NCBI RefSeq assembly: GCF_000384215.1
Contig: NZ_KB913032.1
Location: 7,091,605-7,155,604, forward strand
Reading direction: 5' to 3'
Length of the DNA stretch: 64,000 nt
DNA from: Amycolatopsis alba DSM 44262
Lineage (GTDB): Bacteria > Actinomycetota > Actinomycetes > Mycobacteriales > Pseudonocardiaceae
The position numbers and the translations under genes were made by a program. Positions 1 through 64,000 of this stretch are shown here, in pieces. Every line of letters begins with the position of its first letter. Positions within the stretch are counted from its first letter, which is position 1. The notes under the pieces were generated by a model, which was not told where the DNA came from, did not search any database, and worked only from the letters and a program-made list of their open reading frames with translations.

Positions 1-188
1 GCGCGGCGCCGGTGTCGATCGCGATCGGCGAGGTCAACGGCGGTCCCGCCGTGATCGCGACGGCCGGTGACGCCCTGTTCGGCATCCTCGGGTTCGAGGT
101 CGTGGACGGCCGGATCGCCGGGCTCCGCGCGGTCGCGAATCCGGACAAGCTCGCGTTCCTCTCGCGGCAGCTGTCACGTTCCGGGTAG
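1..188 (+). CDS. ECF41-type RNA polymerase sigma factor, C-terminal fragment
   Basis: Only the last 61 codons lie in the window, reading in frame from base 3 to the TAG at 186-188. The tail resembles the SnoaL-like C-terminal extension of ECF41 sigma factors: a beta-rich stretch with 'GGPAVIATAGDALFGILG', then 'VDGRIAGLRAVANPDKLAFL'. The DGRI...NPDKL signature is characteristic of that extension, which modulates sigma activity in cis. The next gene encodes an NAD(P)-binding oxidoreductase/epimerase, which fits the known ECF41 habit of sitting beside a carboxymuconolactone decarboxylase, oxidoreductase or epimerase gene. The sigma2 and sigma4 regions are outside the window, so the family call rests on the tail and context. 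Confidence 0.75.
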   Translation, partial: AAPVSIAIGEVNGGPAVIATAGDALFGILGFEVVDGRIAGLRAVANPDKLAFLSRQLSRSG

Positions 189-237
189 CCCGCCGGTTCT
201 TGAGGGTGGAAGCTCTCGTGAACGGAGGACCTGGGTG

Positions 238-993
238 ATGAAACCGATTCTGGTGACCGGCGGTACCGGCGACCTCGGCCGCGAAGTGGTGCGGCGGCTG
301 GCGGCCGGAAACCTGCCGGTCCGGGTCATGAGCCGTCGGCCGCATCCCACTGACGTTTCCCACGAATGGGCCCAGTGCGATCTGAAGACCGGTGACGGCC
401 TGGCCGACGCTGTCGACGGTGTCTCGGCGATCATCCACTGTGCGTCGACACTGGGGCGCGGCGACGAGCGGGTGACGCGGAATCTGGTCGGGGCCGCGCG
501 GCGGGCGGGCCGGCCGCATCTGGCGTACATCTCGATCGTCGGCGTCGACGTGATCCGGTTCTTCTACTACGACGAGAAGCTGGCCTCGGAGAAGGTGATC
601 GAGGAGTCCGGTCTGCCGTGGACGGTGCTACGCGCGACGCAGTTCCACGAGCTCGTCGCGCGGGCGTCGGCGGCGCAGCGTCGGCTGCCGGTGACGTTCA
701 TGCCGTCCGGATTCCGTTTCCAGCCGGTCAGCACCGGCGACGTCGCGGAACGGCTGGTCGCGTTGGTGTCCGGTGAGCCGTCGGGCCGGGTGCCGGACAT
801 GGGCGGCCCCGAGGTGCGCAGCGCCCGTGACCTGGCAGAGGCGTTTCAGCGGTCGGTGGGACGCCGGAAGCCGATCGTGCCGCTGTGGCTGCCGGGCAAG
901 GCGTTCCGCGCTTTTCGGGCAGGCGGCAACCTGACGCCGGAGAACGCGACCGGTGCGGGCACCTTCGAGGAGTTCCTCGCCTCCCACGCTTAG
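238..993 (+). CDS. NmrA-like/SDR NAD(P)-binding protein
   Basis: A 251-residue atypical short-chain dehydrogenase. The N-terminus 'ILVTGGTGDLGREVV' carries the GxxGxxG dinucleotide-binding loop at about residues 8-14, followed by a basic 'MSRRP' typical of NADP preference. There is no clear YxxxK catalytic pair, as expected for NmrA-like proteins that bind or sense the cofactor. The ATG at 238 is preceded by GGAGG about seven bases upstream. The gene follows the ECF41-type sigma gene by 49 bases and is probably co-transcribed with it. It is the likely 'COE' partner gene of that sigma factor; its substrate cannot be read from the sequence. Confidence 0.85.
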   Translation: MKPILVTGGTGDLGREVVRRLAAGNLPVRVMSRRPHPTDVSHEWAQCDLKTGDGLADAVDGVSAIIHCASTLGRGDERVTRNLVGAARRAGRPHLAYISIVGVDVIRFFYYDEKLASEKVIEESGLPWTVLRATQFHELVARASAAQRRLPVTFMPSGFRFQPVSTGDVAERLVALVSGEPSGRVPDMGGPEVRSARDLAEAFQRSVGRRKPIVPLWLPGKAFRAFRAGGNLTPENATGAGTFEEFLASHA

Positions 994-1036
994 GCCGTAC
1001 CGAGCCGGGCTCACGCGTGCGAGTTACGGTGGCCTG

Positions 1037-4000
1037 GTGACGATCACCGGGTTCTTCTCCTCCTTCGAAACGGGTGATCCGCAGCCGGTGGATCCAGCCT
1101 TGCGTGTCGGCACCGGACCGGCTTCGTCGCCGACGGCGAAGACGGGCGTCGGCTTCACCGGCGCGCACGCCCTCCGCTACGGGAACACGCTGCGCGCGAC
1201 GGTGTTCGAAGTGGACATCGAGGTCACCGGCCACCTGGAACTGTCCTATGTGGTCTTCCCCGAAGCCGAGCCCGACGCCGTGCCCAGCTATCACAGCACC
1301 TTCGTGGCGCTGGACGTCGAGTTCGCCGACGGGACAGCCGCCGGGTTCAGCGCCTCGGAGCAAGGCCTCGGCAAGACGTTGTACGTGGACCAGTGGAACC
1401 TGGTACGCCGCAGGCTGGGCGGGTTCGCCGGACGACGGATCGCCCGGATCGTCCTGATCAGCGAGCCGCCGGACGGCGCGAGCGCGGGCTGGCTGGACGA
1501 CGTCCGGATCACCGAACGCGCCGTCGAGATCCGCGAACCGGTCGACCACGTCCGCACCACCCGCGGCACGCATTCCAGCGACAAGTTCTCGCGGGGCAAC
1601 AATTTCCCCGCGACGGCGGTCCCGCACGGCTTCAACTTCTGGACCCCGGTCACCGACGCGAGCGCCACCAACTGGCTCTACAGCTATCACCGGCACAACG
1701 ACGCCGCGAACCGCCCGGCGCTGCAGGCGTTCGCACTGTCGCATCAGCCGAGCCCGTGGATGGGCGACCGGCACACCTTCCAGGTGATGCCGGGGATCGG
1801 CCCGGTCGAGGCGGACCGTGACCGTCGCGCGCTCGCGTTCTCCCATGACGACGAGATCGACCGGCCACATCACTACGGTGTCCGGTTCGTCAACGGCATC
1901 ACCACCGACATCGCCCCGGCGGATCACGCGGCGCTGATCCGGTTCACCTTCCCTGGTGATCGCGGCTGGCTGCTGTTCGACAACGCCCGCAACCGCGGCG
2001 GCCTGCGGCTCGACGCGGCGAAAGGCATGGTCACCGGGCACACCTGGGTCCGCAGCAGGTTGTCGGCCGGGGCGCGGCGGATGTTCGTCCACGCGGAGTT
2101 CGATGTCCCCGCCGAACGCGGCGGGAAGATCCGCCGCCCGGCCTGGCGCACGGTGACCGGGTTCCTGGAGTTCGCGGCGGGCGAGGTGACGATGCGGATC
2201 GCGACGTCGCTGATCAGCCTCGCGCAGGCGAAACGGAACCTCGACCTGGAGATCCCCGCCGGCACGACCTTCGAGCAGGTCCGCGGCCGGGCCCGCGCAC
2301 AGTGGGCGGAGGTGCTGGACCGGGTCGAGATCGAGGGGGCGACCGAGGACCAGCGCACGACGTTCTACTCCAACCTCTACCGCCTGTTCCTGTATCCGAA
2401 CTCTGCGCACGAGAACACGCCGAAGGGCGTCCGCCACGCGAGCCCGGTCATCCGCCGCCTCCGGCCCAGCACCCGCACCAGGACCGGCGCGAAGGTCGTG
2501 GACGGCGAGATGTACGTCAACAACGGCTTCTGGGACACCTACCGCACCACCTGGCCCGCGTACGCCCTGCTCACCCCTGGCCGGTGCGGCCGGATGATCG
2601 ACGGATTCGTCCGGCAGTACCGTGAAGGCGGCTGGATCTCACGCTGGTCCTCCCCCGGCTACGCCAACCTCATGACCGGCACCAGTTCCGACGTGGCGTT
2701 CGCCGATGCCTACCTCAAAGGCGTGCGCGGGTTCGACGCCGAGGCCGCCTACGAAGCGGGCCTGAAGAACGCGACCGTGACGCCGCACGGGCAGAGCGTC
2801 GGCCGGAAGGGCCTTGCCGAGTCGATCTTCCTCGGGTTCACGCCGACGTCGGTCCACGAAGGCCTGTCGTGGGCGCTGGAAGGCTGTGTCAACGACTTCG
2901 GCCTGGCCAATCTCGCCGAGAAGCTCGGCCACCACGACGACGCCGCGTACTTCCGGCAGCGCTCGCGGCAGTACGCGAACCACTTCGACCACCTGATCGG
3001 GTTCTTCCAGGGCCGCAACCGTGACGGCAGCCGCCATTTCGCCGCCGAGGGCTACGACCCCGAGGCGTGGGGTGGCGACTTCACCGAGACGAACTCCTGG
3101 AACACCGCTTTCTCCGTTCCGCACGACGGCGCCGGGCTCGCCGCGCTGCACGGCGGCACCGAGGCGCTGGAGTCCAAACTGGACACGTTCTTCGCGACGC
3201 CGGAGACCGGCCGCAAACCGGGTTCCTACGGCGGGCTGATCCACGAGATGACCGAGGCCCGCGATGTCCGGATGGGACAGTACGGGCATTCCAACCAGCC
3301 ATCGCACCACATTCCCTGGATCTACAACCACGCCGGCGCGCCCTCGAAGACGCAGCGGATCGTGCGGGAGGTCCTGCGGCGGCTCTACGTCGGCAGCGAC
3401 CTCGGCCAGGGCTATCCGGGCGATGAGGACAACGGCGAGATGTCCGCCTGGTACGTCTTCGGCGCGCTCGGGTTCTACCCGCTGGCGATGGGCAGCCCCG
3501 AGTACGCGATCGGTTCGCCGCTGTTCACGAAGGCGACCGTCCACCTGGAGAACGGGAAGGACCTGGTCGTCAAGGCGCCCGGCAACACCGAGGACACCGT
3601 GTACGTCCACGGCCTGACGATCGACGGACGTCCGCACGAGAGCAGCACGCTCGCGCATTCCGCGCTGGCCGACGGGGCGGTGCTGGAGTTCACGATGGGC
3701 GCGCAGCCGTCGGACTGGGGCCGGACCCCCGCCGAACCGGCCACCCCGTGCCCGCTCACGGACATCACCGCGGGCGCCGGTGCCCTGTTCGACGACACCA
3801 CCAAGACCGAGGTCACCTTCTCCGAACGGGAACCGGTCATCGATTTCCCCGTCGAAGACACCGCCCGCGACGTCGTGATGTACACCCTGACCTCGGGAAG
3901 CCGCCGCGGCGATCCGCGTTCGTGGGTGCTGGAGGGATCCGACGACGGCGAGCGCTGGACGCTGCTGGACCAGCGTGAGGGCGAGACGTTCCGGTGGCGC

Positions 4001-4120
4001 CTTCAGACCCGTCCGTTCGCCCTCGCCGAGCCGGCGCGGCACGCCCGATACCGTCTTCGCATCACCTCGTCCACCGCCAGGCGGGTCACCCTCGCCCAAG
4101 GAGAGCTGCTCGCCCGATGA
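1037..4120 (+). CDS. GH92 family alpha-mannosidase-type glycoside hydrolase
   Basis: A 1027-residue glycoside hydrolase of family GH92, mostly exo-acting calcium-dependent alpha-mannosidases. Family blocks are in order: an N-terminal beta-sandwich ('PHGFNFWTPVT'), then the (alpha/alpha)6 domain with 'NNGFWDTYRTTWPAYALLTP' near residue 495, 'SSDVAFADAYLKG', 'QPSHHIPWIYNHAG' near 755 and 'GYPGDEDNGEMSAW' near 792-805, which carries the acidic catalytic-base region. A C-terminal discoidin-like extension follows. The start is set at GTG 1037 because upstream codons overlap the previous gene and lack a binding site. No signal peptide is visible from this start, unusual for the family. The stop overlaps the next ATG by four bases (ATGA). 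Confidence 0.9.
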   Translation: MTITGFFSSFETGDPQPVDPALRVGTGPASSPTAKTGVGFTGAHALRYGNTLRATVFEVDIEVTGHLELSYVVFPEAEPDAVPSYHSTFVALDVEFADGTAAGFSASEQGLGKTLYVDQWNLVRRRLGGFAGRRIARIVLISEPPDGASAGWLDDVRITERAVEIREPVDHVRTTRGTHSSDKFSRGNNFPATAVPHGFNFWTPVTDASATNWLYSYHRHNDAANRPALQAFALSHQPSPWMGDRHTFQVMPGIGPVEADRDRRALAFSHDDEIDRPHHYGVRFVNGITTDIAPADHAALIRFTFPGDRGWLLFDNARNRGGLRLDAAKGMVTGHTWVRSRLSAGARRMFVHAEFDVPAERGGKIRRPAWRTVTGFLEFAAGEVTMRIATSLISLAQAKRNLDLEIPAGTTFEQVRGRARAQWAEVLDRVEIEGATEDQRTTFYSNLYRLFLYPNSAHENTPKGVRHASPVIRRLRPSTRTRTGAKVVDGEMYVNNGFWDTYRTTWPAYALLTPGRCGRMIDGFVRQYREGGWISRWSSPGYANLMTGTSSDVAFADAYLKGVRGFDAEAAYEAGLKNATVTPHGQSVGRKGLAESIFLGFTPTSVHEGLSWALEGCVNDFGLANLAEKLGHHDDAAYFRQRSRQYANHFDHLIGFFQGRNRDGSRHFAAEGYDPEAWGGDFTETNSWNTAFSVPHDGAGLAALHGGTEALESKLDTFFATPETGRKPGSYGGLIHEMTEARDVRMGQYGHSNQPSHHIPWIYNHAGAPSKTQRIVREVLRRLYVGSDLGQGYPGDEDNGEMSAWYVFGALGFYPLAMGSPEYAIGSPLFTKATVHLENGKDLVVKAPGNTEDTVYVHGLTIDGRPHESSTLAHSALADGAVLEFTMGAQPSDWGRTPAEPATPCPLTDITAGAGALFDDTTKTEVTFSEREPVIDFPVEDTARDVVMYTLTSGSRRGDPRSWVLEGSDDGERWTLLDQREGETFRWRLQTRPFALAEPARHARYRLRITSSTARRVTLAQGELLAR

Positions 4121-6204
4121 TCTCCCGCATCACCCAGGCCACGACCGACCGTCTGGTCGCCTCCGACCCCGGCCTGGTCCGGCTCCGGCTCGCCTTCTCC
4201 GCCGTGCTCAGCATCGTCGTCGCGGTGCTGGCGATCCTGCCGTTCCACCAGCCGCTCACGGTCACCCTCGTCGCCGCGATCGCCGCGATGACCTCCGCCT
4301 TCACCGTCAACGACACGACCACGGGGCAGCAGGCGGTGACGCTGTTGCTCGGGCTGGTGCTCGGCGCGGCGTCGCTCACCGCGGCCAGTGTGGGTTCGGC
4401 GGTGCCGCCGCTGGACAGCGTCGTGTTCGTACTGTTGATCTTCGTCGCGGTCTACGCCCAGCGGTTCGGTTCACGCGGGATCGCGCTGGGGTCGCTGTCG
4501 TTCTTCCTGTTCTTCTTCGCGATGTTCCTGCAGACGCATCTGAAGCAGGTCCCGGTGCTGCTGCTGGCGCTGACCATCGGCATCGCGGCCAACGCGGTCG
4601 TCCGGTTCGTCCTGGTGCGCAAGCGCACCGACGCGGAGTTCCTCCGGATCCGGCGGGCGTTCCGGGCGAGGCTCGCCGCGGTGGTGCGGGCGGCCGAGGA
4701 CCATCTCGCGGTGGGCGGCAGCGAGCGCACCCGCAAGCGGCTCCGCACGACGAACTCCCGCATGCACGAGTCGGTGCTGCTCATCGAGGACACCGCGCCC
4801 GAGGTGGCGGGCGCGGAGTCGGCGAACCGGCTCCGCCGTCGCGCGATCGAGGTCGAGCTGGCGGTGCAGTGGCTGACGATCACCGTGCAGCGCACCTGCG
4901 CCGAGGATCTCGACGAGGACGTCCGTGACGATCTGATCGCGCGGATGCGGCGGTTCCGGTCACTGATCGAGCGCGATCCGCGGGAGCTGCCGCTGATCAG
5001 CGAGACCGAAGAGTTCAGCAAGATGCTGGTGGAAGGCAGCCGGATCGACGAGCACGCCGCGCCCGGTGACGGAGTCCGCCGCGCCCTCGCCGAACTCGCG
5101 CTGGCCGACGTGCGGGCGCAGCGGGTCGCCGAGCACGACGTCTCCGATACCGCCGACGATCCCGAAGATCCCGACGAGGAGAAGTCTGCGGCGTTCGCGT
5201 ACGACAACCAGACCCGCAGCGCCATTCAGGCCGTCGTGGGCGGCGGGCTCGCCGTTCTCGGCGGCGAGCTGGTGTCGAGCCAGCGGTGGTACTGGGCGGT
5301 GCTGACGGTGTTCGTGGTGTTCATCGGCTCGTCGACCGCGGGGGCGACGTTCGTCAAGGGTGTCCGGCGGCTCGGCGGGACCCTGATCGGGATCGTGGGC
5401 GGGCTGGTGCTGACGCTGGTGGTGTCGGGCAGTGTGCCCGCGACGCTGGCGCTGATCCTGGTGTGCGTGTTCGGCATGGTCTACATGGCGCGGGTGTCGC
5501 AGGTGATCATGGCGTTCTTCATCACCAGCATGCTCGGCCTGCTCTACAGCCTGCTGGGGACGTTCAGCCTCGAAGTGCTCTGGATCCGGGTCGCGGAGAC
5601 CGCGGTGGGTGCGGCGGCCGGGGTGCTGGCGGCGGTGGTGATCGTGCCGGTGCGCACGCGCGCGGTGATGCTGGACGACGTCTCGGCGTTGCTTGACGAG
5701 CTGGACGAGTTCGTCGAGAAGGCCGCGGGCCTGCTGTCCGGTGCGGAGAACGTGAGTGTCATCGAGAAGTCGCGTGATCTGGACCGGGCGGTGGACAAGG
5801 TCCGCACGACGATCGAGCCGCTCACCCATCCGGTGAATCTCAGCAGCCGCCGTGACTACGGCTGGCATGTGCTCACGACGGTGGAGACGATCGCCTTCCG
5901 CGCCCGGCATGTCGCCGCGCGGTCGCAGGCCGGGCTGCTGGTCAACGAGGCGGATCGGCTGCTGCTGTACACCGGGCGGATCCGGGAGAACATCGTGGTG
6001 CTGGGGAAGGCGATCGGCGATCCCGGCGGTTCGGGGCACGGGACGCTGGTCCGGGACGACGGTACGCCGGTGGCGGACCGGATCGACGATCCGCGGGCGC
6101 GTTCGGTGCTCACCAGTCTCGGGCATCTCGACGAGACGGTGATCGCGCTGGGCCGCGCGTTCGGGGTGGAGGCCACGGATCCGGCGCCGTCCGGGAAAGG
6201 GTGA
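4117..6204 (+). CDS. FUSC family membrane protein (aromatic acid exporter type)
   Basis: A 695-residue integral membrane protein with the duplicated FUSC/ArAE layout. A first block of hydrophobic helices lies at about residues 25-170, then a long charged cytoplasmic region rich in Arg/Glu, a second hydrophobic block at about 365-510, and a soluble C-terminal region. Family members export fusaric or aromatic acids, but the substrate here is unknown. The ATG overlaps the GH92 stop as ATGA and has AAGGAGAG upstream, so the two genes are translationally coupled. Whether they share a function is not evident. Confidence 0.85.
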   Translation: MISRITQATTDRLVASDPGLVRLRLAFSAVLSIVVAVLAILPFHQPLTVTLVAAIAAMTSAFTVNDTTTGQQAVTLLLGLVLGAASLTAASVGSAVPPLDSVVFVLLIFVAVYAQRFGSRGIALGSLSFFLFFFAMFLQTHLKQVPVLLLALTIGIAANAVVRFVLVRKRTDAEFLRIRRAFRARLAAVVRAAEDHLAVGGSERTRKRLRTTNSRMHESVLLIEDTAPEVAGAESANRLRRRAIEVELAVQWLTITVQRTCAEDLDEDVRDDLIARMRRFRSLIERDPRELPLISETEEFSKMLVEGSRIDEHAAPGDGVRRALAELALADVRAQRVAEHDVSDTADDPEDPDEEKSAAFAYDNQTRSAIQAVVGGGLAVLGGELVSSQRWYWAVLTVFVVFIGSSTAGATFVKGVRRLGGTLIGIVGGLVLTLVVSGSVPATLALILVCVFGMVYMARVSQVIMAFFITSMLGLLYSLLGTFSLEVLWIRVAETAVGAAAGVLAAVVIVPVRTRAVMLDDVSALLDELDEFVEKAAGLLSGAENVSVIEKSRDLDRAVDKVRTTIEPLTHPVNLSSRRDYGWHVLTTVETIAFRARHVAARSQAGLLVNEADRLLLYTGRIRENIVVLGKAIGDPGGSGHGTLVRDDGTPVADRIDDPRARSVLTSLGHLDETVIALGRAFGVEATDPAPSGKG

Positions 6205-6244
6205 CGGCCCCCTTCGGTTCGAAGGAGGCCGCCGCCTCTGGGGA

Positions 6245-6889
6245 TCAGTTCTTCGGTTTGGGGCAGGTCTTCCACGAGAAGTGGTAGGTGGTCTTGATGG
6301 AGCCGTCGGTCGAGTCCATGGTGACGAAGCTGGTGGTCTTCTTCGGATCGGAAGTGCCGACCGCGGCCCGCAATTCCGTGTTGATGTTGAAGTTGCGGTC
6401 CTCGCCGCAGGGTTTGTAGACGATGGCCCCGACTTCGATGTTGTCGGTGAACTGCCAGTTGTCCTCCAACGGGCCCTTGAGGGTGTGGTTCACGTTGGCT
6501 GTCGGGGAATTGCCCTGGAAGTAGTAGTTCGCTCGTTCCAGGCCGGTGGCCCCCGCGGCCAGGGAAGCGAATCCACGGTAATCGGTGCCCGCGATACCGT
6601 AGGTGAATCCCTGCGGTACGTGGACATAGAGGTTGAGCTGGCAGTTCTTGCGCAGATCGGTCGGCTTGGCACCGAGTCCGACCTGGGCGGTGTATTCGCT
6701 GTAGGTGACCGTGAACGCGGTGTTGTCCGGTGATACGGAAATAGCCGCGGTACCCGGTCTGCATCCGGTTCCGATGATCGTGACGACGTCGATGACGATC
6801 TTGTCGGACGGCAGGGGCGGCGGCACCCAGCCGCTCGGCGTGACGACCGAGGAGAGCAGCGTCACGGCGGCAACCAGCACGTTGAGCAT
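6245..6889 (-). CDS. DUF4360-like secreted protein (copy A)
   Basis: A 214-residue protein with an N-terminal hydrophobic signal segment ('MLNVLVAAVTLLSSVV') and four cysteines (GTGC, KNCQLN, KPCGED, KTCPK) spaced for two disulfides in an extracellular beta-rich fold. Blocks such as 'NTAFTVTYSEYTAQVG', 'PQGFTYGIAGTDYRG' and 'RANYYFQG' match my memory of DUF4360 proteins. Their function is unknown. It lies tail-to-head in tandem with a close paralogue starting at 7807. The 5' flanks of the two copies are also similar, indicating a recent duplication that included the promoter. Confidence 0.85.
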   Translation of the reverse strand: MLNVLVAAVTLLSSVVTPSGWVPPPLPSDKIVIDVVTIIGTGCRPGTAAISVSPDNTAFTVTYSEYTAQVGLGAKPTDLRKNCQLNLYVHVPQGFTYGIAGTDYRGFASLAAGATGLERANYYFQGNSPTANVNHTLKGPLEDNWQFTDNIEVGAIVYKPCGEDRNFNINTELRAAVGTSDPKKTTSFVTMDSTDGSIKTTYHFSWKTCPKPKN

Positions 6890-7168
6890 GAGATCCTTCC
6901 CAAAGCTTCCACGCGGCGGGAACTGGGCGGATGCGATGTCAGCGAGACGATCTCGTCCCGGCCGCCCGCCGATCGGACGAAACGGATTCGGTCACCGGAC
7001 TCAGGGGCGACCGCGGAAACAGGGTCGTCGAGAAGACTCGCCGCCGCCGGGCAGGGCGACGACGAGCCGCGATTTCCTCGGTTCAGGCGGCCAGCGCCCT
7101 GACCGGGGTATGGGTGGGAGACGGCCTTCTTCCGGACCGGGAAGCAGGCCGTCACCCTGGGGACGATG

Positions 7169-7807
7169 TCAGGAGCCCGGACAGACCTTCCACGAGAAGT
7201 GATAGGTGGTGTGGAACGCACCGTCGGTGGAATCCATCGTGATGAAACTGGTGGTCTTCCTCGGATCCGACGAACCCGCCGCGACCCTCAGTTCCGTGTT
7301 CACGTTGAGATTCCGGTCCTCGCCGCAGGGCTTGTAGATGATGACTCCGCCCTCGGCCTCGTCGCGGAATTGCCAGTTGTCCGACAACGGCCCGTTGATG
7401 GGGTGGCTCACCTGCGCGGTCGGCGAATTGCCCTGGAAATAGTAATTCGCCCGCTGCAAACCCTTTGCGCCCGGCTCGAGCGCCGCGAAACCGCGGTAAT
7501 CCGCGCTGGCGATACCGTAGGTGAATCCCTGCGGCACGTGGATGTTGAGATTCAGCTGGCAGTTCTTCCGGAAGTCGGTGGGCTTCGCGCCGACCCCGAC
7601 CTGCGCGGTGTATTCGCTGTAGGTCACGGTGAAGGCACTGTTGTCCCTGGCGACGGCGACCGCGGACGAACCCGGCGGGCAACCGGAGCCGTTGACCGTG
7701 ACCACGTCGATGACAACCCGGTCGGGCGGCGGTCCCGGCGGCGCCCAGCTATTCGGTGTTAATATCGTCGAGAAAAGTGATACGGCGGCAACCACTGCAT
7801 TGAGCAT
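7169..7807 (-). CDS. DUF4360-like secreted protein (copy B)
   Basis: A 212-residue paralogue of the neighbouring gene. It has the same signal segment, the same four cysteine positions (GSGC, KNCQLN, KPCGED, KVCPGS) and the shared stretch 'TVTYSEYTAQVGVGAKPTD'. The C-terminus ends at the last cysteine motif. It is read leftward and separated from copy A by about 280 bases. An independent promoter in the duplicated 5' flank is likely. Function is unknown; DUF4360 proteins occur in secretomes of actinomycetes and fungi. Confidence 0.85.
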   Translation of the reverse strand: MLNAVVAAVSLFSTILTPNSWAPPGPPPDRVVIDVVTVNGSGCPPGSSAVAVARDNSAFTVTYSEYTAQVGVGAKPTDFRKNCQLNLNIHVPQGFTYGIASADYRGFAALEPGAKGLQRANYYFQGNSPTAQVSHPINGPLSDNWQFRDEAEGGVIIYKPCGEDRNLNVNTELRVAAGSSDPRKTTSFITMDSTDGAFHTTYHFSWKVCPGS

Positions 7808-8062
7808 GGGGTCCTTCCCAAAACTTCCACACGGGGGGCGGGGAACTGGGCGGACTCATGTTAGCGAAACGATCTCGGCGATGCCGCCCGCCGATCGGAC
7901 GAAACCATCCCGGCAATCGGTTCATGAAATTATATTATGGTCTGTAACCGTTTTCCGGGGGCGGCGAAAAAGCCACTTTACCCGGAAAACACCACTCGGT
8001 TCGCACGATATGGAAATTGCGTTCGCGGACTGCTGTTGACGGTTCCGGAAAGACAGCCCCGC

Positions 8063-8926
8063 TCAGGCGGCGATCAGCCCCACGGCCTCGCCGAGCACCG
8101 CCACCGCCTCCGGCCGCCATGGCCCGGCGGTGATCACCACCACGTGGTCGAGCCCCCACGACGCGAACTCGGCGCACCGGCCCGCTAAGTCCTTTGAGGA
8201 CTCCCCTGGCGCCAGCCGGGTCGCGATGGTCTTCTCGATCTCCTCGACCGGCCGTCCGACGTCGGCGCAGTGCCGGGCGAGGACGTCCAGATGCCCGCGG
8301 ACGGTCTTGCCGCCGTCGGGAACGTCGAAGAGGTTGCACGCGTCGGCGTACTCGGCGACCAGCCGCAGCGTCCGCTTCGGCCCGGTGCCGCCGATGAGCA
8401 CCCGTGGCCGCCGGACCGGCAGCGGGTTGTTGACCGGCCGTTCCAGCCGGTAATGCCGACCGGTGAACGCGGAGCTGTTGCCGTCCCACATCCGGCGCGC
8501 GATCCGCAGGGTCTCCTCCAGCCGCTCGAACCGTTCGGCGACCGGCGGGAGCGACAGTCCCATCGCGCGTGCCTCGTCCTCCTGATATCCCGCGCCGATC
8601 CCCAGCCAGGCCCGGCCCCGCGAAAGGACGTCCAGCGTGGTGACGGCCTTCACCAGCAGGGCGGGCGCCCGGAAGGTGGCGGCGCTGACCATCGTGCCGA
8701 GTTTGATCCGGGACGTCTCCGAGGCGAGGAAGCCCAGGGTGGTGTACGCCTCCAGCATTTCCGAGTCCGGATCGCTGCCCGGCGCGGTCTGCAGGAGATG
8801 GTCGGCCACCCACAGGGTGTCGAGGCCGGTCGTGTCGGCCACGCGGGCGACCTCGGCGAGGTTGTCGACCAGCGCGGCCTGCCCGCCGGGCCAGGAGAAG
8901 TCGGTGACACTGACACTGATTCGCAT
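8063..8926 (-). CDS. LLM class (F420/FMN-dependent) oxidoreductase
   Basis: A 287-residue luciferase-like monooxygenase-family TIM barrel. Recognisable blocks are 'TGLDTLWVADHLLQTAPGSDP', 'TSRIKLGTMVSAATFRAP', 'LDVLSRGRAWLGIGAGYQEDEARAMG' and the C-terminal 'FASWGLDHVVVI'. Actinobacterial members of this length often use coenzyme F420, but the sequence alone does not settle the cofactor. The start 'MRISVSVTDFSWPG' agrees with the family. The gene stands alone: a long palindrome follows the upstream NTF2-like gene, and roughly 250 bases without a gene separate it from the DUF4360 copy. Confidence 0.88.
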   Translation of the reverse strand: MRISVSVTDFSWPGGQAALVDNLAEVARVADTTGLDTLWVADHLLQTAPGSDPDSEMLEAYTTLGFLASETSRIKLGTMVSAATFRAPALLVKAVTTLDVLSRGRAWLGIGAGYQEDEARAMGLSLPPVAERFERLEETLRIARRMWDGNSSAFTGRHYRLERPVNNPLPVRRPRVLIGGTGPKRTLRLVAEYADACNLFDVPDGGKTVRGHLDVLARHCADVGRPVEEIEKTIATRLAPGESSKDLAGRCAEFASWGLDHVVVITAGPWRPEAVAVLGEAVGLIAA

Positions 8927-8966
8927 GATTCACGTCCTTGGGTGAGAGGTATGACAGTGGGAGCAC

Positions 8967-9023
8967 GTTGCGAAAGCCACTTTCTTTCGCAACGCTGAAG
9001 GTTGCGAAAGTGGCTTTCGCAAC
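8967..9023. terminator. Palindrome, GTTGCGAAAG family, copy 1
   Basis: Imperfect inverted repeat. GTTGCGAAAGCCACTTTC at 8967-8984 pairs with GAAAGTGGCTTTCGCAAC at 9006-9023. It sits between two leftward genes (NTF2-like stop at 9049, LLM start at 8926), so it probably ends transcription of the upstream gene. Related copies occur at 29349-29401 and 60831-60885. Confidence 0.7.
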
Positions 9024-9048
9024 GCCGCCGCCCGGAGGCCGAGGGCAC

Positions 9049-9453
9049 TCAGGGGGCTTCAGGGCGCGCGAAGGGCGGCGGTCCGGCGATCGGGCTCAGG
9101 TGGATGCCGGCGATGAGCCACCGTTCGCCATCGCGCACGAACACGTGGGTGACGCGGAATCGGCCGTCGACCCGGTTCCCCTGGTGCGTTCCCTCCTGTG
9201 CGTGCACGCCGACGGACACGGCGGCCGCGCGGTAGTCGCGGATTTCGACCTCGGCCCAGTCGAGCTTCTCGGTGATCAGGTCCCCGCCCCGGTAGCGCTG
9301 CAGCCATTGCGGCTTGCCGAGGACGAAACCCAGCGGCCCGACCAGGGTGAAGTCGGCCGCCGTCATCCTGTCGAGTGCTTCCGTGTCGCCGCGGACCTCG
9401 GCGTCGGCCCAGCGGGCTCCGAGCTCGCGGATCTCGTTCTCCGTGCTGCGCAT
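9049..9453 (-). CDS. NTF2-like/SnoaL nuclear transport factor 2 family protein
   Basis: A 134-residue cone-shaped alpha+beta domain of the DUF4440/SnoaL type. The N-terminal helix 'NEIRELGARWADAEVRGDTEALDRMTA' is followed by 'DFTLVGPLGFVLGKPQWLQRY' and the strands 'RVTHVFVRDGERWLIAGIHLSPI'. I start it at ATG 9453, where the family begins, rather than at the longer upstream reading frame. It is transcribed divergently from the MarR gene at 9545. The intergenic inverted repeats suggest the MarR protein controls both genes. The substrate is unknown. Confidence 0.82.
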   Translation of the reverse strand: MRSTENEIRELGARWADAEVRGDTEALDRMTAADFTLVGPLGFVLGKPQWLQRYRGGDLITEKLDWAEVEIRDYRAAAVSVGVHAQEGTHQGNRVDGRFRVTHVFVRDGERWLIAGIHLSPIAGPPPFARPEAP

Positions 9454-9469
9454 GGCGTTCCCTCCATCT

Positions 9470-9516
9470 CGTTCGATGTCCACAACGTTAGATATCGAAC
9501 GTTTCGATGTCAAACG
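9470..9516. promoter_or_regulatory. Divergent promoter region with two inverted repeats (candidate MarR operators)
   Basis: CGTTCGAT at 9470-9477 is perfectly inverted as ATCGAACG at 9494-9501. A second, nested repeat pairs CGTTT at 9500-9504 with AAACG at 9512-9516. Both lie between the NTF2-like gene and the marR gene, where a MarR dimer would autoregulate. Confidence 0.55.
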
Positions 9517-9544
9517 CTTAGATTGATGCGCTATACTGGGTGGC

Positions 9545-11067
<1,523 letters not shown>

Positions 11068-11084
11068 GCCTGATCCACCCGTGC

Positions 11085-11119
11085 AAGGCGGCCGTGTCCC
11101 GAGGGGCACGGCCGCCTTT
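11085..11119. terminator. Rho-independent terminator after mdh
   Basis: GGCGGCCGTG and CACGGCCGCC form a perfect 10-bp stem around a short GC loop, flanked by AA on the left and TTT on the right. It lies between the convergent mdh stop (11067) and merR stop (11125), so it can serve both strands. Confidence 0.85.
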
Positions 11120-11124
11120 CCGGT

Positions 11125-11484
11125 TCAGCTCGCCCGCCGGTCCGCACCGATGATCGTGTCGAGGTTGGCCCGAGTGCTTTCCAGCTCCCCGATCGCCTCG
11201 TCGATCCGGTTCCGCTGCTGCCGCAGGGCGTCGACGAGTTCCGGGCAGTCGGGTGTCAGCCAGCCGTCCTCGTCGATGATGCAGGGCAGGATCTCCAGGA
11301 TCTGCGCGGTGTTCAGCCCGGCCCCGAGCAGGATCCGGATCCGCCGCACCGCCGCCACGTCGGCGTCGCCGTACACGCGGTAGCCGCTCGGCCGCCGCTG
11401 CGGGGTCAGCAGCCCCTGCTCCTCGTAATACCGGAGCGCGCGCTCGCTGACACCCGTCCGCCGCGCGAGTTCCCCGATCCTCAT
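11125..11484 (-). CDS. MerR family transcriptional regulator
   Basis: A 119-residue MerR protein. The N-terminal winged helix reads 'MRIGELARRTGVSERALRYYEEQGLL' followed by 'RRPSGYRVYGDADVAAVRRI', and a dimerisation helix 'LVDALRQQRNRIDEAIGELEST' follows. Two cysteines (ILPC and DCPE, about 15 residues apart) lie just before the coiled coil; whether they bind metal or a thiol-reactive ligand is open. The start at 11484 fits the family N-terminus. It diverges from an imine-reductase-like gene, and the shared promoter has a MerR-type palindrome and a stretched spacer. Confidence 0.9.
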   Translation of the reverse strand: MRIGELARRTGVSERALRYYEEQGLLTPQRRPSGYRVYGDADVAAVRRIRILLGAGLNTAQILEILPCIIDEDGWLTPDCPELVDALRQQRNRIDEAIGELESTRANLDTIIGADRRAS

Positions 11485-11495
11485 CCGCGCTCCAG

Positions 11496-11529
11496 CCTTG
11501 ACTCTCACGTCGATGTCAAGGTTTAGCTT
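11496..11529 (+). promoter_or_regulatory. MerR-type promoter/operator
   Basis: CCTTGAC at 11496-11502 is perfectly inverted as GTCAAGG at 11515-11521. A TTGACT -35 box (11498-11503) and a TTAGCT-like -10 box (11523-11528) are separated by about 19 bases, the overlong spacer that MerR proteins correct by DNA distortion. The downstream ATG is at 11537, so transcription would be near-leaderless. Confidence 0.6.
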
Positions 11530-11536
11530 AGCCGCC

Positions 11537-12373
11537 ATGACCACCGTGACCGTCCTCGGACTCGGCCCCATGGGGCACGCCCTCGCCGCCGCGCTCACCG
11601 CCGCCCGCCACCCCACCACCGTCTGGAATCGCACTCCTGGCAAGGAAAACGGCCTCGACGCCACCGTCGCCGGGACGGCCGCCGAAGCGATCGCGGCCAG
11701 CCCGCTCGTGATCGTCTGCGTCCGGGACTACGCCGTGGCACAGTCGATCCTCGACGCCGAAGCGCTCAAGGGCCGCACCCTGGTGAACCTCAGCGGCGGA
11801 TCACCACGACAGGCCCGCGCGATGGCGGACTGGGCCGCCGGGAACGGCATCGACTACCTCGACGGCGTCATCATGGCGACGACCGACGCGATCGGCGGCC
11901 CCGACGCCGCATTGTTCTTCAGCGGGCCCGCCGACGTCTACGAAACGCATCGCTCCACCTTGGCCGCGCTCGGCGAGAACGCGCGCTTCGTCGGCGATTC
12001 CGCCGGCCGGGCCGCCGCGTTCGACGCGTCCCTGCAGGACATGCTCTGGACCTCGATGAGCGGCGTGGTGCACATGTTCGCGCTCGCCAAGGCGGAAGGC
12101 ATCGCCGCCGCCGACATCGCAGGGGAAGCGAAAGCGTTGCTCGGTTTCTTCCCGGACATGATCGACGTGCTCGCCGAACAGGTCGGCTCGGACCGTTACC
12201 CCGGCGAGTACGGCACCATCGGCTCCGCCGCGGCGACCATGGACCACGTCCTCGACGCGATCCGCGCGCGAGACCTCGACAACGGCGTGCTGTCCGCCGC
12301 CCGCGCCGAGGCGCAGCGAGCCATCGACGCCGGGCACGGGGAGGACGGCTTCGGCAGGCTCGCCGCACCCTAG
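11537..12373 (+). CDS. NAD(P)-dependent oxidoreductase, 6PGDH/imine-reductase-like
   Basis: A 278-residue protein with an N-terminal Rossmann domain ('TTVTVLGLGPMGHALAAALTA', GxGxMG loop; 'TVWNRTPGK' with the NADP-binding Arg) and an all-alpha C-terminal domain typical of beta-hydroxyacid dehydrogenases and imine reductases. The 'VNLSGGSPRQARAMADWA' loop and the 'GVIMATTDAIGGPDAALFFSGP' segment match actinobacterial imine-reductase-like proteins. The ATG at 11537 is used, since longer starts would run into the operator. It is divergent from, and probably activated by, the MerR protein. The natural substrate is unknown. Confidence 0.85.
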   Translation: MTTVTVLGLGPMGHALAAALTAARHPTTVWNRTPGKENGLDATVAGTAAEAIAASPLVIVCVRDYAVAQSILDAEALKGRTLVNLSGGSPRQARAMADWAAGNGIDYLDGVIMATTDAIGGPDAALFFSGPADVYETHRSTLAALGENARFVGDSAGRAAAFDASLQDMLWTSMSGVVHMFALAKAEGIAAADIAGEAKALLGFFPDMIDVLAEQVGSDRYPGEYGTIGSAAATMDHVLDAIRARDLDNGVLSAARAEAQRAIDAGHGEDGFGRLAAP

Positions 12374-12375
12374 GC

Positions 12376-12422
12376 CTATTCTTGTTTTATGCCAACCCCA
12401 CAGGGCTATTCGGGTACTATTC
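12376..12422 (+). promoter_or_regulatory. CTATTC direct-repeat array, copy 1
   Basis: CTATTC occurs at 12376, 12406 and 12417, with TATGC at 12388. The same four elements with the same spacing (0, +12, +30, +41) recur at 19901-19947. The array lies 73 bases upstream of an XRE regulator gene. It looks like paired sites about one helical turn apart for an unidentified regulator. Confidence 0.5.
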
Positions 12423-12494
12423 GACCCATGGACCCGAGAGGGCGGTAACATGATCACGATCTGACCCGGCAGTCCCACCCTGCGAAAGGGGATC

Positions 12495-13373
12495 ATGCCT
12501 TCCTCACCCGCCCCTGGCTCCGACCGCGCCCGGCTCGCGATGAAGCTTCGCGAACTCCGCGCGGCCACCGGGATGTCGGGTAACCAGTTCGCCAAGGAAC
12601 TGGGCTGGCCGCAATCACGGGTGTCCAAGATCGAAACAGCCGCGCAGTTCCCGACCGGCGACGACATCGTCGCCTGGCTCGGGACGGCCGGCGCCCGCGG
12701 CGAAGAGAACGTGGTCACCGAACTGCTCAGGCGCGCGCGGGTCGAATCGGTGTCGGTCCGCCAGGAGTTCGGCAAGGCAGGCGGGGCCGGGGCAACCCAG
12801 CGATCGGTCCACGAGCAGGAACGCCAGGCGGCCAGGGTCGCCACCTTCCAACCGGCGATGCTCCCCGGTTTGCTGCAGACACCCGCTTTCATGCGCAGCC
12901 TGCTGTCCCTGCCGTCCGGGCCCGCACAGATGGGCAACGCCTCCAGCGCCGACATCGAACAGCTGGTTGCCGCTCGCATCGAACGGCAATCGCTGCTGTA
13001 CCAAGGCGACAAGGACCTGCCGTTCGTGATCGGCGAGGCTGCCCTGTGGATCCGCGTCGGGGACCTGGAGACCCAGCTCGGCCAGCTGGACCGGCTTCAG
13101 TCCCTGGCCGGCCTGCACACGGTCGACCTCCGGATCCTGCCCTTCGGGAAAGCCACCCCGATCGCCCCGCTGCACGGATTCAGGATCATCGACGCCGAGT
13201 TCGTCGCGGTGGAGACCTTCACCGGCGAGCATCAGCTCAGGGACCCGGACGAAATCGCCCTGTACCGGCAACTGTTCCGCCTGCTGCACGAAGAAGCGGT
13301 CGGCGAGGAGGAAGCGGCCGGGCTGATCCGGCGTGTGTCGCGCCGTCTGGTCACCGAAGACCCGGATGGGTGA
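12495..13373 (+). CDS. XRE family HTH regulator with DUF5753 domain
   Basis: A 292-residue regulator of the large actinomycete XRE-DUF5753 family. The N-terminal lambda-repressor-like HTH is 'RLAMKLRELRAATGMSGNQFAKELGWPQSRVSKIE' (about residues 11-47). The DUF5753 effector domain includes 'QPAMLPGLLQTPAFMRSLL' and 'LRILPFGKATPIAPLHGFRIID'. Such proteins are usually paired with small DUF397 proteins; the nearest here is at 15596. The ATG has AAGGGGATC upstream. Its stop (13371-13373) abuts the convergent adenylyltransferase stop with no spacer. The CTATTC array precedes the gene. Confidence 0.9.
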   Translation: MPSSPAPGSDRARLAMKLRELRAATGMSGNQFAKELGWPQSRVSKIETAAQFPTGDDIVAWLGTAGARGEENVVTELLRRARVESVSVRQEFGKAGGAGATQRSVHEQERQAARVATFQPAMLPGLLQTPAFMRSLLSLPSGPAQMGNASSADIEQLVAARIERQSLLYQGDKDLPFVIGEAALWIRVGDLETQLGQLDRLQSLAGLHTVDLRILPFGKATPIAPLHGFRIIDAEFVAVETFTGEHQLRDPDEIALYRQLFRLLHEEAVGEEEAAGLIRRVSRRLVTEDPDG

Positions 13374-14468
13374 TCACCCCGCCATCCGGCAAGCCCGGCA
13401 TTCCGCATGCGACTCGTCGAGACCGGTGATGAAACTGTGGTCCATGGTGGCGAGACTGAACCCGTACTGGCAATTCAGCCGGAGCATCGGCGCGTCCGTG
13501 ATCAGGCGCATCGCCGCGTGCGCGACCAGGTTGCCGACCACACCGGCAGTCACCGCGTTCGCCGCGTTCACCGGGACCTCCGTCGGAGTCCTCCAGGTCT
13601 CCAGCGGTGGCCGCAACGCCTCACGGTCCTGTTCGGCGAGGCGGGCGCATTCGTAACACGGCCCTGCACCCGGACGGTAGATGCCGACGTTGACCTGCGG
13701 GCCGTGATAGCCCCCGTGCACCCAAGGGGTGCCGGTGGACACGCACGCCTCATTCGTCCAGGCCCGGAGCTCCGAAGGCTGGTCGGCGACCATCACCAGC
13801 ACGTCGCAATCGGCGGCCAGCCTTCGCAGGGAGGCCACGTCCTTGATCCTCGTCGCCTCTCCGGTGACCTCGATGTCGGAGTTGACCGCCCGCAGCCGGT
13901 CCACCGCCACCTCCACCTTCAAGCGGCCCAGATCCCGCTCGGTGTAGAGGATCTGGCGGCTGAGGTTGGACAGTTCGACCACATCCGGATCGACACAGTG
14001 CAGCCGTCCCACCCCGGACATGCACAGTCCCAGAGCCGCCGTGCAGCCGACGCCGCCAACGCCGACCACCACCACCCGCGCCTCGGCAAGGCGGACCTGG
14101 AAATCCCAGCTCGAGATCCTGCGCTTCAGGTCGATCCAGCGGTACAGCGACCGGCCTCTCGAATGCCGTTCACGCTGCCGCGCGCTCAACGCGGTGCACT
14201 CCGGCTCGTCGGCGTCCTCGACATATCCGAGTTCGACCAGTCTTTCGATGGCGTCCGCGGCTTCCTCGGCGGAGCACGACGGGAAGCGCCGCGTCAGGTC
14301 GGCGACCACCTGACCGACCGTTCGCGTCCCGTCCAGACAGGCCAGCAGCGCCCACACCGCGCCATCCGGATCCTTCAGCTCGGCGGCGATGCCGAACACC
14401 TTCCCGCCGATCCGAATCCCGTCCCCGAAACGGACCGGTCGATGCTCGCCTTTCACGCGTGGACGCAT
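13374..14468 (-). CDS. ThiF/MccB-like E1 adenylyltransferase with N-terminal PqqD/RRE-like domain
   Basis: A 364-residue adenylating enzyme. Residues about 12-88 look like a PqqD-type winged helix able to bind a peptide ('DGTRTVGQVVADLTRRF'). The E1 domain has the ATP loop GVGGVG at 136-141, D160, N168, R171 and K184 of the nucleotide site, and a candidate catalytic Asp229 ('VMVADQPSE'). Two CxxC zinc knuckles follow at 271-274 (CYEC) and 357-360 (CRAC). The size and the N-terminal clamp match MccB, which adenylates the C-terminal Asn of a ribosomal peptide. A 22-codon ORF ending in Asn-Asn lies 16 bases upstream. It could instead make a thiocarboxylate or cyclise a peptide; no sulfur-carrier gene is nearby. 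Confidence 0.88.
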   Translation of the reverse strand: MRPRVKGEHRPVRFGDGIRIGGKVFGIAAELKDPDGAVWALLACLDGTRTVGQVVADLTRRFPSCSAEEAADAIERLVELGYVEDADEPECTALSARQRERHSRGRSLYRWIDLKRRISSWDFQVRLAEARVVVVGVGGVGCTAALGLCMSGVGRLHCVDPDVVELSNLSRQILYTERDLGRLKVEVAVDRLRAVNSDIEVTGEATRIKDVASLRRLAADCDVLVMVADQPSELRAWTNEACVSTGTPWVHGGYHGPQVNVGIYRPGAGPCYECARLAEQDREALRPPLETWRTPTEVPVNAANAVTAGVVGNLVAHAAMRLITDAPMLRLNCQYGFSLATMDHSFITGLDESHAECRACRMAG

Positions 14469-14484
14469 CAGAACCTCCCCTCGG

Positions 14485-14553
14485 TCAGTTGTTGTCGGCG
14501 CAGTAGACGTGGTGTACCGCGTCGGCGCGCTCCACCATCACGATCTCGATCAT
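14485..14553 (-). CDS. Short peptide gene, 22 codons, C-terminal Asn-Asn (putative MccA-like precursor)
   Basis: Reading leftward from ATG 14553, the ORF begins MIEIVMVERADAV, ends HHVYCADNN and stops at TGA 14487-14485. An in-frame ATG at 14559 would add two residues. A strong site (GGGGGAGGTGG) precedes the start, with GGAGG nine bases before the ATG at 14553. The stop is 16 bases before the adenylyltransferase ATG, which has its own GGGGAGG site. A free C-terminal Asn is the feature MccB requires in the microcin C precursor. One cysteine and two adjacent histidines are present. Too short for homology; the call rests on position, translation signals and the terminal Asn. Confidence 0.65.
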   Translation of the reverse strand: MIEIVMVERADAVHHVYCADNN

Positions 14554-14600
14554 TGCCATCCACCTCCCCCGCTCAGGCCCCGCCGGTGACCCCATCGCCT

Positions 14601-14657
14601 CCACAATGTAGAATCGCGAGTTGTAGACGTTCTCAAATGTAGAGCTTCACATTGTGG
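14601..14657. promoter_or_regulatory. Regulatory region with three TGTAGA repeats inside a 9-bp inverted repeat
   Basis: TGTAGA occurs at 14607, 14622 and 14638, spaced 15 and 16 bases. The array is framed by CCACAATGT (14601-14609) and its perfect inverse ACATTGTGG (14649-14657). It lies between the leftward peptide/ThiF cassette and the rightward XRE gene, and is a probable operator for the neighbouring XRE proteins. Confidence 0.55.
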
Positions 14658-14663
14658 GAGTCC

Positions 14664-14732
14664 ATGGCAGCACCGTGGGCCATGCGGGTGATGTCGTGGT
14701 CGCACTACGTGACCACCCTGAAGAGGCGGTGA
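14664..14732 (+). CDS. Possible 22-codon upstream ORF before the XRE gene
   Basis: From ATG 14664 an ORF reads MAAPWAMRVMSWSHY and ends VTTLKRR before TGA 14730-14732, four bases ahead of the XRE ATG at 14737. GGGAG lies only three bases before its ATG, so initiation would be suboptimal. The ribosome-binding purines for the XRE gene (AAGAGG) lie inside this ORF, so translating it could couple to the regulator. It may equally be chance in an open leader. Confidence 0.35.
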   Translation: MAAPWAMRVMSWSHYVTTLKRR

Positions 14733-14736
14733 CTTC

Positions 14737-15606
14737 ATGAGCACGCTGAACCCCACTGCCGTCAAGCGCTGGATCGCGCTCGAGATGAAGCGCCTCCGGG
14801 AAGCCGCCGGCTACGACAGAGCGACCGCGGCGGAACGTATCGGCAAGGCAACCACGGTCATCGCGCACATCGAGACCGCACGAAACCTGCCGGCGCCCGC
14901 CGACCTGGAAATCCTGCTCGCCTTCTACGGCGCACCGGAGAAGGTCGAATTCTTCCGCGACATGACCAGGCGAGCGAAACGCGGCCGCGACTGGTGGATC
15001 AAATTCAACCGAGCGGTGCCCGAATGGTTGAATCTGTATCTGGGGCTGGAAACCGGCGCCGCGCGCATCAACACCGTCGATCTGATCGCACTTCCCGGAC
15101 TGTTCCAGACCCGTGCCTACGCACGCGCGATCATGCTGGAAGGCCGGAAATGGTCCTCCGAAGCCGAACTCGACGCCATGGTCGACCTGCGGATGGCGCG
15201 ACAGGAGATACTCGAGCGCACCGAAGACGCTCCGCAGATCTGGTCGATCCTTGACGAGAGCGTCCTGCGGCGGCAGATCGGCGGACCTGCGGTGATGCGT
15301 GAGCAACTGCAGCACTTGATCGACCTGTCCGAACGACCGAAGATCGACATCCAGGTCCTCCCCTTCAGCGCGGGCGCCCACGGCGCGTCGGACGGCATGT
15401 TCATCATCTTGACCTATCCACCCGAGTTCCGGGGCGACCCTGGAACCGTTTATGTCGAAAATCGACGCGAAGGCCTCTACTACGAGAGCGCCGCAGCTCT
15501 CCTCGATTTTCGCAACACATTCGAACGACTTCAGGTTCAAGCGGAGAACCCTGAACGTTCACGTGCTCTGATCCGCGATTGTGCAAGGGAAATTGATGTC
15601 CACTGA
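14737..15606 (+). CDS. XRE family HTH regulator with DUF5753 domain
   Basis: A 289-residue paralogue of the regulator at 12495. The HTH 'KRLREAAGYDRATAAERIGKATTVIAHIETARNLPAPADLEILLAFYG' covers about residues 15-65. The DUF5753 domain contains 'IALPGLFQTRAYARAIM' and 'IDIQVLPFSAGAHGASDGMFIIL'. It overlaps the downstream DUF397 gene by 11 bases, the standard two-gene arrangement of this family. It is divergent from the peptide/ThiF cassette, with the TGTAGA array between, and is the most likely regulator of that cassette. Confidence 0.9.
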   Translation: MSTLNPTAVKRWIALEMKRLREAAGYDRATAAERIGKATTVIAHIETARNLPAPADLEILLAFYGAPEKVEFFRDMTRRAKRGRDWWIKFNRAVPEWLNLYLGLETGAARINTVDLIALPGLFQTRAYARAIMLEGRKWSSEAELDAMVDLRMARQEILERTEDAPQIWSILDESVLRRQIGGPAVMREQLQHLIDLSERPKIDIQVLPFSAGAHGASDGMFIILTYPPEFRGDPGTVYVENRREGLYYESAAALLDFRNTFERLQVQAENPERSRALIRDCAREIDVH

Positions 15607-15826
15607 TTCACCCCGCCCCACCCTCACCACTGTTTCGGGCTGGTGGAAGTCCAGCTACAGCAATGGGGCGAGCGGTTGCGTCGAGTTCAACGCCTCCATG
15701 CCCGGCTACGTCGGCGTGCGGGATTCGAAGCTCGGCGAGAAAAGCCCGGTCCTCGTGTTCACACCGCACGAGATCCAAGCGTTCCTGACGACGCTCACGA
15801 ACGGAACTGGGCCGAGATGTCCGTGA
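15596..15826 (+). CDS. DUF397 domain protein
   Basis: A 76-residue small protein with the DUF397 signature 'WWKSSYSNGASGCVEFN', then 'VGVRDSKLGEKSPVLVFTPHEIQAFLTTL'. DUF397 proteins partner XRE-DUF5753 regulators in actinomycete development and secondary metabolism (BldB/WhiJ-like context). ATG 15596 lies inside the regulator's 3' end, so translation is coupled. The last codons and the stop fall in a sequence (GTCCGTGAAGG...CTCCTTGAGGGA) that resembles one arm of the hairpin at 45255, so the C-terminus may have been recut by insertion of that element. Confidence 0.88.
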   Translation: MSTDSPRPTLTTVSGWWKSSYSNGASGCVEFNASMPGYVGVRDSKLGEKSPVLVFTPHEIQAFLTTLTNGTGPRCP

Positions 15827-15927
15827 AGGACTCCTTGAGGGAGTCAGAGGCCGGGTCTCGTGACGCTCAACGTCTCGAGCGTGGCGCTCGTGACCTCGGC
15901 CGTAGCCCCTCACGACACAATGGCCCC

Positions 15928-18375
15928 GTGCACCTGGACGCGATCCTCACCGGTCAACCCTCGGAAGTCCTCTCCCGGATCTTCGGGCTCTCCCCCGCCG
16001 AGCGGAAAGCCCTCATCCCCGACCTCATGGCCGCGTTCAAGGACAGCCGAGAATTCATCGAGATCGAACCCGACACCTACGGCGTCCGAAACCCGCTCAA
16101 AGGCCAGCAAGCCGCCACGGCCCTCTTGGCCATCCTTCCCACAAGCGACCCCCTGCTCCGGAAACTCTGGATCGCCACACCCACGATCCTCGAACGCGTG
16201 CTGCAGGACCGGCCCCTCGCCGAACGCAAGGCGATGGCTCTCCGCCTGATCGGCCACCAGACCGCGTGGGAAGCGATCCGCCGCATGACCCTCGACGGCG
16301 ACCTCGAACCCATCCGGACACCCGAGTACCACGCGGGCTGGTTCCGCTGGGCCGGACGCTTCGGCGGAAAACCCCTCGCCGAACGGCTCCGAACCGAACC
16401 CGAAGCGCTCACCGAACTCTGGGAACTCCTCACGCTCGAAGGCAACGGGGATGCCAGCTTCGCCGCCTTCGACAAGTACGTCCGCGACGAAGACAAATGG
16501 TCGACCGCGCTCCTCGAACTCACCGCCACCGGCGAACTCGACCGCACCAGACTGCTCGACCTCACCCTCGACGTCCTCGCCCGCGACTTCGCCGCCTTTC
16601 GCGCCCAGTGGTACGCCGCCCTCCACGAAGCGCTCGCACCCACACCGGACGAACGCACAACGGCACAAATCCGCTACGCCCGGCTATGCGGAAGCAGCCT
16701 CCCCCGCACTGTCTCCTTCGCCGTCAAAGCACTGTCTCTCGTGGACAAACAAGGCACCCTCGACGACGAAATCGCCCTCCAGCACCTCCCCGCCGCCGCG
16801 GCGGGACGAGGCGCCACCACCGCCAAACTCGCGCTCAAACTCGCCGGCCGCATCGCAGACCGGCGACCCGAACTCACCGACATCGCCAACGAAGTCTTCG
16901 AAGCGGCACTCACCCACGAAGCCTCCGACGTCCGCGCCCTCGCCACCGCCCGGCTCGGCGTCACCCCCGAGACACCGGACGTCATCGACACCGCCGAATA
17001 CCCCGAACCCACACGACCACCCTGGGACCAGCGCAAAACACTGACCATCCCGCTCGACGTCCCCGACACCCCGGCCGCGATCGCGGAAGCCCTCTCCTCC
17101 CTCCTCGCCGATCCCGACCAGGCCGACCTCCTCCTGGCCGTCCTCGACGGCGCACACCGCGTCACCGGCGAACTCCAGGACGCCCTCAAACCACTGGTGA
17201 AACGCGCCACCAAGATCGCAGGCGAGAAGCACGCCGCGGCCGTCCCCAAACTGGTCGCCACCCTCGTCCTCGGCCTCAGCGGCCGCGACGTCGCCTGCCC
17301 ACCACAGGTCGAGGGCTGGCGTCGTCCGCTCCACCACCGGGTCAACGCCCTGCTGGACGGCACCGCCCGCCCTGTCTCCGCCGCCACCCACCAGGGCGGC
17401 TGGCTCGACCCGGTCGTCTTCGTCTCCCGCATGCTCGAACACCCGGAAGCACCCGAAGACGACGTCGCCGACGCGCTGCTGAGGCTTGCCCCGGACACCC
17501 GGCCCGAAGCCCGCTCACTCGCCTCGGCACTCACCGGCCCGCACGCCGACTGCATCCGCTACGCCCTCGGCGGACCGCCCATCGGCGACACCGGCTGGAC
17601 CGCCCTCGCCGCCGCCCGTGCCCGATACCCCGAATCCGCCGACCCCGCCGCTGCGCTGCGCGGTGACCCCGGACCGCCGTTCACCTGGACGGCGAAGATC
17701 GGCCTGAACCAGTACGGCTTGACCTCGCTGGACATCGACGAAACCCCGGAAGCCGTCTCACCGAAAGCCCCCTGGCTGGGCGTGCTTTTCGGCAGCCCGG
17801 CGCCCGAATGGCTCGGCTTCACCGAATGCCACGAAGCGGTCTCTTCACCCTACGACCGCGACCACCTGGAAGCCGCCGTCGCCGGGAACCTGCTCTTCAA
17901 CGACTTCGAAGTCGGCTACCCCGTGGAGAAGGCCGCGCTGCCGCCATTCCTGGACAGTCCTTCGACACCCGGCCTTCCCGGCACGATGCTCATCGCCACC
18001 ACGCTCGTGCTGAAACGCGCCGCCGCCGTCCAGCTGGGCATGGACGCCGCACTGACCCTCTTGGACCGACGGATGCTCGGCCCTCGCGCGCTCGGCGAAG
18101 CACTGGGCGTGCTCGGCCCTGAGCTCATTCCGACGAGGCTGGCCCCCCGGCTTTCGACCATCGCGAACGAACACCCGATCGCCATCCTGTCCACTTTGGA
18201 CACCTTACTGCCGAGGCTGGAACCTTCTCACCGCGGCGTCTTCGCGCTGTTGGAGCTCGCCGCGGACCTGATGGAACGCGGCGCGGGCACGATCAGCGCC
18301 GAAACGAAGACCTGGCTGGCAGGTTTCAAAGGCAGTTCGAAGGCGGCGAAGGCGGCATCACGCCTCAGCCGCTGA
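15928..18375 (+). CDS. DUF6493-like large protein
   Basis: An 815-residue, mostly alpha-helical protein without signal peptide or membrane segments. I take GTG 15928 ('VHLDAILTGQPSEVLSRIFGLSPAERKALIP') as start; upstream codons in the same frame fall in the DUF397 gene. The helical repeat pattern and the partnership with a SWIM-finger gene match the DUF6493 family of actinomycetes, whose role is unknown. Codon use is extremely C-rich at third positions for much of the gene, giving long open frames on all strands. Its last 18 bases overlap the 3' end of the convergent SWIM gene. Confidence 0.75.
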   Translation: MHLDAILTGQPSEVLSRIFGLSPAERKALIPDLMAAFKDSREFIEIEPDTYGVRNPLKGQQAATALLAILPTSDPLLRKLWIATPTILERVLQDRPLAERKAMALRLIGHQTAWEAIRRMTLDGDLEPIRTPEYHAGWFRWAGRFGGKPLAERLRTEPEALTELWELLTLEGNGDASFAAFDKYVRDEDKWSTALLELTATGELDRTRLLDLTLDVLARDFAAFRAQWYAALHEALAPTPDERTTAQIRYARLCGSSLPRTVSFAVKALSLVDKQGTLDDEIALQHLPAAAAGRGATTAKLALKLAGRIADRRPELTDIANEVFEAALTHEASDVRALATARLGVTPETPDVIDTAEYPEPTRPPWDQRKTLTIPLDVPDTPAAIAEALSSLLADPDQADLLLAVLDGAHRVTGELQDALKPLVKRATKIAGEKHAAAVPKLVATLVLGLSGRDVACPPQVEGWRRPLHHRVNALLDGTARPVSAATHQGGWLDPVVFVSRMLEHPEAPEDDVADALLRLAPDTRPEARSLASALTGPHADCIRYALGGPPIGDTGWTALAAARARYPESADPAAALRGDPGPPFTWTAKIGLNQYGLTSLDIDETPEAVSPKAPWLGVLFGSPAPEWLGFTECHEAVSSPYDRDHLEAAVAGNLLFNDFEVGYPVEKAALPPFLDSPSTPGLPGTMLIATTLVLKRAAAVQLGMDAALTLLDRRMLGPRALGEALGVLGPELIPTRLAPRLSTIANEHPIAILSTLDTLLPRLEPSHRGVFALLELAADLMERGAGTISAETKTWLAGFKGSSKAAKAASRLSR

Positions 18376-19491
18376 CATCCGGGCCGCCAGTACGTGCGAA
18401 CACGGCCCCCGTGTCTCCTGATGCTTGGCCCACCAAGCACAGGTGCAACCCGCCGGGGACAACCGCACCCGCTGCACCGACCCGGCACGGGTGATCTCGT
18501 AGCCGCCGCCGGGTAACGACCGGACCGCCCCGGCGGCCACGAGCTCACGCGCCTTCGCCAGTCGGCCGTTCACCGGAGCGTTCCCGCTCGGCAGCTCCCG
18601 CGGGAACCACGTGCCGTCGACGACGTCGTGTCCGGCACGCCCCGCGACGAGTTCCGGCGCGTCGAGTCCCGCCGCCAGCGCGTTCAACCAACCGCCTTCA
18701 CCGGAGAAGCCGCGGGACGGCTCCGGAGACAGCGTCACGACGAGTCGCGCGCGCTCCAGCTGAAGCACCCAGCTCGCGACCTCACTGTCCGGTCGTGTGT
18801 AGACGGTCAGTCCTCGGGCGAACCGGACGAGTGGCTCGACCACGCGCAGCCGATGCAGTCCGGACGCCGGGATCGAGTCACGGCCCGCACGCGACGTCAG
18901 CCGGAGCCCACGCCCGGACGGCACAGCCCACGACCTGCCACCGGCGGTGGGCAGCCGCCGCAGGAAGGCCTGTGTTTCGACCTTGTCCAGCTCCGCCATC
19001 TTGACCGCGCCCGCCGTGACAGCGGCGACCTCGGCGAAGCCCGCCACCCAGCGATCAGGCAGCGGTACCAGCGACTCGTCGTTCTGCCCGTCGAGAGTTC
19101 GCAAGTGGATTCCCTCACCGCGAACGGTCAGGTGCAACGGATCCTGTGCCACGACGCCTGCCAGAACGGTTCGTGTCGCGTCCGACAGGTCGACGTTCGT
19201 GCACCCTTCACCGAGACTTCCGACTTCCTGGAGATCAAGCCTGGCGTAGACGCCGCAGCACGGCGAGAAAGCCTCCGCTCGCAACGTTGTCCGGCTCGCG
19301 GTGAACACCGGATCGGACTCGGCGATGAGCCGGTTCACCATCGACGGCGGCATCCAGAACCGCGTGCGGGCGACCTTTCCCAGTACGAGCAGCGCCTGAG
19401 CGGCCTGAGCTCCGGGTTCGACGAAACCCTTGAAGAGCACCGGCGTCGCGGTGTGCTCTTCGACCGGCTCGAGCTGGATCTCGGTGATCAT
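18358..19491 (-). CDS. SWIM zinc finger family protein
   Basis: A 377-residue protein whose C-terminus carries the SWIM motif CxCx(n)CxH, read as 'CTCAWWAKHQETRGPCSHVLAA'. The N-terminal two thirds contain no domain I can name, but the layout matches the actinobacterial SWIM proteins found beside DUF6493 genes. SWIM fingers bind DNA or protein partners. It is convergent with the DUF6493 gene and overlaps it by 18 bases, so the two mRNAs have complementary 3' ends. The start at 19491 ('MITEIQLEPVEEHTATPVLF') is the longest with a sensible N-terminus. Confidence 0.82.
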   Translation of the reverse strand: MITEIQLEPVEEHTATPVLFKGFVEPGAQAAQALLVLGKVARTRFWMPPSMVNRLIAESDPVFTASRTTLRAEAFSPCCGVYARLDLQEVGSLGEGCTNVDLSDATRTVLAGVVAQDPLHLTVRGEGIHLRTLDGQNDESLVPLPDRWVAGFAEVAAVTAGAVKMAELDKVETQAFLRRLPTAGGRSWAVPSGRGLRLTSRAGRDSIPASGLHRLRVVEPLVRFARGLTVYTRPDSEVASWVLQLERARLVVTLSPEPSRGFSGEGGWLNALAAGLDAPELVAGRAGHDVVDGTWFPRELPSGNAPVNGRLAKARELVAAGAVRSLPGGGYEITRAGSVQRVRLSPAGCTCAWWAKHQETRGPCSHVLAARMSAAEA

Positions 19492-19574
19492 CGGGCAACC
19501 CTAGCCAGTACCCCCGACACTCTTGGCGGTTTTGATTGTCAGATCGTGTAGTTGATCTTGTTCGTTGCCAAGGT

Positions 19575-19590
19575 GAATAGGTCGTTATAC
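19575..19590. promoter_or_regulatory. GTATAggtcgtTATAC-type palindrome, copy 1 (variant)
   Basis: GAATAGGTCGTTATAC differs by one base from the identical pair at 23415-23430 and 46707-46722. It lies in the 169 bases between the SWIM gene start and the small membrane ORF; nothing else is evident in that gap apart from a nearby AT-rich TTTATAAC. Confidence 0.4.
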
Positions 19591-19660
19591 ACTTTATAAC
19601 CGACGACAGGCCCCGAGCGGATTCTCCCGAGACCTGCCGCCGCCCTCCCCCGGAATCGGC

Positions 19661-19861
19661 CTACCTGGCCGATTCCCAAGTCGCACCCGCGTCCCAGGTG
19701 GGGTCCTGGTATTCCGAAACCAAGCCGGGGTGGGTGATCGCGACTCCCCCGCCGAAGGAGGCGCGCTCGTCGTGGCGGCAGATTCGTCCGGCCGCGTAGC
19801 CGATCGCGAGGCCCACTGGCAGCAGTGCGAGTTCGGCGATTTGGATCCAGTTGGCGAACAT
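19661..19861 (-). CDS. Small putative membrane protein (66 aa)
   Basis: A 66-residue ORF whose N-terminus ('FANWIQIAELALLPVGLAIGYAAG') could form one transmembrane helix, followed by a polar tail ending GATWESAR. GGGGAG lies a few bases before the ATG at 19861. I do not recognise the family. The CTATTC repeat array lies 40-90 bases upstream on the same side as its promoter. It could be a real small membrane protein or a chance ORF. Confidence 0.5.
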   Translation of the reverse strand: MFANWIQIAELALLPVGLAIGYAAGRICRHDERASFGGGVAITHPGLVSEYQDPTWDAGATWESAR

Positions 19862-19900
19862 CGGTCTCCCCGCTCTCCGACCTACCGTGTCCTCCCGATG

Positions 19901-19947
19901 CTATTCGCCAGCTATGCACGTCCGAAGCGGCTATTCGTGTACTATTC
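19901..19947. promoter_or_regulatory. CTATTC direct-repeat array, copy 2
   Basis: CTATTC at 19901, 19931 and 19942 with TATGC at 19913 has exactly the same spacing as the array at 12376-12422. The last repeat includes the stop codon of the leftward TetR gene. It lies upstream of the small leftward ORF starting at 19861. Confidence 0.5.
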
Positions 19948-20847
19948 GCTTGCGGACGCCTCAGCCTGCCGCCGGCGATAGGCACGCTGCTGACATGCCC
20001 TCGAGCAGTAGTCCCGCGGCCTGCCCCGCCCGACCCCTTCCAGAGGCTTGCCGCAGATGGCACACTCCCCGCGCTCAGTTTCGTCACGCATTACCTCACT
20101 CCCCCCGCCTTCAATGAGCGCCTGGACCCCGTCGAGGGTGCGCTGCAGCCCGAATTCGAAGGGGTCGAGTGGCGCGTCCATACCGCCGCCCTTCCACAGC
20201 CTCGTCAGGGCGGGATAGCCGTCGAGGCGCTCGAACAGGGACTCGCGTTCGCTCCACCAGCGTTCATGGGACACGCCCGTGCGGCGCTGGAGTTCCGCGG
20301 TCTCCCCCGCCTGCCGCGCGACGGACTCGACGAATCCGCCGACCAGGTTCACGACCGCGATCACCTGCGCCGGCGCCAGGCCGCTCCGCGAAGCCACGTC
20401 CAGCGCGTGGTCGTACCCGGCCATGATGTTCGGCCCCGGAAGGCGACGGGTTCCGGCGCTGTGGACCAGCCACGGGTGACAACGGTGCATCTCCCAGACC
20501 CGTCGCGCCCAGTGTTCGAGGCCCGCGCGCCAGCCGAGCCCGGCCGAAGGCTTCATCGGGAACTCGCCGTGCACGGCGTCGCGCATGAGTTCCACCAGTT
20601 CCGCCTTGCCGGGAACGTACCGGTACAGCGACATGGTGGTGGTGCCGAACCGTTCCGCGACCTTGCGCATCGACAGCGCGGCGAGTCCCTCCGCGTCCGC
20701 GACTTCGATCGCCGCCGCGATGATCCGGCCGAGACTCAACCCCGGCCGGTCCGGTTCGGGTGCGCCCCACAGCAGCTCGATCGCCCGCTCGGGATCCGGC
20801 TGCGCGTCGTCTTCCGTCACCAGCACTCCTTGACGCTCTTCGCTCAT
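19942..20847 (-). CDS. TetR/AcrR family regulator with C-terminal cysteine cluster
   Basis: A 301-residue TetR-type repressor. The HTH 'GRIIAAAIEVADAEGLAALSMRKVAERFGTTTMSLYRYVPGKAELVELM' lies at about residues 38-88, and a long all-helical ligand domain follows. The last 40 residues form a separate basic module with two cysteine pairs, 'CAICGKPL' and 'YCSRACQQRAYRRR', resembling a short zinc finger. This explains the length of 301 instead of about 200-230. A GTTTA-N5-TAAAC palindrome lies just upstream, between it and the divergent beta-helix gene, and is a likely operator. Confidence 0.88.
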   Translation of the reverse strand: MSEERQGVLVTEDDAQPDPERAIELLWGAPEPDRPGLSLGRIIAAAIEVADAEGLAALSMRKVAERFGTTTMSLYRYVPGKAELVELMRDAVHGEFPMKPSAGLGWRAGLEHWARRVWEMHRCHPWLVHSAGTRRLPGPNIMAGYDHALDVASRSGLAPAQVIAVVNLVGGFVESVARQAGETAELQRRTGVSHERWWSERESLFERLDGYPALTRLWKGGGMDAPLDPFEFGLQRTLDGVQALIEGGGSEVMRDETERGECAICGKPLEGVGRGRPRDYCSRACQQRAYRRRQAEASASE

Positions 20848-20851
20848 TCGT

Positions 20852-20866
20852 GTTTAAGTAATAAAC
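20852..20866. promoter_or_regulatory. TetR operator candidate
   Basis: GTTTA at 20852-20856 and TAAAC at 20862-20866 form a palindrome with a 5-base centre, followed by another TAAAC at 20881-20885. It lies in the 59-base gap between divergent tetR and beta-helix genes. Confidence 0.5.
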
Positions 20867-20906
20867 CGCAGTATATCCCATAAACCTCCCGCAGGAGCAC
20901 TTCAGT

Positions 20907-22706
20907 ATGCCCGAAATCAGATTCTTCGTGTCCCCCGACGGCAGGGACGACTGGCCAGGGACCGCCGACCAGCCCTTCGCCACCGCCAAAGCTGCGCAAG
21001 CCGCTGTCCGCGCCGTCACGGCCGGAATGACCGGCGACATCGTCGTCACCTTCACCGCGGGCGTCCACCGCCTCGAACAACCTCTCATTTTCGACGGTGC
21101 ACTAGGCGATTCCGGCGCGAACGGCTTCCGCGTCGTCTACCAAGCGCACGGCTACGGAACACCGGAACAGGTCAAGGTCGAACTCAGCGGCGGCCGCGAG
21201 ATCGGCGACTGGCAAGCCGGTGACGACGACGTCTGGACGGCACCGATCGGCGACCTGGCGCCGCGACGGCTCACTGTCGACGACCATCCTTCGACCCGAG
21301 CGGCCCGCACGTCCGGCTTGCCAGGAAACGTGACGAAAACAGCGACCGGCTACGTCACGGACAGCATCGAGCCTCAGTCATGGCCGGATCCGTCCGGCCT
21401 GGAGTTCGTCTACCCCGGCGTCTACCCGTGGTCCGAAGCCCGGATCGCGGTCGCGTCGATCTCCGGTGACGCCTCCTCGACCACGGTCACGATGGCGCAG
21501 CCCGCCTTCGACAACGCCAAATCCCTCTACGACTCGAAGTGGTACGGAGCCGGCGGCGACGGGACCTGGGACGGCCTCGCCGCGCCCACCGTGCTCGAGA
21601 ACAACGTGGCGTTCCTGTCCGAGCCGGGCACCTTCGCCGTCAGCCGGACCGGGCCGGGCGACCATGTCCTGCACTACCGCCCGCGACCCGGCGAGGAGAT
21701 CGGCAAGACCATTGTCGTCGCCCCTGTGCTCGAGACGCTCATCAGCGGGCAGGGCGTGCACGACCTCGTGCTGCGCGGCTTCACCTTCGCCGACGCGACC
21801 TGGAACGGCCCCACCCGCACCGGCGGCTACCTGCACTATCACGGCAATACTCGCTACGAGCAGGGCGAGTTCCAGAAGATCGACCTCGGCGCGGACGTCG
21901 GCTACGTCCACGTGCCCGCCCAGCCGGTTCAGCTGCCCGCCAACGTCAGCCTCACGTCGGTCAGCCGGGTCACGGTGGAGGACAGCCACTTCACCCGGCT
22001 CGGCGCGGGAGGGCTGCTCATCGAGGACAGCGCCGACGTCCGGATCCGGGGATGCGTCTTCGACGATATCTCGGGCAGTGGGCTCGCCGTGCACACGAGC
22101 ACACGGGTGTCACTCGAAGACAACCTCGTCCACCACATCGGCACCGAGTACCGCGGTTCGTCCGCCGTCCTCGTGGTCGAGTCCGAAGAGACGACCGTGG
22201 CCCACAACGAGATCCGCGACGTCCCGCACAACGGCGTCGTGATCACCGGTGGCGAGCGGGCCAAGGGCACCCAGGTGATCTCGAACCTCGTCGAGCGCAG
22301 CATGGGGAAACTGATGGACGGCGGCGGGATCTACCTTTCGGCGCCGCAGGGCTCGTCGTTCGCCGGCGGGGCACTGGTCCGCGGCAACGTGATCCGCGAC
22401 GTCCTCACCTCGTACAACTTCGGTCTCTACACCGACTACGGCGCCGCGTGGATCACCGTCACCGGCAACGTCGTCCACGGGGCCGACACCCCGATCGTGC
22501 TCCAGGTGGGGCCGCCGATGGAGAACGTCGCCTTCGTGGGGAACTTCTGGGACGTCCGGCCCGATGGCCACGACACCCCGCCCGAGACGGTGACCGTGGC
22601 CGCGAACACCGTGCTGCCCAAGGAGACCTTCGGGGAAGCGATCCTGGCCGACCCGGCGGGCGCCGACATCCTCGCGCGGGCGGGACGTCGCGGTCTGGAA
22701 CGATGA
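20907..22706 (+). CDS. Right-handed parallel beta-helix repeat protein
   Basis: A 599-residue protein. The N-terminal block 'FFVSPDGRDDWPGTADQPFATAKAAQAAV' is typical of beta-helix carbohydrate-active enzymes (pectate-lyase/GH120-like architecture). From about residue 290 onward, repeats such as 'VTVEDSHFTRLGAGGLLIEDSADVRIRGCVFDDISGSG' and 'TTVAHNEIRDVPHNGVVITGG' form successive coils. There is no signal peptide from ATG 20907, which has AGGAG eight bases upstream. It is divergent from the TetR gene and probably repressed by it. A role in polysaccharide breakdown is likely, but no family-specific catalytic residues can be named. Confidence 0.85.
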   Translation: MPEIRFFVSPDGRDDWPGTADQPFATAKAAQAAVRAVTAGMTGDIVVTFTAGVHRLEQPLIFDGALGDSGANGFRVVYQAHGYGTPEQVKVELSGGREIGDWQAGDDDVWTAPIGDLAPRRLTVDDHPSTRAARTSGLPGNVTKTATGYVTDSIEPQSWPDPSGLEFVYPGVYPWSEARIAVASISGDASSTTVTMAQPAFDNAKSLYDSKWYGAGGDGTWDGLAAPTVLENNVAFLSEPGTFAVSRTGPGDHVLHYRPRPGEEIGKTIVVAPVLETLISGQGVHDLVLRGFTFADATWNGPTRTGGYLHYHGNTRYEQGEFQKIDLGADVGYVHVPAQPVQLPANVSLTSVSRVTVEDSHFTRLGAGGLLIEDSADVRIRGCVFDDISGSGLAVHTSTRVSLEDNLVHHIGTEYRGSSAVLVVESEETTVAHNEIRDVPHNGVVITGGERAKGTQVISNLVERSMGKLMDGGGIYLSAPQGSSFAGGALVRGNVIRDVLTSYNFGLYTDYGAAWITVTGNVVHGADTPIVLQVGPPMENVAFVGNFWDVRPDGHDTPPETVTVAANTVLPKETFGEAILADPAGADILARAGRRGLER

Positions 22707-22776
22707 TCACCGCTCCTGCCGGGCCCACGTCCGGCAGGAGCCGCTCCGGCCACGATCCCCGAGGAGACCACGCACC

Positions 22777-23406
22777 ATGCCGACCCAGCCCACGGAAGCG
22801 CCCGTGACCCGCCGCCGTCTCGCGCGGATCGCGACCGAGGTGCTCGCGCCGTGGGTCTGGGTATTGGGCCTGCCACTGGTCGTCGCGTGGCAGGTCACCG
22901 GCCACCACTTCGGCAAGACCCTGCTGTGGGGGCTCATCGTCGGCGTCACCGGCTCGCTGATCCCGATGGCCGTGATCGTGCGGGGCGCCAAGAAGGGCAA
23001 GTGGGACAGCCACCATGTCACCGATCGCGCGGGACGACTCGTCCCGTTCGCGGTCTGCATCGGCTCACTGGCCGCCGGATTCGTCATCCTGATCGCGGGA
23101 GGCGCCCCGCACGAGATGATCGCGCTCGCGGCCGCCGAGCTCGTCTGCCTGGTCGCCGCGCTCGCGATCACCTTCGGAGCGAAGTTCAAGATCTCGATGC
23201 ACGCGATGGTGGCGGCGGGCGCGGCCGTGATGCTCATGCGCGTCTACGGCCCCTGGCTCGCGCTGGTGTTCCTCGGCGTCGGCTGGGTCTGCTGGTCCCG
23301 CGTCGAACTCGGCGACCACACCAGGGCCGAGGTCACGGCGGGAACGGTGGCCGGTGTCGTTCTCGGCGGTGGTGTTTACCTGCTTCTGGACGCCGTACTG
23401 GCCTGA
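22777..23406 (+). CDS. PAP2-like integral membrane protein (degenerate phosphatase motifs)
   Basis: A 209-residue protein with about six hydrophobic segments. It keeps parts of the PAP2 phosphatase signature: 'KISMHAM' aligns with the PSGH motif (Ser and His kept, Pro and Gly lost), and 'SRVELGDHTRAEVTAG' aligns with SRxxxxxHxxxD (Asp replaced by Glu). I infer a lipid-phosphatase-like fold with doubtful activity. ATG 22777 follows the beta-helix gene by 70 bases, in the same direction. Its 3' end faces the MocR gene across a repeated palindrome. Confidence 0.72.
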   Translation: MPTQPTEAPVTRRRLARIATEVLAPWVWVLGLPLVVAWQVTGHHFGKTLLWGLIVGVTGSLIPMAVIVRGAKKGKWDSHHVTDRAGRLVPFAVCIGSLAAGFVILIAGGAPHEMIALAAAELVCLVAALAITFGAKFKISMHAMVAAGAAVMLMRVYGPWLALVFLGVGWVCWSRVELGDHTRAEVTAGTVAGVVLGGGVYLLLDAVLA

Positions 23407-23414
23407 GCCACGCC

Positions 23415-23430
23415 GTATAGGTCGTTATAC
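23415..23430. promoter_or_regulatory. GTATAggtcgtTATAC palindrome, copy 2
   Basis: GTATAGGTCGTTATAC, with perfect GTATA/TATAC arms, lies between convergent genes and includes the MocR stop codon (TAA on the minus strand, 23425-23427). An identical 16-mer occurs at 46707-46722. Confidence 0.45.
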
Positions 23431-24822
23431 ATCTGTCTTCATGGACAACTGCCCGAGCCGTCGGATGCCTTCGGTGAGTTCGGCGATGTCGGCCGTGGCG
23501 GCGAAGCCCAGTCGCAAGAACGGCCCGGCAGGCTCGGTGGCGAAGAACCGCTCCCCCGCCCCGACCACGACTCCTCGCTCTCTCGCGGCGCGGGCGATCG
23601 CGTTCGCGTCACTCCCCGCCGGTAGCCGCACCCACAGGTGCAGTCCTCCCGAGGGCAGGCGGGCGACTGTCCATTCAGGACATTCACTGGCCAGTGCCGC
23701 GGCCGCTTTTCCGCACCGTTCCCGCAGTTCCGCACCCAGTTTCCGCACGTGACGTTCCCAGGACGGCGCGCTGAGCAGTTCGAGAGCCGCCTCCTGCAGC
23801 GGCCGGGAGACGAAGAAGTCGTCGACCCGCCGGATCGCCTTCATCCGGTCGAGGACCGGTCCTCGCGCGATCAACGCGCCGATCCGGAGGCTCGGCGCGG
23901 CGGCCTTGGTCACCGACGTCAGATGGACGACCGTGCCGTCGCGGTCTTCGGTGATCAGCGGGCGCGGTGCCGCGGCCCCGTGTGACAGATGGCGGGCGAA
24001 ATCGTCCTCCAGGACGAACGCTCCGGCCGCCCGCGCCACCTCGAGCACCGGACGGCGGCGATCGGCCGTGAGCACGGTCCCGGTCGGGTTGTGGAACGCG
24101 GGCTGACAGTAGAAAAGCCGGGCTCCGGTCATCGCGAACGCCTCGGCCAGCAGGTCCGGGCGGACCCCGTCGTCGTCGATCGGGACCGGCACCGGACGGA
24201 GCCCCGCCGCCCGTGCCGCGGCGAGCGCTCCCGGATAGGTCGGCGATTCGACGAGGACCGGGCTTCCGGGCGCCGCGATGGCCCGGAACGCCATGGACAG
24301 CCCGCTTTGCCCGCCCGCGGTGATCAGGACGTCATCCGGTGACGCACCCGCCGGTCCCGCGAAGACCGACCTCAGTGCGGCCAGACCGGCAGCGGGTGCG
24401 CGGTCCCAGGCGTCCGGACGGCGGCCTGCCCGCGCGAGTGCCGCGCTCAGGAACCGGGCCGCCTGCAGCGATCGGTGCGGGTAGCCGCCGTCGAGCAGGA
24501 TCGCGCCGTCCGGCGGCGGGCCGAGGGTTCCGGTCAGGGACCTGGTGTCGACGCTGCGGTCGGTCAGGGCGACGGTCTGCCACGCCGTGTCGAGCGGTTC
24601 GCCCGACACGGAGGGCTTCGCCGCCACGTACGTCCCGCTTCCGGGACGGGTCACGACCACGCCCTCGGCGGCCAGCTGGGCGATCGCGCGCGACACCGTC
24701 ACCGGGCCGACCCGGTAGCGCTCGATGAGCTCACGGCTGCTGGGCAACCGGTCCCCCGTCGCCGCCGAGCGGACCAGGGAACGCAGCTGGATGACGAGCG
24801 CGGAAGTGCTACTATCCGACAT
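23425..24822 (-). CDS. MocR-type GntR regulator with aminotransferase domain
   Basis: A 465-residue MocR/GabR-class regulator. The N-terminal GntR winged helix is 'RLPSSRELIERYRVGPVTVSRAIAQLAAEGVVVTRPGSGTYVA'. A fold-type I aminotransferase domain follows, with 'AFHNPTGTVLTADRR', 'VLEDDF' and the PLP-lysine segment 'VTSVTKAAAPSLRIGAL'. Such proteins use PLP or an amine adduct as effector. ATG 24822 overlaps the divergent ATG at 24821, so both genes share a two-base-overlapping start. Direct AGTGCTACT repeats flank the overlap, making autoregulation and control of the class V aminotransferase very likely. Confidence 0.92.
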   Translation of the reverse strand: MSDSSTSALVIQLRSLVRSAATGDRLPSSRELIERYRVGPVTVSRAIAQLAAEGVVVTRPGSGTYVAAKPSVSGEPLDTAWQTVALTDRSVDTRSLTGTLGPPPDGAILLDGGYPHRSLQAARFLSAALARAGRRPDAWDRAPAAGLAALRSVFAGPAGASPDDVLITAGGQSGLSMAFRAIAAPGSPVLVESPTYPGALAAARAAGLRPVPVPIDDDGVRPDLLAEAFAMTGARLFYCQPAFHNPTGTVLTADRRRPVLEVARAAGAFVLEDDFARHLSHGAAAPRPLITEDRDGTVVHLTSVTKAAAPSLRIGALIARGPVLDRMKAIRRVDDFFVSRPLQEAALELLSAPSWERHVRKLGAELRERCGKAAAALASECPEWTVARLPSGGLHLWVRLPAGSDANAIARAARERGVVVGAGERFFATEPAGPFLRLGFAATADIAELTEGIRRLGQLSMKTDV

Positions 24823-24844
24823 GAAGGAACATGATAGTGCTACT
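24805..24844. promoter_or_regulatory. MocR direct-repeat operator spanning overlapping start codons
   Basis: AGTGCTACT occurs in the same orientation at 24805-24813 and 24836-24844, 31 bases apart, the geometry expected for MocR/PdxR-type head-to-tail dimers. The CATG at 24820-24823 between the repeats holds both divergent start codons, so at least one transcript must be leaderless or begin inside the other gene. Confidence 0.6.
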
Positions 24845-26044
24845 GAAAATCGCGCGGAACCACTACTGGACGTTCCGGCCCTCAGAGCCGATACGCCCGG
24901 CAGCGAAAAGGTCGTCCATTTCAACAACGCCGGCTGCGGCCTGCTGGCCAGGCCGGTGCTGACCACGATGCTCGACCACCTGAGTCTCGAAGCCGAGATC
25001 GGTGGTTACGAGGCCGCCGCCGCACGGGCGGACGAGGTCGCCGGTTTCCACGGCGAGATCGCCGCCCTGATCAACGCGCGGCCGCGCAACATCGCCTTCG
25101 CGGCGAGTGCCACTCACGCCTACTCCACCGCGCTGTCCTCGATCCGGTTCGAACGCGGCGACGTCGTCCTCACCACCCGCAACGACTTCATCTCCAACCA
25201 GATCGCGTTCCTGTCGCTGCGGAAGCGGTTCGGCATCGAAATCGTCCACGCACCGGACACGGCAGAGGGCGGTGTCGACGTCGACGCCATGGCGGCCCTG
25301 ATGCGCACACGGAGGCCGAAACTGGTCGCCGCCACCCACATCCCGACCAACTCGGGGCTGGTCCAGCCGGTCGCCGAGATCGGACGGCACTGCCGGGAAC
25401 TCGGTCTGCTCTATCTCGTCGACGCCTGCCAGTCGATCGGCCAGTATCCCGTCGACGTCGAGGAGATCGGCGCCGACCTGCTCACCTCGACCTGCCGCAA
25501 GTTCCTGCGCGGCCCGCGCGGTTCGGGGTTCCTGTTCGTCTCGGACCGGTTCCTCGAAGCCGGGCATGAGCCGCTGTTCATCGACATGCACGGCGCCCGC
25601 TGGAGCGCGCCCGGCGACTACGAATCCGCGAAGTCGGCCACCCGGTTCGAGGAATGGGAATTCCCTTACGCCACCGTGCTCGGCTGCGCCGCCGCCGCGA
25701 GGTATGCCCGTGAGGTCGGCCTGGAGGCGATCTCACGGCGCACTCCCGCGCTCGCGGCGAGGCTGCGTGACGGGCTCGCCGCCATCGCGGGCGTCGAAGT
25801 GCTCGACCGGGGCCCGGAACTGGGCGCGCTGGTGACGTTCTCGATCAAGGGCTGGGAAGCCGTCCCCTTCAAGAAGGCGATGGACGCGCGAAAGATCAAC
25901 TCGGCGCTCAGCTACCGGGAGTTCGCGCAGTTCGACTTCGGAGACAAGGACGTCGACTGGTGCCTGCGGCTGAGCCCGCACTACTACAACACCGAGCGGG
26001 AAGTGGACGACGTGGCCGCGGCCGTCGCCGAACTCGCCGCCTGA
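24821..26044 (+). CDS. Class V aminotransferase (cysteine desulfurase/IPN epimerase-like)
   Basis: A 407-residue fold-type I PLP enzyme. The blocks 'VVHFNNAGCGLLARPVL' (substrate loop), 'ATHIPTNSGLVQPVAEIG', 'YLVDACQSIGQYPVDV' (PLP-binding Asp) and 'LTSTCRKFLRGPRGSGFLFV' (PLP-lysine in CRKFL) match class V aminotransferases. The family includes cysteine desulfurases, kynureninases and isopenicillin N epimerases, and the substrate cannot be assigned. ATG 24821 overlaps the divergent mocR start. The MocR protein probably controls this enzyme, suggesting an amino acid or amine substrate. A strong terminator follows. Confidence 0.88.
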   Translation: MKEHDSATENRAEPLLDVPALRADTPGSEKVVHFNNAGCGLLARPVLTTMLDHLSLEAEIGGYEAAAARADEVAGFHGEIAALINARPRNIAFAASATHAYSTALSSIRFERGDVVLTTRNDFISNQIAFLSLRKRFGIEIVHAPDTAEGGVDVDAMAALMRTRRPKLVAATHIPTNSGLVQPVAEIGRHCRELGLLYLVDACQSIGQYPVDVEEIGADLLTSTCRKFLRGPRGSGFLFVSDRFLEAGHEPLFIDMHGARWSAPGDYESAKSATRFEEWEFPYATVLGCAAAARYAREVGLEAISRRTPALAARLRDGLAAIAGVEVLDRGPELGALVTFSIKGWEAVPFKKAMDARKINSALSYREFAQFDFGDKDVDWCLRLSPHYYNTEREVDDVAAAVAELAA

Positions 26045-26048
26045 ACGC

Positions 26049-26091
26049 GGTTCCCCTGCCTGGGCACTGGGGGTGTCCAGGCAGGGGAACC
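26049..26091. terminator. Strong hairpin after the class V aminotransferase
   Basis: A perfect 15-bp stem (GGTTCCCCTGCCTGG at 26049-26063 with its complement at 26077-26091) encloses a 13-base loop. It lies between the convergent aminotransferase and M3 peptidase genes and can end both. Confidence 0.85.
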
Positions 26092-26100
26092 GTCAGGGCT

Positions 26101-28143
26101 TCAGGCCCCGGCGAGACCGCGGCGTTTCAGCAGCGGCTCGATCTCCGGGTCGCGGCCGCGGAACGCGCGGAAGGCGGCCATCGGGTCGATACTGCCACCG
26201 CGTCCGAGGAGTTCACGCCGGAAGTGGTCGCCGTTCTCCCTGGTGAGCCCGCCGTTCTCGCGGAACCACTGGACGGTGTCGGCGTCGAGGACCTCGCTCC
26301 AGATGTAGGAGTAGTACCCGGCGCTGTAGCCGCCGCTGAAGATGTGCGCGAAGTAGCTGGTGCGGTAGCGCGGTGGCACCGCTTCCAGCGCGACCCCGGC
26401 CTTGGTCAGCGCCTCGGCCTCGAACCGCTGGACGTCGTCGATCTTGTCCTCGGTGCCGAGCCCGTGCCACGCCTGGTCGAGCAGCGACGCCGCGAGGTAC
26501 TCGGTCGTCGAGAAGCCTTCTCCGTACTGCTGCGACGCCAGGAGCTTGTCGATCTGCTCCTGCGGCAGCGGCTCGCCGGTCACGTGGTGCTTGGCGTAGT
26601 TCGCCAGCACCTCGGGCCAGAGCATCCACATCTCGTTGACCTGCGAGGGGTACTCGACGAAGTCACGCGGGACGTTGGTGCCGGAGAACATCGGGTATTC
26701 GACGTCCGAAAGCAGCGAGTGCAGCGCGTGCCCGAACTCGTGGAACGCGGTGACGACCTCGTCGAAGGTCAGCAGGGTCGGCTCACCCGACGGCGGCTTG
26801 GCGACGTTGAGCACGTTCACCACGACCGTCTTGGTGCCCAGGAGTTTCGTCTGGTCGACGAAGTTGTTCATCCAGGCGCCGCCGCGCTTCGAATCGCGGG
26901 CGTAGTAGTCGAGCAGGAACAGGCCGAGTTCCGCGCCGTCGGCGTCGAAGACCTCGAAGATGCGGACCTCGGGGTGGTACTTCGGCAGGTCTTCCCGCTC
27001 GGTGAAGCTCAAGCCGTACAGCTCGGACGCGGCGAAGAAGACCCCGTCGGTCAGGACGCGGTTCAGCTCGAAGTACGGGCGCAGCGCGGCGGTGTCGACC
27101 TCGAACCGGTCCTTGCGGACGCGCTCGGCGTAGAACGCCCAGTCCCACGGCCGCAGGATCGCGCCGGGAATGTCGGCTTCGAGGTACCGCTGCAGTTCTT
27201 CGGCCTCCACCTTGGCGTTGGCGACCGCGACCGGCGCGAGGCGCTCCAGGAGCCCGACCGCGGCTGCGGCCGTCTTCGCCGTCTCGTCCTCGATGACGTA
27301 CGAGGCGTGGTCGGGGAAGCCGAGCACACCGGCCCGCTCGGCACGCAGCCGGACCGTCTGAGCGACGACGTCGTTGTTGTCGAACTCGTTGCCCCGGTTG
27401 CCGCGGGACACCGACGCGGTGAAGATCCGCTCGCGCAGCGCCCGGTCTTCCAGCGAGGCCAGCGCCGCCTGCGCTGTCGGCAGGGTGAGCTTGAGGACGT
27501 ACTTCCCCTTCTCCCCCGCCGTTTCGGCGGCCGTCGCGATCTCGTCTTCGCTCAGCCCCGCGAGTTCCGCGACGTCGTCGACGACCACGGCGAGCTCGTT
27601 GGTGTCCTTCAGCAGGTTCTGCTGGAACCGGGTCGCCAGGGTCGAAAGCTGCTCGTTCAGCTCGCGCAGACGCTTCTGATCGGCCTCGGGCAGCCCTGCG
27701 CCCGCGCGGCGGACATCGGTGTGGTGACGCTCCAGCAGGCGCAGCGACTCGGTGTCGAGGCCGAGTTCGTCCTTGCGCTCGAACAGGCTGTTGATCCGGG
27801 CGAACAGGGCCGGGTTCAGGTTGACGGCGTCCGCGTGCGCGGCCAGCCGCGGTGCCATTTCGGCCTGCACACGCTGGATCTCGTCGTTCGCGTTCGATCC
27901 GGAGAGGTTGAAGAACACGCTGGAGACACGGGACAGCAGCCTGCCGGACTTCTCGAGCGCGGCGATGGTGTTCTCGAAGGTCGGCGGCTCGGGCGAACCG
28001 GCGATCTCCTCGATTTCGGCGGCGTGTTCGGCAAGACCCGCTTCGAAGGCAGGCAGGAAGTGCTCGTCGGCGATCCGGTCGAACGGAGGAAGGGCGTAGG
28101 GCAGCTCACTCGGCGCGGCGAACGGGTTGTCCTGCGAAATCAT
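26101..28143 (-). CDS. M3 family metallopeptidase (Dcp/oligopeptidase A type)
   Basis: A 680-residue cytoplasmic zinc oligopeptidase. The zinc motif HEFGH lies at residues 468-472 in 'VVTAFHEFGHALHSLLSDV', with a downstream glutamate ligand region. N-terminal 'PYALPPFDRIADEHFLPAFEAGLAEH' and C-terminal 'SGGYSAGYYSYIWSEVLDADTVQWF' are standard M3 blocks near the substrate cleft. Length matches Dcp and oligopeptidase A (about 680 residues). It is expected to degrade short peptides in the cytosol. It has no operon partner; the next leftward gene begins at 28957 and ends 103 bases upstream of it. Confidence 0.95.
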   Translation of the reverse strand: MISQDNPFAAPSELPYALPPFDRIADEHFLPAFEAGLAEHAAEIEEIAGSPEPPTFENTIAALEKSGRLLSRVSSVFFNLSGSNANDEIQRVQAEMAPRLAAHADAVNLNPALFARINSLFERKDELGLDTESLRLLERHHTDVRRAGAGLPEADQKRLRELNEQLSTLATRFQQNLLKDTNELAVVVDDVAELAGLSEDEIATAAETAGEKGKYVLKLTLPTAQAALASLEDRALRERIFTASVSRGNRGNEFDNNDVVAQTVRLRAERAGVLGFPDHASYVIEDETAKTAAAAVGLLERLAPVAVANAKVEAEELQRYLEADIPGAILRPWDWAFYAERVRKDRFEVDTAALRPYFELNRVLTDGVFFAASELYGLSFTEREDLPKYHPEVRIFEVFDADGAELGLFLLDYYARDSKRGGAWMNNFVDQTKLLGTKTVVVNVLNVAKPPSGEPTLLTFDEVVTAFHEFGHALHSLLSDVEYPMFSGTNVPRDFVEYPSQVNEMWMLWPEVLANYAKHHVTGEPLPQEQIDKLLASQQYGEGFSTTEYLAASLLDQAWHGLGTEDKIDDVQRFEAEALTKAGVALEAVPPRYRTSYFAHIFSGGYSAGYYSYIWSEVLDADTVQWFRENGGLTRENGDHFRRELLGRGGSIDPMAAFRAFRGRDPEIEPLLKRRGLAGA

Positions 28144-28246
28144 CGGTGCTGCTCCAGGGTCGTCGAAACTGCTGTTCTGGCCACCTTACGGGCAGTGAGG
28201 GGCCGGTGGATGCCGTCCGTGGCGGTGACTCCGCGAACGGCGATGG

Positions 28247-28957
28247 TCACGCTCCGGTGGTACCGCCCACCACCGCGTCGGAACTCTGCTTTCCCTTGCC
28301 GCGCTTGGCTTTCGCCTTCGGTTCGACGGGGGCGAGACCGGTCAGGTCACCGCCGTTGTCGTTGACCCGCAACACGAACGGACGAGTCTCGGTGTAGCGG
28401 ACCACCGAAACGGATGCCGGATCGACCACGATCCGCTGGAACGCGTCGAGGTGCTGGCCGAGCGCGTCGGCGAGGATCGACTTGATCACGTCGCCGTGAC
28501 TGCACAAAAGCCAGACCGCGTTCTCGCCGTGCTTCGCGGTGATCCGGGCGTCGTGCGCGCGGACGGCCGCGACCGACCGGGCCTGCATCTCGGCGAGCCC
28601 TTCGCCGCCGGGGAAGACCGCGGCCGACGGATGCGCCTGCACGACCCGCCACAGGGGTTCCTTGACCAGATCCTTGAGCGCGCGACCGGTCCACTCGCCG
28701 TAGTCCACTTCGGACAAACCGGGCTCTTTGACCTTGTCCAGACCGCGCGCCTCGGCCAGCTTCGCGACCGTCTGGCGGCAGCGGAGCATCGGCGAGACCA
28801 CCAGCTCGGCGAGCGGAACCGGCGCCAGGCGTTCGACGAGCGCGGCCGCCTGCGCCCGGCCGGTGTCGTCCAGGCCGACCTTGGGCGTGCGCCCGGCGAG
28901 GACGCCCGAACCGTTCGCCGTTGACTTGCCGTGGCGCAGAAGGATCACAGTACTCAC
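28247..28957 (-). CDS. Histidine phosphatase family protein (phosphoglycerate mutase-like)
   Basis: A 236-residue protein. The N-terminus 'VSTVILLRHGKSTANG' holds the RHG catalytic His; 'SPMLRCRQTVAKLAEARG', a Glu in 'LSEVDYGEWTGRAL', and the second His in 'LLCSHGDVIKSILADALG' complete the site. I use GTG 28957, directly before the core; a longer reading frame has no sensible N-terminus. The basic C-terminal tail ('KAKAKRGKGKQSS') is unusual. It resembles the actinobacterial MSMEG_4193-type phosphomutase-like proteins. The substrate is unknown. Confidence 0.88.
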   Translation of the reverse strand: MSTVILLRHGKSTANGSGVLAGRTPKVGLDDTGRAQAAALVERLAPVPLAELVVSPMLRCRQTVAKLAEARGLDKVKEPGLSEVDYGEWTGRALKDLVKEPLWRVVQAHPSAAVFPGGEGLAEMQARSVAAVRAHDARITAKHGENAVWLLCSHGDVIKSILADALGQHLDAFQRIVVDPASVSVVRYTETRPFVLRVNDNGGDLTGLAPVEPKAKAKRGKGKQSSDAVVGGTTGA

Positions 28958-29439
28958 GTGGCCCACCCTACGTGTCCTGCTTTGCCCTCTCTCGCGTTTC
29001 GTCCTCCGGGAGGGCGCGGGCGGGGTGGTCTCGTGAGTGGCAAAGCTGGTTCTGACGGACTTGTATTTGCTTACCCGCTGGTGTGACTGGCGGTCGAGCG
29101 TGGAGGTTTTGGGACGTTCAACGTCCTGGATCCTCCACGCTCGGCCTGCTTCGTCTCGGTGCCGGGTCGGGCTTGTGCTGGATGCGGGTGTGGTCCACGG
29201 GGGAAGATTGTCTGCCCCGCAACGGTGCGGAAACGCCACCGTCCGCAGGTCAGGCCTAGGTACGCAAATACGGGTCCGCCCTAACGCTCCTTACCACTCA
29301 CGAGGCCCACGCCTCCTGGGGTCTGGTGCGGTCTGGCGGGGAGGTCGTGTTGCGAAAGCCACGTTCGCAACGTTGAAGGTTGCGAACGTGGCTTTCGCAA
29401 CGCGTCCAGCGGGGCCACGCACGAGGCCCAACGGCAGGG
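28958..29439. other. 482-base gap rich in nested palindromes, no gene seen
   Basis: No ORF here has a credible start or codon pattern. A distant inverted pair, CTCGTGAGTGG near 29030 and CCACTCACGAG near 29294, brackets the gap. Inside it GAGCGTGGAGG (29096-29106) pairs with CCTCCACGCTC (29131-29141) around an inner GGACGTT-C-AACGTCC (29112-29126). The GTTGCGAAAG palindrome at 29349-29401 follows. Confidence 0.6.
29349..29401. terminator. Palindrome, GTTGCGAAAG family, copy 2
   Basis: A perfect 23-bp inverted repeat (arms 29349-29371 and 29379-29401, each beginning GTTGCGAA) with a 7-base loop. It lies directly downstream of the leftward uppP gene and is its probable terminator. Confidence 0.8.
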
Positions 29440-30279
29440 CTACACGTGCGGGCCGGCCTGCGGGTCCAGGACGCCGGTGAAGATCAGCACGAACAGCAGG
29501 ACACCGAGCACGAGCCGGTAGATCACGAACGGCACGAAGCTCTTGGTCTTGATGTACGACATCAGCCAGGCGATCACCGCGTAGCCGACACCGAACGCGA
29601 CCAGCGTCGCCAGGATCGTCGGCCCCCACTGGGCCGGGGCGCCGTCCTTGCCGATGTCGGTCAGCTTGTACAGGCCCGAGCCGAACACCGCCGGCAGCGC
29701 CAGCAGGAACGAGTACTCCGCTGCCTCAGCGCGGGTGTAGCCGAGCAGCAGCCCGGCGCTGGTGGTGCCACCGGAGCGGGAGACGCCGGGGATCAGCGCG
29801 AGCGCCTGCGCGAACCCGAACCCGAGGCCGTGCGGCACGGTCAGGTGGTCGAGGGTGCGCTCCTGCTTTCCGATGCGGTCGGCCACCAGGAGGATCAAGC
29901 CGAACACGATCAGCGTGGTCGCGGTGATCCGCAGGTCACGGAAGGACTCGTCGATGGCGTCCTGCAGCAGCAGGCCCAGCACCACGATCGGCATCGAGCC
30001 GACGATGATCAGCCAGCCGAGCCGGGCGTCGGGGTCCTGCCGCCAGTCCTTCTTGTAGATCGAGAAGAACCAGGCACGGAGGATCTTCCCGATCTTGGTC
30101 GAGAAGTACAGGATGACCGCGAGTTCGGTGCCGATCTGGGTGACCGCGGTGAAGGCGGCGCCCGGATCGTCCCAACCGGCGAGCGCCGCGGTGATCCGCA
30201 GGTGCGCGCTGGAGGAGATCGGCAGGAACTCGGTCAGGCCTTGGACGAGGCCGAGGACCAGTGCTTCGAACCAGCCCAT
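29440..30279 (-). CDS. uppP: Undecaprenyl-diphosphatase
   Basis: A 279-residue polytopic membrane enzyme that recycles undecaprenyl diphosphate for cell-wall synthesis and confers some bacitracin tolerance. The signature '[20 protein letters not shown]' contains the Glu-rich motif at the N-terminus. The second motif, '[21 protein letters not shown]', carries the essential arginine and glycines. Length is typical. Its ATG overlaps the stop of the upstream LLM oxidoreductase by one base (30279), so the two are translationally coupled. Confidence 0.96.
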
Positions 30280-31325
30280 CAGGCGACACCCGCCAGTTCG
30301 ATCGCCTCGGCGGCGACCTCGAGAGCGTGTGCGGAGCTCTCGGGGTCCGGCATGGAGGGAGCCATGGTCAGCGTCGTGACGCCCGCCGCGGCGAAGGCCT
30401 GCATCCGTTCGGCGATCCGTTCCTTCGGCCCTAGCAGCGACGTCGCGTCGATGAACTCCAGCGGGACGGCCGCCATGGCGCCCTCGTAGTCCCTGCCCAG
30501 GTACTTCTGCTGGACGTCGGCCGCTTCGCTTGCGAAGCCCATCCGGCAGGCGAGCTGGTTGTAGAAGTTCTTCTCCCGGCTGCCCATCCCGCCGATGTAC
30601 AGCGCCGCGTAGCCGCGGACCGCGTCGGCGCAGGCCTTCCAGTCGTCGCCGACCACGAGCGGGACGGTGGGGACGACGTCGAAGCCGTCGAGGGAGCGCC
30701 CGGCCTTGTCCGCCCCCGCCTGGATCAGCTTCAGCTGTTCACCGGCGTGCTCGGGCGAGAAGAACACCGGCAGCCAGCCGTTCGCGATCTCGCCGGTCAG
30801 TTCGAGGTTCTTCGGGCCGATCGCGGCCAGGTACACGGGGATCTCTTCGCGCACGGGGTGCACGGTGAGGGTCAGCGCCTTGCCGGGCCCGCCGGGCAGG
30901 GGCAGCTGGAAGTGCTCACCGTCGTACTTGACCCGGCTGCGGCTCAGCGCCTTGCGGACGATCTCGACGTATTCGCGGGTGCGGCCGAGCGGCGAGGCGA
31001 ACTTCACGCCGTGCCAGCCTTCGGAGACCTGCGGGCCGGAGACACCGAGGCCGAGGCGGAACCGGCCGCCCGACAGCGTGTCCAGGGTCGCGGCGGTCAT
31101 CGCGGTCATCGCCGGGGTCCGCGCGGGGATCTGCAGCACCGCGCTGCCCACATCGATCCGTGAGGTCTGCGCCGCCACCCAGGACAGCACCGTCGGCGCG
31201 TCCGAGCCGTACGCCTCCGCGGCCCAGACGACCGCGTAGTCCAGTTCGTCCGCCTTCTTCGCCAATGCCAGGTTGGCCGCGTCGTTTCCCGCGCCCCAAT
31301 AGCCCAAGTTCAGTCCGAGTCGCAC
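30279..31325 (-). CDS. LLM class F420-dependent oxidoreductase
   Basis: A 348-residue luciferase-like TIM-barrel protein, start '[42 protein letters not shown]'. Other blocks are '[48 protein letters not shown]' and '[23 protein letters not shown]'. This form is common in mycolata and Amycolatopsis and is usually F420-linked. The stop overlaps the uppP start, making a two-gene operon. Why an oxidoreductase is coupled to cell-wall lipid recycling is not clear, and the pairing may be incidental. Confidence 0.9.
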
Positions 31326-31461
31326 GGCGAGAATGTATCCATCGGAGTGTCATCACTCCGTTCAGGGTGTTGACAGCCGATGACCCGCCCGGTGGTACTC
31401 GATCACGACACGCTCACCTGCTCCGCGTCCCGCACTTGCCTTCCGGCTAGGCTCGCCCGTC

Positions 31462-32427
31462 GTGGAAAAGCGACAGCTCGGCCGGTCGGGACTGCGGGTC
31501 TCGCGGATGGCCCTCGGGACCATGACGTGGGGTGGCGACACCGACTCGGAGGAGGCGGCCAGCCAGCTGGTCGCGTTCGTCGACGCCGGGGGCACCCTGG
31601 TCGACACCGCCGACATCTACGGCGAAGGCGAGAGCGAACGCGTCCTCGGAGGGTTGCTCGGCGACCTCGTACCCCGTGACGACATCGTGCTCGCCACCAA
31701 GGCGGTCGCCCGCCGCACCGACGGCCCGTTCGGCGGCGGGGCCTCGCGCGGTGCCCTGCTGAGCGCGCTCGAAGGTTCGCTGCGCCGGCTCGGCACCGAC
31801 CACATCGACCTGTGGCAGCTGCACGCCTGGGACACCACCGTGCCGGTCGACGAGACCCTCGCCGCCCTCGACTACGCCGTGACCAGCGGCAAGGCCCGCT
31901 ACGTCGGCGTCTCCAACTACTGCGGCTGGCAGCTGGCGACGGCCGCGGCCCGCACTTCCGCCGTCGCTCCCCTGGTCTCGACGCAGGTCGAGTACTCGCT
32001 GCTGGAGCGCGGGGTCGATCGCGAGGTCGTCCCGGCCGCGGAGCACCACGGCATCGGCATCCTGCCGTGGGCGCCGCTGGGCCGGGGAGTGCTCACCGGC
32101 AAGTACCGCAGCGGGACGCCCGCCGATTCGCGCGGCGCTTCGAGTGTTTTCGCGGGCTATGTCGAACATCACCGGACCGATCGCGCGGCCCGGATCGTGC
32201 AGGCGGTCGCGACGGCCGCCGACGGCCTCGGCACCTCCCCGCTGGCCGTCGCGCTGGCCTGGGTCCGCGACCGGCCGGGAGTGGTCGCGCCCGTGGTCGG
32301 GGCCCGTGACACGGGTCAGCTGACCGGTTCGCTCACCGCCGAGGAGATCACGCTCCCGCCCGCCATCCGCTCGGCGCTCGACGACGTCAGCGCGATCGAG
32401 GTCGGGTACCCGGAACGCGGCCTCTGA
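31462..32427 (+). CDS. Aldo/keto reductase family protein
   Basis: A 321-residue NADPH-dependent aldo/keto reductase barrel. Catalytic tetrad: Asp and Tyr in 'LVDTADIYGEGESERVLGG', Lys in 'DIVLATKAV' and His in 'IDLWQLHAWD'. The family start 'MEKRQLGRSGLRVSRMALGTMTWGG' supports GTG 31462. The C-terminal 'GVVAPVVGARDTGQLTGSL' forms the cofactor-binding edge. The gene is divergent from the LLM oxidoreductase and stands alone; no specific substrate is indicated. Confidence 0.93.
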   Translation: MEKRQLGRSGLRVSRMALGTMTWGGDTDSEEAASQLVAFVDAGGTLVDTADIYGEGESERVLGGLLGDLVPRDDIVLATKAVARRTDGPFGGGASRGALLSALEGSLRRLGTDHIDLWQLHAWDTTVPVDETLAALDYAVTSGKARYVGVSNYCGWQLATAAARTSAVAPLVSTQVEYSLLERGVDREVVPAAEHHGIGILPWAPLGRGVLTGKYRSGTPADSRGASSVFAGYVEHHRTDRAARIVQAVATAADGLGTSPLAVALAWVRDRPGVVAPVVGARDTGQLTGSLTAEEITLPPAIRSALDDVSAIEVGYPERGL

Positions 32428-32540
32428 GCCGTCTCGAATACTGGATTAGGTGACTGTTGGGTGACACAGACGTGACGCGGTGGGGTTTCCGGGGGATGCT
32501 GGACAAGTCCGTTCGACGAGTAGCAGGTGGAGGCACCAAG

Positions 32541-33554
32541 GTGGGTCGGCTGTCCGCCGTTTCCCGGATCGCGATCCCGCTCGCCGGTGCCCTGGTGCTC
32601 TCGTCCTGCGGTACGGACGACACCCCGAACGACTCGCTCCAGATCGTGCAGAACCCTGTCGCGGTGACGGCGGCCGTCTCCCCCGCGGTGACGGTCAAGC
32701 CCGCCGGTTCGGTGTTCGCCGTGCCAGGGGTGAAGGCGCTGGCCACCAGCGAGACGACCAAGGCCCTCGTGGTCGCCGTCTCGGAGCCGCCTTCACTGCG
32801 CATCTACGACCTCGCCGCCCTCGACGCGCCGAAGAAGACCGTGGCCCTGCCCGGCCCGGCGGAGCGGCTCACGGTCTCGGGTTCGCAGGTGCTCGCCAGC
32901 GTTCCCGGCAAGAGCCTGCTGGCGAAGGTCTCCCTGCCCGATGGCGCGCTGGAGACGGTCCCGGTCGCGGGGCAGCCATCGGCCGGTCTCGCCGACGGCG
33001 ACGCGACGCTGGTGTCGGTCCGGGACCGCAAGGTCGTCGAGGTGCTGTCGAAGAACGCGGCCCCGAAGACCGTCACCGGCCAGATCTACAGCGCCGACGA
33101 CGTGCTGAACACCGGTGACGGCGTGGTCGTGCTCGACAAGCTGCGCACCGCCCTGTTCGCCGTCGACCTCGCCGAAGGCAAGATCGGCGAGGGCCTGCGC
33201 GCAGGCGACGGCGCCGCCAACGCTGTCACCGACGACCTCGGACGCGTCTTCGTCACCGACGCGCGAGCGGGCGCGCTGCTGGCGTTCTCCACGACGCCGC
33301 TGCTGCTGCGCCAGCGTTACCCCGTCCCCGGCGGGGCGTACGGCATCGCCTACGACCGCACCCGTGGCCTGGCCTGGGTCACCCTCACCGAACGCAACGA
33401 GGTCGTCGGCTTCGACGTCCGCGGCGGGGAGCCGATCGAGAAGCACCGGTTCCCCACCGTGCGGCAGCCAGATTCGGTCACCGTCGACGAGCAGAGCGGC
33501 CGTGTGGTCGTCGGCTCGGCCATCGGAGAAGGGATCCAGGTGATCACGCCATGA
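32541..33554 (+). CDS. Beta-propeller (YncE-like) lipoprotein
   Basis: A 337-residue secreted lipoprotein. From GTG 32541 (GGAGG upstream) the N-terminus 'GRLSAVSRIAIPLAGALVLSSCG' is a lipoprotein signal with lipobox LSSC and the lipidated Cys at 23. The mature part is a series of strand repeats ('ALVVAVSEPPSLRIYDLAALD', 'AWVTLTERNEVVGFDVRGGEP', 'DSVTVDEQSGRVVVGSAI') resembling YncE-like propeller blades. It is likely anchored on the outer face of the membrane, with unknown ligand. The stop overlaps the DUF5703 start as ATGA. Confidence 0.85.
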   Translation: MGRLSAVSRIAIPLAGALVLSSCGTDDTPNDSLQIVQNPVAVTAAVSPAVTVKPAGSVFAVPGVKALATSETTKALVVAVSEPPSLRIYDLAALDAPKKTVALPGPAERLTVSGSQVLASVPGKSLLAKVSLPDGALETVPVAGQPSAGLADGDATLVSVRDRKVVEVLSKNAAPKTVTGQIYSADDVLNTGDGVVVLDKLRTALFAVDLAEGKIGEGLRAGDGAANAVTDDLGRVFVTDARAGALLAFSTTPLLLRQRYPVPGGAYGIAYDRTRGLAWVTLTERNEVVGFDVRGGEPIEKHRFPTVRQPDSVTVDEQSGRVVVGSAIGEGIQVITP

Positions 33555-33772
33555 CAGTTGTGGACGAGGCGGTGGTCGAAGGGGATTGGGAGTACCGGCG
33601 GCTGCAGTTGCCTCCCGGTGTCTCCCGGCGGGCGGCGGCGACGCAGCTGTCGATCCACGCCGAGTTCGCCGGCTGGGAGCTCTCGACCGTCCGGCTCTAC
33701 TCCGACGGGACCAGGAGGGTGTGGTTGCGCCGCAAGCGCACCGCCACCCCCCTGCCCGGTCTCATCACCTGA
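33551..33772 (+). CDS. DUF5703 family small protein
   Basis: A 73-residue protein with the DUF5703 pattern 'DWEYRRLQLPPGVSRRAAATQLSIHAEFAGWELSTVRLYSDGTRRVWLRRK'. Function is unknown; such proteins commonly follow a lipoprotein or propeller gene in actinobacteria, as here. ATG 33551 overlaps the lipoprotein stop, so expression is coupled. The last eight bases overlap the 3' end of the convergent SRPBCC gene. Confidence 0.9.
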   Translation: MTVVDEAVVEGDWEYRRLQLPPGVSRRAAATQLSIHAEFAGWELSTVRLYSDGTRRVWLRRKRTATPLPGLIT

Positions 33773-34508
33773 ACACGCGGCCGAGCCAGTCGGCCCAAAT
33801 CCCGTCCTGTTCGGCGGAATCGACGTCGCCGAACAGATGATGCATCGCGACCATCGGCCCGACGAAGCCGCGGACGAACCTCAGGAGCGCGTCCGGGGTC
33901 CGGATCCCGACCGTCTGCGCGTTCGCGAAGTAGACCTCGCCGTCCACAGTGGACACCCCGCTGGTGGACAGGCGGACCCGGTCCCCCATCTCCGGCCGCC
34001 CGGCCAGGCCCAGTTCCCGGCCCAGCTTCAGCCACGCGCTGTCCCAGTCCTCGATCATCGGCCCGAACACCGTCACCGGCGCCGCCTGCCGGCCGGCGAA
34101 ACCGTTGAGGTACTCGACCAGCGTGCGAAGGAACAGCTCTCCGCCGGCGCTCATCGCCTCGAACTCGTCTTCCCAGTCGTCGCCGGGCAGGAAACCGCTC
34201 GTCACGGTCCTCAGCACGGTGCTGCCACCGGAGCGGCCCTCGATGAGGAATTCGTAGGCGACGAATCGTCCGTCCGGTTCGGGCTCCGTGCCGTAGACGA
34301 GCCGTTCCAGCGGGTCCCAGGCGGTGATCGCGGACGCGGGTTCGTAGCCGCCGAACGCGGTCTTCACGGTGCCGCCGACGCCGCCTTCGACTTCGTTGCG
34401 CCCCATGAACCAGGACGTGATGCCCGGCCCGGTCGCGATGGCGTCCCAGACCTGTTCCGGCGTCGCGTCGACTTCGACCCGGTCGGAGATCTCGAATTCG
34501 TGGCCCAT
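33765..34508 (-). CDS. SRPBCC/AHSA1 domain protein
   Basis: A 247-residue START-like protein with 'DRVEVDATPEQVWDAIATGPGITSWFMGRNEVEGGVGGTVKTAFGG' and the typical C-terminal helix 'LFLRTLVEYLNGF' of an AHSA1 domain, then a further C-terminal region. SRPBCC proteins bind hydrophobic ligands. The start codon directly abuts the stop of the upstream ArsR-like regulator, a common pairing in which the regulator controls the SRPBCC gene. Ligand unknown. Confidence 0.88.
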   Translation of the reverse strand: MGHEFEISDRVEVDATPEQVWDAIATGPGITSWFMGRNEVEGGVGGTVKTAFGGYEPASAITAWDPLERLVYGTEPEPDGRFVAYEFLIEGRSGGSTVLRTVTSGFLPGDDWEDEFEAMSAGGELFLRTLVEYLNGFAGRQAAPVTVFGPMIEDWDSAWLKLGRELGLAGRPEMGDRVRLSTSGVSTVDGEVYFANAQTVGIRTPDALLRFVRGFVGPMVAMHHLFGDVDSAEQDGIWADWLGRVFR

Positions 34509-35105
34509 TCAGTGCTCCTCGGGCTCGGTTTTGACGCTCGGGTGGACGGCGACGACAATCCGGTGGTCACGGCCCTGCTCGGCGTCCTCGTCGTGGTACT
34601 TGCTCACCAGGTTCGTGATCGCGACGGTGAGCTCTTCGGCGAACGCGGCCCTGTCCGCGGCGGAGGAGAACCGCACCTCGCCGTCGATCGCGAAGGTCGC
34701 GACCCGTTTGCGCGCCTTGGTCGAGCCGGTGATCAGCACGCCGACGTCGCGTACCAGCCTGCCCGCCACCGCGAGCAGCCAGCGCGCGGAGAGCCTGTCC
34801 GGCGACTGGGCCGGATCGGGCTGCACGGCCGAAAGCGCCGTCGGCGAGATGACGTACGAGGACGCCGTCGCGCGCATCATGCGCTCGGTGACGTTGCCCT
34901 TGCGCCGCTCTTCGACGAGCTCGACCAGGCCATGCTTCTCCAGCGCCCGCAAGTGGTAGTTGACCTTCTGTCTCGGCAGATCGACGCGCGCGGCCAGCAT
35001 CGTGGCCGACGCCGGTTCGGCCAGTTCGGCCAGCAGCCGGGCCCGGACCGGGTCGAGTGAGACTTCGGCCGCTTCCGCGTCCTCGATCACCGCAACGGAG
35101 AACAT
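34509..35105 (-). CDS. ArsR-like winged-helix regulator
   Basis: A 198-residue regulator. The N-terminal winged helix is 'DPVRARLLAELAEPASATMLAARVDLPRQKVNYHLRALEKHGLVELVEERRKGNVTERMM' (about residues 18-78). The C-terminal part, about 110 residues, likely binds an effector. No ArsR-type metal cysteines are present. It is the first gene of a two-gene unit with the SRPBCC protein (zero-base spacing). The upstream AT-rich stretch contains CTTGTCAAG, a short near-palindrome that could be its site. Confidence 0.87.
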   Translation of the reverse strand: MFSVAVIEDAEAAEVSLDPVRARLLAELAEPASATMLAARVDLPRQKVNYHLRALEKHGLVELVEERRKGNVTERMMRATASSYVISPTALSAVQPDPAQSPDRLSARWLLAVAGRLVRDVGVLITGSTKARKRVATFAIDGEVRFSSAADRAAFAEELTVAITNLVSKYHDEDAEQGRDHRIVVAVHPSVKTEPEEH

Positions 35106-35145
35106 GCCAAGAAGGTGTCACCGAAAACAGAACTTGTCAAGAAAG

Positions 35146-36024
35146 TCAGTCTTGTCGGCGTGCCCGGTTCGCCAGTGCCAGCAGACGCGGCACCACCTGC
35201 GGGGCCGCTTCCAACGGCACGACGTGCCCGACACCGGGCAGCACGACGGAGGTCCCGTTCTCCACCGCGCCGGCCAGCTCCTCGACGTCCGCCGCGGGCA
35301 CGAGCTTGTCCCGCTCCCCCACGATCGCGGTCACCGGCACCGCGCCGACCTGCGACAACGCTGACTCCCGTGTGTAAGCGTCCAGTGCAGGACGGAACGC
35401 GGACACCGTCTGCGGCCAGTTGCCGCGGATCATCCGCACCGCCAGCTCGACGTCACCGGGCACCGGGTCGTCCCCGAAGAGCCACCACCGCAGCCCGGCG
35501 GTCACCGCCTTGCTCGTATGCTCCCGCACCAGGCCGATCAGCTTCGTCCCGAACACCATTTCCAGGTCCCGGCCGAGCTTCCCGAGCGCGTTCGGCCAGA
35601 TCGCGTCCGGGGTGACCCCGCCTGCGGACATGGCGAGCAGCCCGATTCCCGCCACCCTTGCCGCGAAGGCGTCCGGGTGACGCTGCGCGAGCGACAGGAT
35701 CGCGAGCCCGCCCATGTCGTGGCCGACCAGGACGATCTTGCCGTCCGGGATCACCTTCTCCAGCACCTCGGCCAGATCGTCGGCGAGCTGCCCCATGGTC
35801 GCCGACGCGGCCCGGACCTCGCCGGATTCACCGTGCCCGCGCTGGTCGTAGGCCAGCACCGCGAGCGGCTCCTCCGCGGCCTCGGCCAGTACCGGCCCGA
35901 TGGCGCGCCAGCTCCGCCTGTCGAGGGCGTAGCCGTGGAGGAGCACCACGGTCACCGGCGCCGACGAATCACCCCAGCGTTCGAAATGCAGGGGTGTCCC
36001 GTCGGCAGCCAGCAGACCGGGCAT
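35146..36024 (-). CDS. Alpha/beta hydrolase with Asp nucleophile
   Basis: A 292-residue alpha/beta hydrolase. 'VVLLHGYALDRRSW' forms the oxyanion loop. The nucleophile elbow 'LVGHDMGG' puts Asp103 where serine hydrolases have Ser, which points to epoxide-hydrolase or haloalkane-dehalogenase-type chemistry through an ester intermediate. 'IVGERDKLVPAADVEEL' gives the acid and 'PGVGHVVPLE' the His. The start at 36024 overlaps the stop of the upstream M20 peptidase by one base, so the two are coupled. Confidence 0.9.
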   Translation of the reverse strand: MPGLLAADGTPLHFERWGDSSAPVTVVLLHGYALDRRSWRAIGPVLAEAAEEPLAVLAYDQRGHGESGEVRAASATMGQLADDLAEVLEKVIPDGKIVLVGHDMGGLAILSLAQRHPDAFAARVAGIGLLAMSAGGVTPDAIWPNALGKLGRDLEMVFGTKLIGLVREHTSKAVTAGLRWWLFGDDPVPGDVELAVRMIRGNWPQTVSAFRPALDAYTRESALSQVGAVPVTAIVGERDKLVPAADVEELAGAVENGTSVVLPGVGHVVPLEAAPQVVPRLLALANRARRQD

Positions 36025-37346
36025 CAGGCCGAGCGCAGGAAGCGGTCGAGCACCCGCACGCCGAACTTCAGCGCGTCGACCGGGACACGCTCGTCGACCC
36101 CGTGGAACAGCGCCGAGAAGTCGAGGTCCGCGGGCAGCTGCAACGGGGCGAACCCGAAGTTGCGGATCCCGAGCGACTGGAACGACTTCGCGTCGGTGCC
36201 GCCGGAGAGCATGTACGGGAGCGTGCGGGCGCCAGGATCTTCGGCGAGGACCGCGTTGGTCATCGCGTCGACGAGGGCACCGTCGAAGGTCGTCTCGACC
36301 GGCGGCAGCTCCATCCACTCCTTCTCGATGTCCGGGCCGAGGATCTCCTCCAGCTCGGCGTTGAACGCCTCGAGACGGCCGGGAAGGATCCGGCAGTCGA
36401 CCGAAGCCTCCGCGACCGAGGGGATGACGTTCGACTTGTAGCCCGCGGTGAGCATCGTCGGGTTCGCCGTGTCGCGCAGGGTCGCGCCGATCATCCGCGA
36501 GATGTTGCCGAGCTTGGCGACGGAACCCTCGATGTCGTCCTCGGGGAAGTCCCAGCCGGTGATCTCGGTGACGCCGTCCAGGAACTCGCGGACGGAGTCG
36601 GTCATGACCAGCGGGAAGCGGTGGTTGCCGAGCCTCGCGACCGCCTCGGACAGCTTGGTGACGGCGTTGTCGCGGTGGATCATCGAGCCGTGGCCCGCGG
36701 TACCGCGCACGCGCAGCTTCATCCAGCGGATGCCCTTTTCGGCCGTCTCGATGAGATACGCGCGGACGTTGTCCTTCAGCGTGATCGAGAAGCCCCCGAC
36801 CTCGCTGATCGCCTCGGTGACTCCTTCGAACAGCTCGGGCCGGTTCTCCACCAGCCACTGCGCGCCGTACTTGCCGCCTGCCTCTTCGTCGGCGAGGAAC
36901 GCGAACACGAGGTCACGCGGCGGGACGATGTTGTTGATCTTGTAGTGGCGGGCCAGCGCGAGCGTCATGCCGAGCATGTCTTTCATGTCGACAGCACCGC
37001 GGCCCCAGACGTAGTCGTCCTGGATCGCGCCGGAGAACGGGTGCACCGACCACTCCGAGGCGTCGGCGGGGACGGCGTCGAGGTGACCGTGGATCAGGAG
37101 CGCGCCACGCGAAGGGTCGGCGCCCGGCAGCCGGACGATCACGTTGTGGCGGTTCTTGCCGCCGGACTCGACATAGGTGATCTCGTAGCCCGCGTCGGTG
37201 AGTTTCTCGGCGACGTACTCCGCCGCGGCGCGTTCACCCACCAGCGTGTCGGGGTCACCGGTGTTGGTGGTGTCGATGCGGATCAGTTCACTGGTGAGGG
37301 TGACTGCCTCTTCGGCGGCGGCTTCGATCAAATTCGGTTCGGTCAC
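36024..37346 (-). CDS. M20/M25/M40 family metallo-hydrolase
   Basis: A 440-residue two-zinc exopeptidase/amidase. The metal ligands lie in 'LLIHGHLDAVPADASEW' (His, Asp), 'VWGRGAVDMKDMLGM' (bridging Asp), 'AFLADEEAGGKYGAQWLVE' (Glu-Glu) and a C-terminal His in 'SGGTDAKSFQSLGI' and beyond. The dimerisation domain sits between. It resembles the ArgE/DapE/CPG2 group, but the substrate is not determined. It is coupled to the alpha/beta hydrolase that follows. The start 'MTEPNLIEAAAEEAVTLTSELIRIDTTN' matches the family. Confidence 0.93.
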   Translation of the reverse strand: MTEPNLIEAAAEEAVTLTSELIRIDTTNTGDPDTLVGERAAAEYVAEKLTDAGYEITYVESGGKNRHNVIVRLPGADPSRGALLIHGHLDAVPADASEWSVHPFSGAIQDDYVWGRGAVDMKDMLGMTLALARHYKINNIVPPRDLVFAFLADEEAGGKYGAQWLVENRPELFEGVTEAISEVGGFSITLKDNVRAYLIETAEKGIRWMKLRVRGTAGHGSMIHRDNAVTKLSEAVARLGNHRFPLVMTDSVREFLDGVTEITGWDFPEDDIEGSVAKLGNISRMIGATLRDTANPTMLTAGYKSNVIPSVAEASVDCRILPGRLEAFNAELEEILGPDIEKEWMELPPVETTFDGALVDAMTNAVLAEDPGARTLPYMLSGGTDAKSFQSLGIRNFGFAPLQLPADLDFSALFHGVDERVPVDALKFGVRVLDRFLRSA

Positions 37347-37459
37347 CAGGCATTCCTACCATTGGTGGAGCCCGCCGACCCGGTGCCACCGCGTGGTGGA
37401 CACCGTGGGAAAACCCACCCTCCGCCCTGCGCAGCTCCTCCGCTTTCGCTCCTCGCTCA

Positions 37460-38407
37460 TCATCGAGCACACGGTCGGCCTCGTTCGAGCAGCCGGCTCA
37501 GCTCGTCGGCGAGGGCGGTCGATGCTTCGATCTCGGCCTTGCGGATGGACACGCTCTCGACGAGGAAGCCGAACGGCATGCCGAGCTTGCGGCAGAAAGC
37601 GATCAGGTCTCGTGCGGTCGCCATACACTGCTCATAGGATTCGGCCAGCGTGTCGTCCGCGTGGCGCAGGGAGTTCTCGAGCCAGCGCGGGACATCGACG
37701 CCGAGCCATTCGAGGAATGCCAGGGTCTTCGTCGACCCGCACACCGAGAGTGTGAAGAGGACGGGCTTTGGCGTGAGCCGCCGCTCGCGGCAGGCGTAGA
37801 AATAATCCGAAACCATGCTCTTCGCCGCGTCAGCGTTGTAGACGACCTGCGAGATGAAGTACGCACATCCCGCCTCCTGCTTGGCGATCAGACGCAGATG
37901 CTCCTCAGGGCGTTCGGTGATGGCGACGCCGCCCAGCAGCAGATCCGGACGGACGTCCCGGCGCAGGGCCTGCGCCTCGGACAAAGTTGTCAGCGCCGGC
38001 TTGTCCTTGGAGGACGCACCGACGAAGACACCGTGCACACGGTCCGAATCCGCTGTCTGCAGCCAGGTCCGCAGTTCGGCCTCGGCGTATTTGCCGACGC
38101 ACCGGTAGATGATCGCGGAACGGTTCCACCCGTCGAGGTAGTCCGCATGGTAGGTCGCGGGATCCATGGTCGGCAGGTACGGAAACGGCCGTTCCGCCGG
38201 ATTGCGGTCGCTTTCGTCGTCGATGTCGTAGAGCGCCAAACCGTCCATGTCGAGGGCGGCCAGCCGTCCCAGGGTGGCCGCGGTGATCTCTCGGATCCGT
38301 TCGGGATCGGCACTCAGCCGGGGCGGGGTGATGCCGAACAGGAGGATGCCGCTCTCGGCGCCGGTCACCAGCTTCCGGAAAGCCGCGCTGTCGCTGTGGT
38401 CCACCAT
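37460..38407 (-). CDS. Methylenetetrahydrofolate-reductase-like protein
   Basis: A 315-residue TIM-barrel protein that I assign to the MTHFR family from its overall pattern: 'ILLFGITPPRLSADPERIREITAATLGRLAALDMDGLALYDI', 'LRRDVRPDLLLGGVAITERPEEHLRLIAKQEAGCAYFISQVVYN' and 'LSVCGSTKTLAFLEWLGVDVPRWL'. The usual FAD-binding residues are not clear to me, so the assignment is moderate. I use ATG 38407 ('MVDHSDSAAFRKLVTGAESG'); the open frame continues upstream without a plausible N-terminus. It is divergent from the lanM gene, so a tailoring role is conceivable but unsupported. Confidence 0.7.
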   Translation of the reverse strand: MVDHSDSAAFRKLVTGAESGILLFGITPPRLSADPERIREITAATLGRLAALDMDGLALYDIDDESDRNPAERPFPYLPTMDPATYHADYLDGWNRSAIIYRCVGKYAEAELRTWLQTADSDRVHGVFVGASSKDKPALTTLSEAQALRRDVRPDLLLGGVAITERPEEHLRLIAKQEAGCAYFISQVVYNADAAKSMVSDYFYACRERRLTPKPVLFTLSVCGSTKTLAFLEWLGVDVPRWLENSLRHADDTLAESYEQCMATARDLIAFCRKLGMPFGFLVESVSIRKAEIEASTALADELSRLLERGRPCAR

Positions 38408-38727
38408 GACGCGGAAGCTAGCAGTTCGCCGCCGGGCGGTGGACGTTCCCTCCGGCGGCGCGGGCCGGACCCCCAGAAACCGGCCCGCGCCCGGCGCCGC
38501 GGTGATCCCCCAGCGACCGCCGCGCCACCTGACCATGGTCGCGCCGGGACCGGTCCCGCGCATGGGTGCCGGGACCCCATATTCCGGTCGGGGCGCCGAT
38601 GAGACTCGTACTTGCCTGATTGCACGCCCCCTGCCGCCTACCCGGCCGTCACTCTCCGGGCATCTTCGTGCGTGCGCTGAATGTGGGGGGTGCCGCCCCC
38701 ATGTGCGTGCCCGGCCGAGCTGAAACC
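38408..38727. other. 320-base divergent gap before lanM, no gene seen
   Basis: Contains GC-rich stems (GGGCCGG...CCGGCCC near 38460-38490; GCGCCGGGACCGG...CGGGACC near 38545-38575) but no convincing ORF. A 16-codon ORF (38681-38731) overlaps the lanM start as ATGA, without a ribosome-binding site. Confidence 0.5.
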
Positions 38728-41607
38728 ATGACCGGTGTGACGCCCCAGACATCGGCGACGTCCCTGCCGCTGAGTTGGTGGGTGCACGGCCAGACCCCGC
38801 GCGAACGGAATGCGGACAAGCCCGTATGGGCCGACTTCGCCGAACACGCTGTCACGACGCTTCTGCCGGAGCGCCCTCCAGTCCGTGACTGGCGTGTCGA
38901 GTTCGCCGGGGTCTTCAGGTCGTTCGTCGCTGCCGCCTGCCAGGCGGCGGTCCCCGATGACCTCGCCGATGCCGACGTCGAGGCGCTCCGCCGGGGTTTC
39001 GCGGCTCAGCTCGACCAGCATCTGCTCAAACTCTCGGTCCGCACCCTGGTCCTCGAACTCCACCGCGCCCGCAAGGCCGGCACTCTCCAGGGTGAAACGC
39101 CCGAAGAGCGCTTCTCGGACTTCGTGCGCCGGCAATCCACTCCGGCCGGACTCGCCCGGTTGTTCGGCGAGTACCCGGTTCTGGCCCGGCTCCTCGCCCA
39201 GTCCTGTCTGCACGCCGCCGAAGCCAACGCCGAAATGCTGACCCGCTTCGCCGCCGACGCCGCCGCGCTTCCCGGCTCGGTCGTGGACGGCGAGCTCGGC
39301 ACGCTCGTCGAGGTGGCGGGCGGGATCGGCGACTCGCACGCGCGAGGACGGTCGGTCAAACTGCTCCGCTTCTCCAGCGGCGCCAAGGTGATCTACAAAC
39401 CCCGTCCGCTGATCCTGCACGAGCGCTTCACCGACGTCGTCGACCAGCTGAACAAGCGGCTCCCCGGCCTCGAACTGCGGACCGCCGACGCACTGCCGCG
39501 CGACGGGTACGGCTGGCTCCGGTTCGTCGAGTACCGACCCTGCGCCGATATCGCCGACGTCGACCGCTTTTACCGCCGCCAGGGCATCCTCCTGGCGCTC
39601 CTGCACGCGCTCGACGCCACCGACGTCCACTACGAGAACATCATCGCCTGCGGCGACCAGCCGGTGCTGATCGACATCGAGACGCTGTTCCAGCCGTCGC
39701 CGCCCGACCCGCCGGAGGGTGATCCCGCGGCGGCGATGCTGGCGAGATCGGTCCAGCGCACCCTGCTGCTCCCCCAGCTCTTCGCCGGGGAGCACGGCGC
39801 CGTCGACATCTCCGGGCTAGCCGGACGCGGTGGCAAGCTGCCAACCGACCGGGTCGATTGGGCCGATCCCGGCACCGACCACATGCGACTGGTCCGGGTG
39901 CCCGGCGAACTCGCGGGCGGGAACAACCTCCCCCGTCTCGACGGCCGCGACGTCACCCCCGCCGAGCACAGCGCGGCGCTGCTGGCCGGATTCCGGCTCG
40001 GCTACGACGCGATCTCCACCGCTCGGGACGAACTCGCCGAGCACCTCCGGCGCTGCGCCGAAGATCCCATCCGGGTGCTCATCCGGCCGACGAACTTCTA
40101 CTTCCGCCTGCTGGACGAGACCACCCATCCCGACCTCCTGCGCGACGCGGAGGACCGCGACCGCGCCTTCGACCTGCTCGAAGAGGACTCGGCAGGCGAG
40201 GAAAAACTGCTCAGGCTCGTGCCGCACGAACGGGCCGACCTGTGGACGGGCGACGTGCCGATGTTCACCTCGAACCCCGGCTCGACGTCGCTGCTGGATT
40301 CACGCGGCGACAGTGTCGAAGGCGTGGTCGACCGGCCGTCGCTGGACACCGTGCTGGCGAAGGTCGCCGACATGGATCCGCTCGACCAGCGCGACCAGGA
40401 ATGGCTGATCGCGGCCACCCTCGCCATCAGCACGGCGATCGACGGGCATCACGGAAGCGGCGAGACCGCGGAAACGGCCGTGCCGAACCAGGCACCCGAC
40501 GCGGAACGACTGCTGGTCACCGCCTGCGGGATCGCCGATCACATCGTCGCCAACGCCTTCTCCGACGAGCACCGCTCCAACTGGCTCGGCATCGAACTCG
40601 TCGACGACCGCTACTGGACCGTGCTGCCGATGGGCGCGGGGCTCGGTGAAGGCTACTGCGGTGTCGCGCTGTTCCTCGCCCAGCTCGCCGAGCTGACCGG
40701 GATCGCGCGCTACCGCGATCTGGCCGCCTACGCGATCAGCCCGCTCCCGAGCCTTTTCGCCACCCTCCGGGCCGACCCCGAACTGGCCGCCACCGCCGGT
40801 TGCGGCGGGCTTCTCGGGCTCGGTGGCGTCGCGTACACGATCGCCCGGCTCAGCACTCTGGTCGGTCTCCCCGCGGGTGATCTGATCGAACAGGCCGTCG
40901 ACCTGATGCCCGACGCCACGCACGGGACACCGTCCGGGTTCACCACGGGGCTGGCGGGCGGGGTCGCCTCGATGCGCTCGGTGTACGTCCAAACCGGACT
41001 GGAGTCGGCGCTGGCGAAGGCGGACCGATACGCCGGCCTGCTGCTCGACCGCGAGCGTCCACTGGGGACGGGTTTCGCGCGCGGTTCCGCCGGGATCGAC
41101 TGGGTCCTGCGGGCACACGCCCGGACCGGCGAAGAATCGCCCGGAAAGGCGGACGATCGGGCGGAAAGCACCGGCGGCTGGTGCGACGGTCTCGCGGGCG
41201 CCGCCCTCGGCCAGGCAGCCCAGCTGCCCGATCCCGCCCACTCCCTCCAGCTGGACCGGACGGTCAAACGACTGTCCGACGGGGCACCCATGAAGGATCT
41301 CAGCCTGTGTCACGGCGAGTCCGGAGTGCTGGAAGTGTTGTGCGTGCTGGCGGAGAACGGGCACACTGGCGCCGCCGCCGCGGCGCGTCGCCGGACCGGT
41401 CATCTGCTCGCCGCCATCGACCAGCGCGGCGCGCGCTGCGGTACTCCCGGCGCGATCCCCGCGCCGGGGTTGCTGACCGGTCTGGCGGGTATCGGCTACG
41501 GCCTGCTGCGGCTGGGATTCGGCGACCGGGTCCCGTCCGCACTCCTGCTCCGCCCCGATCGGCCGCATCCCGCGGCCACCGTCATTCCGCCGGTAAACCG
41601 AGTATGA
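38728..41607 (+). CDS. Class II lanthipeptide synthetase LanM, cyclase HG motif altered
   Basis: A 959-residue LanM. The N-terminal dehydratase (DUF4135) keeps its kinase-like active site: Lys224 in 'VIYKPRP', Asp299, His301 and Asn304 in 'DVHYENI', and Asp316 and Glu318 in 'LIDIETLF'. The C-terminal LanC-like domain keeps the zinc ligands Cys819 ('WCDG') and Cys861-His862 ('LCHGESG'). The preceding conserved HG motif, however, reads 'GFARGSAGI' with Arg785 in place of the catalytic His. ATG 38728 is chosen for its family-like N-terminus. The precursor gene follows after 14 bases and contains no Cys. I infer Ser/Thr dehydration without standard thioether formation. No transporter or protease gene is adjacent. 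Confidence 0.93.
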   Translation: MTGVTPQTSATSLPLSWWVHGQTPRERNADKPVWADFAEHAVTTLLPERPPVRDWRVEFAGVFRSFVAAACQAAVPDDLADADVEALRRGFAAQLDQHLLKLSVRTLVLELHRARKAGTLQGETPEERFSDFVRRQSTPAGLARLFGEYPVLARLLAQSCLHAAEANAEMLTRFAADAAALPGSVVDGELGTLVEVAGGIGDSHARGRSVKLLRFSSGAKVIYKPRPLILHERFTDVVDQLNKRLPGLELRTADALPRDGYGWLRFVEYRPCADIADVDRFYRRQGILLALLHALDATDVHYENIIACGDQPVLIDIETLFQPSPPDPPEGDPAAAMLARSVQRTLLLPQLFAGEHGAVDISGLAGRGGKLPTDRVDWADPGTDHMRLVRVPGELAGGNNLPRLDGRDVTPAEHSAALLAGFRLGYDAISTARDELAEHLRRCAEDPIRVLIRPTNFYFRLLDETTHPDLLRDAEDRDRAFDLLEEDSAGEEKLLRLVPHERADLWTGDVPMFTSNPGSTSLLDSRGDSVEGVVDRPSLDTVLAKVADMDPLDQRDQEWLIAATLAISTAIDGHHGSGETAETAVPNQAPDAERLLVTACGIADHIVANAFSDEHRSNWLGIELVDDRYWTVLPMGAGLGEGYCGVALFLAQLAELTGIARYRDLAAYAISPLPSLFATLRADPELAATAGCGGLLGLGGVAYTIARLSTLVGLPAGDLIEQAVDLMPDATHGTPSGFTTGLAGGVASMRSVYVQTGLESALAKADRYAGLLLDRERPLGTGFARGSAGIDWVLRAHARTGEESPGKADDRAESTGGWCDGLAGAALGQAAQLPDPAHSLQLDRTVKRLSDGAPMKDLSLCHGESGVLEVLCVLAENGHTGAAAAARRRTGHLLAAIDQRGARCGTPGAIPAPGLLTGLAGIGYGLLRLGFGDRVPSALLLRPDRPHPAATVIPPVNRV

Positions 41608-41621
41608 GGAGAAGAACCCGA

Positions 41622-41816
41622 ATGTACGAAAGAGACCTGTCCGCGACCGAAGACGCCCTCGGCGCCGTGAACCTGCCGCGCGCCCTCGAGGTCGGCTCGC
41701 GCAACCACGCGCTGGCGGGCAGCAAGCCGCGGCTGAGCGCCAACCCGCTCGCCACCCTGTCCAGCGACCCCGGATCGCCGTCCGTCGTCAGTGTCTTCAC
41801 CGGCGGCTGGATCTGA
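41622..41816 (+). CDS. Cysteine-free RiPP precursor peptide (LanM substrate candidate)
   Basis: A 64-residue peptide beginning MYERDLSATEDALG and ending SVVSVFTGGWI. GAGGAGAAG lies just upstream of ATG 41622, and the gene follows lanM by 14 bases. It has 12 Ser/Thr residues, eight of them in the last 26 positions (S39, T45, S47, S48, S52, S54, S57, T60), and no cysteine. The acidic/leucine-rich N-terminal half looks like a leader; no GG or GA double-glycine cleavage site is obvious before the Ser-rich part. A terminator at 41824 ends the lanM-precursor unit. The call rests on position, size and composition. Confidence 0.8.
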   Translation: MYERDLSATEDALGAVNLPRALEVGSRNHALAGSKPRLSANPLATLSSDPGSPSVVSVFTGGWI

Positions 41817-41823
41817 GACGGGC

Positions 41824-41856
41824 CACGAAGGCGGGCACGCGCCGCCCGCCTTCGTG
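41824..41856 (+). terminator. Terminator of the lanM-precursor unit
   Basis: CACGAAGGCGGGC (41824-41836) pairs perfectly with GCCCGCCTTCGTG (41844-41856) around a 7-base loop, eight bases after the precursor stop codon. It separates the RiPP unit from the LuxR gene. Confidence 0.85.
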
Positions 41857-41905
41857 ATCAGCTTCTCGCCGCGAAAGGCCGAAACCGCTCGCTATAGTCA
41901 CGGCG

Positions 41906-44794
41906 GTGGGAATCCGTTCGTCGCGGGTGATCGGCCGTGACGCCGAACTGACCGAGCTTTCCGGAGCTCTCGATCGCGCCATCGCCGGCCGCGGCGGCGC
42001 GATCTTTCTCGTGGGTGAAGGCGGCATCGGCAAGTCCCGGCTCGCCATCGAAGCCGCTTCGCGAGCGGTCACCGCGGACATCCCGGTCCTGCAGGGCAGG
42101 GCCGGTTCGATCGGCCCGCTCGTCCCGTTCCGGCCACTGACCCAGGCATTGTGGTCACACTTCCGTGGCGGTGGCCCGCCCGAGGCGGCCGAACTCGACC
42201 CGTTCGTCCCCGTCCTCGCCCAGCTCGTCCCCGACTGGAGCCAAGGCGACCGGCCTCGGGAATCCGGTTCCCTGCTCGTGCTCGCCGAAGCGGTGTTCCG
42301 GCTGCTGGCCGTCACGAGCCGCGGACGCGGCGCGCTGCTGGTCCTCGACGACCTCCAAGACGCCGACGCCGAGACGCTGTTCATCCTCGAATACCTCGTC
42401 GACAACCTGGCGGCGGCGCAGACCCTGTTCGTCGGCACCCTTCGCAACGAGCCCTCGGACGCCCTCCGCCTGGCGACCACCGGTGCCCAGCGGATGAGCT
42501 GCACCGTCCTCGAACTCGACAGGCTCGGTCTCGCCGACACCCGCGCCCTCGCCGCGGCCTGTCTGGAGACCGAGCCGGGACGCCTGCCCGCACCGGCGGC
42601 GGAACTGTTGTGGCGCAACAGCGCCGGGCTGCCGTTCATCGTCGAGGAGCTCCTCCACGGCATGGTGAACGACGGTCTGCTGGTGGAGGGCAGGGACGGC
42701 TGGCGCGTCATCGGAGAGCTTCGCGCCCGTGTACCCGCCGCGCTGATCACCAGTATCGGCGTCCGGATGGAGCAACTCGGCGAGCAGGCGGGCGAACTGC
42801 TGTCGGTCGCCGCGATCATCGGACGGCGCTTCCCGCTGCCGGTGGTGCAGAGGGTCACCGGGACGAACGACCGGACCTTGCACAACCACCTCAGCGCCGC
42901 GGTCTCGGCGAACCTGGTGACCACCGACGAGACGACACCCGGCTGGTACGCCTTCCGCCATCCGCTGACCGCCGAAGCGCTGCTCGCGCGTCAGTCACCG
43001 GCGCGGAAGGCGGCGCTCGCCCGGCAGGCCGCCGACGCCGTCGAGAAGCTGTACCCAGGGCTGCCCGGTGATCTGTGCGCCCTCGCCGCTTCGCTCCGCC
43101 TGACCGCGCTGGACGAGCGGGCGGCGGGCCACCTTTTCGCCGAAACCGGTCGCCGCGCGCTCGACGCCGGTGCCGCGGACTCCGCGGTCACGATGCTCAC
43201 CAAGGCCGTCGACCTGCTCGCCGGGGCCGACGCGGGTGACCGGGCCGAAGTGCTGGAGACGCTGCTGTACGCGCTCGGGCAGACCGGCCAGTTCGACCGC
43301 GCCGTCGAGCTTTCCGACGGATTCGGCGAGATCGGGACGCTGGAACGGGCCGCGAAACTGCACACCCAGCTGGCCTGGGCCGCCTACATCGCCGGACGGC
43401 ACGACGAATGCCTCGGCCAGATCGAACGGGCCCGCGCTCCCCTCGGCTCGGCGATCTCACCTGCCCAGCAAGCGGCGCTCGACGCCGTCGAGGCGAATCT
43501 CTGGCTTGACGTCCCCGGCCGGACCGGCACCGCGGAACGGCTCGCGCGGCAGGCGTGGAAGGTGGCCGAGGAGACCCGGCAGCCGTTCGTCGTCTGCCAG
43601 GCGCTCCAGGTGCTCGGCATGCTCGCGCTGCCGAGGGATCTCACCGAGTCCGAGCACTACATGCAGCTCGCGCGGCGGACCGCCGAGGACAACCACCTGC
43701 ACCACCTCCGCACCCAGGCGCTGGTCCGGCTCGGCGGGCATCGCGTGCTGATGAACGGCGACGAGCAGACCCTGCTGCTCGCCCGCGACGACGCCCAGCG
43801 GACCGGGTCGATCACGCTGCACTGCGCGGTCGATTCCGTGCGCACCATGCACGCGATCCTGCGCTGCGAGTTCGACACCGCGCACGCGCTGCTGGAGGAG
43901 AACCTCGCCGTGCTCGGCAGGCTCCGGTTGACCGCGTTGCTGCAGTACGCGCATATGACCAGGGCGATGTCGGCCGGGCACCGGGCGGACCGTCCGGCGA
44001 TGGAACAGGCACTCGCGGACTTCCGGGAAAGCGGCGGTGAGAACGCGCAGGAGATGGTGCTGAGCATCGGGCTGGCGCAGGTCTTTTGTTCACTGCTCGA
44101 AGAGGACTTCGAGCGGGCGCGCCGCGAGCTCGACCAGGTGACCGAGCTCGAGGACCGGCGACCGAGCCGATTCCACCTCGCCGGCCAGCACGGACTGAGG
44201 ACGCTCGTCGACACGCTCGGCGGTGCCGACTGCCCCGAGGCCGGTTCCGCCATGAGCGAGATGCGATGGAACCGGCAGTTCGTCGAGTTCGCGCACGCCG
44301 TCGAGCACGGCAGGCGAGGCGAGGCGGTGGAAGCCGGGCAAGCCGTGACAGCCGCGCTGGAGACGTCGGCGCCTTATCCGCTGGCCCGCTATCTCGGGCT
44401 CCGGCTGATCGCCGAACCGGCCGCCGCCGACGGCTGGGGCGATCCGGCGGGTTGGCTCAAGGAAGCCGAAGAGTACTTCCACGGCAGGGGCATCCAGGCT
44501 GTCGCGGCCGCTTGCCGGAGCCTGCTCCGCAAGCTCGGCGCGCCCGTCCGCCAGCGCCGCGCCGGGGTCGACCGCGTCCCCGGCGACCTGCGCGCGGCAG
44601 GCGTCACCGTGCGCGAGTACGAGGTGCTGGTGCTGCTCGCCGAGCGAATGGGCAACAAAGACATCGGGGCCCGGCTGCACATCTCCCCCAGGACGGTCGA
44701 GAAGCACGTCGCGAGCTTGCTCGCCAAGACCGGCCTCGCCGACCGCTCGGCCCTCGCCGAACGAGCGGCCGGACCGCGACCTGGCATGCTGTGA
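41906..44794 (+). CDS. LAL-type LuxR family regulator with AAA ATPase domain
   Basis: A 962-residue large ATP-binding LuxR regulator. It starts 'MGIRSSRVIGRDAELTELSGALDRA'. Walker A is 'GEGGIGKSR' near residues 37-45 and Walker B 'ALLVLDDLQDADAETLF' near 147. A TPR-like helical middle section follows, then the C-terminal LuxR HTH 'GVTVREYEVLVLLAERMGNKDIGARLHISPRTVEKHVASLLAKTG'. GTG 41906 lies eight bases after a TATAGT -10 box (41893-41898), so the mRNA is probably leaderless. LAL proteins often activate secondary-metabolite loci; the position just after the lanM unit suggests it controls that unit. Confidence 0.92.
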   Translation: MGIRSSRVIGRDAELTELSGALDRAIAGRGGAIFLVGEGGIGKSRLAIEAASRAVTADIPVLQGRAGSIGPLVPFRPLTQALWSHFRGGGPPEAAELDPFVPVLAQLVPDWSQGDRPRESGSLLVLAEAVFRLLAVTSRGRGALLVLDDLQDADAETLFILEYLVDNLAAAQTLFVGTLRNEPSDALRLATTGAQRMSCTVLELDRLGLADTRALAAACLETEPGRLPAPAAELLWRNSAGLPFIVEELLHGMVNDGLLVEGRDGWRVIGELRARVPAALITSIGVRMEQLGEQAGELLSVAAIIGRRFPLPVVQRVTGTNDRTLHNHLSAAVSANLVTTDETTPGWYAFRHPLTAEALLARQSPARKAALARQAADAVEKLYPGLPGDLCALAASLRLTALDERAAGHLFAETGRRALDAGAADSAVTMLTKAVDLLAGADAGDRAEVLETLLYALGQTGQFDRAVELSDGFGEIGTLERAAKLHTQLAWAAYIAGRHDECLGQIERARAPLGSAISPAQQAALDAVEANLWLDVPGRTGTAERLARQAWKVAEETRQPFVVCQALQVLGMLALPRDLTESEHYMQLARRTAEDNHLHHLRTQALVRLGGHRVLMNGDEQTLLLARDDAQRTGSITLHCAVDSVRTMHAILRCEFDTAHALLEENLAVLGRLRLTALLQYAHMTRAMSAGHRADRPAMEQALADFRESGGENAQEMVLSIGLAQVFCSLLEEDFERARRELDQVTELEDRRPSRFHLAGQHGLRTLVDTLGGADCPEAGSAMSEMRWNRQFVEFAHAVEHGRRGEAVEAGQAVTAALETSAPYPLARYLGLRLIAEPAAADGWGDPAGWLKEAEEYFHGRGIQAVAAACRSLLRKLGAPVRQRRAGVDRVPGDLRAAGVTVREYEVLVLLAERMGNKDIGARLHISPRTVEKHVASLLAKTGLADRSALAERAAGPRPGML

Positions 44795-44797
44795 TCC

Positions 44798-45037
44798 ATG
44801 AACGACCTCACCGTGTACGGCGCCGTCTGGTGCCCCGACGTCAAACGCAGCCGTGCCTTGCTGGACGCGAAGGGCGTCGAGTACGACTACGTCGATGTCG
44901 AAGCGGACACCGGCGCTGAAGAGATCGTGCGAGCGCTGCAGAACGGTGAGCGGCGGATCCCGACCATCGTCTGGCCGGACGGCACCCACCTGGTCGAACC
45001 GAGCGACGACGAGCTCACCGCGCATCTGAACCGATGA
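44798..45037 (+). CDS. Glutaredoxin-like (mycoredoxin-type) protein, monothiol
   Basis: A 79-residue thioredoxin-fold protein, 'LTVYGAVWCPDVKRSRALLDAKGVEYDYVDV', with the cis-Pro segment 'RRIPTIVWPDG'. The active site reads C12-P-D-V, so only the first cysteine of the usual CxxC remains; it could act by a monothiol mechanism. It starts three bases after the LuxR stop and overlaps the next gene as ATGA, so it lies in the same transcription unit. No other cysteine is present in the protein. Confidence 0.88.
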   Translation: MNDLTVYGAVWCPDVKRSRALLDAKGVEYDYVDVEADTGAEEIVRALQNGERRIPTIVWPDGTHLVEPSDDELTAHLNR

Positions 45038-45264
45038 CCCTCCCGGACGTCCCGGTCGGCACGAGGGTCGTCGTGCGGTACCGGATCGAGGGCGGGTTCA
45101 CCGACGCGCTCGGCTACCTGCGCTCCCGTGACGACGCGGAATGCACGGTGGAGACCAAACGCGGTCTCGCCACGATCCGGCTGGCAGACATCGTCCTGGC
45201 GAAGACCGTCCCACCACCACCGGCCCCACGCGGGTCCCGTAAGGACACGTTCGGAAGTCCGTGA
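45034..45264 (+). CDS. Small SH3-like domain protein (resembles N-terminus of Rv0428c-type GNAT proteins)
   Basis: A 76-residue protein, 'DVPVGTRVVVRYRIEGGFTDALGYLRSRDDAECTVETKRGLATIRLADIVLAKTVPPPP'. This resembles the short N-terminal beta-barrel domain that precedes the acetyltransferase domain in Rv0428c-like GNAT proteins. Here it is free-standing: the frame stops shortly after the Pro-rich linker, just inside the start of a 28-bp hairpin at 45255. It may be a true stand-alone domain or the remnant of a truncated acetyltransferase gene. ATG 45034 overlaps the glutaredoxin stop. Confidence 0.65.
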   Translation: MTLPDVPVGTRVVVRYRIEGGFTDALGYLRSRDDAECTVETKRGLATIRLADIVLAKTVPPPPAPRGSRKDTFGSP

Positions 45265-45313
45265 AGGCCTCCTTGAGGGACTCTGAGTCCCTCAAGGAGG
45301 CCTTCACGGACTT
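45255..45313. terminator. Perfect 28-bp stem hairpin
   Basis: The left arm (45255-45282, beginning AAGTCCGTGAAGGCC) and right arm (45286-45313) are perfectly complementary around a 3-base loop. It sits between the convergent SH3-like and aldehyde dehydrogenase genes and includes the SH3-like gene's last codons. A half-copy of the same sequence ends the DUF397 gene at 15817-15850. Confidence 0.85.
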
Positions 45314-45339
45314 GCCACCCGGCACGACACGTTGCCGCT

Positions 45340-46659
45340 CTAAGTGGCCTTACCGCTGGCAAGGGGTTTGTCCAGCACTGCCTTCACGTGGCTGAAGTTG
45401 TCGATCGAGTAGCGGCCGTGATAGCGGCCCATGCCGCTCTCCCCCACCCCGCCGAACGGCAGCTCGGGCGCCGCGAGGTGGATGATCGCCGCCCCGAACA
45501 CCAGCCCGCCGGACGACGTCTCCGTCTCGATCCTGCGTTTCGTTTCGTCCGATTCGGTGAAGGCGTACAACGCCAGCGGCTTGTCGCGTTCGTTGACGAA
45601 GGCCAGCGCGGCGTCGACGTCCGGGACCTCGATGATCGGCAGGATCGGGCCGAAGATCTCGTCCCGCATCACCGGCGCGTCCGGGGAGACGTCGGTGAGC
45701 ACGGTGGGCGCGATGTACTTCTCGTCGCGGTCGGCCTTGCCGCCGACGACCGCGGTCCCGTCGTCCAGCAGCGCGGCGAGCCGGTCATGGTGCCGGGTCG
45801 AGATGATCCGGCCGTAGGAGTCGCTGGTGGCCGGGTCCGCGCCGAACATCGCTTCGACGGTCTCGGCCAGGTGCTCGGCCAGCTTCGGGCCGGTGTCGCC
45901 GATCGCGAGGACGTAGTCGGGCGCGACGCAGGTCTGACCCGCGTTGGCGAACTTGCCGTAGGCGAGCCGCTGCGCGGTCACGGCGAGATCCGCGCCGGGC
46001 TCGACGATCGCCGGGCTCTTCCCGCCCAGTTCGAGCGTGACCGGTGTGAGATGCTTCGCCGCCGCGGCCATGACGATCCGGCCGACGGTCCCGTTCCCGG
46101 TGTAGAAGATCGTGTCGAACTTCTGCTCCAGCAGCGCCGTCGTCTCCGGGATCGCCCCCTCGACGACGCGGACGCCTTCGACGTAGGCCGGCAGATGCTC
46201 GGCGATCGCGGCCGAGGTGTTCGGGGACAGTTCGCTCGGCTTCACGACCGCGCAGTTGCCCGCCGCCAGCGCCCCGACCAGCGGCGCGAGCACCAGCTGC
46301 AGCGGGTAGTTCCACGGCCCGATGATCAGCGCGACCCCGAGCGGCTCCCGCACGACACGCCCGGCGCCAGGCCGCAGGGGCTGTGGGATATCGGCGGGCT
46401 CCGGGGTCAGCCAAGAGTCGAGGTTCTCCAGCGTGTGGTCGATCTCGTTGCGCACGAGCGCGATCTCCGCGCGTTTGGCCTCGACTGCGTTCTTGCGCAG
46501 GTCGGCGTAGAGCGCCTTGATGAAGACGTCCGCCTGCTCGGTAAGGAGCGCACGCAGGCCCGCGAGCTGCTTCCGCCGCCAGGTCACCGGCTTCGTGACG
46601 CCGGAGCGGAACAGTTCGCGCAGGTCACCGACGATCGCGGAGGCATCACTGCTGATCAT
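45340..46659 (-). CDS. Aldehyde dehydrogenase family protein
   Basis: A 439-residue NAD(P)-dependent aldehyde dehydrogenase of the short, class 3-like type. The motif 'VTLELGGKSPAIVEPGADL' holds the catalytic Glu; the nucleophile is Cys244 in 'FANAGQTCVAPDYVL'; 'IIGPWNYPLQLVLAPLVGALAAGNCAVVKPSELSPNTS' forms the cofactor site. The C-terminal 'PFGGVGESGMGRYHGRYSIDNFSHVKAVL' is typical of fatty-aldehyde dehydrogenases. The GTATA palindrome at 46707 lies 48 bases upstream, and a perfect 23-bp hairpin further upstream isolates the gene from the beta-helix gene. Confidence 0.94.
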   Translation of the reverse strand: MISSDASAIVGDLRELFRSGVTKPVTWRRKQLAGLRALLTEQADVFIKALYADLRKNAVEAKRAEIALVRNEIDHTLENLDSWLTPEPADIPQPLRPGAGRVVREPLGVALIIGPWNYPLQLVLAPLVGALAAGNCAVVKPSELSPNTSAAIAEHLPAYVEGVRVVEGAIPETTALLEQKFDTIFYTGNGTVGRIVMAAAAKHLTPVTLELGGKSPAIVEPGADLAVTAQRLAYGKFANAGQTCVAPDYVLAIGDTGPKLAEHLAETVEAMFGADPATSDSYGRIISTRHHDRLAALLDDGTAVVGGKADRDEKYIAPTVLTDVSPDAPVMRDEIFGPILPIIEVPDVDAALAFVNERDKPLALYAFTESDETKRRIETETSSGGLVFGAAIIHLAAPELPFGGVGESGMGRYHGRYSIDNFSHVKAVLDKPLASGKAT

Positions 46660-46706
46660 GGAGCCGAGCCTAACCGCGCGACGCGCCGGGCGCCCGACGC
46701 GTCGCA

Positions 46707-46722
46707 GTATAGGTCGTTATAC
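46707..46722. promoter_or_regulatory. GTATAggtcgtTATAC palindrome, copy 3
   Basis: Identical 16-mer to 23415-23430, located 48 bases upstream of the aldehyde dehydrogenase start. Of the three copies it is the best placed to act as an operator. Confidence 0.45.
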
Positions 46723-46728
46723 AGATAG

Positions 46729-46775
46729 CTGAAGGGCGCTTTCCCCGCATGTCATGCGGGGAAAGCGCCCTTCAG
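46729..46775. terminator. Perfect 23-bp hairpin after the secreted beta-helix gene
   Basis: The arm 46729-46751 (CTGAAGGGCGCTTTCC...) is exactly inverted at 46753-46775 with a single-base centre. It lies 11 bases beyond the stop of the leftward beta-helix gene. Confidence 0.85.
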
Positions 46776-46785
46776 CCCCTCGGTG

Positions 46786-49119
46786 CTACGGGTAGCTCAC
46801 CAGGTTGCTCGGCGTCGTTCCCGGTGGCGTCACCGCTCCCGCGTCGTTGATCACGTGGGTGATGGTCCCCTTGTAGTTCAGCGAGACCGTCACCAGGTTG
46901 TGGAACCGGACGCCGGAGCGGTTCGGTACCTCGAACGCGTGATACAGGTTCACCGCCGGGTTGTCGTTGAAGAAGCAGTAGCTGCCAAGGCCCCACGCCT
47001 CGTGCGTGGTCACGTTGTCCCCCACCTTGTAGGCTGCGTACCCGTTGAGCCCGTTGGGACTCTTCCAGCCCGCCTGGTCCGGGACGTCGTAGGGGATCTC
47101 GTTCTGGAAGAAGATCGTCCTGCCGTTCTGGCCGTTCCAGATCACCTGGTACTTCTGGTAGTGCTCGACGAACAGGCCGGTCGCCAGCACGTTGTCCCCG
47201 TTGACGACGACGCCGGTGTCGCCGGTGTTGGCCGTCCACCCGTAGGTGCCCGCGTTGCCGTGGTCGGCCCGCCAGGCCCAGATGTGATCGATGATCGTGT
47301 CCCGGCTGTTGACGATCAGGCTGTTGGTCGCCTTCCCCGCGATCTGGCCGCCGATCCGGAAGAACACGTCCTGCAGCGTCGTCGGGTTGGCCGAGTGGTT
47401 CGCCGCCGAGCCGGCCGGGCCGACCGTGAGCAGCGACTGCGAGTTGGTCGTTCCGGCGTCGAACAGCAGGCCCTTGAGCCGGACCCCGTCCACGTCGGCG
47501 ACCTTCATCGCGTCGACACCGTTGTCCGGCACCAGCGTCGGGTACCCGACGCCGAGGACGACCGTGTTGGCCTTGGTCACGTTCAGCGTCTGGTTGAGGT
47601 GGTAGACGCCTGGAGTGAAGAACAGGTTGCAGCCCTGGGAAAGGGCGTTGTTGATCGACGACGCCGTGTCCCCCGCCTTGACGACGTAGAACTGGCTCAT
47701 CGGCAGCGAACTGCCCGGCGTGCCACCGTTGGCCCAGCTCGGCCCGGAAGCGTTGGTGCGCAAGGAAGGCAGGAACACGCGGTACTTACCGGAGCCGTCC
47801 AGGTAGAGGTACGGGACGTCACGGGACACCGGAGTGGTGCCGAGTGTCGTCTCGGGCGGGTTCGGGAACGTGTTCGCCGGGGCGCCGTTCGTCCCGGAGA
47901 ACACCATGTTCCAGACGCCGCCCTCCCAGCTGCCGTAGCTGCTGTCGCGGGTGTACCACTGCTGCTGCGAGATCGACGCGGTCTTGCCCGAGACCTTGCT
48001 GTCGGCGGTGTACCCGCCGCTGGCGAAGCCGTAGCTGGCCGGGAAGAGGTTCAATCCCCCGCGGATGTCCATCCGGCGGAACGGCGCGGCCTGCGCGACG
48101 GCCCAGCGGGTCGCGCCGCTGCTCGGCACGACGGCCAGGTTCTCCGTCGAGCGCCAGAAGTTCTGCAGCGCCACGCCCTTGTCCGACTCGTTGAACGCGT
48201 CGACGGTCACGTCGCCGTTGATCACGACGTCCCCTGGGTTCTGCCCGAGACCCGCGACAGAGGTGTAGTAGCCGACGTCGTCGTGGATGCCGTTGTACAC
48301 ACCGGGCTTGAACAGGTGCGCGTACCGGCGTTCGGTGAACTGCGCGGTCAGGGTGTCCTTCTGCGCGTTGAAGTCCGCGTCGAGCTTGGCCTGGATCGAC
48401 GACGCCGACATACCGGGGTCGAAGATCCGCACGTTGGGACCGAAGTCCGGCACCTCGGCCTGGGCGGGGCAGGTCGCCTGCGTCGATCCGATCGTGTAGC
48501 TCGCCGACGCCACGGCGGAGTTCGCCGAGCCCGATTTGAGCGCGATCGCGGAAATCGTCGAAGACGCGGAGACCGTGATCGGCCCGGTGTACACGGTGGA
48601 CGACGCGGTCGGCGTGGATCCGTCCACTGTGTACCGGATGGTCGCGCCCGCGGTCGCGGACGAAAGTGTCACCGAACGGGCACTGGGATAACTGCCGCCC
48701 GGCGGGTCGAACGTCGGTGAGGCGACCGTGGTTCCGCTGCCGCCGTGGGTGTAGCCGAAGTGCGGGGTGTCGTACTGCGGCCCGTTCTTCTCGTAGGTGA
48801 ACCAGTAGTCGAGCACCGTGCCGGCGGCGAGCGAACCGACGGTGTGCCGCCACGTTCCCCCGCTGTCGGTCATGCGGACGTTCTGCTGGCCCACCCCAGG
48901 GACGCCGGTGTAGTGGATGTCGACGTACCGCGCGGTCGTCGCCGGGGTGAAGGAGAACTGCGCCTGGGTCGCGTTCAAGGACGCGGCGCTCTGGCTGTAG
49001 TCCGCGGCAGCGGCGGTCGCGCCGCCGAGACCGGCGGCGATCAGGAGCGCGGAAAGGCCGAGGGCGAGCGCGCCCCGGACCCCTTTCCGCCGTTTGGGCT
49101 GCACAAAGATCCGGTCCAC
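46786..49119 (-). CDS. Secreted beta-helix protein with chitobiase C-terminal-like domain
   Basis: A 777-residue exported protein. From GTG 49119 (GGAGGT eight bases upstream) a Sec signal follows: basic 'PKRRKGVRG', then 'ALALGLSALLIAAGLGGATAAAA'. Next come a carbohydrate-binding-like beta domain, a CHB_HEX_C-type domain ('FDPPGGSYPSARSVTLSSATAGATIRYTVDGSTPTASS') and a large parallel beta-helix C-terminal half ('DTIIDHIWAWRADHGNAG', 'NVLATGLFVEHYQKYQVIWNGQNGRTIFFQNEIPY'). It resembles actinomycete GH55-like or 'coagulation factor 5/8' annotated glucan-active proteins. The substrate is probably a polysaccharide; no catalytic residues can be assigned. Confidence 0.85.
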   Translation of the reverse strand: MDRIFVQPKRRKGVRGALALGLSALLIAAGLGGATAAAADYSQSAASLNATQAQFSFTPATTARYVDIHYTGVPGVGQQNVRMTDSGGTWRHTVGSLAAGTVLDYWFTYEKNGPQYDTPHFGYTHGGSGTTVASPTFDPPGGSYPSARSVTLSSATAGATIRYTVDGSTPTASSTVYTGPITVSASSTISAIALKSGSANSAVASASYTIGSTQATCPAQAEVPDFGPNVRIFDPGMSASSIQAKLDADFNAQKDTLTAQFTERRYAHLFKPGVYNGIHDDVGYYTSVAGLGQNPGDVVINGDVTVDAFNESDKGVALQNFWRSTENLAVVPSSGATRWAVAQAAPFRRMDIRGGLNLFPASYGFASGGYTADSKVSGKTASISQQQWYTRDSSYGSWEGGVWNMVFSGTNGAPANTFPNPPETTLGTTPVSRDVPYLYLDGSGKYRVFLPSLRTNASGPSWANGGTPGSSLPMSQFYVVKAGDTASSINNALSQGCNLFFTPGVYHLNQTLNVTKANTVVLGVGYPTLVPDNGVDAMKVADVDGVRLKGLLFDAGTTNSQSLLTVGPAGSAANHSANPTTLQDVFFRIGGQIAGKATNSLIVNSRDTIIDHIWAWRADHGNAGTYGWTANTGDTGVVVNGDNVLATGLFVEHYQKYQVIWNGQNGRTIFFQNEIPYDVPDQAGWKSPNGLNGYAAYKVGDNVTTHEAWGLGSYCFFNDNPAVNLYHAFEVPNRSGVRFHNLVTVSLNYKGTITHVINDAGAVTPPGTTPSNLVSYP

Positions 49120-49308
49120 GTCGTGACACCTCCGGCGTTGGAAATCCACGGGCGAAGCAATTCGTTGCGCGCCACAACAAAGTAACGGTCCGTGAGATAT
49201 GTCCAGATCACGCTTCGGTAACAGTGATGGTCCAAACCACTTGATGCCCCGGACAGCCCACGATGACACGGCCGTTCGGCGTCATCGAATGGTGCGATCG
49301 GGCGCTGG

Positions 49309-49764
49309 TCAGCAGTCGGGGACGACGTACAGCGTCGAAGCTTCCCCACCGTGCATGGCGCTCAGGCTGGTCCGGCAGGCCAGGAGCACCTCGCGATTCG
49401 CGGCCGTGTCCGGCGGGACGCCACAGCCGTCGCACGAGAGCTCGACCGAACCAGGAAAGGTCTCGTCGACCTCGACGTCGACCGTGCGATCGCAGCGACG
49501 GCACCACCGGTGCCCGGTGACGATCAGGACGTGCATCGGATCGGAGACACACTGATGCACCCAGCAACGGTGGACGTAACAGGTCGTCCGGACGTGCGCG
49601 CTCAGCCCGTGTTCCTCGGCGACGTCTTCCGCGGCGAGGATCGCGGCCAGCCGCCGGTCGGCGATTTCGGCGTAGAGGTCCCGGCGCCGGGCCGGGGGTG
49701 CCGCGTCCGCTTCCGCGAGCAGTCTGAGATGAGCCCTTGAGGGTGGCGAAGTACGAAGCACCAT
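49309..49764 (-). CDS. Hypothetical zinc-ribbon-like protein
   Basis: A 151-residue ORF. The N-terminal half is helical and charged. The C-terminal half has paired cysteines, 'HRWCRRCDRTVDVEVDE' and 'LSCDGCG', spaced like a zinc ribbon, plus Cys/His in 'TTCYVHRCWVHQC'. I do not recognise the family. The unusual Cys and His content in this GC-rich background supports a real gene. It is divergent from the M15-like peptidase, with about 170 bases between. Confidence 0.6.
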   Translation of the reverse strand: MVLRTSPPSRAHLRLLAEADAAPPARRRDLYAEIADRRLAAILAAEDVAEEHGLSAHVRTTCYVHRCWVHQCVSDPMHVLIVTGHRWCRRCDRTVDVEVDETFPGSVELSCDGCGVPPDTAANREVLLACRTSLSAMHGGEASTLYVVPDC

Positions 49765-49932
49765 GTGGGTCTCAACCTTTCGGCGTCCACCGGAAGTCTT
49801 ATCAGGTCACTTCCGATTTCGCCGGAGCGACACCCGACCGGGCGACAACGACCGTCCCGTTTGTACGGCCCTTGTACTCGCGCTGCTCATGCTGGCCGGA
49901 CATCGGGTCGAAGTTCGTTCAGGAGGCAGGAA

Positions 49933-50763
49933 TTGTTGACCAAGGTAGCCGTCGTCGCGACAGCGACCGCGCTCTCCTTCGGCGTGGCCGCACCGGCCAG
50001 TGCCGAAGTGGCCGCGGCCGCGTTGCCCGCGGCCAGTATGGAAGCGGTGCTCAAAGCCGCGCAGATCGACCCGCGCCGGGCCGACAGCGCCTTGACTCCG
50101 GGCGCCAAGGACAGTGTCCTGCTGGTGGAGCAGGCCCTGTCCGCCAAGGGATTGCTCGACCAGCAGTACGTCGACGGCCATTTCGGCACGTCGACGATCA
50201 CCGCGTATTCGAGCTACCAGAAGTCGCTGGGCTACACCGGGATCGACGCTTCCGGACTGCCGGGCAAGACGTCGCTCGAGAAGCTGGGCGAGGGCCGGTA
50301 CACCGTGACCGCGACGGTCGCGGCGGGTAGCCGTCTCACCTACCACGGCGAGACGATGAACACCCGCACCAAGGCGATGCTGGTGAAGGCGGAAGGCCTG
50401 CTCGGCAGGCAGCTCACCATCACGCAGGGCTCGTACAACCCCGGCGGCGTCGGCGCTTCGGCCGGGACGCACGACGGCGGCGGCGCGCTCGACATCGGCG
50501 TCGAAGGCATGTCCTCGGCCACGCGGACCGACGTCGCGCGGAAGCTGCGTCAGGTGGGCTTCGCGGCTTGGGTCCGGACCCCGGCCCAGGGCTTCGCCTA
50601 CCACATCCACGCCATCGCACTGTCCGATCCGGACCTGTCGTCCGGCGCGCAGCACCAGGCCGGTGACTACTACCTCGGGTACAACGGCCTCGCCGGCCGC
50701 GGCTCCGACGACGGTCCCGCCGTCTCGCCGAAGCTCACGTGGGAGGAGTACCAGCGAGGCTGA
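49933..50763 (+). CDS. Secreted M15-like peptidase with peptidoglycan-binding region
   Basis: A 276-residue exported protein. AGGAGG at 49921-49926 points to a TTG start at 49933 or 49936. The signal peptide is 'TKVAVVATATALSFGVAAPASAEV'. A peptidoglycan-binding-like helical region ('KDSVLLVEQALSAKGLLDQQYVDGHFGTSTITAYSSYQKSLGYTG') is followed by an M15-like domain with zinc motif 'GTHDGGGALDIGV' and the distal 'YHIHAIAL'. It probably cleaves cell-wall peptides outside the membrane. A terminator hairpin follows. Confidence 0.85.
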   Translation: MLTKVAVVATATALSFGVAAPASAEVAAAALPAASMEAVLKAAQIDPRRADSALTPGAKDSVLLVEQALSAKGLLDQQYVDGHFGTSTITAYSSYQKSLGYTGIDASGLPGKTSLEKLGEGRYTVTATVAAGSRLTYHGETMNTRTKAMLVKAEGLLGRQLTITQGSYNPGGVGASAGTHDGGGALDIGVEGMSSATRTDVARKLRQVGFAAWVRTPAQGFAYHIHAIALSDPDLSSGAQHQAGDYYLGYNGLAGRGSDDGPAVSPKLTWEEYQRG

Positions 50764-50775
50764 CCCCTCCGCTCA

Positions 50776-50806
50776 AAGGCCACCTTCGCGACGCGAAGGT
50801 GGCCTT
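50776..50806. terminator. Terminator hairpin after the M15-like gene
   Basis: AAGGCCACCTTCG (50776-50788) pairs with CGAAGGTGGCCTT (50794-50806) around a 5-base loop, 13 bases after the stop codon. Confidence 0.82.
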
Positions 50807-50874
50807 CGGGCTGTCCGGGAACCCCACGGGTAGGCTTCGGCGCGACGGCAAAACGAGCGGGAAGGGAACATCGC

Positions 50875-51498
50875 GTGGAGGATCGACCGGTCGGTCAGTG
50901 GCTCGATGAGCTGGCTTCGAAGGCCTCGACGCCCGGTGGTGGCGCGGGTGCCGCGATGAACGCCGCCGTGGGTGCCGCCCTCGTCTCCATGGTGTGCAAC
51001 CTGACCATCGGCAAGCCGAAGTACGCCGAGCACGAGGCCACCATGACCGAGGCGCTGGCCAAGGCCGAGGACCTCCGCGGCCGCGCGCTCGGCCTCGCCG
51101 CCGAAGACGCCGCCGCGTTCGAAGCGGTGGTCGCCGCGTACAAGCTCCCGAAGGCCACCGACGAGGAGAAGCAGGCCCGCACGGCCGCGATCCAGGCCGC
51201 CCTGGTCGGCGCCGCCGAGGTCCCGCTGCGCACGGCCGCCCTCGCCGCCGAGGTCATCGACGTCGCGGCTTCGATCCTCGAAGGCGCCAACACCAACGTC
51301 ATCTCCGACATCGCGGTCGCCGCCTCCTCCGCCAAGTCCGCGCTCGAGTCGGGCGTGGTCAACGTCGAGGTCAACCTCGCGTCGATGTCGGACGAGCAGC
51401 TCCGCAAGGAGACCGAGGCCCGGCTCGCCGAGTACACGCCCGCCGCCGGGCGCGCCGACGTCCTCATCGCCCAGGTTCGCGAAAGGCTCGCCCGATGA
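50875..51498 (+). CDS. Cyclodeaminase/cyclohydrolase family protein (FchA-like)
   Basis: A 207-residue all-helical protein of the FTCD_C/FchA family, which acts as formiminotetrahydrofolate cyclodeaminase or methenyltetrahydrofolate cyclohydrolase. The glycine-rich folate loop is 'LASKASTPGGGAGAAMNAAVGAALVSMV', and the conserved 'EDAAAFEAVVAAYKLPKATDEEK' helix follows. It starts at GTG 50875 and overlaps folD as ATGA. The partner FolD lacks the lysine needed for its own cyclohydrolase step, so this protein may supply that activity in the 5,10-methenyl to 10-formyl-THF conversion. Confidence 0.88.
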   Translation: MEDRPVGQWLDELASKASTPGGGAGAAMNAAVGAALVSMVCNLTIGKPKYAEHEATMTEALAKAEDLRGRALGLAAEDAAAFEAVVAAYKLPKATDEEKQARTAAIQAALVGAAEVPLRTAALAAEVIDVAASILEGANTNVISDIAVAASSAKSALESGVVNVEVNLASMSDEQLRKETEARLAEYTPAAGRADVLIAQVRERLAR

Positions 51499-52328
51499 CC
51501 CTGATCGACGGGCGCGCGATCGCCGCCGCCATCACCGCCGAGGTCACCGAGACCGCCGCCAAGCTGCGCGAATCCGGCACCGCGCCGACGCTGGCCGTGC
51601 TCGTGCCGACCGACGACGACGCCACCGCCTGGTACGTGCGCTCGATCGAGCGCGCCGCGAAGAAGGTCGGCGTCGACTGCCGCGTGGTCCAGCTGGAGAA
51701 GCCGACCGGCGAGGACGTCACCCGCGAACTCGACAAGCTCTCCGCGGATCCGGCTGTCCACGGCATCATCTGCCAGACCCCGCTTCCCGAGGGCGTCACG
51801 CTCGACGACGTCGGCGCGCACATCGACCCGCGCAAGGACGTCGACGGCGCCAACCCGGTCAGCCTCGGCCGGCTCACCGCGGGCCTGCCGACCTACGCGC
51901 CCGCCACCGCCGCCGCGGTGCTGGAGATCCTGAAGCGTGAGCAGGTCGCCCTGTCCGGCGCCCAGGTCGCGGTCGTCGGCCGCTCGACCGTCGTCGGCAA
52001 GCCCGCCGCGCTGCTGCTGCTCGCCGAGAACGCGACGGTGACCGTCTGCCACTCCCGCACCAAGGATCTCGCGGCGGTCACCAAGACCGCGGACGTCCTG
52101 GTCGTGGCCGTCGGCCGCGCGCACTTCGTCGGCGCGGACCACGTCAAGCCCGGCGCCGTGGTGATCGACGTCGGCACCAACCCGACCGCTGAAGGCGGGC
52201 TCGTCGGCGACGTCGACCAGGCCGCGGTCGAGGGGATCGCGGGCTCGATCACGCCGGTCCCCGGCGGCGTCGGCCCGGTCACGACGTCGCTGCTGCTGCG
52301 GCACACCGTCACCGCCGCACAGTCCTGA
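51495..52328 (+). CDS. folD: Methylenetetrahydrofolate dehydrogenase (FolD family) lacking the catalytic lysine
   Basis: A 277-residue FolD homologue. Canonical blocks are present: 'GIICQTPLPEGV' (Gln), 'PRKDVDGANPVSLGRL' (Asp), the NADP site 'GRSTVVGKPAALLLLAENATVTVCHSRT' and the C-terminal 'PVPGGVGPVTTSLL'. In the YxxxK motif the sequence is 'WYVRSIERAAKK', so Ile51 replaces the lysine (Lys54 in E. coli numbering as I recall) required for cyclohydrolysis. Dehydrogenase activity may remain. It is coupled by a 4-base overlap to the FchA-like gene. A bifunctional FolD may exist elsewhere in the genome. Confidence 0.92.
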   Translation: MTLIDGRAIAAAITAEVTETAAKLRESGTAPTLAVLVPTDDDATAWYVRSIERAAKKVGVDCRVVQLEKPTGEDVTRELDKLSADPAVHGIICQTPLPEGVTLDDVGAHIDPRKDVDGANPVSLGRLTAGLPTYAPATAAAVLEILKREQVALSGAQVAVVGRSTVVGKPAALLLLAENATVTVCHSRTKDLAAVTKTADVLVVAVGRAHFVGADHVKPGAVVIDVGTNPTAEGGLVGDVDQAAVEGIAGSITPVPGGVGPVTTSLLLRHTVTAAQS

Positions 52329-52338
52329 TCCGCTGACG

Positions 52339-52371
52339 AAGGCGGCGAGTCCACTGAGGACTCGCCGCCTT
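52339..52371. terminator. Bidirectional terminator between folD and tetR
   Basis: AAGGCGGCGAGTCC (52339-52352) and GGACTCGCCGCCTT (52358-52371) form a perfect 14-bp stem with loop ACTGA, flanked by A and T runs. It lies between the convergent stops at 52328 and 52374. Confidence 0.9.
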
Positions 52372-52373
52372 TC

Positions 52374-52946
52374 TCATGTCCTGATCACCGTCTCGACGAC
52401 CTTCCGCACCTGTGCTGCTTCGGGCGCGGGCGCCGTGCGATCGGCGAAGAGCAGATGCGTGGCGCCGATCAGCGTGGCCGCGAGCGTCTCGACGTCGGCG
52501 TCCTCGGCGATCCTGCCTTCCTCGCGTTCCGCCCCGAGGTAGCCGCCGATCATCACCGCCGCCTGGGTCAGCACCGGGATCCCGGCAGGCCATTCGCGCT
52601 GCAACCGGGCGCGAAGCTCGTCGCGGAAGATCACGAGCGGGACGATCGCGACGGCGACCGACTCGAACACCGCCGTGAGCGCCGACGTGAGGTTGTCCAC
52701 GACCGTTCCGGTGCCGACGGACTTGCGCAGGCTCTCTTCGTCCAGCTTTTCGATCCGGTCCAGCACGAACTCGGCGAGGAATCCGTCGAAGTCGTCGAAA
52801 TGCCGGTGCAGCACACCTTTCGCGCAGTCCGCCTCCGTGGTGACGGCACGGCTGGTCAGCCCGCTCGGCCCGTCCCGCAGCAAGACCCGCTCGGCGGCGT
52901 CGAACAACTGCACGCGGACGGCGCGGAGGGCTACCCCGGTCGGCAT
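52374..52946 (-). CDS. TetR family transcriptional regulator
   Basis: A 190-residue TetR repressor with HTH 'LFDAAERVLLRDGPSGLTSRAVTTEADCAKGVLHRHFDDFDGFLAEFV' at about residues 14-62 and a helical C-terminal ligand domain. The start at 52946 gives the usual short arm before the HTH. It is divergent from a SAM methyltransferase gene. Two GTGGGC-centred palindromes lie between, one filling the spacer of the methyltransferase promoter, so this protein very likely represses the methyltransferase. Confidence 0.9.
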   Translation of the reverse strand: MPTGVALRAVRVQLFDAAERVLLRDGPSGLTSRAVTTEADCAKGVLHRHFDDFDGFLAEFVLDRIEKLDEESLRKSVGTGTVVDNLTSALTAVFESVAVAIVPLVIFRDELRARLQREWPAGIPVLTQAAVMIGGYLGAEREEGRIAEDADVETLAATLIGATHLLFADRTAPAPEAAQVRKVVETVIRT

Positions 52947-52960
52947 ACGGCTCCTTTGCG

Positions 52961-53004
52961 TTGACGAGTGGGCACGTGCCCACTTATGGTGGGCGCATGC
53001 CCAC
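52961..53004 (+). promoter_or_regulatory. Methyltransferase promoter with TetR operators
   Basis: -35 TTGACG (52961-52966) and -10 TATGGT (52985-52990) are separated by 18 bases. That spacer is itself the perfect 18-bp palindrome AGTGGGCACGTGCCCACT (52967-52984). A second site, GTGGGC-GCAT-GCCCAC (52989-53004), covers the start codon at 52997, so the transcript is probably leaderless and blocked by repressor at both sites. Confidence 0.7.
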
Positions 53005-53800
53005 TCTACCTTCGGGGCAAGAGCCTCATCGCCATCGACAGGCCGCGGAATCCTTCGGCGTGGACGTCGAACGCTACGACCGGACCCGGCCCGCCTATCC
53101 CCCGGAGCTCATCGATCACCTCGTCGCCGCCGCACCCGGCCGCGAGACCCTCGACGTCGGCGTCGGCACCGGAATCGAAGCGCGCCAGCTCCAAGCGGCG
53201 GGCTGTCACGTGCTGGGCGTCGAACCGGACCCGCGGATGGCCGAGTTCGCCCGCCGGAGCGGGATCGACGTCGAAGTCGCGAAATTCGAAACCTGGGAGC
53301 CCGCTGGCCGCCGGTTCGACCTGCTCGTCTCCGGACAGGCCTGGCATTGGGTGGACCCGGTGGCGGGCGCCGCCAAGGCCGCCGAAGTCCTGCGGACGGG
53401 CGGGCTCTGGTCCGCGTTCTGGCACGTGCCCGAGCCACCGGCGGAAGTCACGGACGCCCTGGCGGACGCGTACCGGCGACACGTGCCGGATGCTCCGATC
53501 GACCTCAAGAGCGTGCCGAAACAGTCCGCCGACCCGTACGGGCTGCTGCTGGACAAAGCCGCCGACGGCCTGCGTGAAGCGGGCGGATTCGGCGAGCCGC
53601 GGCGAAGCCGCCACGATTGGGAGCGAGTCCACACCCGCGACGAATGGCTGGACCAGCTCCCGACGTTCGGCTCGCTCACCTGGGTCGAACCCGCTGTGCG
53701 ACAAGAGATCCTCGCCGAAGTCGGCGCGGCGATCGACGGGATCGGCGGCCGGTTCACCACCCGCTACGCCACCGTCGCGATCACCGCGGTCCGGGACTGA
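52997..53800 (+). CDS. Class I SAM-dependent methyltransferase
   Basis: A 267-residue methyltransferase with motif I 'ETLDVGVGTGIEARQLQAAGCHVLGVEPDPRMAEFARRSG' (GxGxG and the acidic ribose-binding Glu-Pro-Asp), followed by 'FDLLVSGQAWHWVDP', typical of the small-molecule methyltransferase group. 'RYDRTRPAYPPELIDHL' at the N-terminus is common in this clade. ATG 52997 is chosen because it follows the -10 box at leaderless distance. It is divergent from the TetR gene. The substrate is unknown. Confidence 0.9.
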   Translation: MPTLPSGQEPHRHRQAAESFGVDVERYDRTRPAYPPELIDHLVAAAPGRETLDVGVGTGIEARQLQAAGCHVLGVEPDPRMAEFARRSGIDVEVAKFETWEPAGRRFDLLVSGQAWHWVDPVAGAAKAAEVLRTGGLWSAFWHVPEPPAEVTDALADAYRRHVPDAPIDLKSVPKQSADPYGLLLDKAADGLREAGGFGEPRRSRHDWERVHTRDEWLDQLPTFGSLTWVEPAVRQEILAEVGAAIDGIGGRFTTRYATVAITAVRD

Positions 53801-53802
53801 CC

Positions 53803-53840
53803 CGCCGGTGACGGGAGCCGCGCGGCTCCCGTCACCGGCG
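53803..53840. terminator. Palindromic terminator, 19-bp perfect stem
   Basis: The 38-base perfect palindrome beginning CGCCGGTGACGGGAGCC lies between the methyltransferase stop (53800) and the convergent beta-helix gene stop (53845). Confidence 0.85.
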
Positions 53841-53844
53841 TCCG

Positions 53845-55293
53845 TCAAGGCGTGACGGGGACGTTGGTCAGCCCGTTCACCGCCCTCGACACGGTGTTGG
53901 ACGCGTAGACGACGTTGGGGCGGTCCGAGCATTTCGACGCCGACGTGATCTTGATGGCGTACTGGCCGACGCCGCCGAGATCGGACTTGTTGTCCCGCCA
54001 GACGTTCCCGCAGCCGTTCGGGAACGACGGGGTGGTCCCCGGATTGTGCGTCTCGTAGCCGTTCGCGAACGTCCCCGGCGAGGCGAAGGTGCCGGTGTTG
54101 CCCTCGATGACGTACCCGAATCCCTTGACGTCGATCCAGGAATCGGCCGAGTTCTCCCCGGAGATCCCCTGGCCGTCGAAGGTGTTGCCCCGGATGACGC
54201 CGCCCTCGGTGCCCTCCTTGACGTCGATGCCTTCCGCGGCGACGTACGGTCCGATGTGGTTGTTCAGCACCTGAACCCGGTCGCTGCGGTCGACCCCGCC
54301 GGAATTGCCGTGGCACTCCCAATTCGAGTTCGCCGAGCCGAGGTAAACACCCTCGCCGTAGCCCGCCTGCACCAGACCCGTGTGGCTGATCGTCGAGTCA
54401 CGGATCACGCTGTCGGCGGAGGAACGGCGGAAGTGGACGGCCTCCTCGTCGATCTGATGGACCCGCACGCCTTCGATCACCGTGTGGTGCGAATTGTCGG
54501 CGACGATGCCCTTCTTGGACTCCTGCACGGTGAAGCCCTGGAGGTGCCAGTACGGCGCACTATAGAGCCAGAATCCGTACCCGGAGTCCCAGCCCGCCGT
54601 CGGCGCCGGACAGGAAGGCGCCTCACCCGACGGGCCGTCGTTGATCAGGACCGCCGTCGACGGTCCGGTCACCGTGATCGGCGCGGCGGCGGTCCCTGGC
54701 TTCGTGGCCACGAACGAACCCCGATAGGTTCCGGCGGCCAGCCGGATCGTCTGCCCTGGGCTCGCGGCGGCCAGCGCGGCTTGCAATTGCGCCGTGGTGC
54801 TCACGTCGACCACTTCTCCCGAAGGAACACTGCTGGTCGTCGTCGGCGGCCTGCTCGTGGTCGTAGTCGGCGGCACCGTGGTGGTGGTCGGCGCCCCTCC
54901 CCCGCACGGGCTGCCGTTGACCGTGCACCCGGTCGGCAGGCCGAGCCCGGCGGTGTTGAAGCCGAACGTCGCCGAACCGCCGGGTTTGATCGTGCCGTTG
55001 AAGCCGGCGTTGGTGACCTTGTAGTGCTGCCCGGTCCTGGTGAGCACCGAGCTCCACGATGTGGTGATCGCCGTACCGGCGGGAAGATCGAACTCGATCG
55101 TCCACTGTGTACTGTTCGCGTCTCCCGTGTTGGCGAGCGTGTACTTTCCGCCGTACCCGCCGTCCCAGACCGAGCCCTGGGCGAACGTGGCGGACAGGCT
55201 GGGCGCGGCGGCCTCGGCGGTGACGACGGCCCCGAACAGGCCCGCCGCCGACGCCAGGGCCGCGAACGCGGCGAGCAGTCGTTTCCTCGTCAT
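53845..55293 (-). CDS. Secreted CBM2 plus right-handed beta-helix protein
   Basis: A 482-residue exported protein. The signal peptide 'TRKRLLAAFAALASAAGLFGAVVTAEAAA' is followed by a family 2-like cellulose/chitin-binding module ('SVWDGGYGGKYTLANTGDANSTQWTIEFDLPAGTAITTSWSSVL', ending with 'GFNTAGLGLPTGCTVNGSPC'). A Thr/Pro linker and a parallel beta-helix of about 320 residues follow ('NSHHTVIEGVRVHQIDEEAVHFRRS', 'VQVLNNHIGPYVAAEGIDVKEG'). It probably cleaves or binds a plant or fungal polysaccharide. ATG 55293 overlaps the stop of the upstream gene as ATGA, giving a coupled pair with paralogous CBMs. Confidence 0.88.
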   Translation of the reverse strand: MTRKRLLAAFAALASAAGLFGAVVTAEAAAPSLSATFAQGSVWDGGYGGKYTLANTGDANSTQWTIEFDLPAGTAITTSWSSVLTRTGQHYKVTNAGFNGTIKPGGSATFGFNTAGLGLPTGCTVNGSPCGGGAPTTTTVPPTTTTSRPPTTTSSVPSGEVVDVSTTAQLQAALAAASPGQTIRLAAGTYRGSFVATKPGTAAAPITVTGPSTAVLINDGPSGEAPSCPAPTAGWDSGYGFWLYSAPYWHLQGFTVQESKKGIVADNSHHTVIEGVRVHQIDEEAVHFRRSSADSVIRDSTISHTGLVQAGYGEGVYLGSANSNWECHGNSGGVDRSDRVQVLNNHIGPYVAAEGIDVKEGTEGGVIRGNTFDGQGISGENSADSWIDVKGFGYVIEGNTGTFASPGTFANGYETHNPGTTPSFPNGCGNVWRDNKSDLGGVGQYAIKITSASKCSDRPNVVYASNTVSRAVNGLTNVPVTP

Positions 55294-57623
55294 TCCGTGC
55301 CTCCGCATTTCGTTCCGGCGATCGTGCACGCGACCGGGAGCCCCTGACCGGCGGCGTTGAAGCCGAACGTCGCCGATCCGCCGGGTTTGACGCTCCCGTT
55401 GTGCGTCGCGTTCCCGAACCGGTGGTGCTGGCCGGTCTTGGTCAGCACCGAACTCCAGGAACTGGTGACCGTCGTCCCGGCGGGCAGGTCGAACTCGACC
55501 GTCCACGAACCCACCGCGGCCGGACAGGTGTTGGTGACGGTGAAACCGCCGCCGTACCCGCTGTCCCACACCGATTTCCGGGCGAACGACGCCGTCAGGC
55601 ACGCGCCGGGGCCGGAAGTGGTCGTGGTGGTCGGCGCCGTCGAGCTGGACGTAGTCGTCGTGGTCTGGCCGGTCGACGAAGACGGCGGAGCACCGTCGAC
55701 GGACTTCAGGAACAGCGAGGACGCGGCGTCGGTCTTGGTCGCGTCGACCCCGTGACCACCGGTGTAGTCCCGCTGCTCGTTCTTCGCCCAGTCGGCGATC
55801 GGCGTGCCGCCGACGTCGAGATGCTTGTACGCGGCGCCGTCCCACCCGAAGGCGTAGACGCGGTGCCGGTCGGCGTAGAAGTCGTTATACGGGCCGTTGT
55901 CCGTGAGCTGCTTGGTCATCGCGTTGTTGAAGAACACGTTGCGGGGACCGGAAGCGCCCGACCACTTGACGGCCTTCTTGCCCGCGCCCCACCAGATCGG
56001 GAACCAGTTCGAGTCGTCGGGACCGCCGCCACCCTCTTCACCGCAGTTGGCCCGGCAGTTCCCGGAGCGGTGCGCGTACGGGACCTTGACCGTGTTGAGC
56101 TCGAAGAGGTTGTTGCGTTCCCAGCCCCCGTGCAGGTTCAGGTCGGAGTCGAACGAGTTCCCGATCACCACGTTGCCCGAGGCGGACCACTGGAAGGTGA
56201 AGTGCCGCAGCAGGGTCGAGGTGTTGCCGGCGTAGAGCGAATCCCAGACACGGGAGCCGCGGAAGTAGCCGTTGCCGCCCTTGCCCTTGTTCCAGGAGCC
56301 GTTGAGTTCGTTGTCGACGATCTGGAGGTTCTTGGCCTCCTCGGTGACGATCGGATGCGAACCGGTCATGTCCGCGCGGATGCCGCGGACCCACGAGTTC
56401 GCCGCCCACTTGAACACGATGCCGTGCATTTCCGCGGCGGGCGCCATGTTCCCGTAGTTGTTGTTCGCCTCGGCCGGGTTCAGGCCCGGCATGTCCTGCG
56501 TGAAGCCGAGGTTCTCGAAGCCGACGCCGAGCACCGGGTCGACGAGCGGTGACGCCTTCGAGTCATAGGTGGCGCCGTCGATCGGGGCCGAACCGTCCGA
56601 GGTGGAGTTCACCGGGACGTCGTATTCGAGCGGCTTGTCGAGGGTGATGGTGCGCGCGGCCGTGTCGAGCGCCGCGATGGTGAAGATCTGCTGGCGCATG
56701 TGCATGTTCAGCAACGGGAACGTGGTCGGCGTCGCCTGCTGCTGCTCGTAGAACTTCTGCGAGTTGGCCGCGCGGATGTTGACCAGGTTCCCGGCGGCGA
56801 GCGAGGTCAGCGCGCCGCTGCTCGCCAGGTGGACGACCTTGTCCCCCGTCCGGGCGGCGAACGCGGCGTCACCCGGCTTGCCCCGCAGCTTCACCCCGGC
56901 CTTCCAATGGACGTTGACCGTGCCTTCGAAGATGTCCTTGCGGTTGGCAGGCGCCGAGGCGTAGTCGCTCGCGTAGGAGGAGTGCACTCCCCTGGACTGG
57001 ACCCGGAACAGCCCTCGGCCGGGCCACAACCAGCCGCCCTTGCCCGCACCCGAGGTCATCCCGTCCTCGTCCCAGTCGGAACCGTCCGGGGTGAGGGCGT
57101 CGTAGAGGGTGTTCGCGTCGGGTTTGTAGACGAACTTGGTGACGTCCTTGCCCGCGCCGCGCAGGATCAGGTAATCGGCGTCGACGTGGATCTCGTGAGT
57201 GACGTCGAACCGGCCTGCCGGGAAGGTGATCGTGCTCAGTTTGGTGTAGCTACCGGATGGCGAGCACGCGCTCTTGATCCCGTCGATCGCCGCTTGGATC
57301 CCGTTCGTGTCGTCGGCGCCGTCGTCGGGTTTGACGTTGTACTGGCTTGCCAGTTCCGCCGCGGTGACCTGGCAGGTGGCGTTCGGATTGACTTCGCCGG
57401 AACCGGGCAGCGCGGCGCCGCCCCGGTAACCGGCTTTCGACCAGTCGTAGAGCCCCGCGACCGGCGCTCGGCGATTGGCCGCACCGACGTCGAGGCCGGT
57501 CAGCGCGCCGGGCCCCGGCGCCGCGTCCGCCACCTCGGGCGGTATCTGCAGGAGCGCGGCGGTGGCGACCACGGCGGCGACCGCCGGTAGGACGGCACGA
57601 CGAAGAGTACTTTTTCGGGACAC
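55290..57623 (-). CDS. Secreted beta-helix enzyme with C-terminal CBM2
   Basis: A 777-residue exported protein. From GTG 57623 (GGAGG upstream) the signal 'LRRAVLPAVAAVVATAALLQIPPEVADAAPG' precedes a large pectate-lyase-superfamily-like domain ('NVKPDDGADDTNGIQAAIDGIKSA', 'TITFPAGRFDVTHEIHVDADYLILRGAG') and a long beta-helix. A Thr/Ser linker and a C-terminal CBM2-like module ('SVWDSGYGGGFTVTNTCPAAVGSWTVEFDLPAGTTVTSSW') close it. It resembles uronase- or glucanase-type beta-helix enzymes; the substrate is not assigned. The CBM is closely related to that of the next gene, but with opposite placement. A good promoter lies upstream. Confidence 0.88.
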   Translation of the reverse strand: MSRKSTLRRAVLPAVAAVVATAALLQIPPEVADAAPGPGALTGLDVGAANRRAPVAGLYDWSKAGYRGGAALPGSGEVNPNATCQVTAAELASQYNVKPDDGADDTNGIQAAIDGIKSACSPSGSYTKLSTITFPAGRFDVTHEIHVDADYLILRGAGKDVTKFVYKPDANTLYDALTPDGSDWDEDGMTSGAGKGGWLWPGRGLFRVQSRGVHSSYASDYASAPANRKDIFEGTVNVHWKAGVKLRGKPGDAAFAARTGDKVVHLASSGALTSLAAGNLVNIRAANSQKFYEQQQATPTTFPLLNMHMRQQIFTIAALDTAARTITLDKPLEYDVPVNSTSDGSAPIDGATYDSKASPLVDPVLGVGFENLGFTQDMPGLNPAEANNNYGNMAPAAEMHGIVFKWAANSWVRGIRADMTGSHPIVTEEAKNLQIVDNELNGSWNKGKGGNGYFRGSRVWDSLYAGNTSTLLRHFTFQWSASGNVVIGNSFDSDLNLHGGWERNNLFELNTVKVPYAHRSGNCRANCGEEGGGGPDDSNWFPIWWGAGKKAVKWSGASGPRNVFFNNAMTKQLTDNGPYNDFYADRHRVYAFGWDGAAYKHLDVGGTPIADWAKNEQRDYTGGHGVDATKTDAASSLFLKSVDGAPPSSSTGQTTTTTSSSTAPTTTTTSGPGACLTASFARKSVWDSGYGGGFTVTNTCPAAVGSWTVEFDLPAGTTVTSSWSSVLTKTGQHHRFGNATHNGSVKPGGSATFGFNAAGQGLPVACTIAGTKCGGTE

Positions 57624-57682
57624 CCGAAACCTCCGTGACGGACTGACGGAAGGTGTTGCGGCGTGTACACCCGGACTCAGCC

Positions 57683-57712
57683 TTTATAGTTCACGTCCCT
57701 GTCACCCGTCAA
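57683..57712 (-). promoter_or_regulatory. Promoter of the CBM2 gene pair
   Basis: On the minus strand TTGACG (57712-57707) and TATAAA (57688-57683) are separated by 18 bases, a near-consensus housekeeping promoter about 60 bases upstream of the GTG at 57623. Confidence 0.65.
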
Positions 57713-57745
57713 CGGATGTGAATCATGTCCATGTATGTGAACGGT

Positions 57746-58111
57746 TCAGTGTTCTCCGGAACGGAAACGGTCGAGCACCCGGCGTTCCCGTTTGGTCGGA
57801 CGCCCCGCGCCCCGCTCCCGCCGCGCGACCGGCACGGCGGACTCGGGCGGCGGCGCGGGCGTCCGGTCGATGAAACAGGTCGCGGCGTCGGCGGCGCCGA
57901 CACGTTTCTGGATCACCCGTGTCACTTCCAAGATCCGCGTGGTGTCGTGGACCCTGGCGCGCACCTCGTCGCCCGCCACGACCGTGGTCGCGGGCTTGGC
58001 GGGTTTGCCGTTCACGCGGACATGGCCGCCACGACAGGCCGCTGCGGCATCCGGACGCGTCTTGGTGAGCCGGACGGCCCACAGCCAGCGATCAACTCGA
58101 GTGGACTCCAC
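57746..58111 (-). CDS. S4 domain RNA-binding protein (HslR-like)
   Basis: A 121-residue protein with an N-terminal S4 domain, 'TRVDRWLWAVRLTKTRPDAAAACRGGHVRVNGKPAKPATTVVAGDEVRARV', and a basic C-terminal tail ('RRERGAGRPTKRERRVLDRF') typical of Hsp15/HslR-like proteins that bind stalled ribosomal RNA. I use GTG 58111 ('VESTRVDRW'); a GTG at 58141 would add ten residues, and neither has a clear binding site. It is divergent from the cholesterol-oxidase-type gene. Confidence 0.88.
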   Translation of the reverse strand: MESTRVDRWLWAVRLTKTRPDAAAACRGGHVRVNGKPAKPATTVVAGDEVRARVHDTTRILEVTRVIQKRVGAADAATCFIDRTPAPPPESAVPVARRERGAGRPTKRERRVLDRFRSGEH

Positions 58112-58123
58112 AGCAGTACATAG

Positions 58124-59872
<1,749 letters not shown>

Positions 59873-59967
59873 CGAGCTCGCTCGTCTCTTCGTTTCGGGT
59901 AGCCTGGCGGCACCAGAACGATCCTGCCCGAATCTGGTGCCGCCAACGCTCGCGAAGGTGAAAACAG

Positions 59968-60741
59968 ATGTTGGACTACGGTCTCGACCTGTCCGGTGTG
60001 GAGCGTGACCTCGCTCTGCCCGGCCTTGTGGCCGAAGGAGAAGAGCTCGACGCCCTGGTTTCGGCGGCGGCAGACTGGTCCAAGCCCACGCCGGCGGCGG
60101 GATGGACGATAGCCCACCAGATCGCTCACCTCGCCGCGGCCGACGCGAACGTTCTCACCGCCATCCGGACACCCGAGGCGTTCGACGCCGTCCTGAAACG
60201 AGTGGAAGCCGCAGGCAGCGGACACGCCGATCGCGAAGCCGCCGAAGGGGCGGCCGAACCGCGATCGGCGCTGCTGGACCGCTGGCGCGCCGGTCGAACC
60301 GAAGTGGCGGCGGCACTCCGGGAAATCCCGCTGGACCAAGGGTTTCCGTGGTTCGGCTCGCAGCTGACCGCGACGCTCATGGTGCCCCTTCGGCTCATGG
60401 AAACGTGGGCACACGGGCAAGACGTTTTCGATACGCTCGGTGTCACGCGCCGTCCGACAAGTCGGCTCGAACACGTGGCCGCGTTGGGAGTAGCCGGGCG
60501 CGAGCTGTCTTTCCACGCCGCCCAGTCACCTCTGCCGACAGAGCCGTTCCGTGTCGAGCTGGCAGGTCCTGACGGCGAAACATGGTCCTGGGGACCGGAA
60601 AACGCCGCGCAACGAGTCGAAGGCAGCGCTCTCGACTTCTGTCTTCTGGTCACCCGGCGCAGGCCTCGGACGGAGACCGGACTCACCGCGGTCGGCGAGG
60701 ACGCCGGGAAATGGCTGGACATCGCCAGGGTTTTCCTCTAA
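59968..60741 (+). CDS. TIGR03084 family metal-binding protein (DinB/MDMPI-like)
   Basis: A 257-residue protein with the mycothiol-dependent maleylpyruvate isomerase-type helical bundle: 'PTPAAGWTIAHQIAHLAAADANVLTAI' (metal His in HxxxH), a Glu/His-rich third helix 'LMVPLRLMETWAHGQDVFDTLGV' and the C-terminal 'GSALDFCLLVTRRRP'. TIGR03084 proteins belong to the DinB-like superfamily and are thought to be thiol-dependent enzymes; the substrate is unknown. AAGGTGAAAAC precedes the ATG. It follows the oxidase gene by 95 bases. Confidence 0.87.
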   Translation: MLDYGLDLSGVERDLALPGLVAEGEELDALVSAAADWSKPTPAAGWTIAHQIAHLAAADANVLTAIRTPEAFDAVLKRVEAAGSGHADREAAEGAAEPRSALLDRWRAGRTEVAAALREIPLDQGFPWFGSQLTATLMVPLRLMETWAHGQDVFDTLGVTRRPTSRLEHVAALGVAGRELSFHAAQSPLPTEPFRVELAGPDGETWSWGPENAAQRVEGSALDFCLLVTRRRPRTETGLTAVGEDAGKWLDIARVFL

Positions 60742-60830
60742 TGGCTTCGTGAGTGGTGAGGACGGTTAGAGCCAGCTTTACCACTTACGACTAGCCCTGC
60801 CGACGGTCCAAGCATGCGCTCCGCTGGTCG

Positions 60831-60885
60831 TGTTGCGAAAGCCACTTTCGGGACATCAGACGTCGCGAAAGTGGCTTTCGCGACA
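60831..60885. terminator. Palindrome, GTTGCGAAAG family, copy 3
   Basis: TGTTGCGAAAGCCACTTTCG (60831-60850) pairs with CGAAAGTGGCTTTCGCGACA (60866-60885) with one mismatch. It lies downstream of the TIGR03084 gene. Confidence 0.7.
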
Positions 60886-61122
60886 CGCGGCCTGTGTCCG
60901 GGCCGCGCAGTCTCTCGGCGGTCGTGAGCGTCAGGACGGCTAGGACCAAGGGCGTCTTAGGTACCTGCCGTGGTGCGCGGATGGCGGTGTCGCGTGTCCA
61001 ACAGGCCGACACGCGTGACGGGATGGACGACACGCGTGCCTGGCGGGACGTCTCGCGAGTCGTCCGTTCAATCACGCGTGTCGTCCGGGCAATCACGTGA
61101 GACGGCCAGCCTCGCATCGGGG

Positions 61123-61166
61123 TCGTGAGTGGTAAGGACGGCTTGAACCGTCCTCACCACTCACGA
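61123..61166. terminator. GTGAGTGG-family hairpin
   Basis: TCGTGAGTGGTAAGGACGG (61123-61141) pairs with 61148-61166 with a single wobble and a 6-base loop. It is 25 bases beyond the stop of the leftward carboxymuconolactone-decarboxylase-like gene. Confidence 0.75.
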
Positions 61167-61191
61167 GACGGCAAGCGGTCAGCACCGGCCC

Positions 61192-61671
61192 TCAGAACTT
61201 GGGCAGCACACAAACCGTGTCGATCCCCAGAACGTGGTTCAGCCGCCCGAAGGCGAGCCAGGAACCGATGCTCATGCTCAGTTCCACGATTTCCTTCTGG
61301 CTGTAATGCTCGGCCATGCGCTTCCAGAATTCGTCGTCGATGCCGTGGTGGTCGATCGCGTACCGTTCGGCGTACTCGGCGGCCAGCCTGGTCCGGTCGT
61401 CGAAGGCGTCGGTGGTGCGCCACTCGGTCACGGCGTCGGCGAACTCCTCTTCGACTTTCACCCCGTCGCGTTCGGTCCGCCAGTCCAGGCAGAAGACGCA
61501 ACCGTTGATCTGCGCGATCCGCAGCCGTGCCGCTTCGAACTCGCGGAGCCCCAGCGTGGTGTGCGAGTAGACCGCGAGCGAGAGCTGCGACGCCGCGACA
61601 CCGATGCCGGGCACCATCTCGCCCCACACGTAGCCGATCGGGTCCTTGCCCTCGGGAATGTCGATGTTCAT
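61192..61671 (-). CDS. Carboxymuconolactone decarboxylase family protein
   Basis: A 159-residue AhpD/CMD-fold protein. The redox motif lies in 'RIAQINGCVFCLDWRTERDG' (CxxC) followed by the helix 'FDDRTRLAAEYAERYAIDHHGI', and the C-terminal half has 'EIVELSMSIGSWLAFGRLNHVLGI'. With a CxxC and downstream His it resembles peroxidase-type family members. ATG 61671 overlaps the stop of the upstream gene as ATGA, giving a two-gene unit. Its role with that NAD-dependent partner is unknown. Confidence 0.9.
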   Translation of the reverse strand: MNIDIPEGKDPIGYVWGEMVPGIGVAASQLSLAVYSHTTLGLREFEAARLRIAQINGCVFCLDWRTERDGVKVEEEFADAVTEWRTTDAFDDRTRLAAEYAERYAIDHHGIDDEFWKRMAEHYSQKEIVELSMSIGSWLAFGRLNHVLGIDTVCVLPKF

Positions 61672-62747
61672 CGCGCGCTCCTTCCGAGCTTGCCGGTGGC
61701 CGGTCGCAAGGGGACGTCGAGTGCGTCGTAGAGGCCCGGTTTGGCGTCCACGAGCCAGTCGATGGCGCCGACCAGTCTGCCGACCGCGGTCGCGTTGCCG
61801 CCGGCGGACCGGTTCTCGCCCTCGTCGGTCGCCTCGACCGAGACTTCGATCCTGGGGCGGCCTTCGATGATCACCCGGTGCGCCCCGTCTCCGCTGGGCG
61901 GTGTCGGCCAGTCCGGCGCGCACGACGCGTGGATGCGGGTGACGTGCTCGATGACGATGCGGGGTTCGCCGTCCACGATCCCCTGCACTTCGAACCGGAC
62001 AGCGCCCTGCGTGCCCGCTTCGAATTCGCCCATCGCCCGTGTGGTCACGGTTTCCTCGAGCGGACGGCGGTCGAGTGTCTCGCGGATTTCGTCGAGTTCG
62101 ACGCCGAGGCCGCGGGCGATCAGCCGCACCTGTCCACCCCACACCATCGTGGGGACGGACGGGGCCAGCATCGGCGGCTGATAGTCCATCGGCTGCCCCA
62201 TGCCGACCAGGTAGCGCACGGAATCCGGCTGGTCGTAGGTGGAGTAGTCGAAGATCTCCTGACAGCGGACCGCGTCCACGGTGGTGCCGAGTCCGCTGAT
62301 CAGCAACGGCAGGATGTCGTTGCCCCAGCCCGGATCGACGCCCGAAACGAACAGCGAGCCACCGCCATCGGCGATCGCCGCGAGCACAGGCTCCCGTAGT
62401 TCCTCGGGCGCGTTGCGCTGGTCGTACAGCGCGTAGAGCGCGGGGGTCACCACCACCGCCCCCGCCCGGATCGCGCGGACGATGTCGGCCAGCGCTTCGG
62501 CGGGCCGGATGTCGCCGGACGCGGCGTACACCACCGCCCGCGGACCCGCCGCCAGGACGGCTTCGACGTCATCGGTCGCCGCCACACCCAGTTCACCGTC
62601 GACTCCCGCGAGCGCGGCCGCGTCGCGGCCCACCTTCGAGGAGTCGTGTACGAGCACACCGGTGAGTTCCAGCGCCGGATGTGCGTCGACGGCCCGGATG
62701 GAGGCACGGCCGATGTTGCCTGTACCCCAGACAACTGTGGGAATCAT
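61668..62747 (-). CDS. Dihydrodipicolinate-reductase-like NAD(P)-binding protein
   Basis: A 359-residue protein with an N-terminal Rossmann fold 'PTVVWGTGNIGRASIRAVDAHPALELTGVLVHDSSKVGRDA', and blocks such as 'SLFVSGVDPGWGNDILPLLISGLG' and 'YSTYDQPDSVRYLVGMGQPMDY', seen in the actinobacterial dihydrodipicolinate-reductase-like/amine-dehydrogenase family. It is too long and divergent to be the lysine-pathway DapB. I use ATG 62747, next to the GxGxxG strand. The stop overlaps the CMD gene, so the two proteins probably act together. Confidence 0.85.
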   Translation of the reverse strand: MIPTVVWGTGNIGRASIRAVDAHPALELTGVLVHDSSKVGRDAAALAGVDGELGVAATDDVEAVLAAGPRAVVYAASGDIRPAEALADIVRAIRAGAVVVTPALYALYDQRNAPEELREPVLAAIADGGGSLFVSGVDPGWGNDILPLLISGLGTTVDAVRCQEIFDYSTYDQPDSVRYLVGMGQPMDYQPPMLAPSVPTMVWGGQVRLIARGLGVELDEIRETLDRRPLEETVTTRAMGEFEAGTQGAVRFEVQGIVDGEPRIVIEHVTRIHASCAPDWPTPPSGDGAHRVIIEGRPRIEVSVEATDEGENRSAGGNATAVGRLVGAIDWLVDAKPGLYDALDVPLRPATGKLGRSAR

Positions 62748-62929
62748 GAAGTCGAGGTTAACCGAATCACCGATCGGTTCCCAGTACCGAAACAATCACG
62801 AAAACCGCAGGTCAGAGCGCATTACTCGGGTTCATTCGAGGCGGCAACGAAAGCGTTCCGGCACGCGGAACGAGCGCCGTTCCCATCGGTGAGCGGTAAT
62901 CGGGTGGAAGGTCGCCGACGGCCGCGTGT

Positions 62930-63014
62930 AGTGTGCGCTCTCGTGACGAGCCCCGAGTCGGACAGAACGTCGCCGCCGGTCATCCGGCGGCGAGTCGTCG
63001 TATCCGGCCGTTAG
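62930..63014 (+). promoter_or_regulatory. Possible leader ORF and attenuator upstream of the Cmx/CmrA-type exporter
   Basis: A TAGTGT -10-like box (62930-62935) is followed at leaderless distance by GTG 62943. This opens a 23-codon ORF (starts MTSPESDRTSPPV, ends RRRVVVSGR) closing at TAG 63012-63014. CGCCGCCGG (62971-62979) and CCGGCGGCG (62984-62992) inside it form a perfect 9-bp hairpin. The exporter start is 128 bases further on. The layout suits ribosome-mediated attenuation. Confidence 0.4.
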
Positions 63015-63142
63015 GTATCGGCCCTCTCTCTTCCCGATGACCCCGCTTTCCGATGACCGAGCGCTGTTCCGTGCGCCCGGCCGGGTTTCCTCCTGTCCAG
63101 CGCACGGCTCCTCCTGCTCGTCTTCTGCTTGGGAGTCGTCCG

Positions 63143-64000
63143 TTGCCTCTGTTCGTCTATGTCCTCGGCCTTGCCGTCTTCGCGCAAGGCACTTCTGAAT
63201 TCATGGTTTCCGGTCTGGTACCGGGAATCGCCGGTGACCTGTCCGTCCCGGTCGGCGCGGTGGCCGCGCTGACGTCCGCGTACGCCGTCGGGATGATCGT
63301 CGGCGCTCCGGCCATGGCCGTGCTCAGCGCACGCTGGCCGCGCCGCCGGGCGTTGGCCGGGTTTCTGACCGCCTTCGCCGTCGTGCACGTCATCGGCGCC
63401 GTGACGACGAGCTTTCCGGTGCTGTTCGGTACCCGGATCGCCGCGGCTGTCGTCAACGCCGGGTTCCTCGCCGTCGCCATCCCCGTCGCGGCCGCCTTGG
63501 CACCACAGGGAAAGCAGGCACGAGCCACCGCGATCCTGGTCGCGGGTATCACGCTGTCGTGTGTCGCCGGTGTGCCCGCCGGAGCCGTACTGGGTGATCT
63601 CGCGGGCTGGCGTTCCGCGTTCTGGGCGGTCGCGGCGTTGTGCCTTCCCGCACTGATACTGGTGTTCCGATCGGCACCCGCCGACGCGGCGGGCTCACGC
63701 GGAGTTTCCATACGGCGCGAAGCGCGCGAAATAAAATCCCCTCCGGTGCGGCAAGCGATGATCCTCGGGGCCTTGGTCAACGGCGCGACCTTCGCGACGT
63801 TCGCCTTCCTCGCGGTGATCGCGAAAGACGTCGCGCACCTGCCCTCCGGCGCGGTTTCCGGTTTGCTCGCGGCGTTCGGCGTCGGCGCGTTCATCGGGGT
63901 CACCGTGGCGGGCCGTAAGGGCGATGGTGAACTCGGGAGTGGCCTGGTCCTCGCGTTGTGTGCCTTGCCGGTCGGCTGGACGGTACTGGCGGTGACCGGC
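63143..64000 (+). CDS. MFS exporter, Cmx/CmrA chloramphenicol-efflux type (3' end outside window)
   Basis: The first 286 codons of a major-facilitator exporter. The start 'LPLFVYVLGLAVFAQGTSEFMVSGLVPGIAGDL' is the hallmark of the Cmx/CmrA group of 12-helix chloramphenicol exporters, followed by 'VGMIVGAPAMAVLSARWPRRRALAGF' (motif A loop) and 'VAGITLSCVAGVPAGAVLGDLAGWRSAFWAVAAL' (motif C region). I set the start at TTG 63143, with GGGAG seven bases upstream; an in-frame ATG at 63053 would add 30 non-conserved residues. Drug specificity is inferred from the family. The gene runs off the window. Confidence 0.88.
   Translation, partial: MPLFVYVLGLAVFAQGTSEFMVSGLVPGIAGDLSVPVGAVAALTSAYAVGMIVGAPAMAVLSARWPRRRALAGFLTAFAVVHVIGAVTTSFPVLFGTRIAAAVVNAGFLAVAIPVAAALAPQGKQARATAILVAGITLSCVAGVPAGAVLGDLAGWRSAFWAVAALCLPALILVFRSAPADAAGSRGVSIRREAREIKSPPVRQAMILGALVNGATFATFAFLAVIAKDVAHLPSGAVSGLLAAFGVGAFIGVTVAGRKGDGELGSGLVLALCALPVGWTVLAVTG

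Follow-up and report, generated by a model that had tools for sequence, protein, structure and literature searches.

The LanM-type synthetase gene in the window, the 64,000-nucleotide stretch of Amycolatopsis alba DNA analysed here, is followed directly by a short peptide gene and the gene of a LAL-type regulator (Table 1). From sequence comparison, we give about an even chance to the reading that the three form a module in which a dehydration-only LanM acts on a substrate that is mostly Cys-free across the family, is coupled to a dedicated LAL and yields a linear peptide carrying dehydroamino acids. Gene order, residues and peptide family recur in many soil bacteria.

Table 1. Features of the locus in window coordinates
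Feature	Position	Strand	Size	Description
LanM-type class II synthetase	38728..41607	+	959 aa	TIGR03897, Pfam, residue alignment
Arg785 codon CGC	41080..41082	+		HG-motif His position
Codons of Cys819 and Asp820	41182..41187	+		Cys819, zinc ligand
Codons of Cys861, His862, Gly863 and Glu864	41308..41319	+		Cys861 and His862, zinc ligands
Precursor peptide	41622..41816	+	64 aa	leader G-x-R-x-x-A-L-A-G, C-terminal S-V-V-S
Perfect inverted repeat	41824..41856	.	13 bp	between precursor and LAL gene
LAL-type regulator	41906..44794	+	962 aa	AAA_16 and LuxR/GerE

The synthetase scores 683 bits against the LanM model lanti_2_LanM (cut-off 304) and matches DUF4135 and LANC_like in Pfam. An AF2 model (mean pLDDT 77.3), used for fold matches only and not for zinc-site geometry, has LicM2 (6st5) and CylM (5dzt) as its top hits. 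All catalytic residues of the kinase-like dehydratase half are present (K224, D299, H301, N304, D316 and E318), as is the Cys-Cys-His set of zinc ligands in the LanC half (C819, C861 and H862). Arg785 aligns with the His of FSHG in LicM2. Equivalents of this His are His219 in LanCL1, His212 in NisC and His835 in CylM, and its role is protonation of the enolate, while the counterparts of position 820 stabilise the enolate (His277 in LanCL1, Tyr285 in NisC, Lys876 in CylM), as described in the part of PMC9934072 on these residues. The window LanM thus carries Arg in place of the HG His and Asp in place of His, Tyr, Lys or Asn. Every LanM residue named in the earlier note, Arg785 included, was recovered under the same number; the second catalytic position, D820, did not figure there.

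Altogether 135 distinct LanMs adjoin a LAL, the window's among them, and all lie inside one clade of 137 members. Dehydratase residues D299, H301, N304, D316 and E318 are conserved in all 135, and the K224 position holds K in 113, R in 21 and Q in one. This motif matches D347, H349, N352 and D364 of CylM, and replacing any one of these abolished dehydration or nearly did so in the experiments of PMC4550811. At the enolate positions, by contrast with canonical LanMs, little is kept: 26 of 135 have His at 785, two have His, Tyr, Lys or Asn at 820, and only L152 has both. None of the 120 nearest homologues retains both residues, compared with 115 of 120 canonical LanMs (HG His in 118, H/Y/K/N at 820 in 116); this homologue control was used in place of a phylum-wide TIGR03897 control, which matched 3 of 296 genomes. 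The three zinc ligands are complete in 132 of the 135 and in 120/120 in the homologue-control comparison, none of them is left at locus L104, and Gly786 is invariant. Positions 785 and 820 are not the sole change in the cyclase half, since 31 of 83 control-conserved sites are lost there as against 23 of 125 in the remainder of the protein. Position 864 is Glu in 133 of 135. The surrounding motif presumably resembles that of cytidine deaminase, and we considered whether Glu864 might have arisen as a new catalytic base next to the zinc. This idea loses weight, since Asp occupies the position in the nearest canonical LanMs (120/120): Glu864 is a fixed Asp-to-Glu change, and no acid was gained. 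The cyclase half is under purifying selection (dN/dS 0.17, compared with 0.13 for the dehydratase half).

For the peptide, the earlier note's count of 64 residues with 12 Ser/Thr and no Cys was confirmed (9 Ser and 3 Thr). A lanthipeptide precursor combines Ser/Thr with Cys in its core, and Cys is lacking here. The small gene is a real gene, because its length of 64 is constant over 19 of 19 close-group loci, window included, its mean pairwise dN/dS in the close group is about 0.22, and its leader is found again next to relatives of other genera. A precursor profile detects a short peptide gene at 128 of the 135 LAL-linked LanMs, and 92 of these 128 precursor sets are Cys-free. Of the 93 distinct Cys-free cores, 67 carry the C-terminal motif [ST][STV]V[ST], where 5.1 are expected after shuffling. 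A minor branch has a TTCC core, with [ST][ST]CC in 22 of 30 distinct Cys-bearing cores.

Does the loss of His go together with the loss of Cys? The earlier note read both oddities as pointing in one direction. As a correlation this fails: Cys-free sets accompany 76 non-His LanMs and 16 with His785, Cys-bearing sets 31 and 5, respectively, and six phylogenetically independent pairs, too few to reach significance, show no association. A causal pairing is therefore not established, and a scenario in which His loss follows Cys loss was set aside. The loss of His785 is a trait of the whole LAL-linked clade, TTCC-core members included, and the additional loss of the residue at 820 marks the clade more strongly. 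An orthologue joining His785 to a Cys-containing peptide, which would have counted against the earlier note, was not found: the close orthologues L012 and L015, which have His785, carry Cys-free peptides, as does a 57%-identical group with His785.

Our preferred reading, a LanM confined to dehydration, would work as follows. The conserved leader part may bring the peptide to LanM, and the kinase-like half would phosphorylate Ser/Thr of the C-terminal part and then eliminate the phosphate; in the window peptide, S54 and S57 of S-V-V-S would be modified foremost. An intramolecular lanthionine would be impossible, as the peptide has no Cys and the side chains handling the enolate at 785 and 820 are gone. 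Ring-closing chemistry thus seems dismantled, and the probable product is a linear, reactive peptide with dehydroalanine or dehydrobutyrine. We propose that the zinc ligands have been retained because the enzyme still depends on its LanC half, which may support dehydration as a folded scaffold or keep some residual thiol function. The scaffold role has a precedent in the class III LanKC ThurKC, in which most cyclase-domain mutations impair dehydration, according to the mutational part of PMC10604976. The near-invariance of the zinc site suggests chemistry; a structural role would differ from the known role of the zinc. Of the products proposed in the earlier note, the linear dehydropeptide and the external-thiol adduct both remain in the lead, while a ring through a non-Cys nucleophile has found no specific support.

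Addition of an external thiol at the retained zinc is the main rival to the linear product, although we consider it unlikely. Here an outside thiol would be activated by the zinc of the LanC half and added to Dha/Dhb of the dehydrated peptide; it could be a small thiol, mycothiol or another, or come from a Cys in a partner protein. Actinomycetes produce mycothiol, and the zinc ligands are complete in 132/135 LAL-linked LanMs. LanCL1 and LanCL2, which share the LanC fold and zinc site, are found by the LanM profile (E 3e-5 and 4e-8) and again by fold with the AF2 model. To our knowledge, LanCLs have no dehydratase half. LanCL1 provides the precedent for an intermolecular thiol, adding glutathione to Dhb, in the portion of PMC9934072 on that reaction. 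Both His residues that it uses (219 and 277) are kept in LanCLs and replaced in the window LanM, which retains the zinc ligands only, and His277Asp, which introduces the very residue of the window protein, lowers kcat/Km of LanCL1 from 3.2e4 to 3.7e2 (PMC9934072, same portion). Nor was a site for binding a thiol found in the window LanM. A glutaredoxin-like gene lies behind the LAL gene in 11 of 11 long-flank close-group loci (L034-L044) but is absent from the remaining loci of the comparison; being confined to the close group, it was rejected as evidence for a thiol pathway. Cysteines of the LAL were likewise considered as thiol partners. C391, C564, C728 and C870 are conserved in 82, 84, 81 and 85, respectively, of the 85 LanM-linked LALs (out of 135) long enough for alignment. 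Most are also present in five aligned family LALs with no nearby LanM match, and C870 in two general LALs of the same genome, so these residues do not set the LanM-linked LALs apart.

The regulator, absent from the earlier note, joins an N-terminal AAA ATPase to a C-terminal LuxR HTH within a length above the roughly 900 residues typical of LALs. A LAL adjoins LanM in 135 of 145 distinct loci, and two genes, LanM and LAL, are common to 13 of 13 groups; among the neighbours, no gene other than these and the peptide is shared by all or almost all groups. The LAL subfamily also exists apart from LanM, with no LanM match in the 10-15 kb examined for 6 of 7 further family LALs. The peptide would be expressed under control of the LAL and would probably feed back on it. 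A bolder proposal, which we put forward tentatively and regard as improbable, is an intracellular switch in which the electrophilic dehydropeptide is the ligand, possibly covalent, of the co-encoded LAL and is not exported.

Alternatively, the LAL would merely activate the pathway of an ordinary exported peptide that acts extracellularly, with exporter and protease encoded elsewhere. Secondary-metabolite pathways often have LuxR-type activators, and some known class II lanthipeptide clusters also lack LanT. A membrane-helix-like stretch (18-residue Kyte-Doolittle mean of at least 1.6) occurs in a precursor at 81 of 132 loci, but the window's own peptide has none (highest value 0.68). The dedicated C39 peptidase exporter of class II clusters is also missing: a search of the genome found no Peptidase_C39 domain, while the same search gave matches in 8 of 14 control genomes, and no exporter or protease is among the gene families common to at least 5 of 13 groups. 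We therefore regard ordinary export as distinctly improbable. The earlier note's statement that neither LanT nor protease is present holds for Peptidase_C39; the family scan, covering 18 window frames at and near the locus, places an M20 peptidase at 36024-37346, yet such a gene occurs in only 3 of 11 close-group long-flank loci, about 2-7 kb upstream of LanM. Two gene clusters that 5 of the 13 groups have in common proved to be short-chain dehydrogenases and NRPS modules lying at scattered positions (scan of 10 frames), and were set aside. Neither a leader protease nor an exporter accounts for maturation of the peptide.

More doubtful still is residual cyclase activity, in which zinc alone closes rings. 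In the window organism the substrate would be a partner peptide with Cys, modified in trans; in the Micromonospora/Actinokineospora branch it would be the TTCC core of the locus itself. TTCC cores do occur in the same clade, 785 is Asp in 18 of 36 Cys-bearing sets, and ThurKC has Asp (Asp667, with Arg610 nearby) in place of the HG His, as given in the structural part of PMC10604976. Loss of H785 alone is no proof of inactivity, because ThurKC forms rings with Asp there, and the Cys-bearing minor branch, mostly non-His785, suggests that some ring closure may proceed without His. In the sections of PMC10604976 on its mechanism, ThurKC is a metal-independent cyclase, whereas zinc ligands are kept here, and the dehydration domains differ. 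Against a partner in trans, the genome holds no second member of the precursor family: the next best match has E 0.65 with the peptide as query and E 0.38 with a 28-row family alignment. The Cys-bearing precursor with a matching leader that could have overturned the earlier note is likewise absent from this genome. At 10 Amycolatopsis loci with two or three tandem precursors, none has Cys within its last 45 residues. Decay of the cyclase half or of the entire LanM, to which two lost catalytic positions and L104 without zinc ligands might point, is very improbable given purifying selection on both LanM halves and the peptide, a nearly invariant zinc site and an invariant Gly786.

Compared with CylM and LicM2, the clade shares the two-domain architecture, dehydratase residues, zinc ligands and overall fold of class II LanMs, and differs in its replaced residues at 785 and 820, its LAL neighbour and its mostly Cys-free substrates. 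Cys-free LanM precursors have been noted before, both in LanM+LanKC clusters and among cyanotins, without being counted as lanthipeptides (PMC7268733), and as companions in clusters carrying type II and III cyclases (PMC11251773); the parts of these two papers on such peptides mention neither LAL linkage nor loss of catalytic residues. In the window's genome, by contrast with such clusters, the sole other LanC-type gene found lies about 110 kb away. Among open-licence papers, none was found by title or abstract that describes the LAL-linked LanM clade. The clade offers a natural experiment on the role of each LanC residue, with a nearly fixed zinc site, two variable enolate residues and substrates with and without Cys. 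It is also a large set of enzymes probably making linear dehydropeptides, which lanthipeptide mining passes over by requiring Cys, a point made in the mining part of PMC7268733. Their tie to one kind of transcriptional regulator gives these peptides a testable function, and if the switch proposal is true, lanthipeptide machinery would serve as a signalling module in Amycolatopsis and its kin, Micromonospora and some Streptomyces. The inverted repeat in the precursor-LAL gap looks like a terminator or attenuator, with arms of 7-14 bp in the nine close-group loci tried, window included; shuffling the window's gap 50 times gave arms of at most 8.

The two residues that handle the enolate in LanC cyclases are both replaced in the window LanM. 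As described in PMC9934072, zinc activates the thiol in LanC catalysis, the enolate is protonated by His219 of LanCL1 (His212 in NisC, His835 in CylM) and stabilised by His277 (Tyr285 in NisC, Lys876 in CylM), where LanMs have His, Lys or Asn. The same source reports harmful mutations of the His219 equivalent in NisC, SpaC, LctM, ProcM and LanCLs and a strong drop in kcat/Km for His277Asp. The equivalents in the window LanM are R785 and D820. The earlier note had named intact dehydratase residues, the zinc ligands and the Arg, and every one was found at its assigned number.

Features of the locus, in window coordinates
Feature	Position	Strand	Remarks
LanM	38728-41607	+	959 aa
Precursor peptide gene	41622-41816	+	64 aa; 9 Ser, 3 Thr, 0 Cys
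Perfect inverted repeat, 13 bp	41824-41856		between peptide and LAL genes
LAL regulator	41906-44794		962 aa; AAA_16 + GerE
Glutaredoxin-like protein	44798-45037		79 aa; C-P-D-V site (one Cys); directly 3' of LAL gene
Small Rv0428c-SH3-like protein	45034-45264		after the glutaredoxin-like gene

The peptide gene starts 14 bases after the LanM stop and ends 89 bases before the gene of the LAL, a large ATP-binding LuxR-type regulator. The glutaredoxin-like and Rv0428c-SH3-like pair is kept in 11/11 loci with long flanks from the close group (19 loci including the window) and was not found in other groups. Elsewhere in the genome (9.8 Mb, one contig), whose closest named relatives belong to Amycolatopsis, a second LanC-bearing gene (L001, C1:7017835-7021845) combines kinase-like and LanC domains; with its HG His and C-N-G and C-H-G zinc motifs it appears class IV-like by eye.

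LanM matches were collected from overlapping sets: 80 genomes of the genus (53 matching at E <= 0.001), 297 from the family and 394 from the class (107 and 5 matching at E <= 1e-100, the 5 including the own genome), and named genome contigs with 30 loci. The loci analysed are part of all matches and comprise 145 distinct LanM loci after removal of duplicates. A LAL adjoins LanM in 135 of them, downstream on the same strand with the match starting 255-782 bases after LanM in 129, at 1.5-1.7 kb in two (L160, L161) and on the opposite strand in four (L076, L077, L078, L159). The LAL is only partly covered in 50 of the 135, mostly where the sequence stretch ends, and 85 matches span at least 850 columns. 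In a FastTree tree computed with columns 785 and 820 removed, the 135 LAL-linked LanMs, together with L162 and L165, which have no LAL match, fall together on one side of a branch whose local support is 100%.

Among the 135, position 785 is Arg in 59, His in 26, Asp in 22, Trp in 13, Phe in 5, Thr in 3, Glu and Asn in 2 each and Val, Gly and Ala in 1 each, next to an invariant Gly786. Position 820 is His in two and never Tyr, Lys or Asn; only L152 has His at both sites. Since 25/26 clade members with His785 lack the 820 residue, the whole clade, judged by sequence, appears to have left textbook LanC chemistry. We compared as protein sequences the nearest 120 of 1108 homologues of the window LanM with the nearest 120 of 1380 homologues of L079, a canonical Amycolatopsis LanM. 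His785 occurs in 23 of the former and 118 of the latter, H/Y/K/N at 820 in 3 and 116, and both in 0 and 115, while position 864 is Glu in 120/120 homologues versus Asp in 120/120 canonical proteins. The cyclase half departs from canonical LanMs beyond 785 and 820: 31/83 control-conserved sites in this half, and 23/125 outside it, are retained in no more than half of the clade members.

All zinc ligands are present in 120/120 proteins of either set and in 132/135 LAL-linked LanMs; L129 and L141 lost one each and L104 all three. L104 has T, G and R at these sites, a Cys-free TSVSAP core and one Cys in the leader. The cyclase half is not decaying: across the close group its pairwise dN/dS averages 0.17 (dehydratase half 0.13, peptide 0.22). 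An AlphaFold2 model (mean pLDDT 77.3, from a 14-row alignment) matches the folds of LicM2 and CylM first, with LanCL and GCR2 proteins lower.

A precursor profile, built on 132 seeds from the same LAL-linked loci on which it was run, matches at 128/135 loci (132/139 before deduplication); further members were recognised by eye at L084, L087, L076, L078 and L162, the last without LAL match. The common part is the leader, which contains G-x-R-x-x-A-L-A-G. Every precursor lacks Cys in its last 45 residues at 92/128 loci, and at least one bears Cys at 36; for the last 30 residues the counts are 94 and 34. [ST][STV]V[ST] occurs in 67/93 distinct Cys-free cores against 5.1 expected from shuffling each core, and [ST][ST]CC in 22/30 distinct Cys-bearing cores against 0.06, ratios that are descriptive only as the cores are related. 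In the close group, serines 54 and 57 of S-V-V-S are unvaried in 19/19 peptides; positions 34, 48 and 60 vary. A membrane-helix-like stretch is found in a precursor at 81/132 loci and not in the window's peptide. Ten Amycolatopsis loci of the 57% group (L024, L027-L033, L064, L082) carry 2-3 tandem Cys-free precursor genes with differing cores per LanM.

The Arg and the Cys-free precursor had been taken in the earlier note to point the same way. A link of cause and effect is not borne out by the present data: Cys-free loci comprise 76 non-His785 and 16 His785, Cys-bearing loci 31 and 5. The tree requires at least 9 His/non-His and 6 Cys changes, and no association is seen over 6 independent pairs, too few for significance. 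Arg785 goes mostly with TTVSAP/SVVS, Trp with STVVS or TTVSAP and Asp mostly with TTCC, pairings that we take as lineage marks. L113 has the core SSFCCGWLC next to Gly785; L126-L128 have single or spaced Cys (PICPIC, PVC) next to Asp785.

We propose that the dehydratase half would modify the C-terminal Ser/Thr of the peptide, because its residues are intact and the Ser/Thr are conserved. The likeliest product, which we rate at about an even chance, would be a linear dehydroamino-acid peptide, as Cys and both enolate-handling residues are absent. The main puzzle is the kept zinc, either a scaffold for dehydration or a site for outside-thiol addition. The zinc-bearing LanC half could act as the scaffold; in ThurKC most cyclase-domain mutations are reported to impair dehydration (PMC10604976). 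Zinc serving addition of an outside thiol, by analogy with LanCL, seems rather unlikely. LanM-associated Cys-free precursors are described in LanM+LanKC clusters and among cyanotins by PMC7268733, which does not count them as lanthipeptide precursors; PMC11251773 mentions that the prochlorosin synthetase has substrates without Cys and that companion peptides likewise lacking Cys occur where a cluster has type II and III cyclases. Titles and abstracts of the open-licence literature yielded no description of the LAL-linked clade or the double residue loss.

A regulatory, perhaps intracellular, role of the module is plausible because linkage to one LAL subfamily is constant and LanT is absent; as the earlier note held for LanT, Peptidase_C39 has no match anywhere in the own genome. 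The next LALs of this genome share 25-32% identity with the window LAL, and LALs linked to LanMs of < 55% identity match it at 41-56%. Of 120 family genomes, 48 have a LAL match at E <= 1e-20, and identities are >= 39% or <= 36%, one 82-residue fragment aside. Clade LanMs almost always occur with a subfamily LAL, and the converse does not hold: of seven LALs from the >= 39% group outside the collected LanM loci, six (L214, L215, L217-L220) have no LanM match in the 10-15 kb stretches covered, and a divergent LanM adjoins L216, accompanied by a TCC-type peptide.

In an all-against-all comparison of frames of at least 90 aa (21 loci from 13 groups), LanM and LAL are common to 13/13 groups. Other clusters found in at least 10 groups are read by position as frames within or opposite these genes; two clusters, short-chain dehydrogenases and NRPS modules, are common to 5/13, at scattered places. 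Tandem LanM copies are suggested in three Micromonospora loci (L048, L051, L052), where additional LanM-like frames lie immediately 5' of the LAL-linked LanM.
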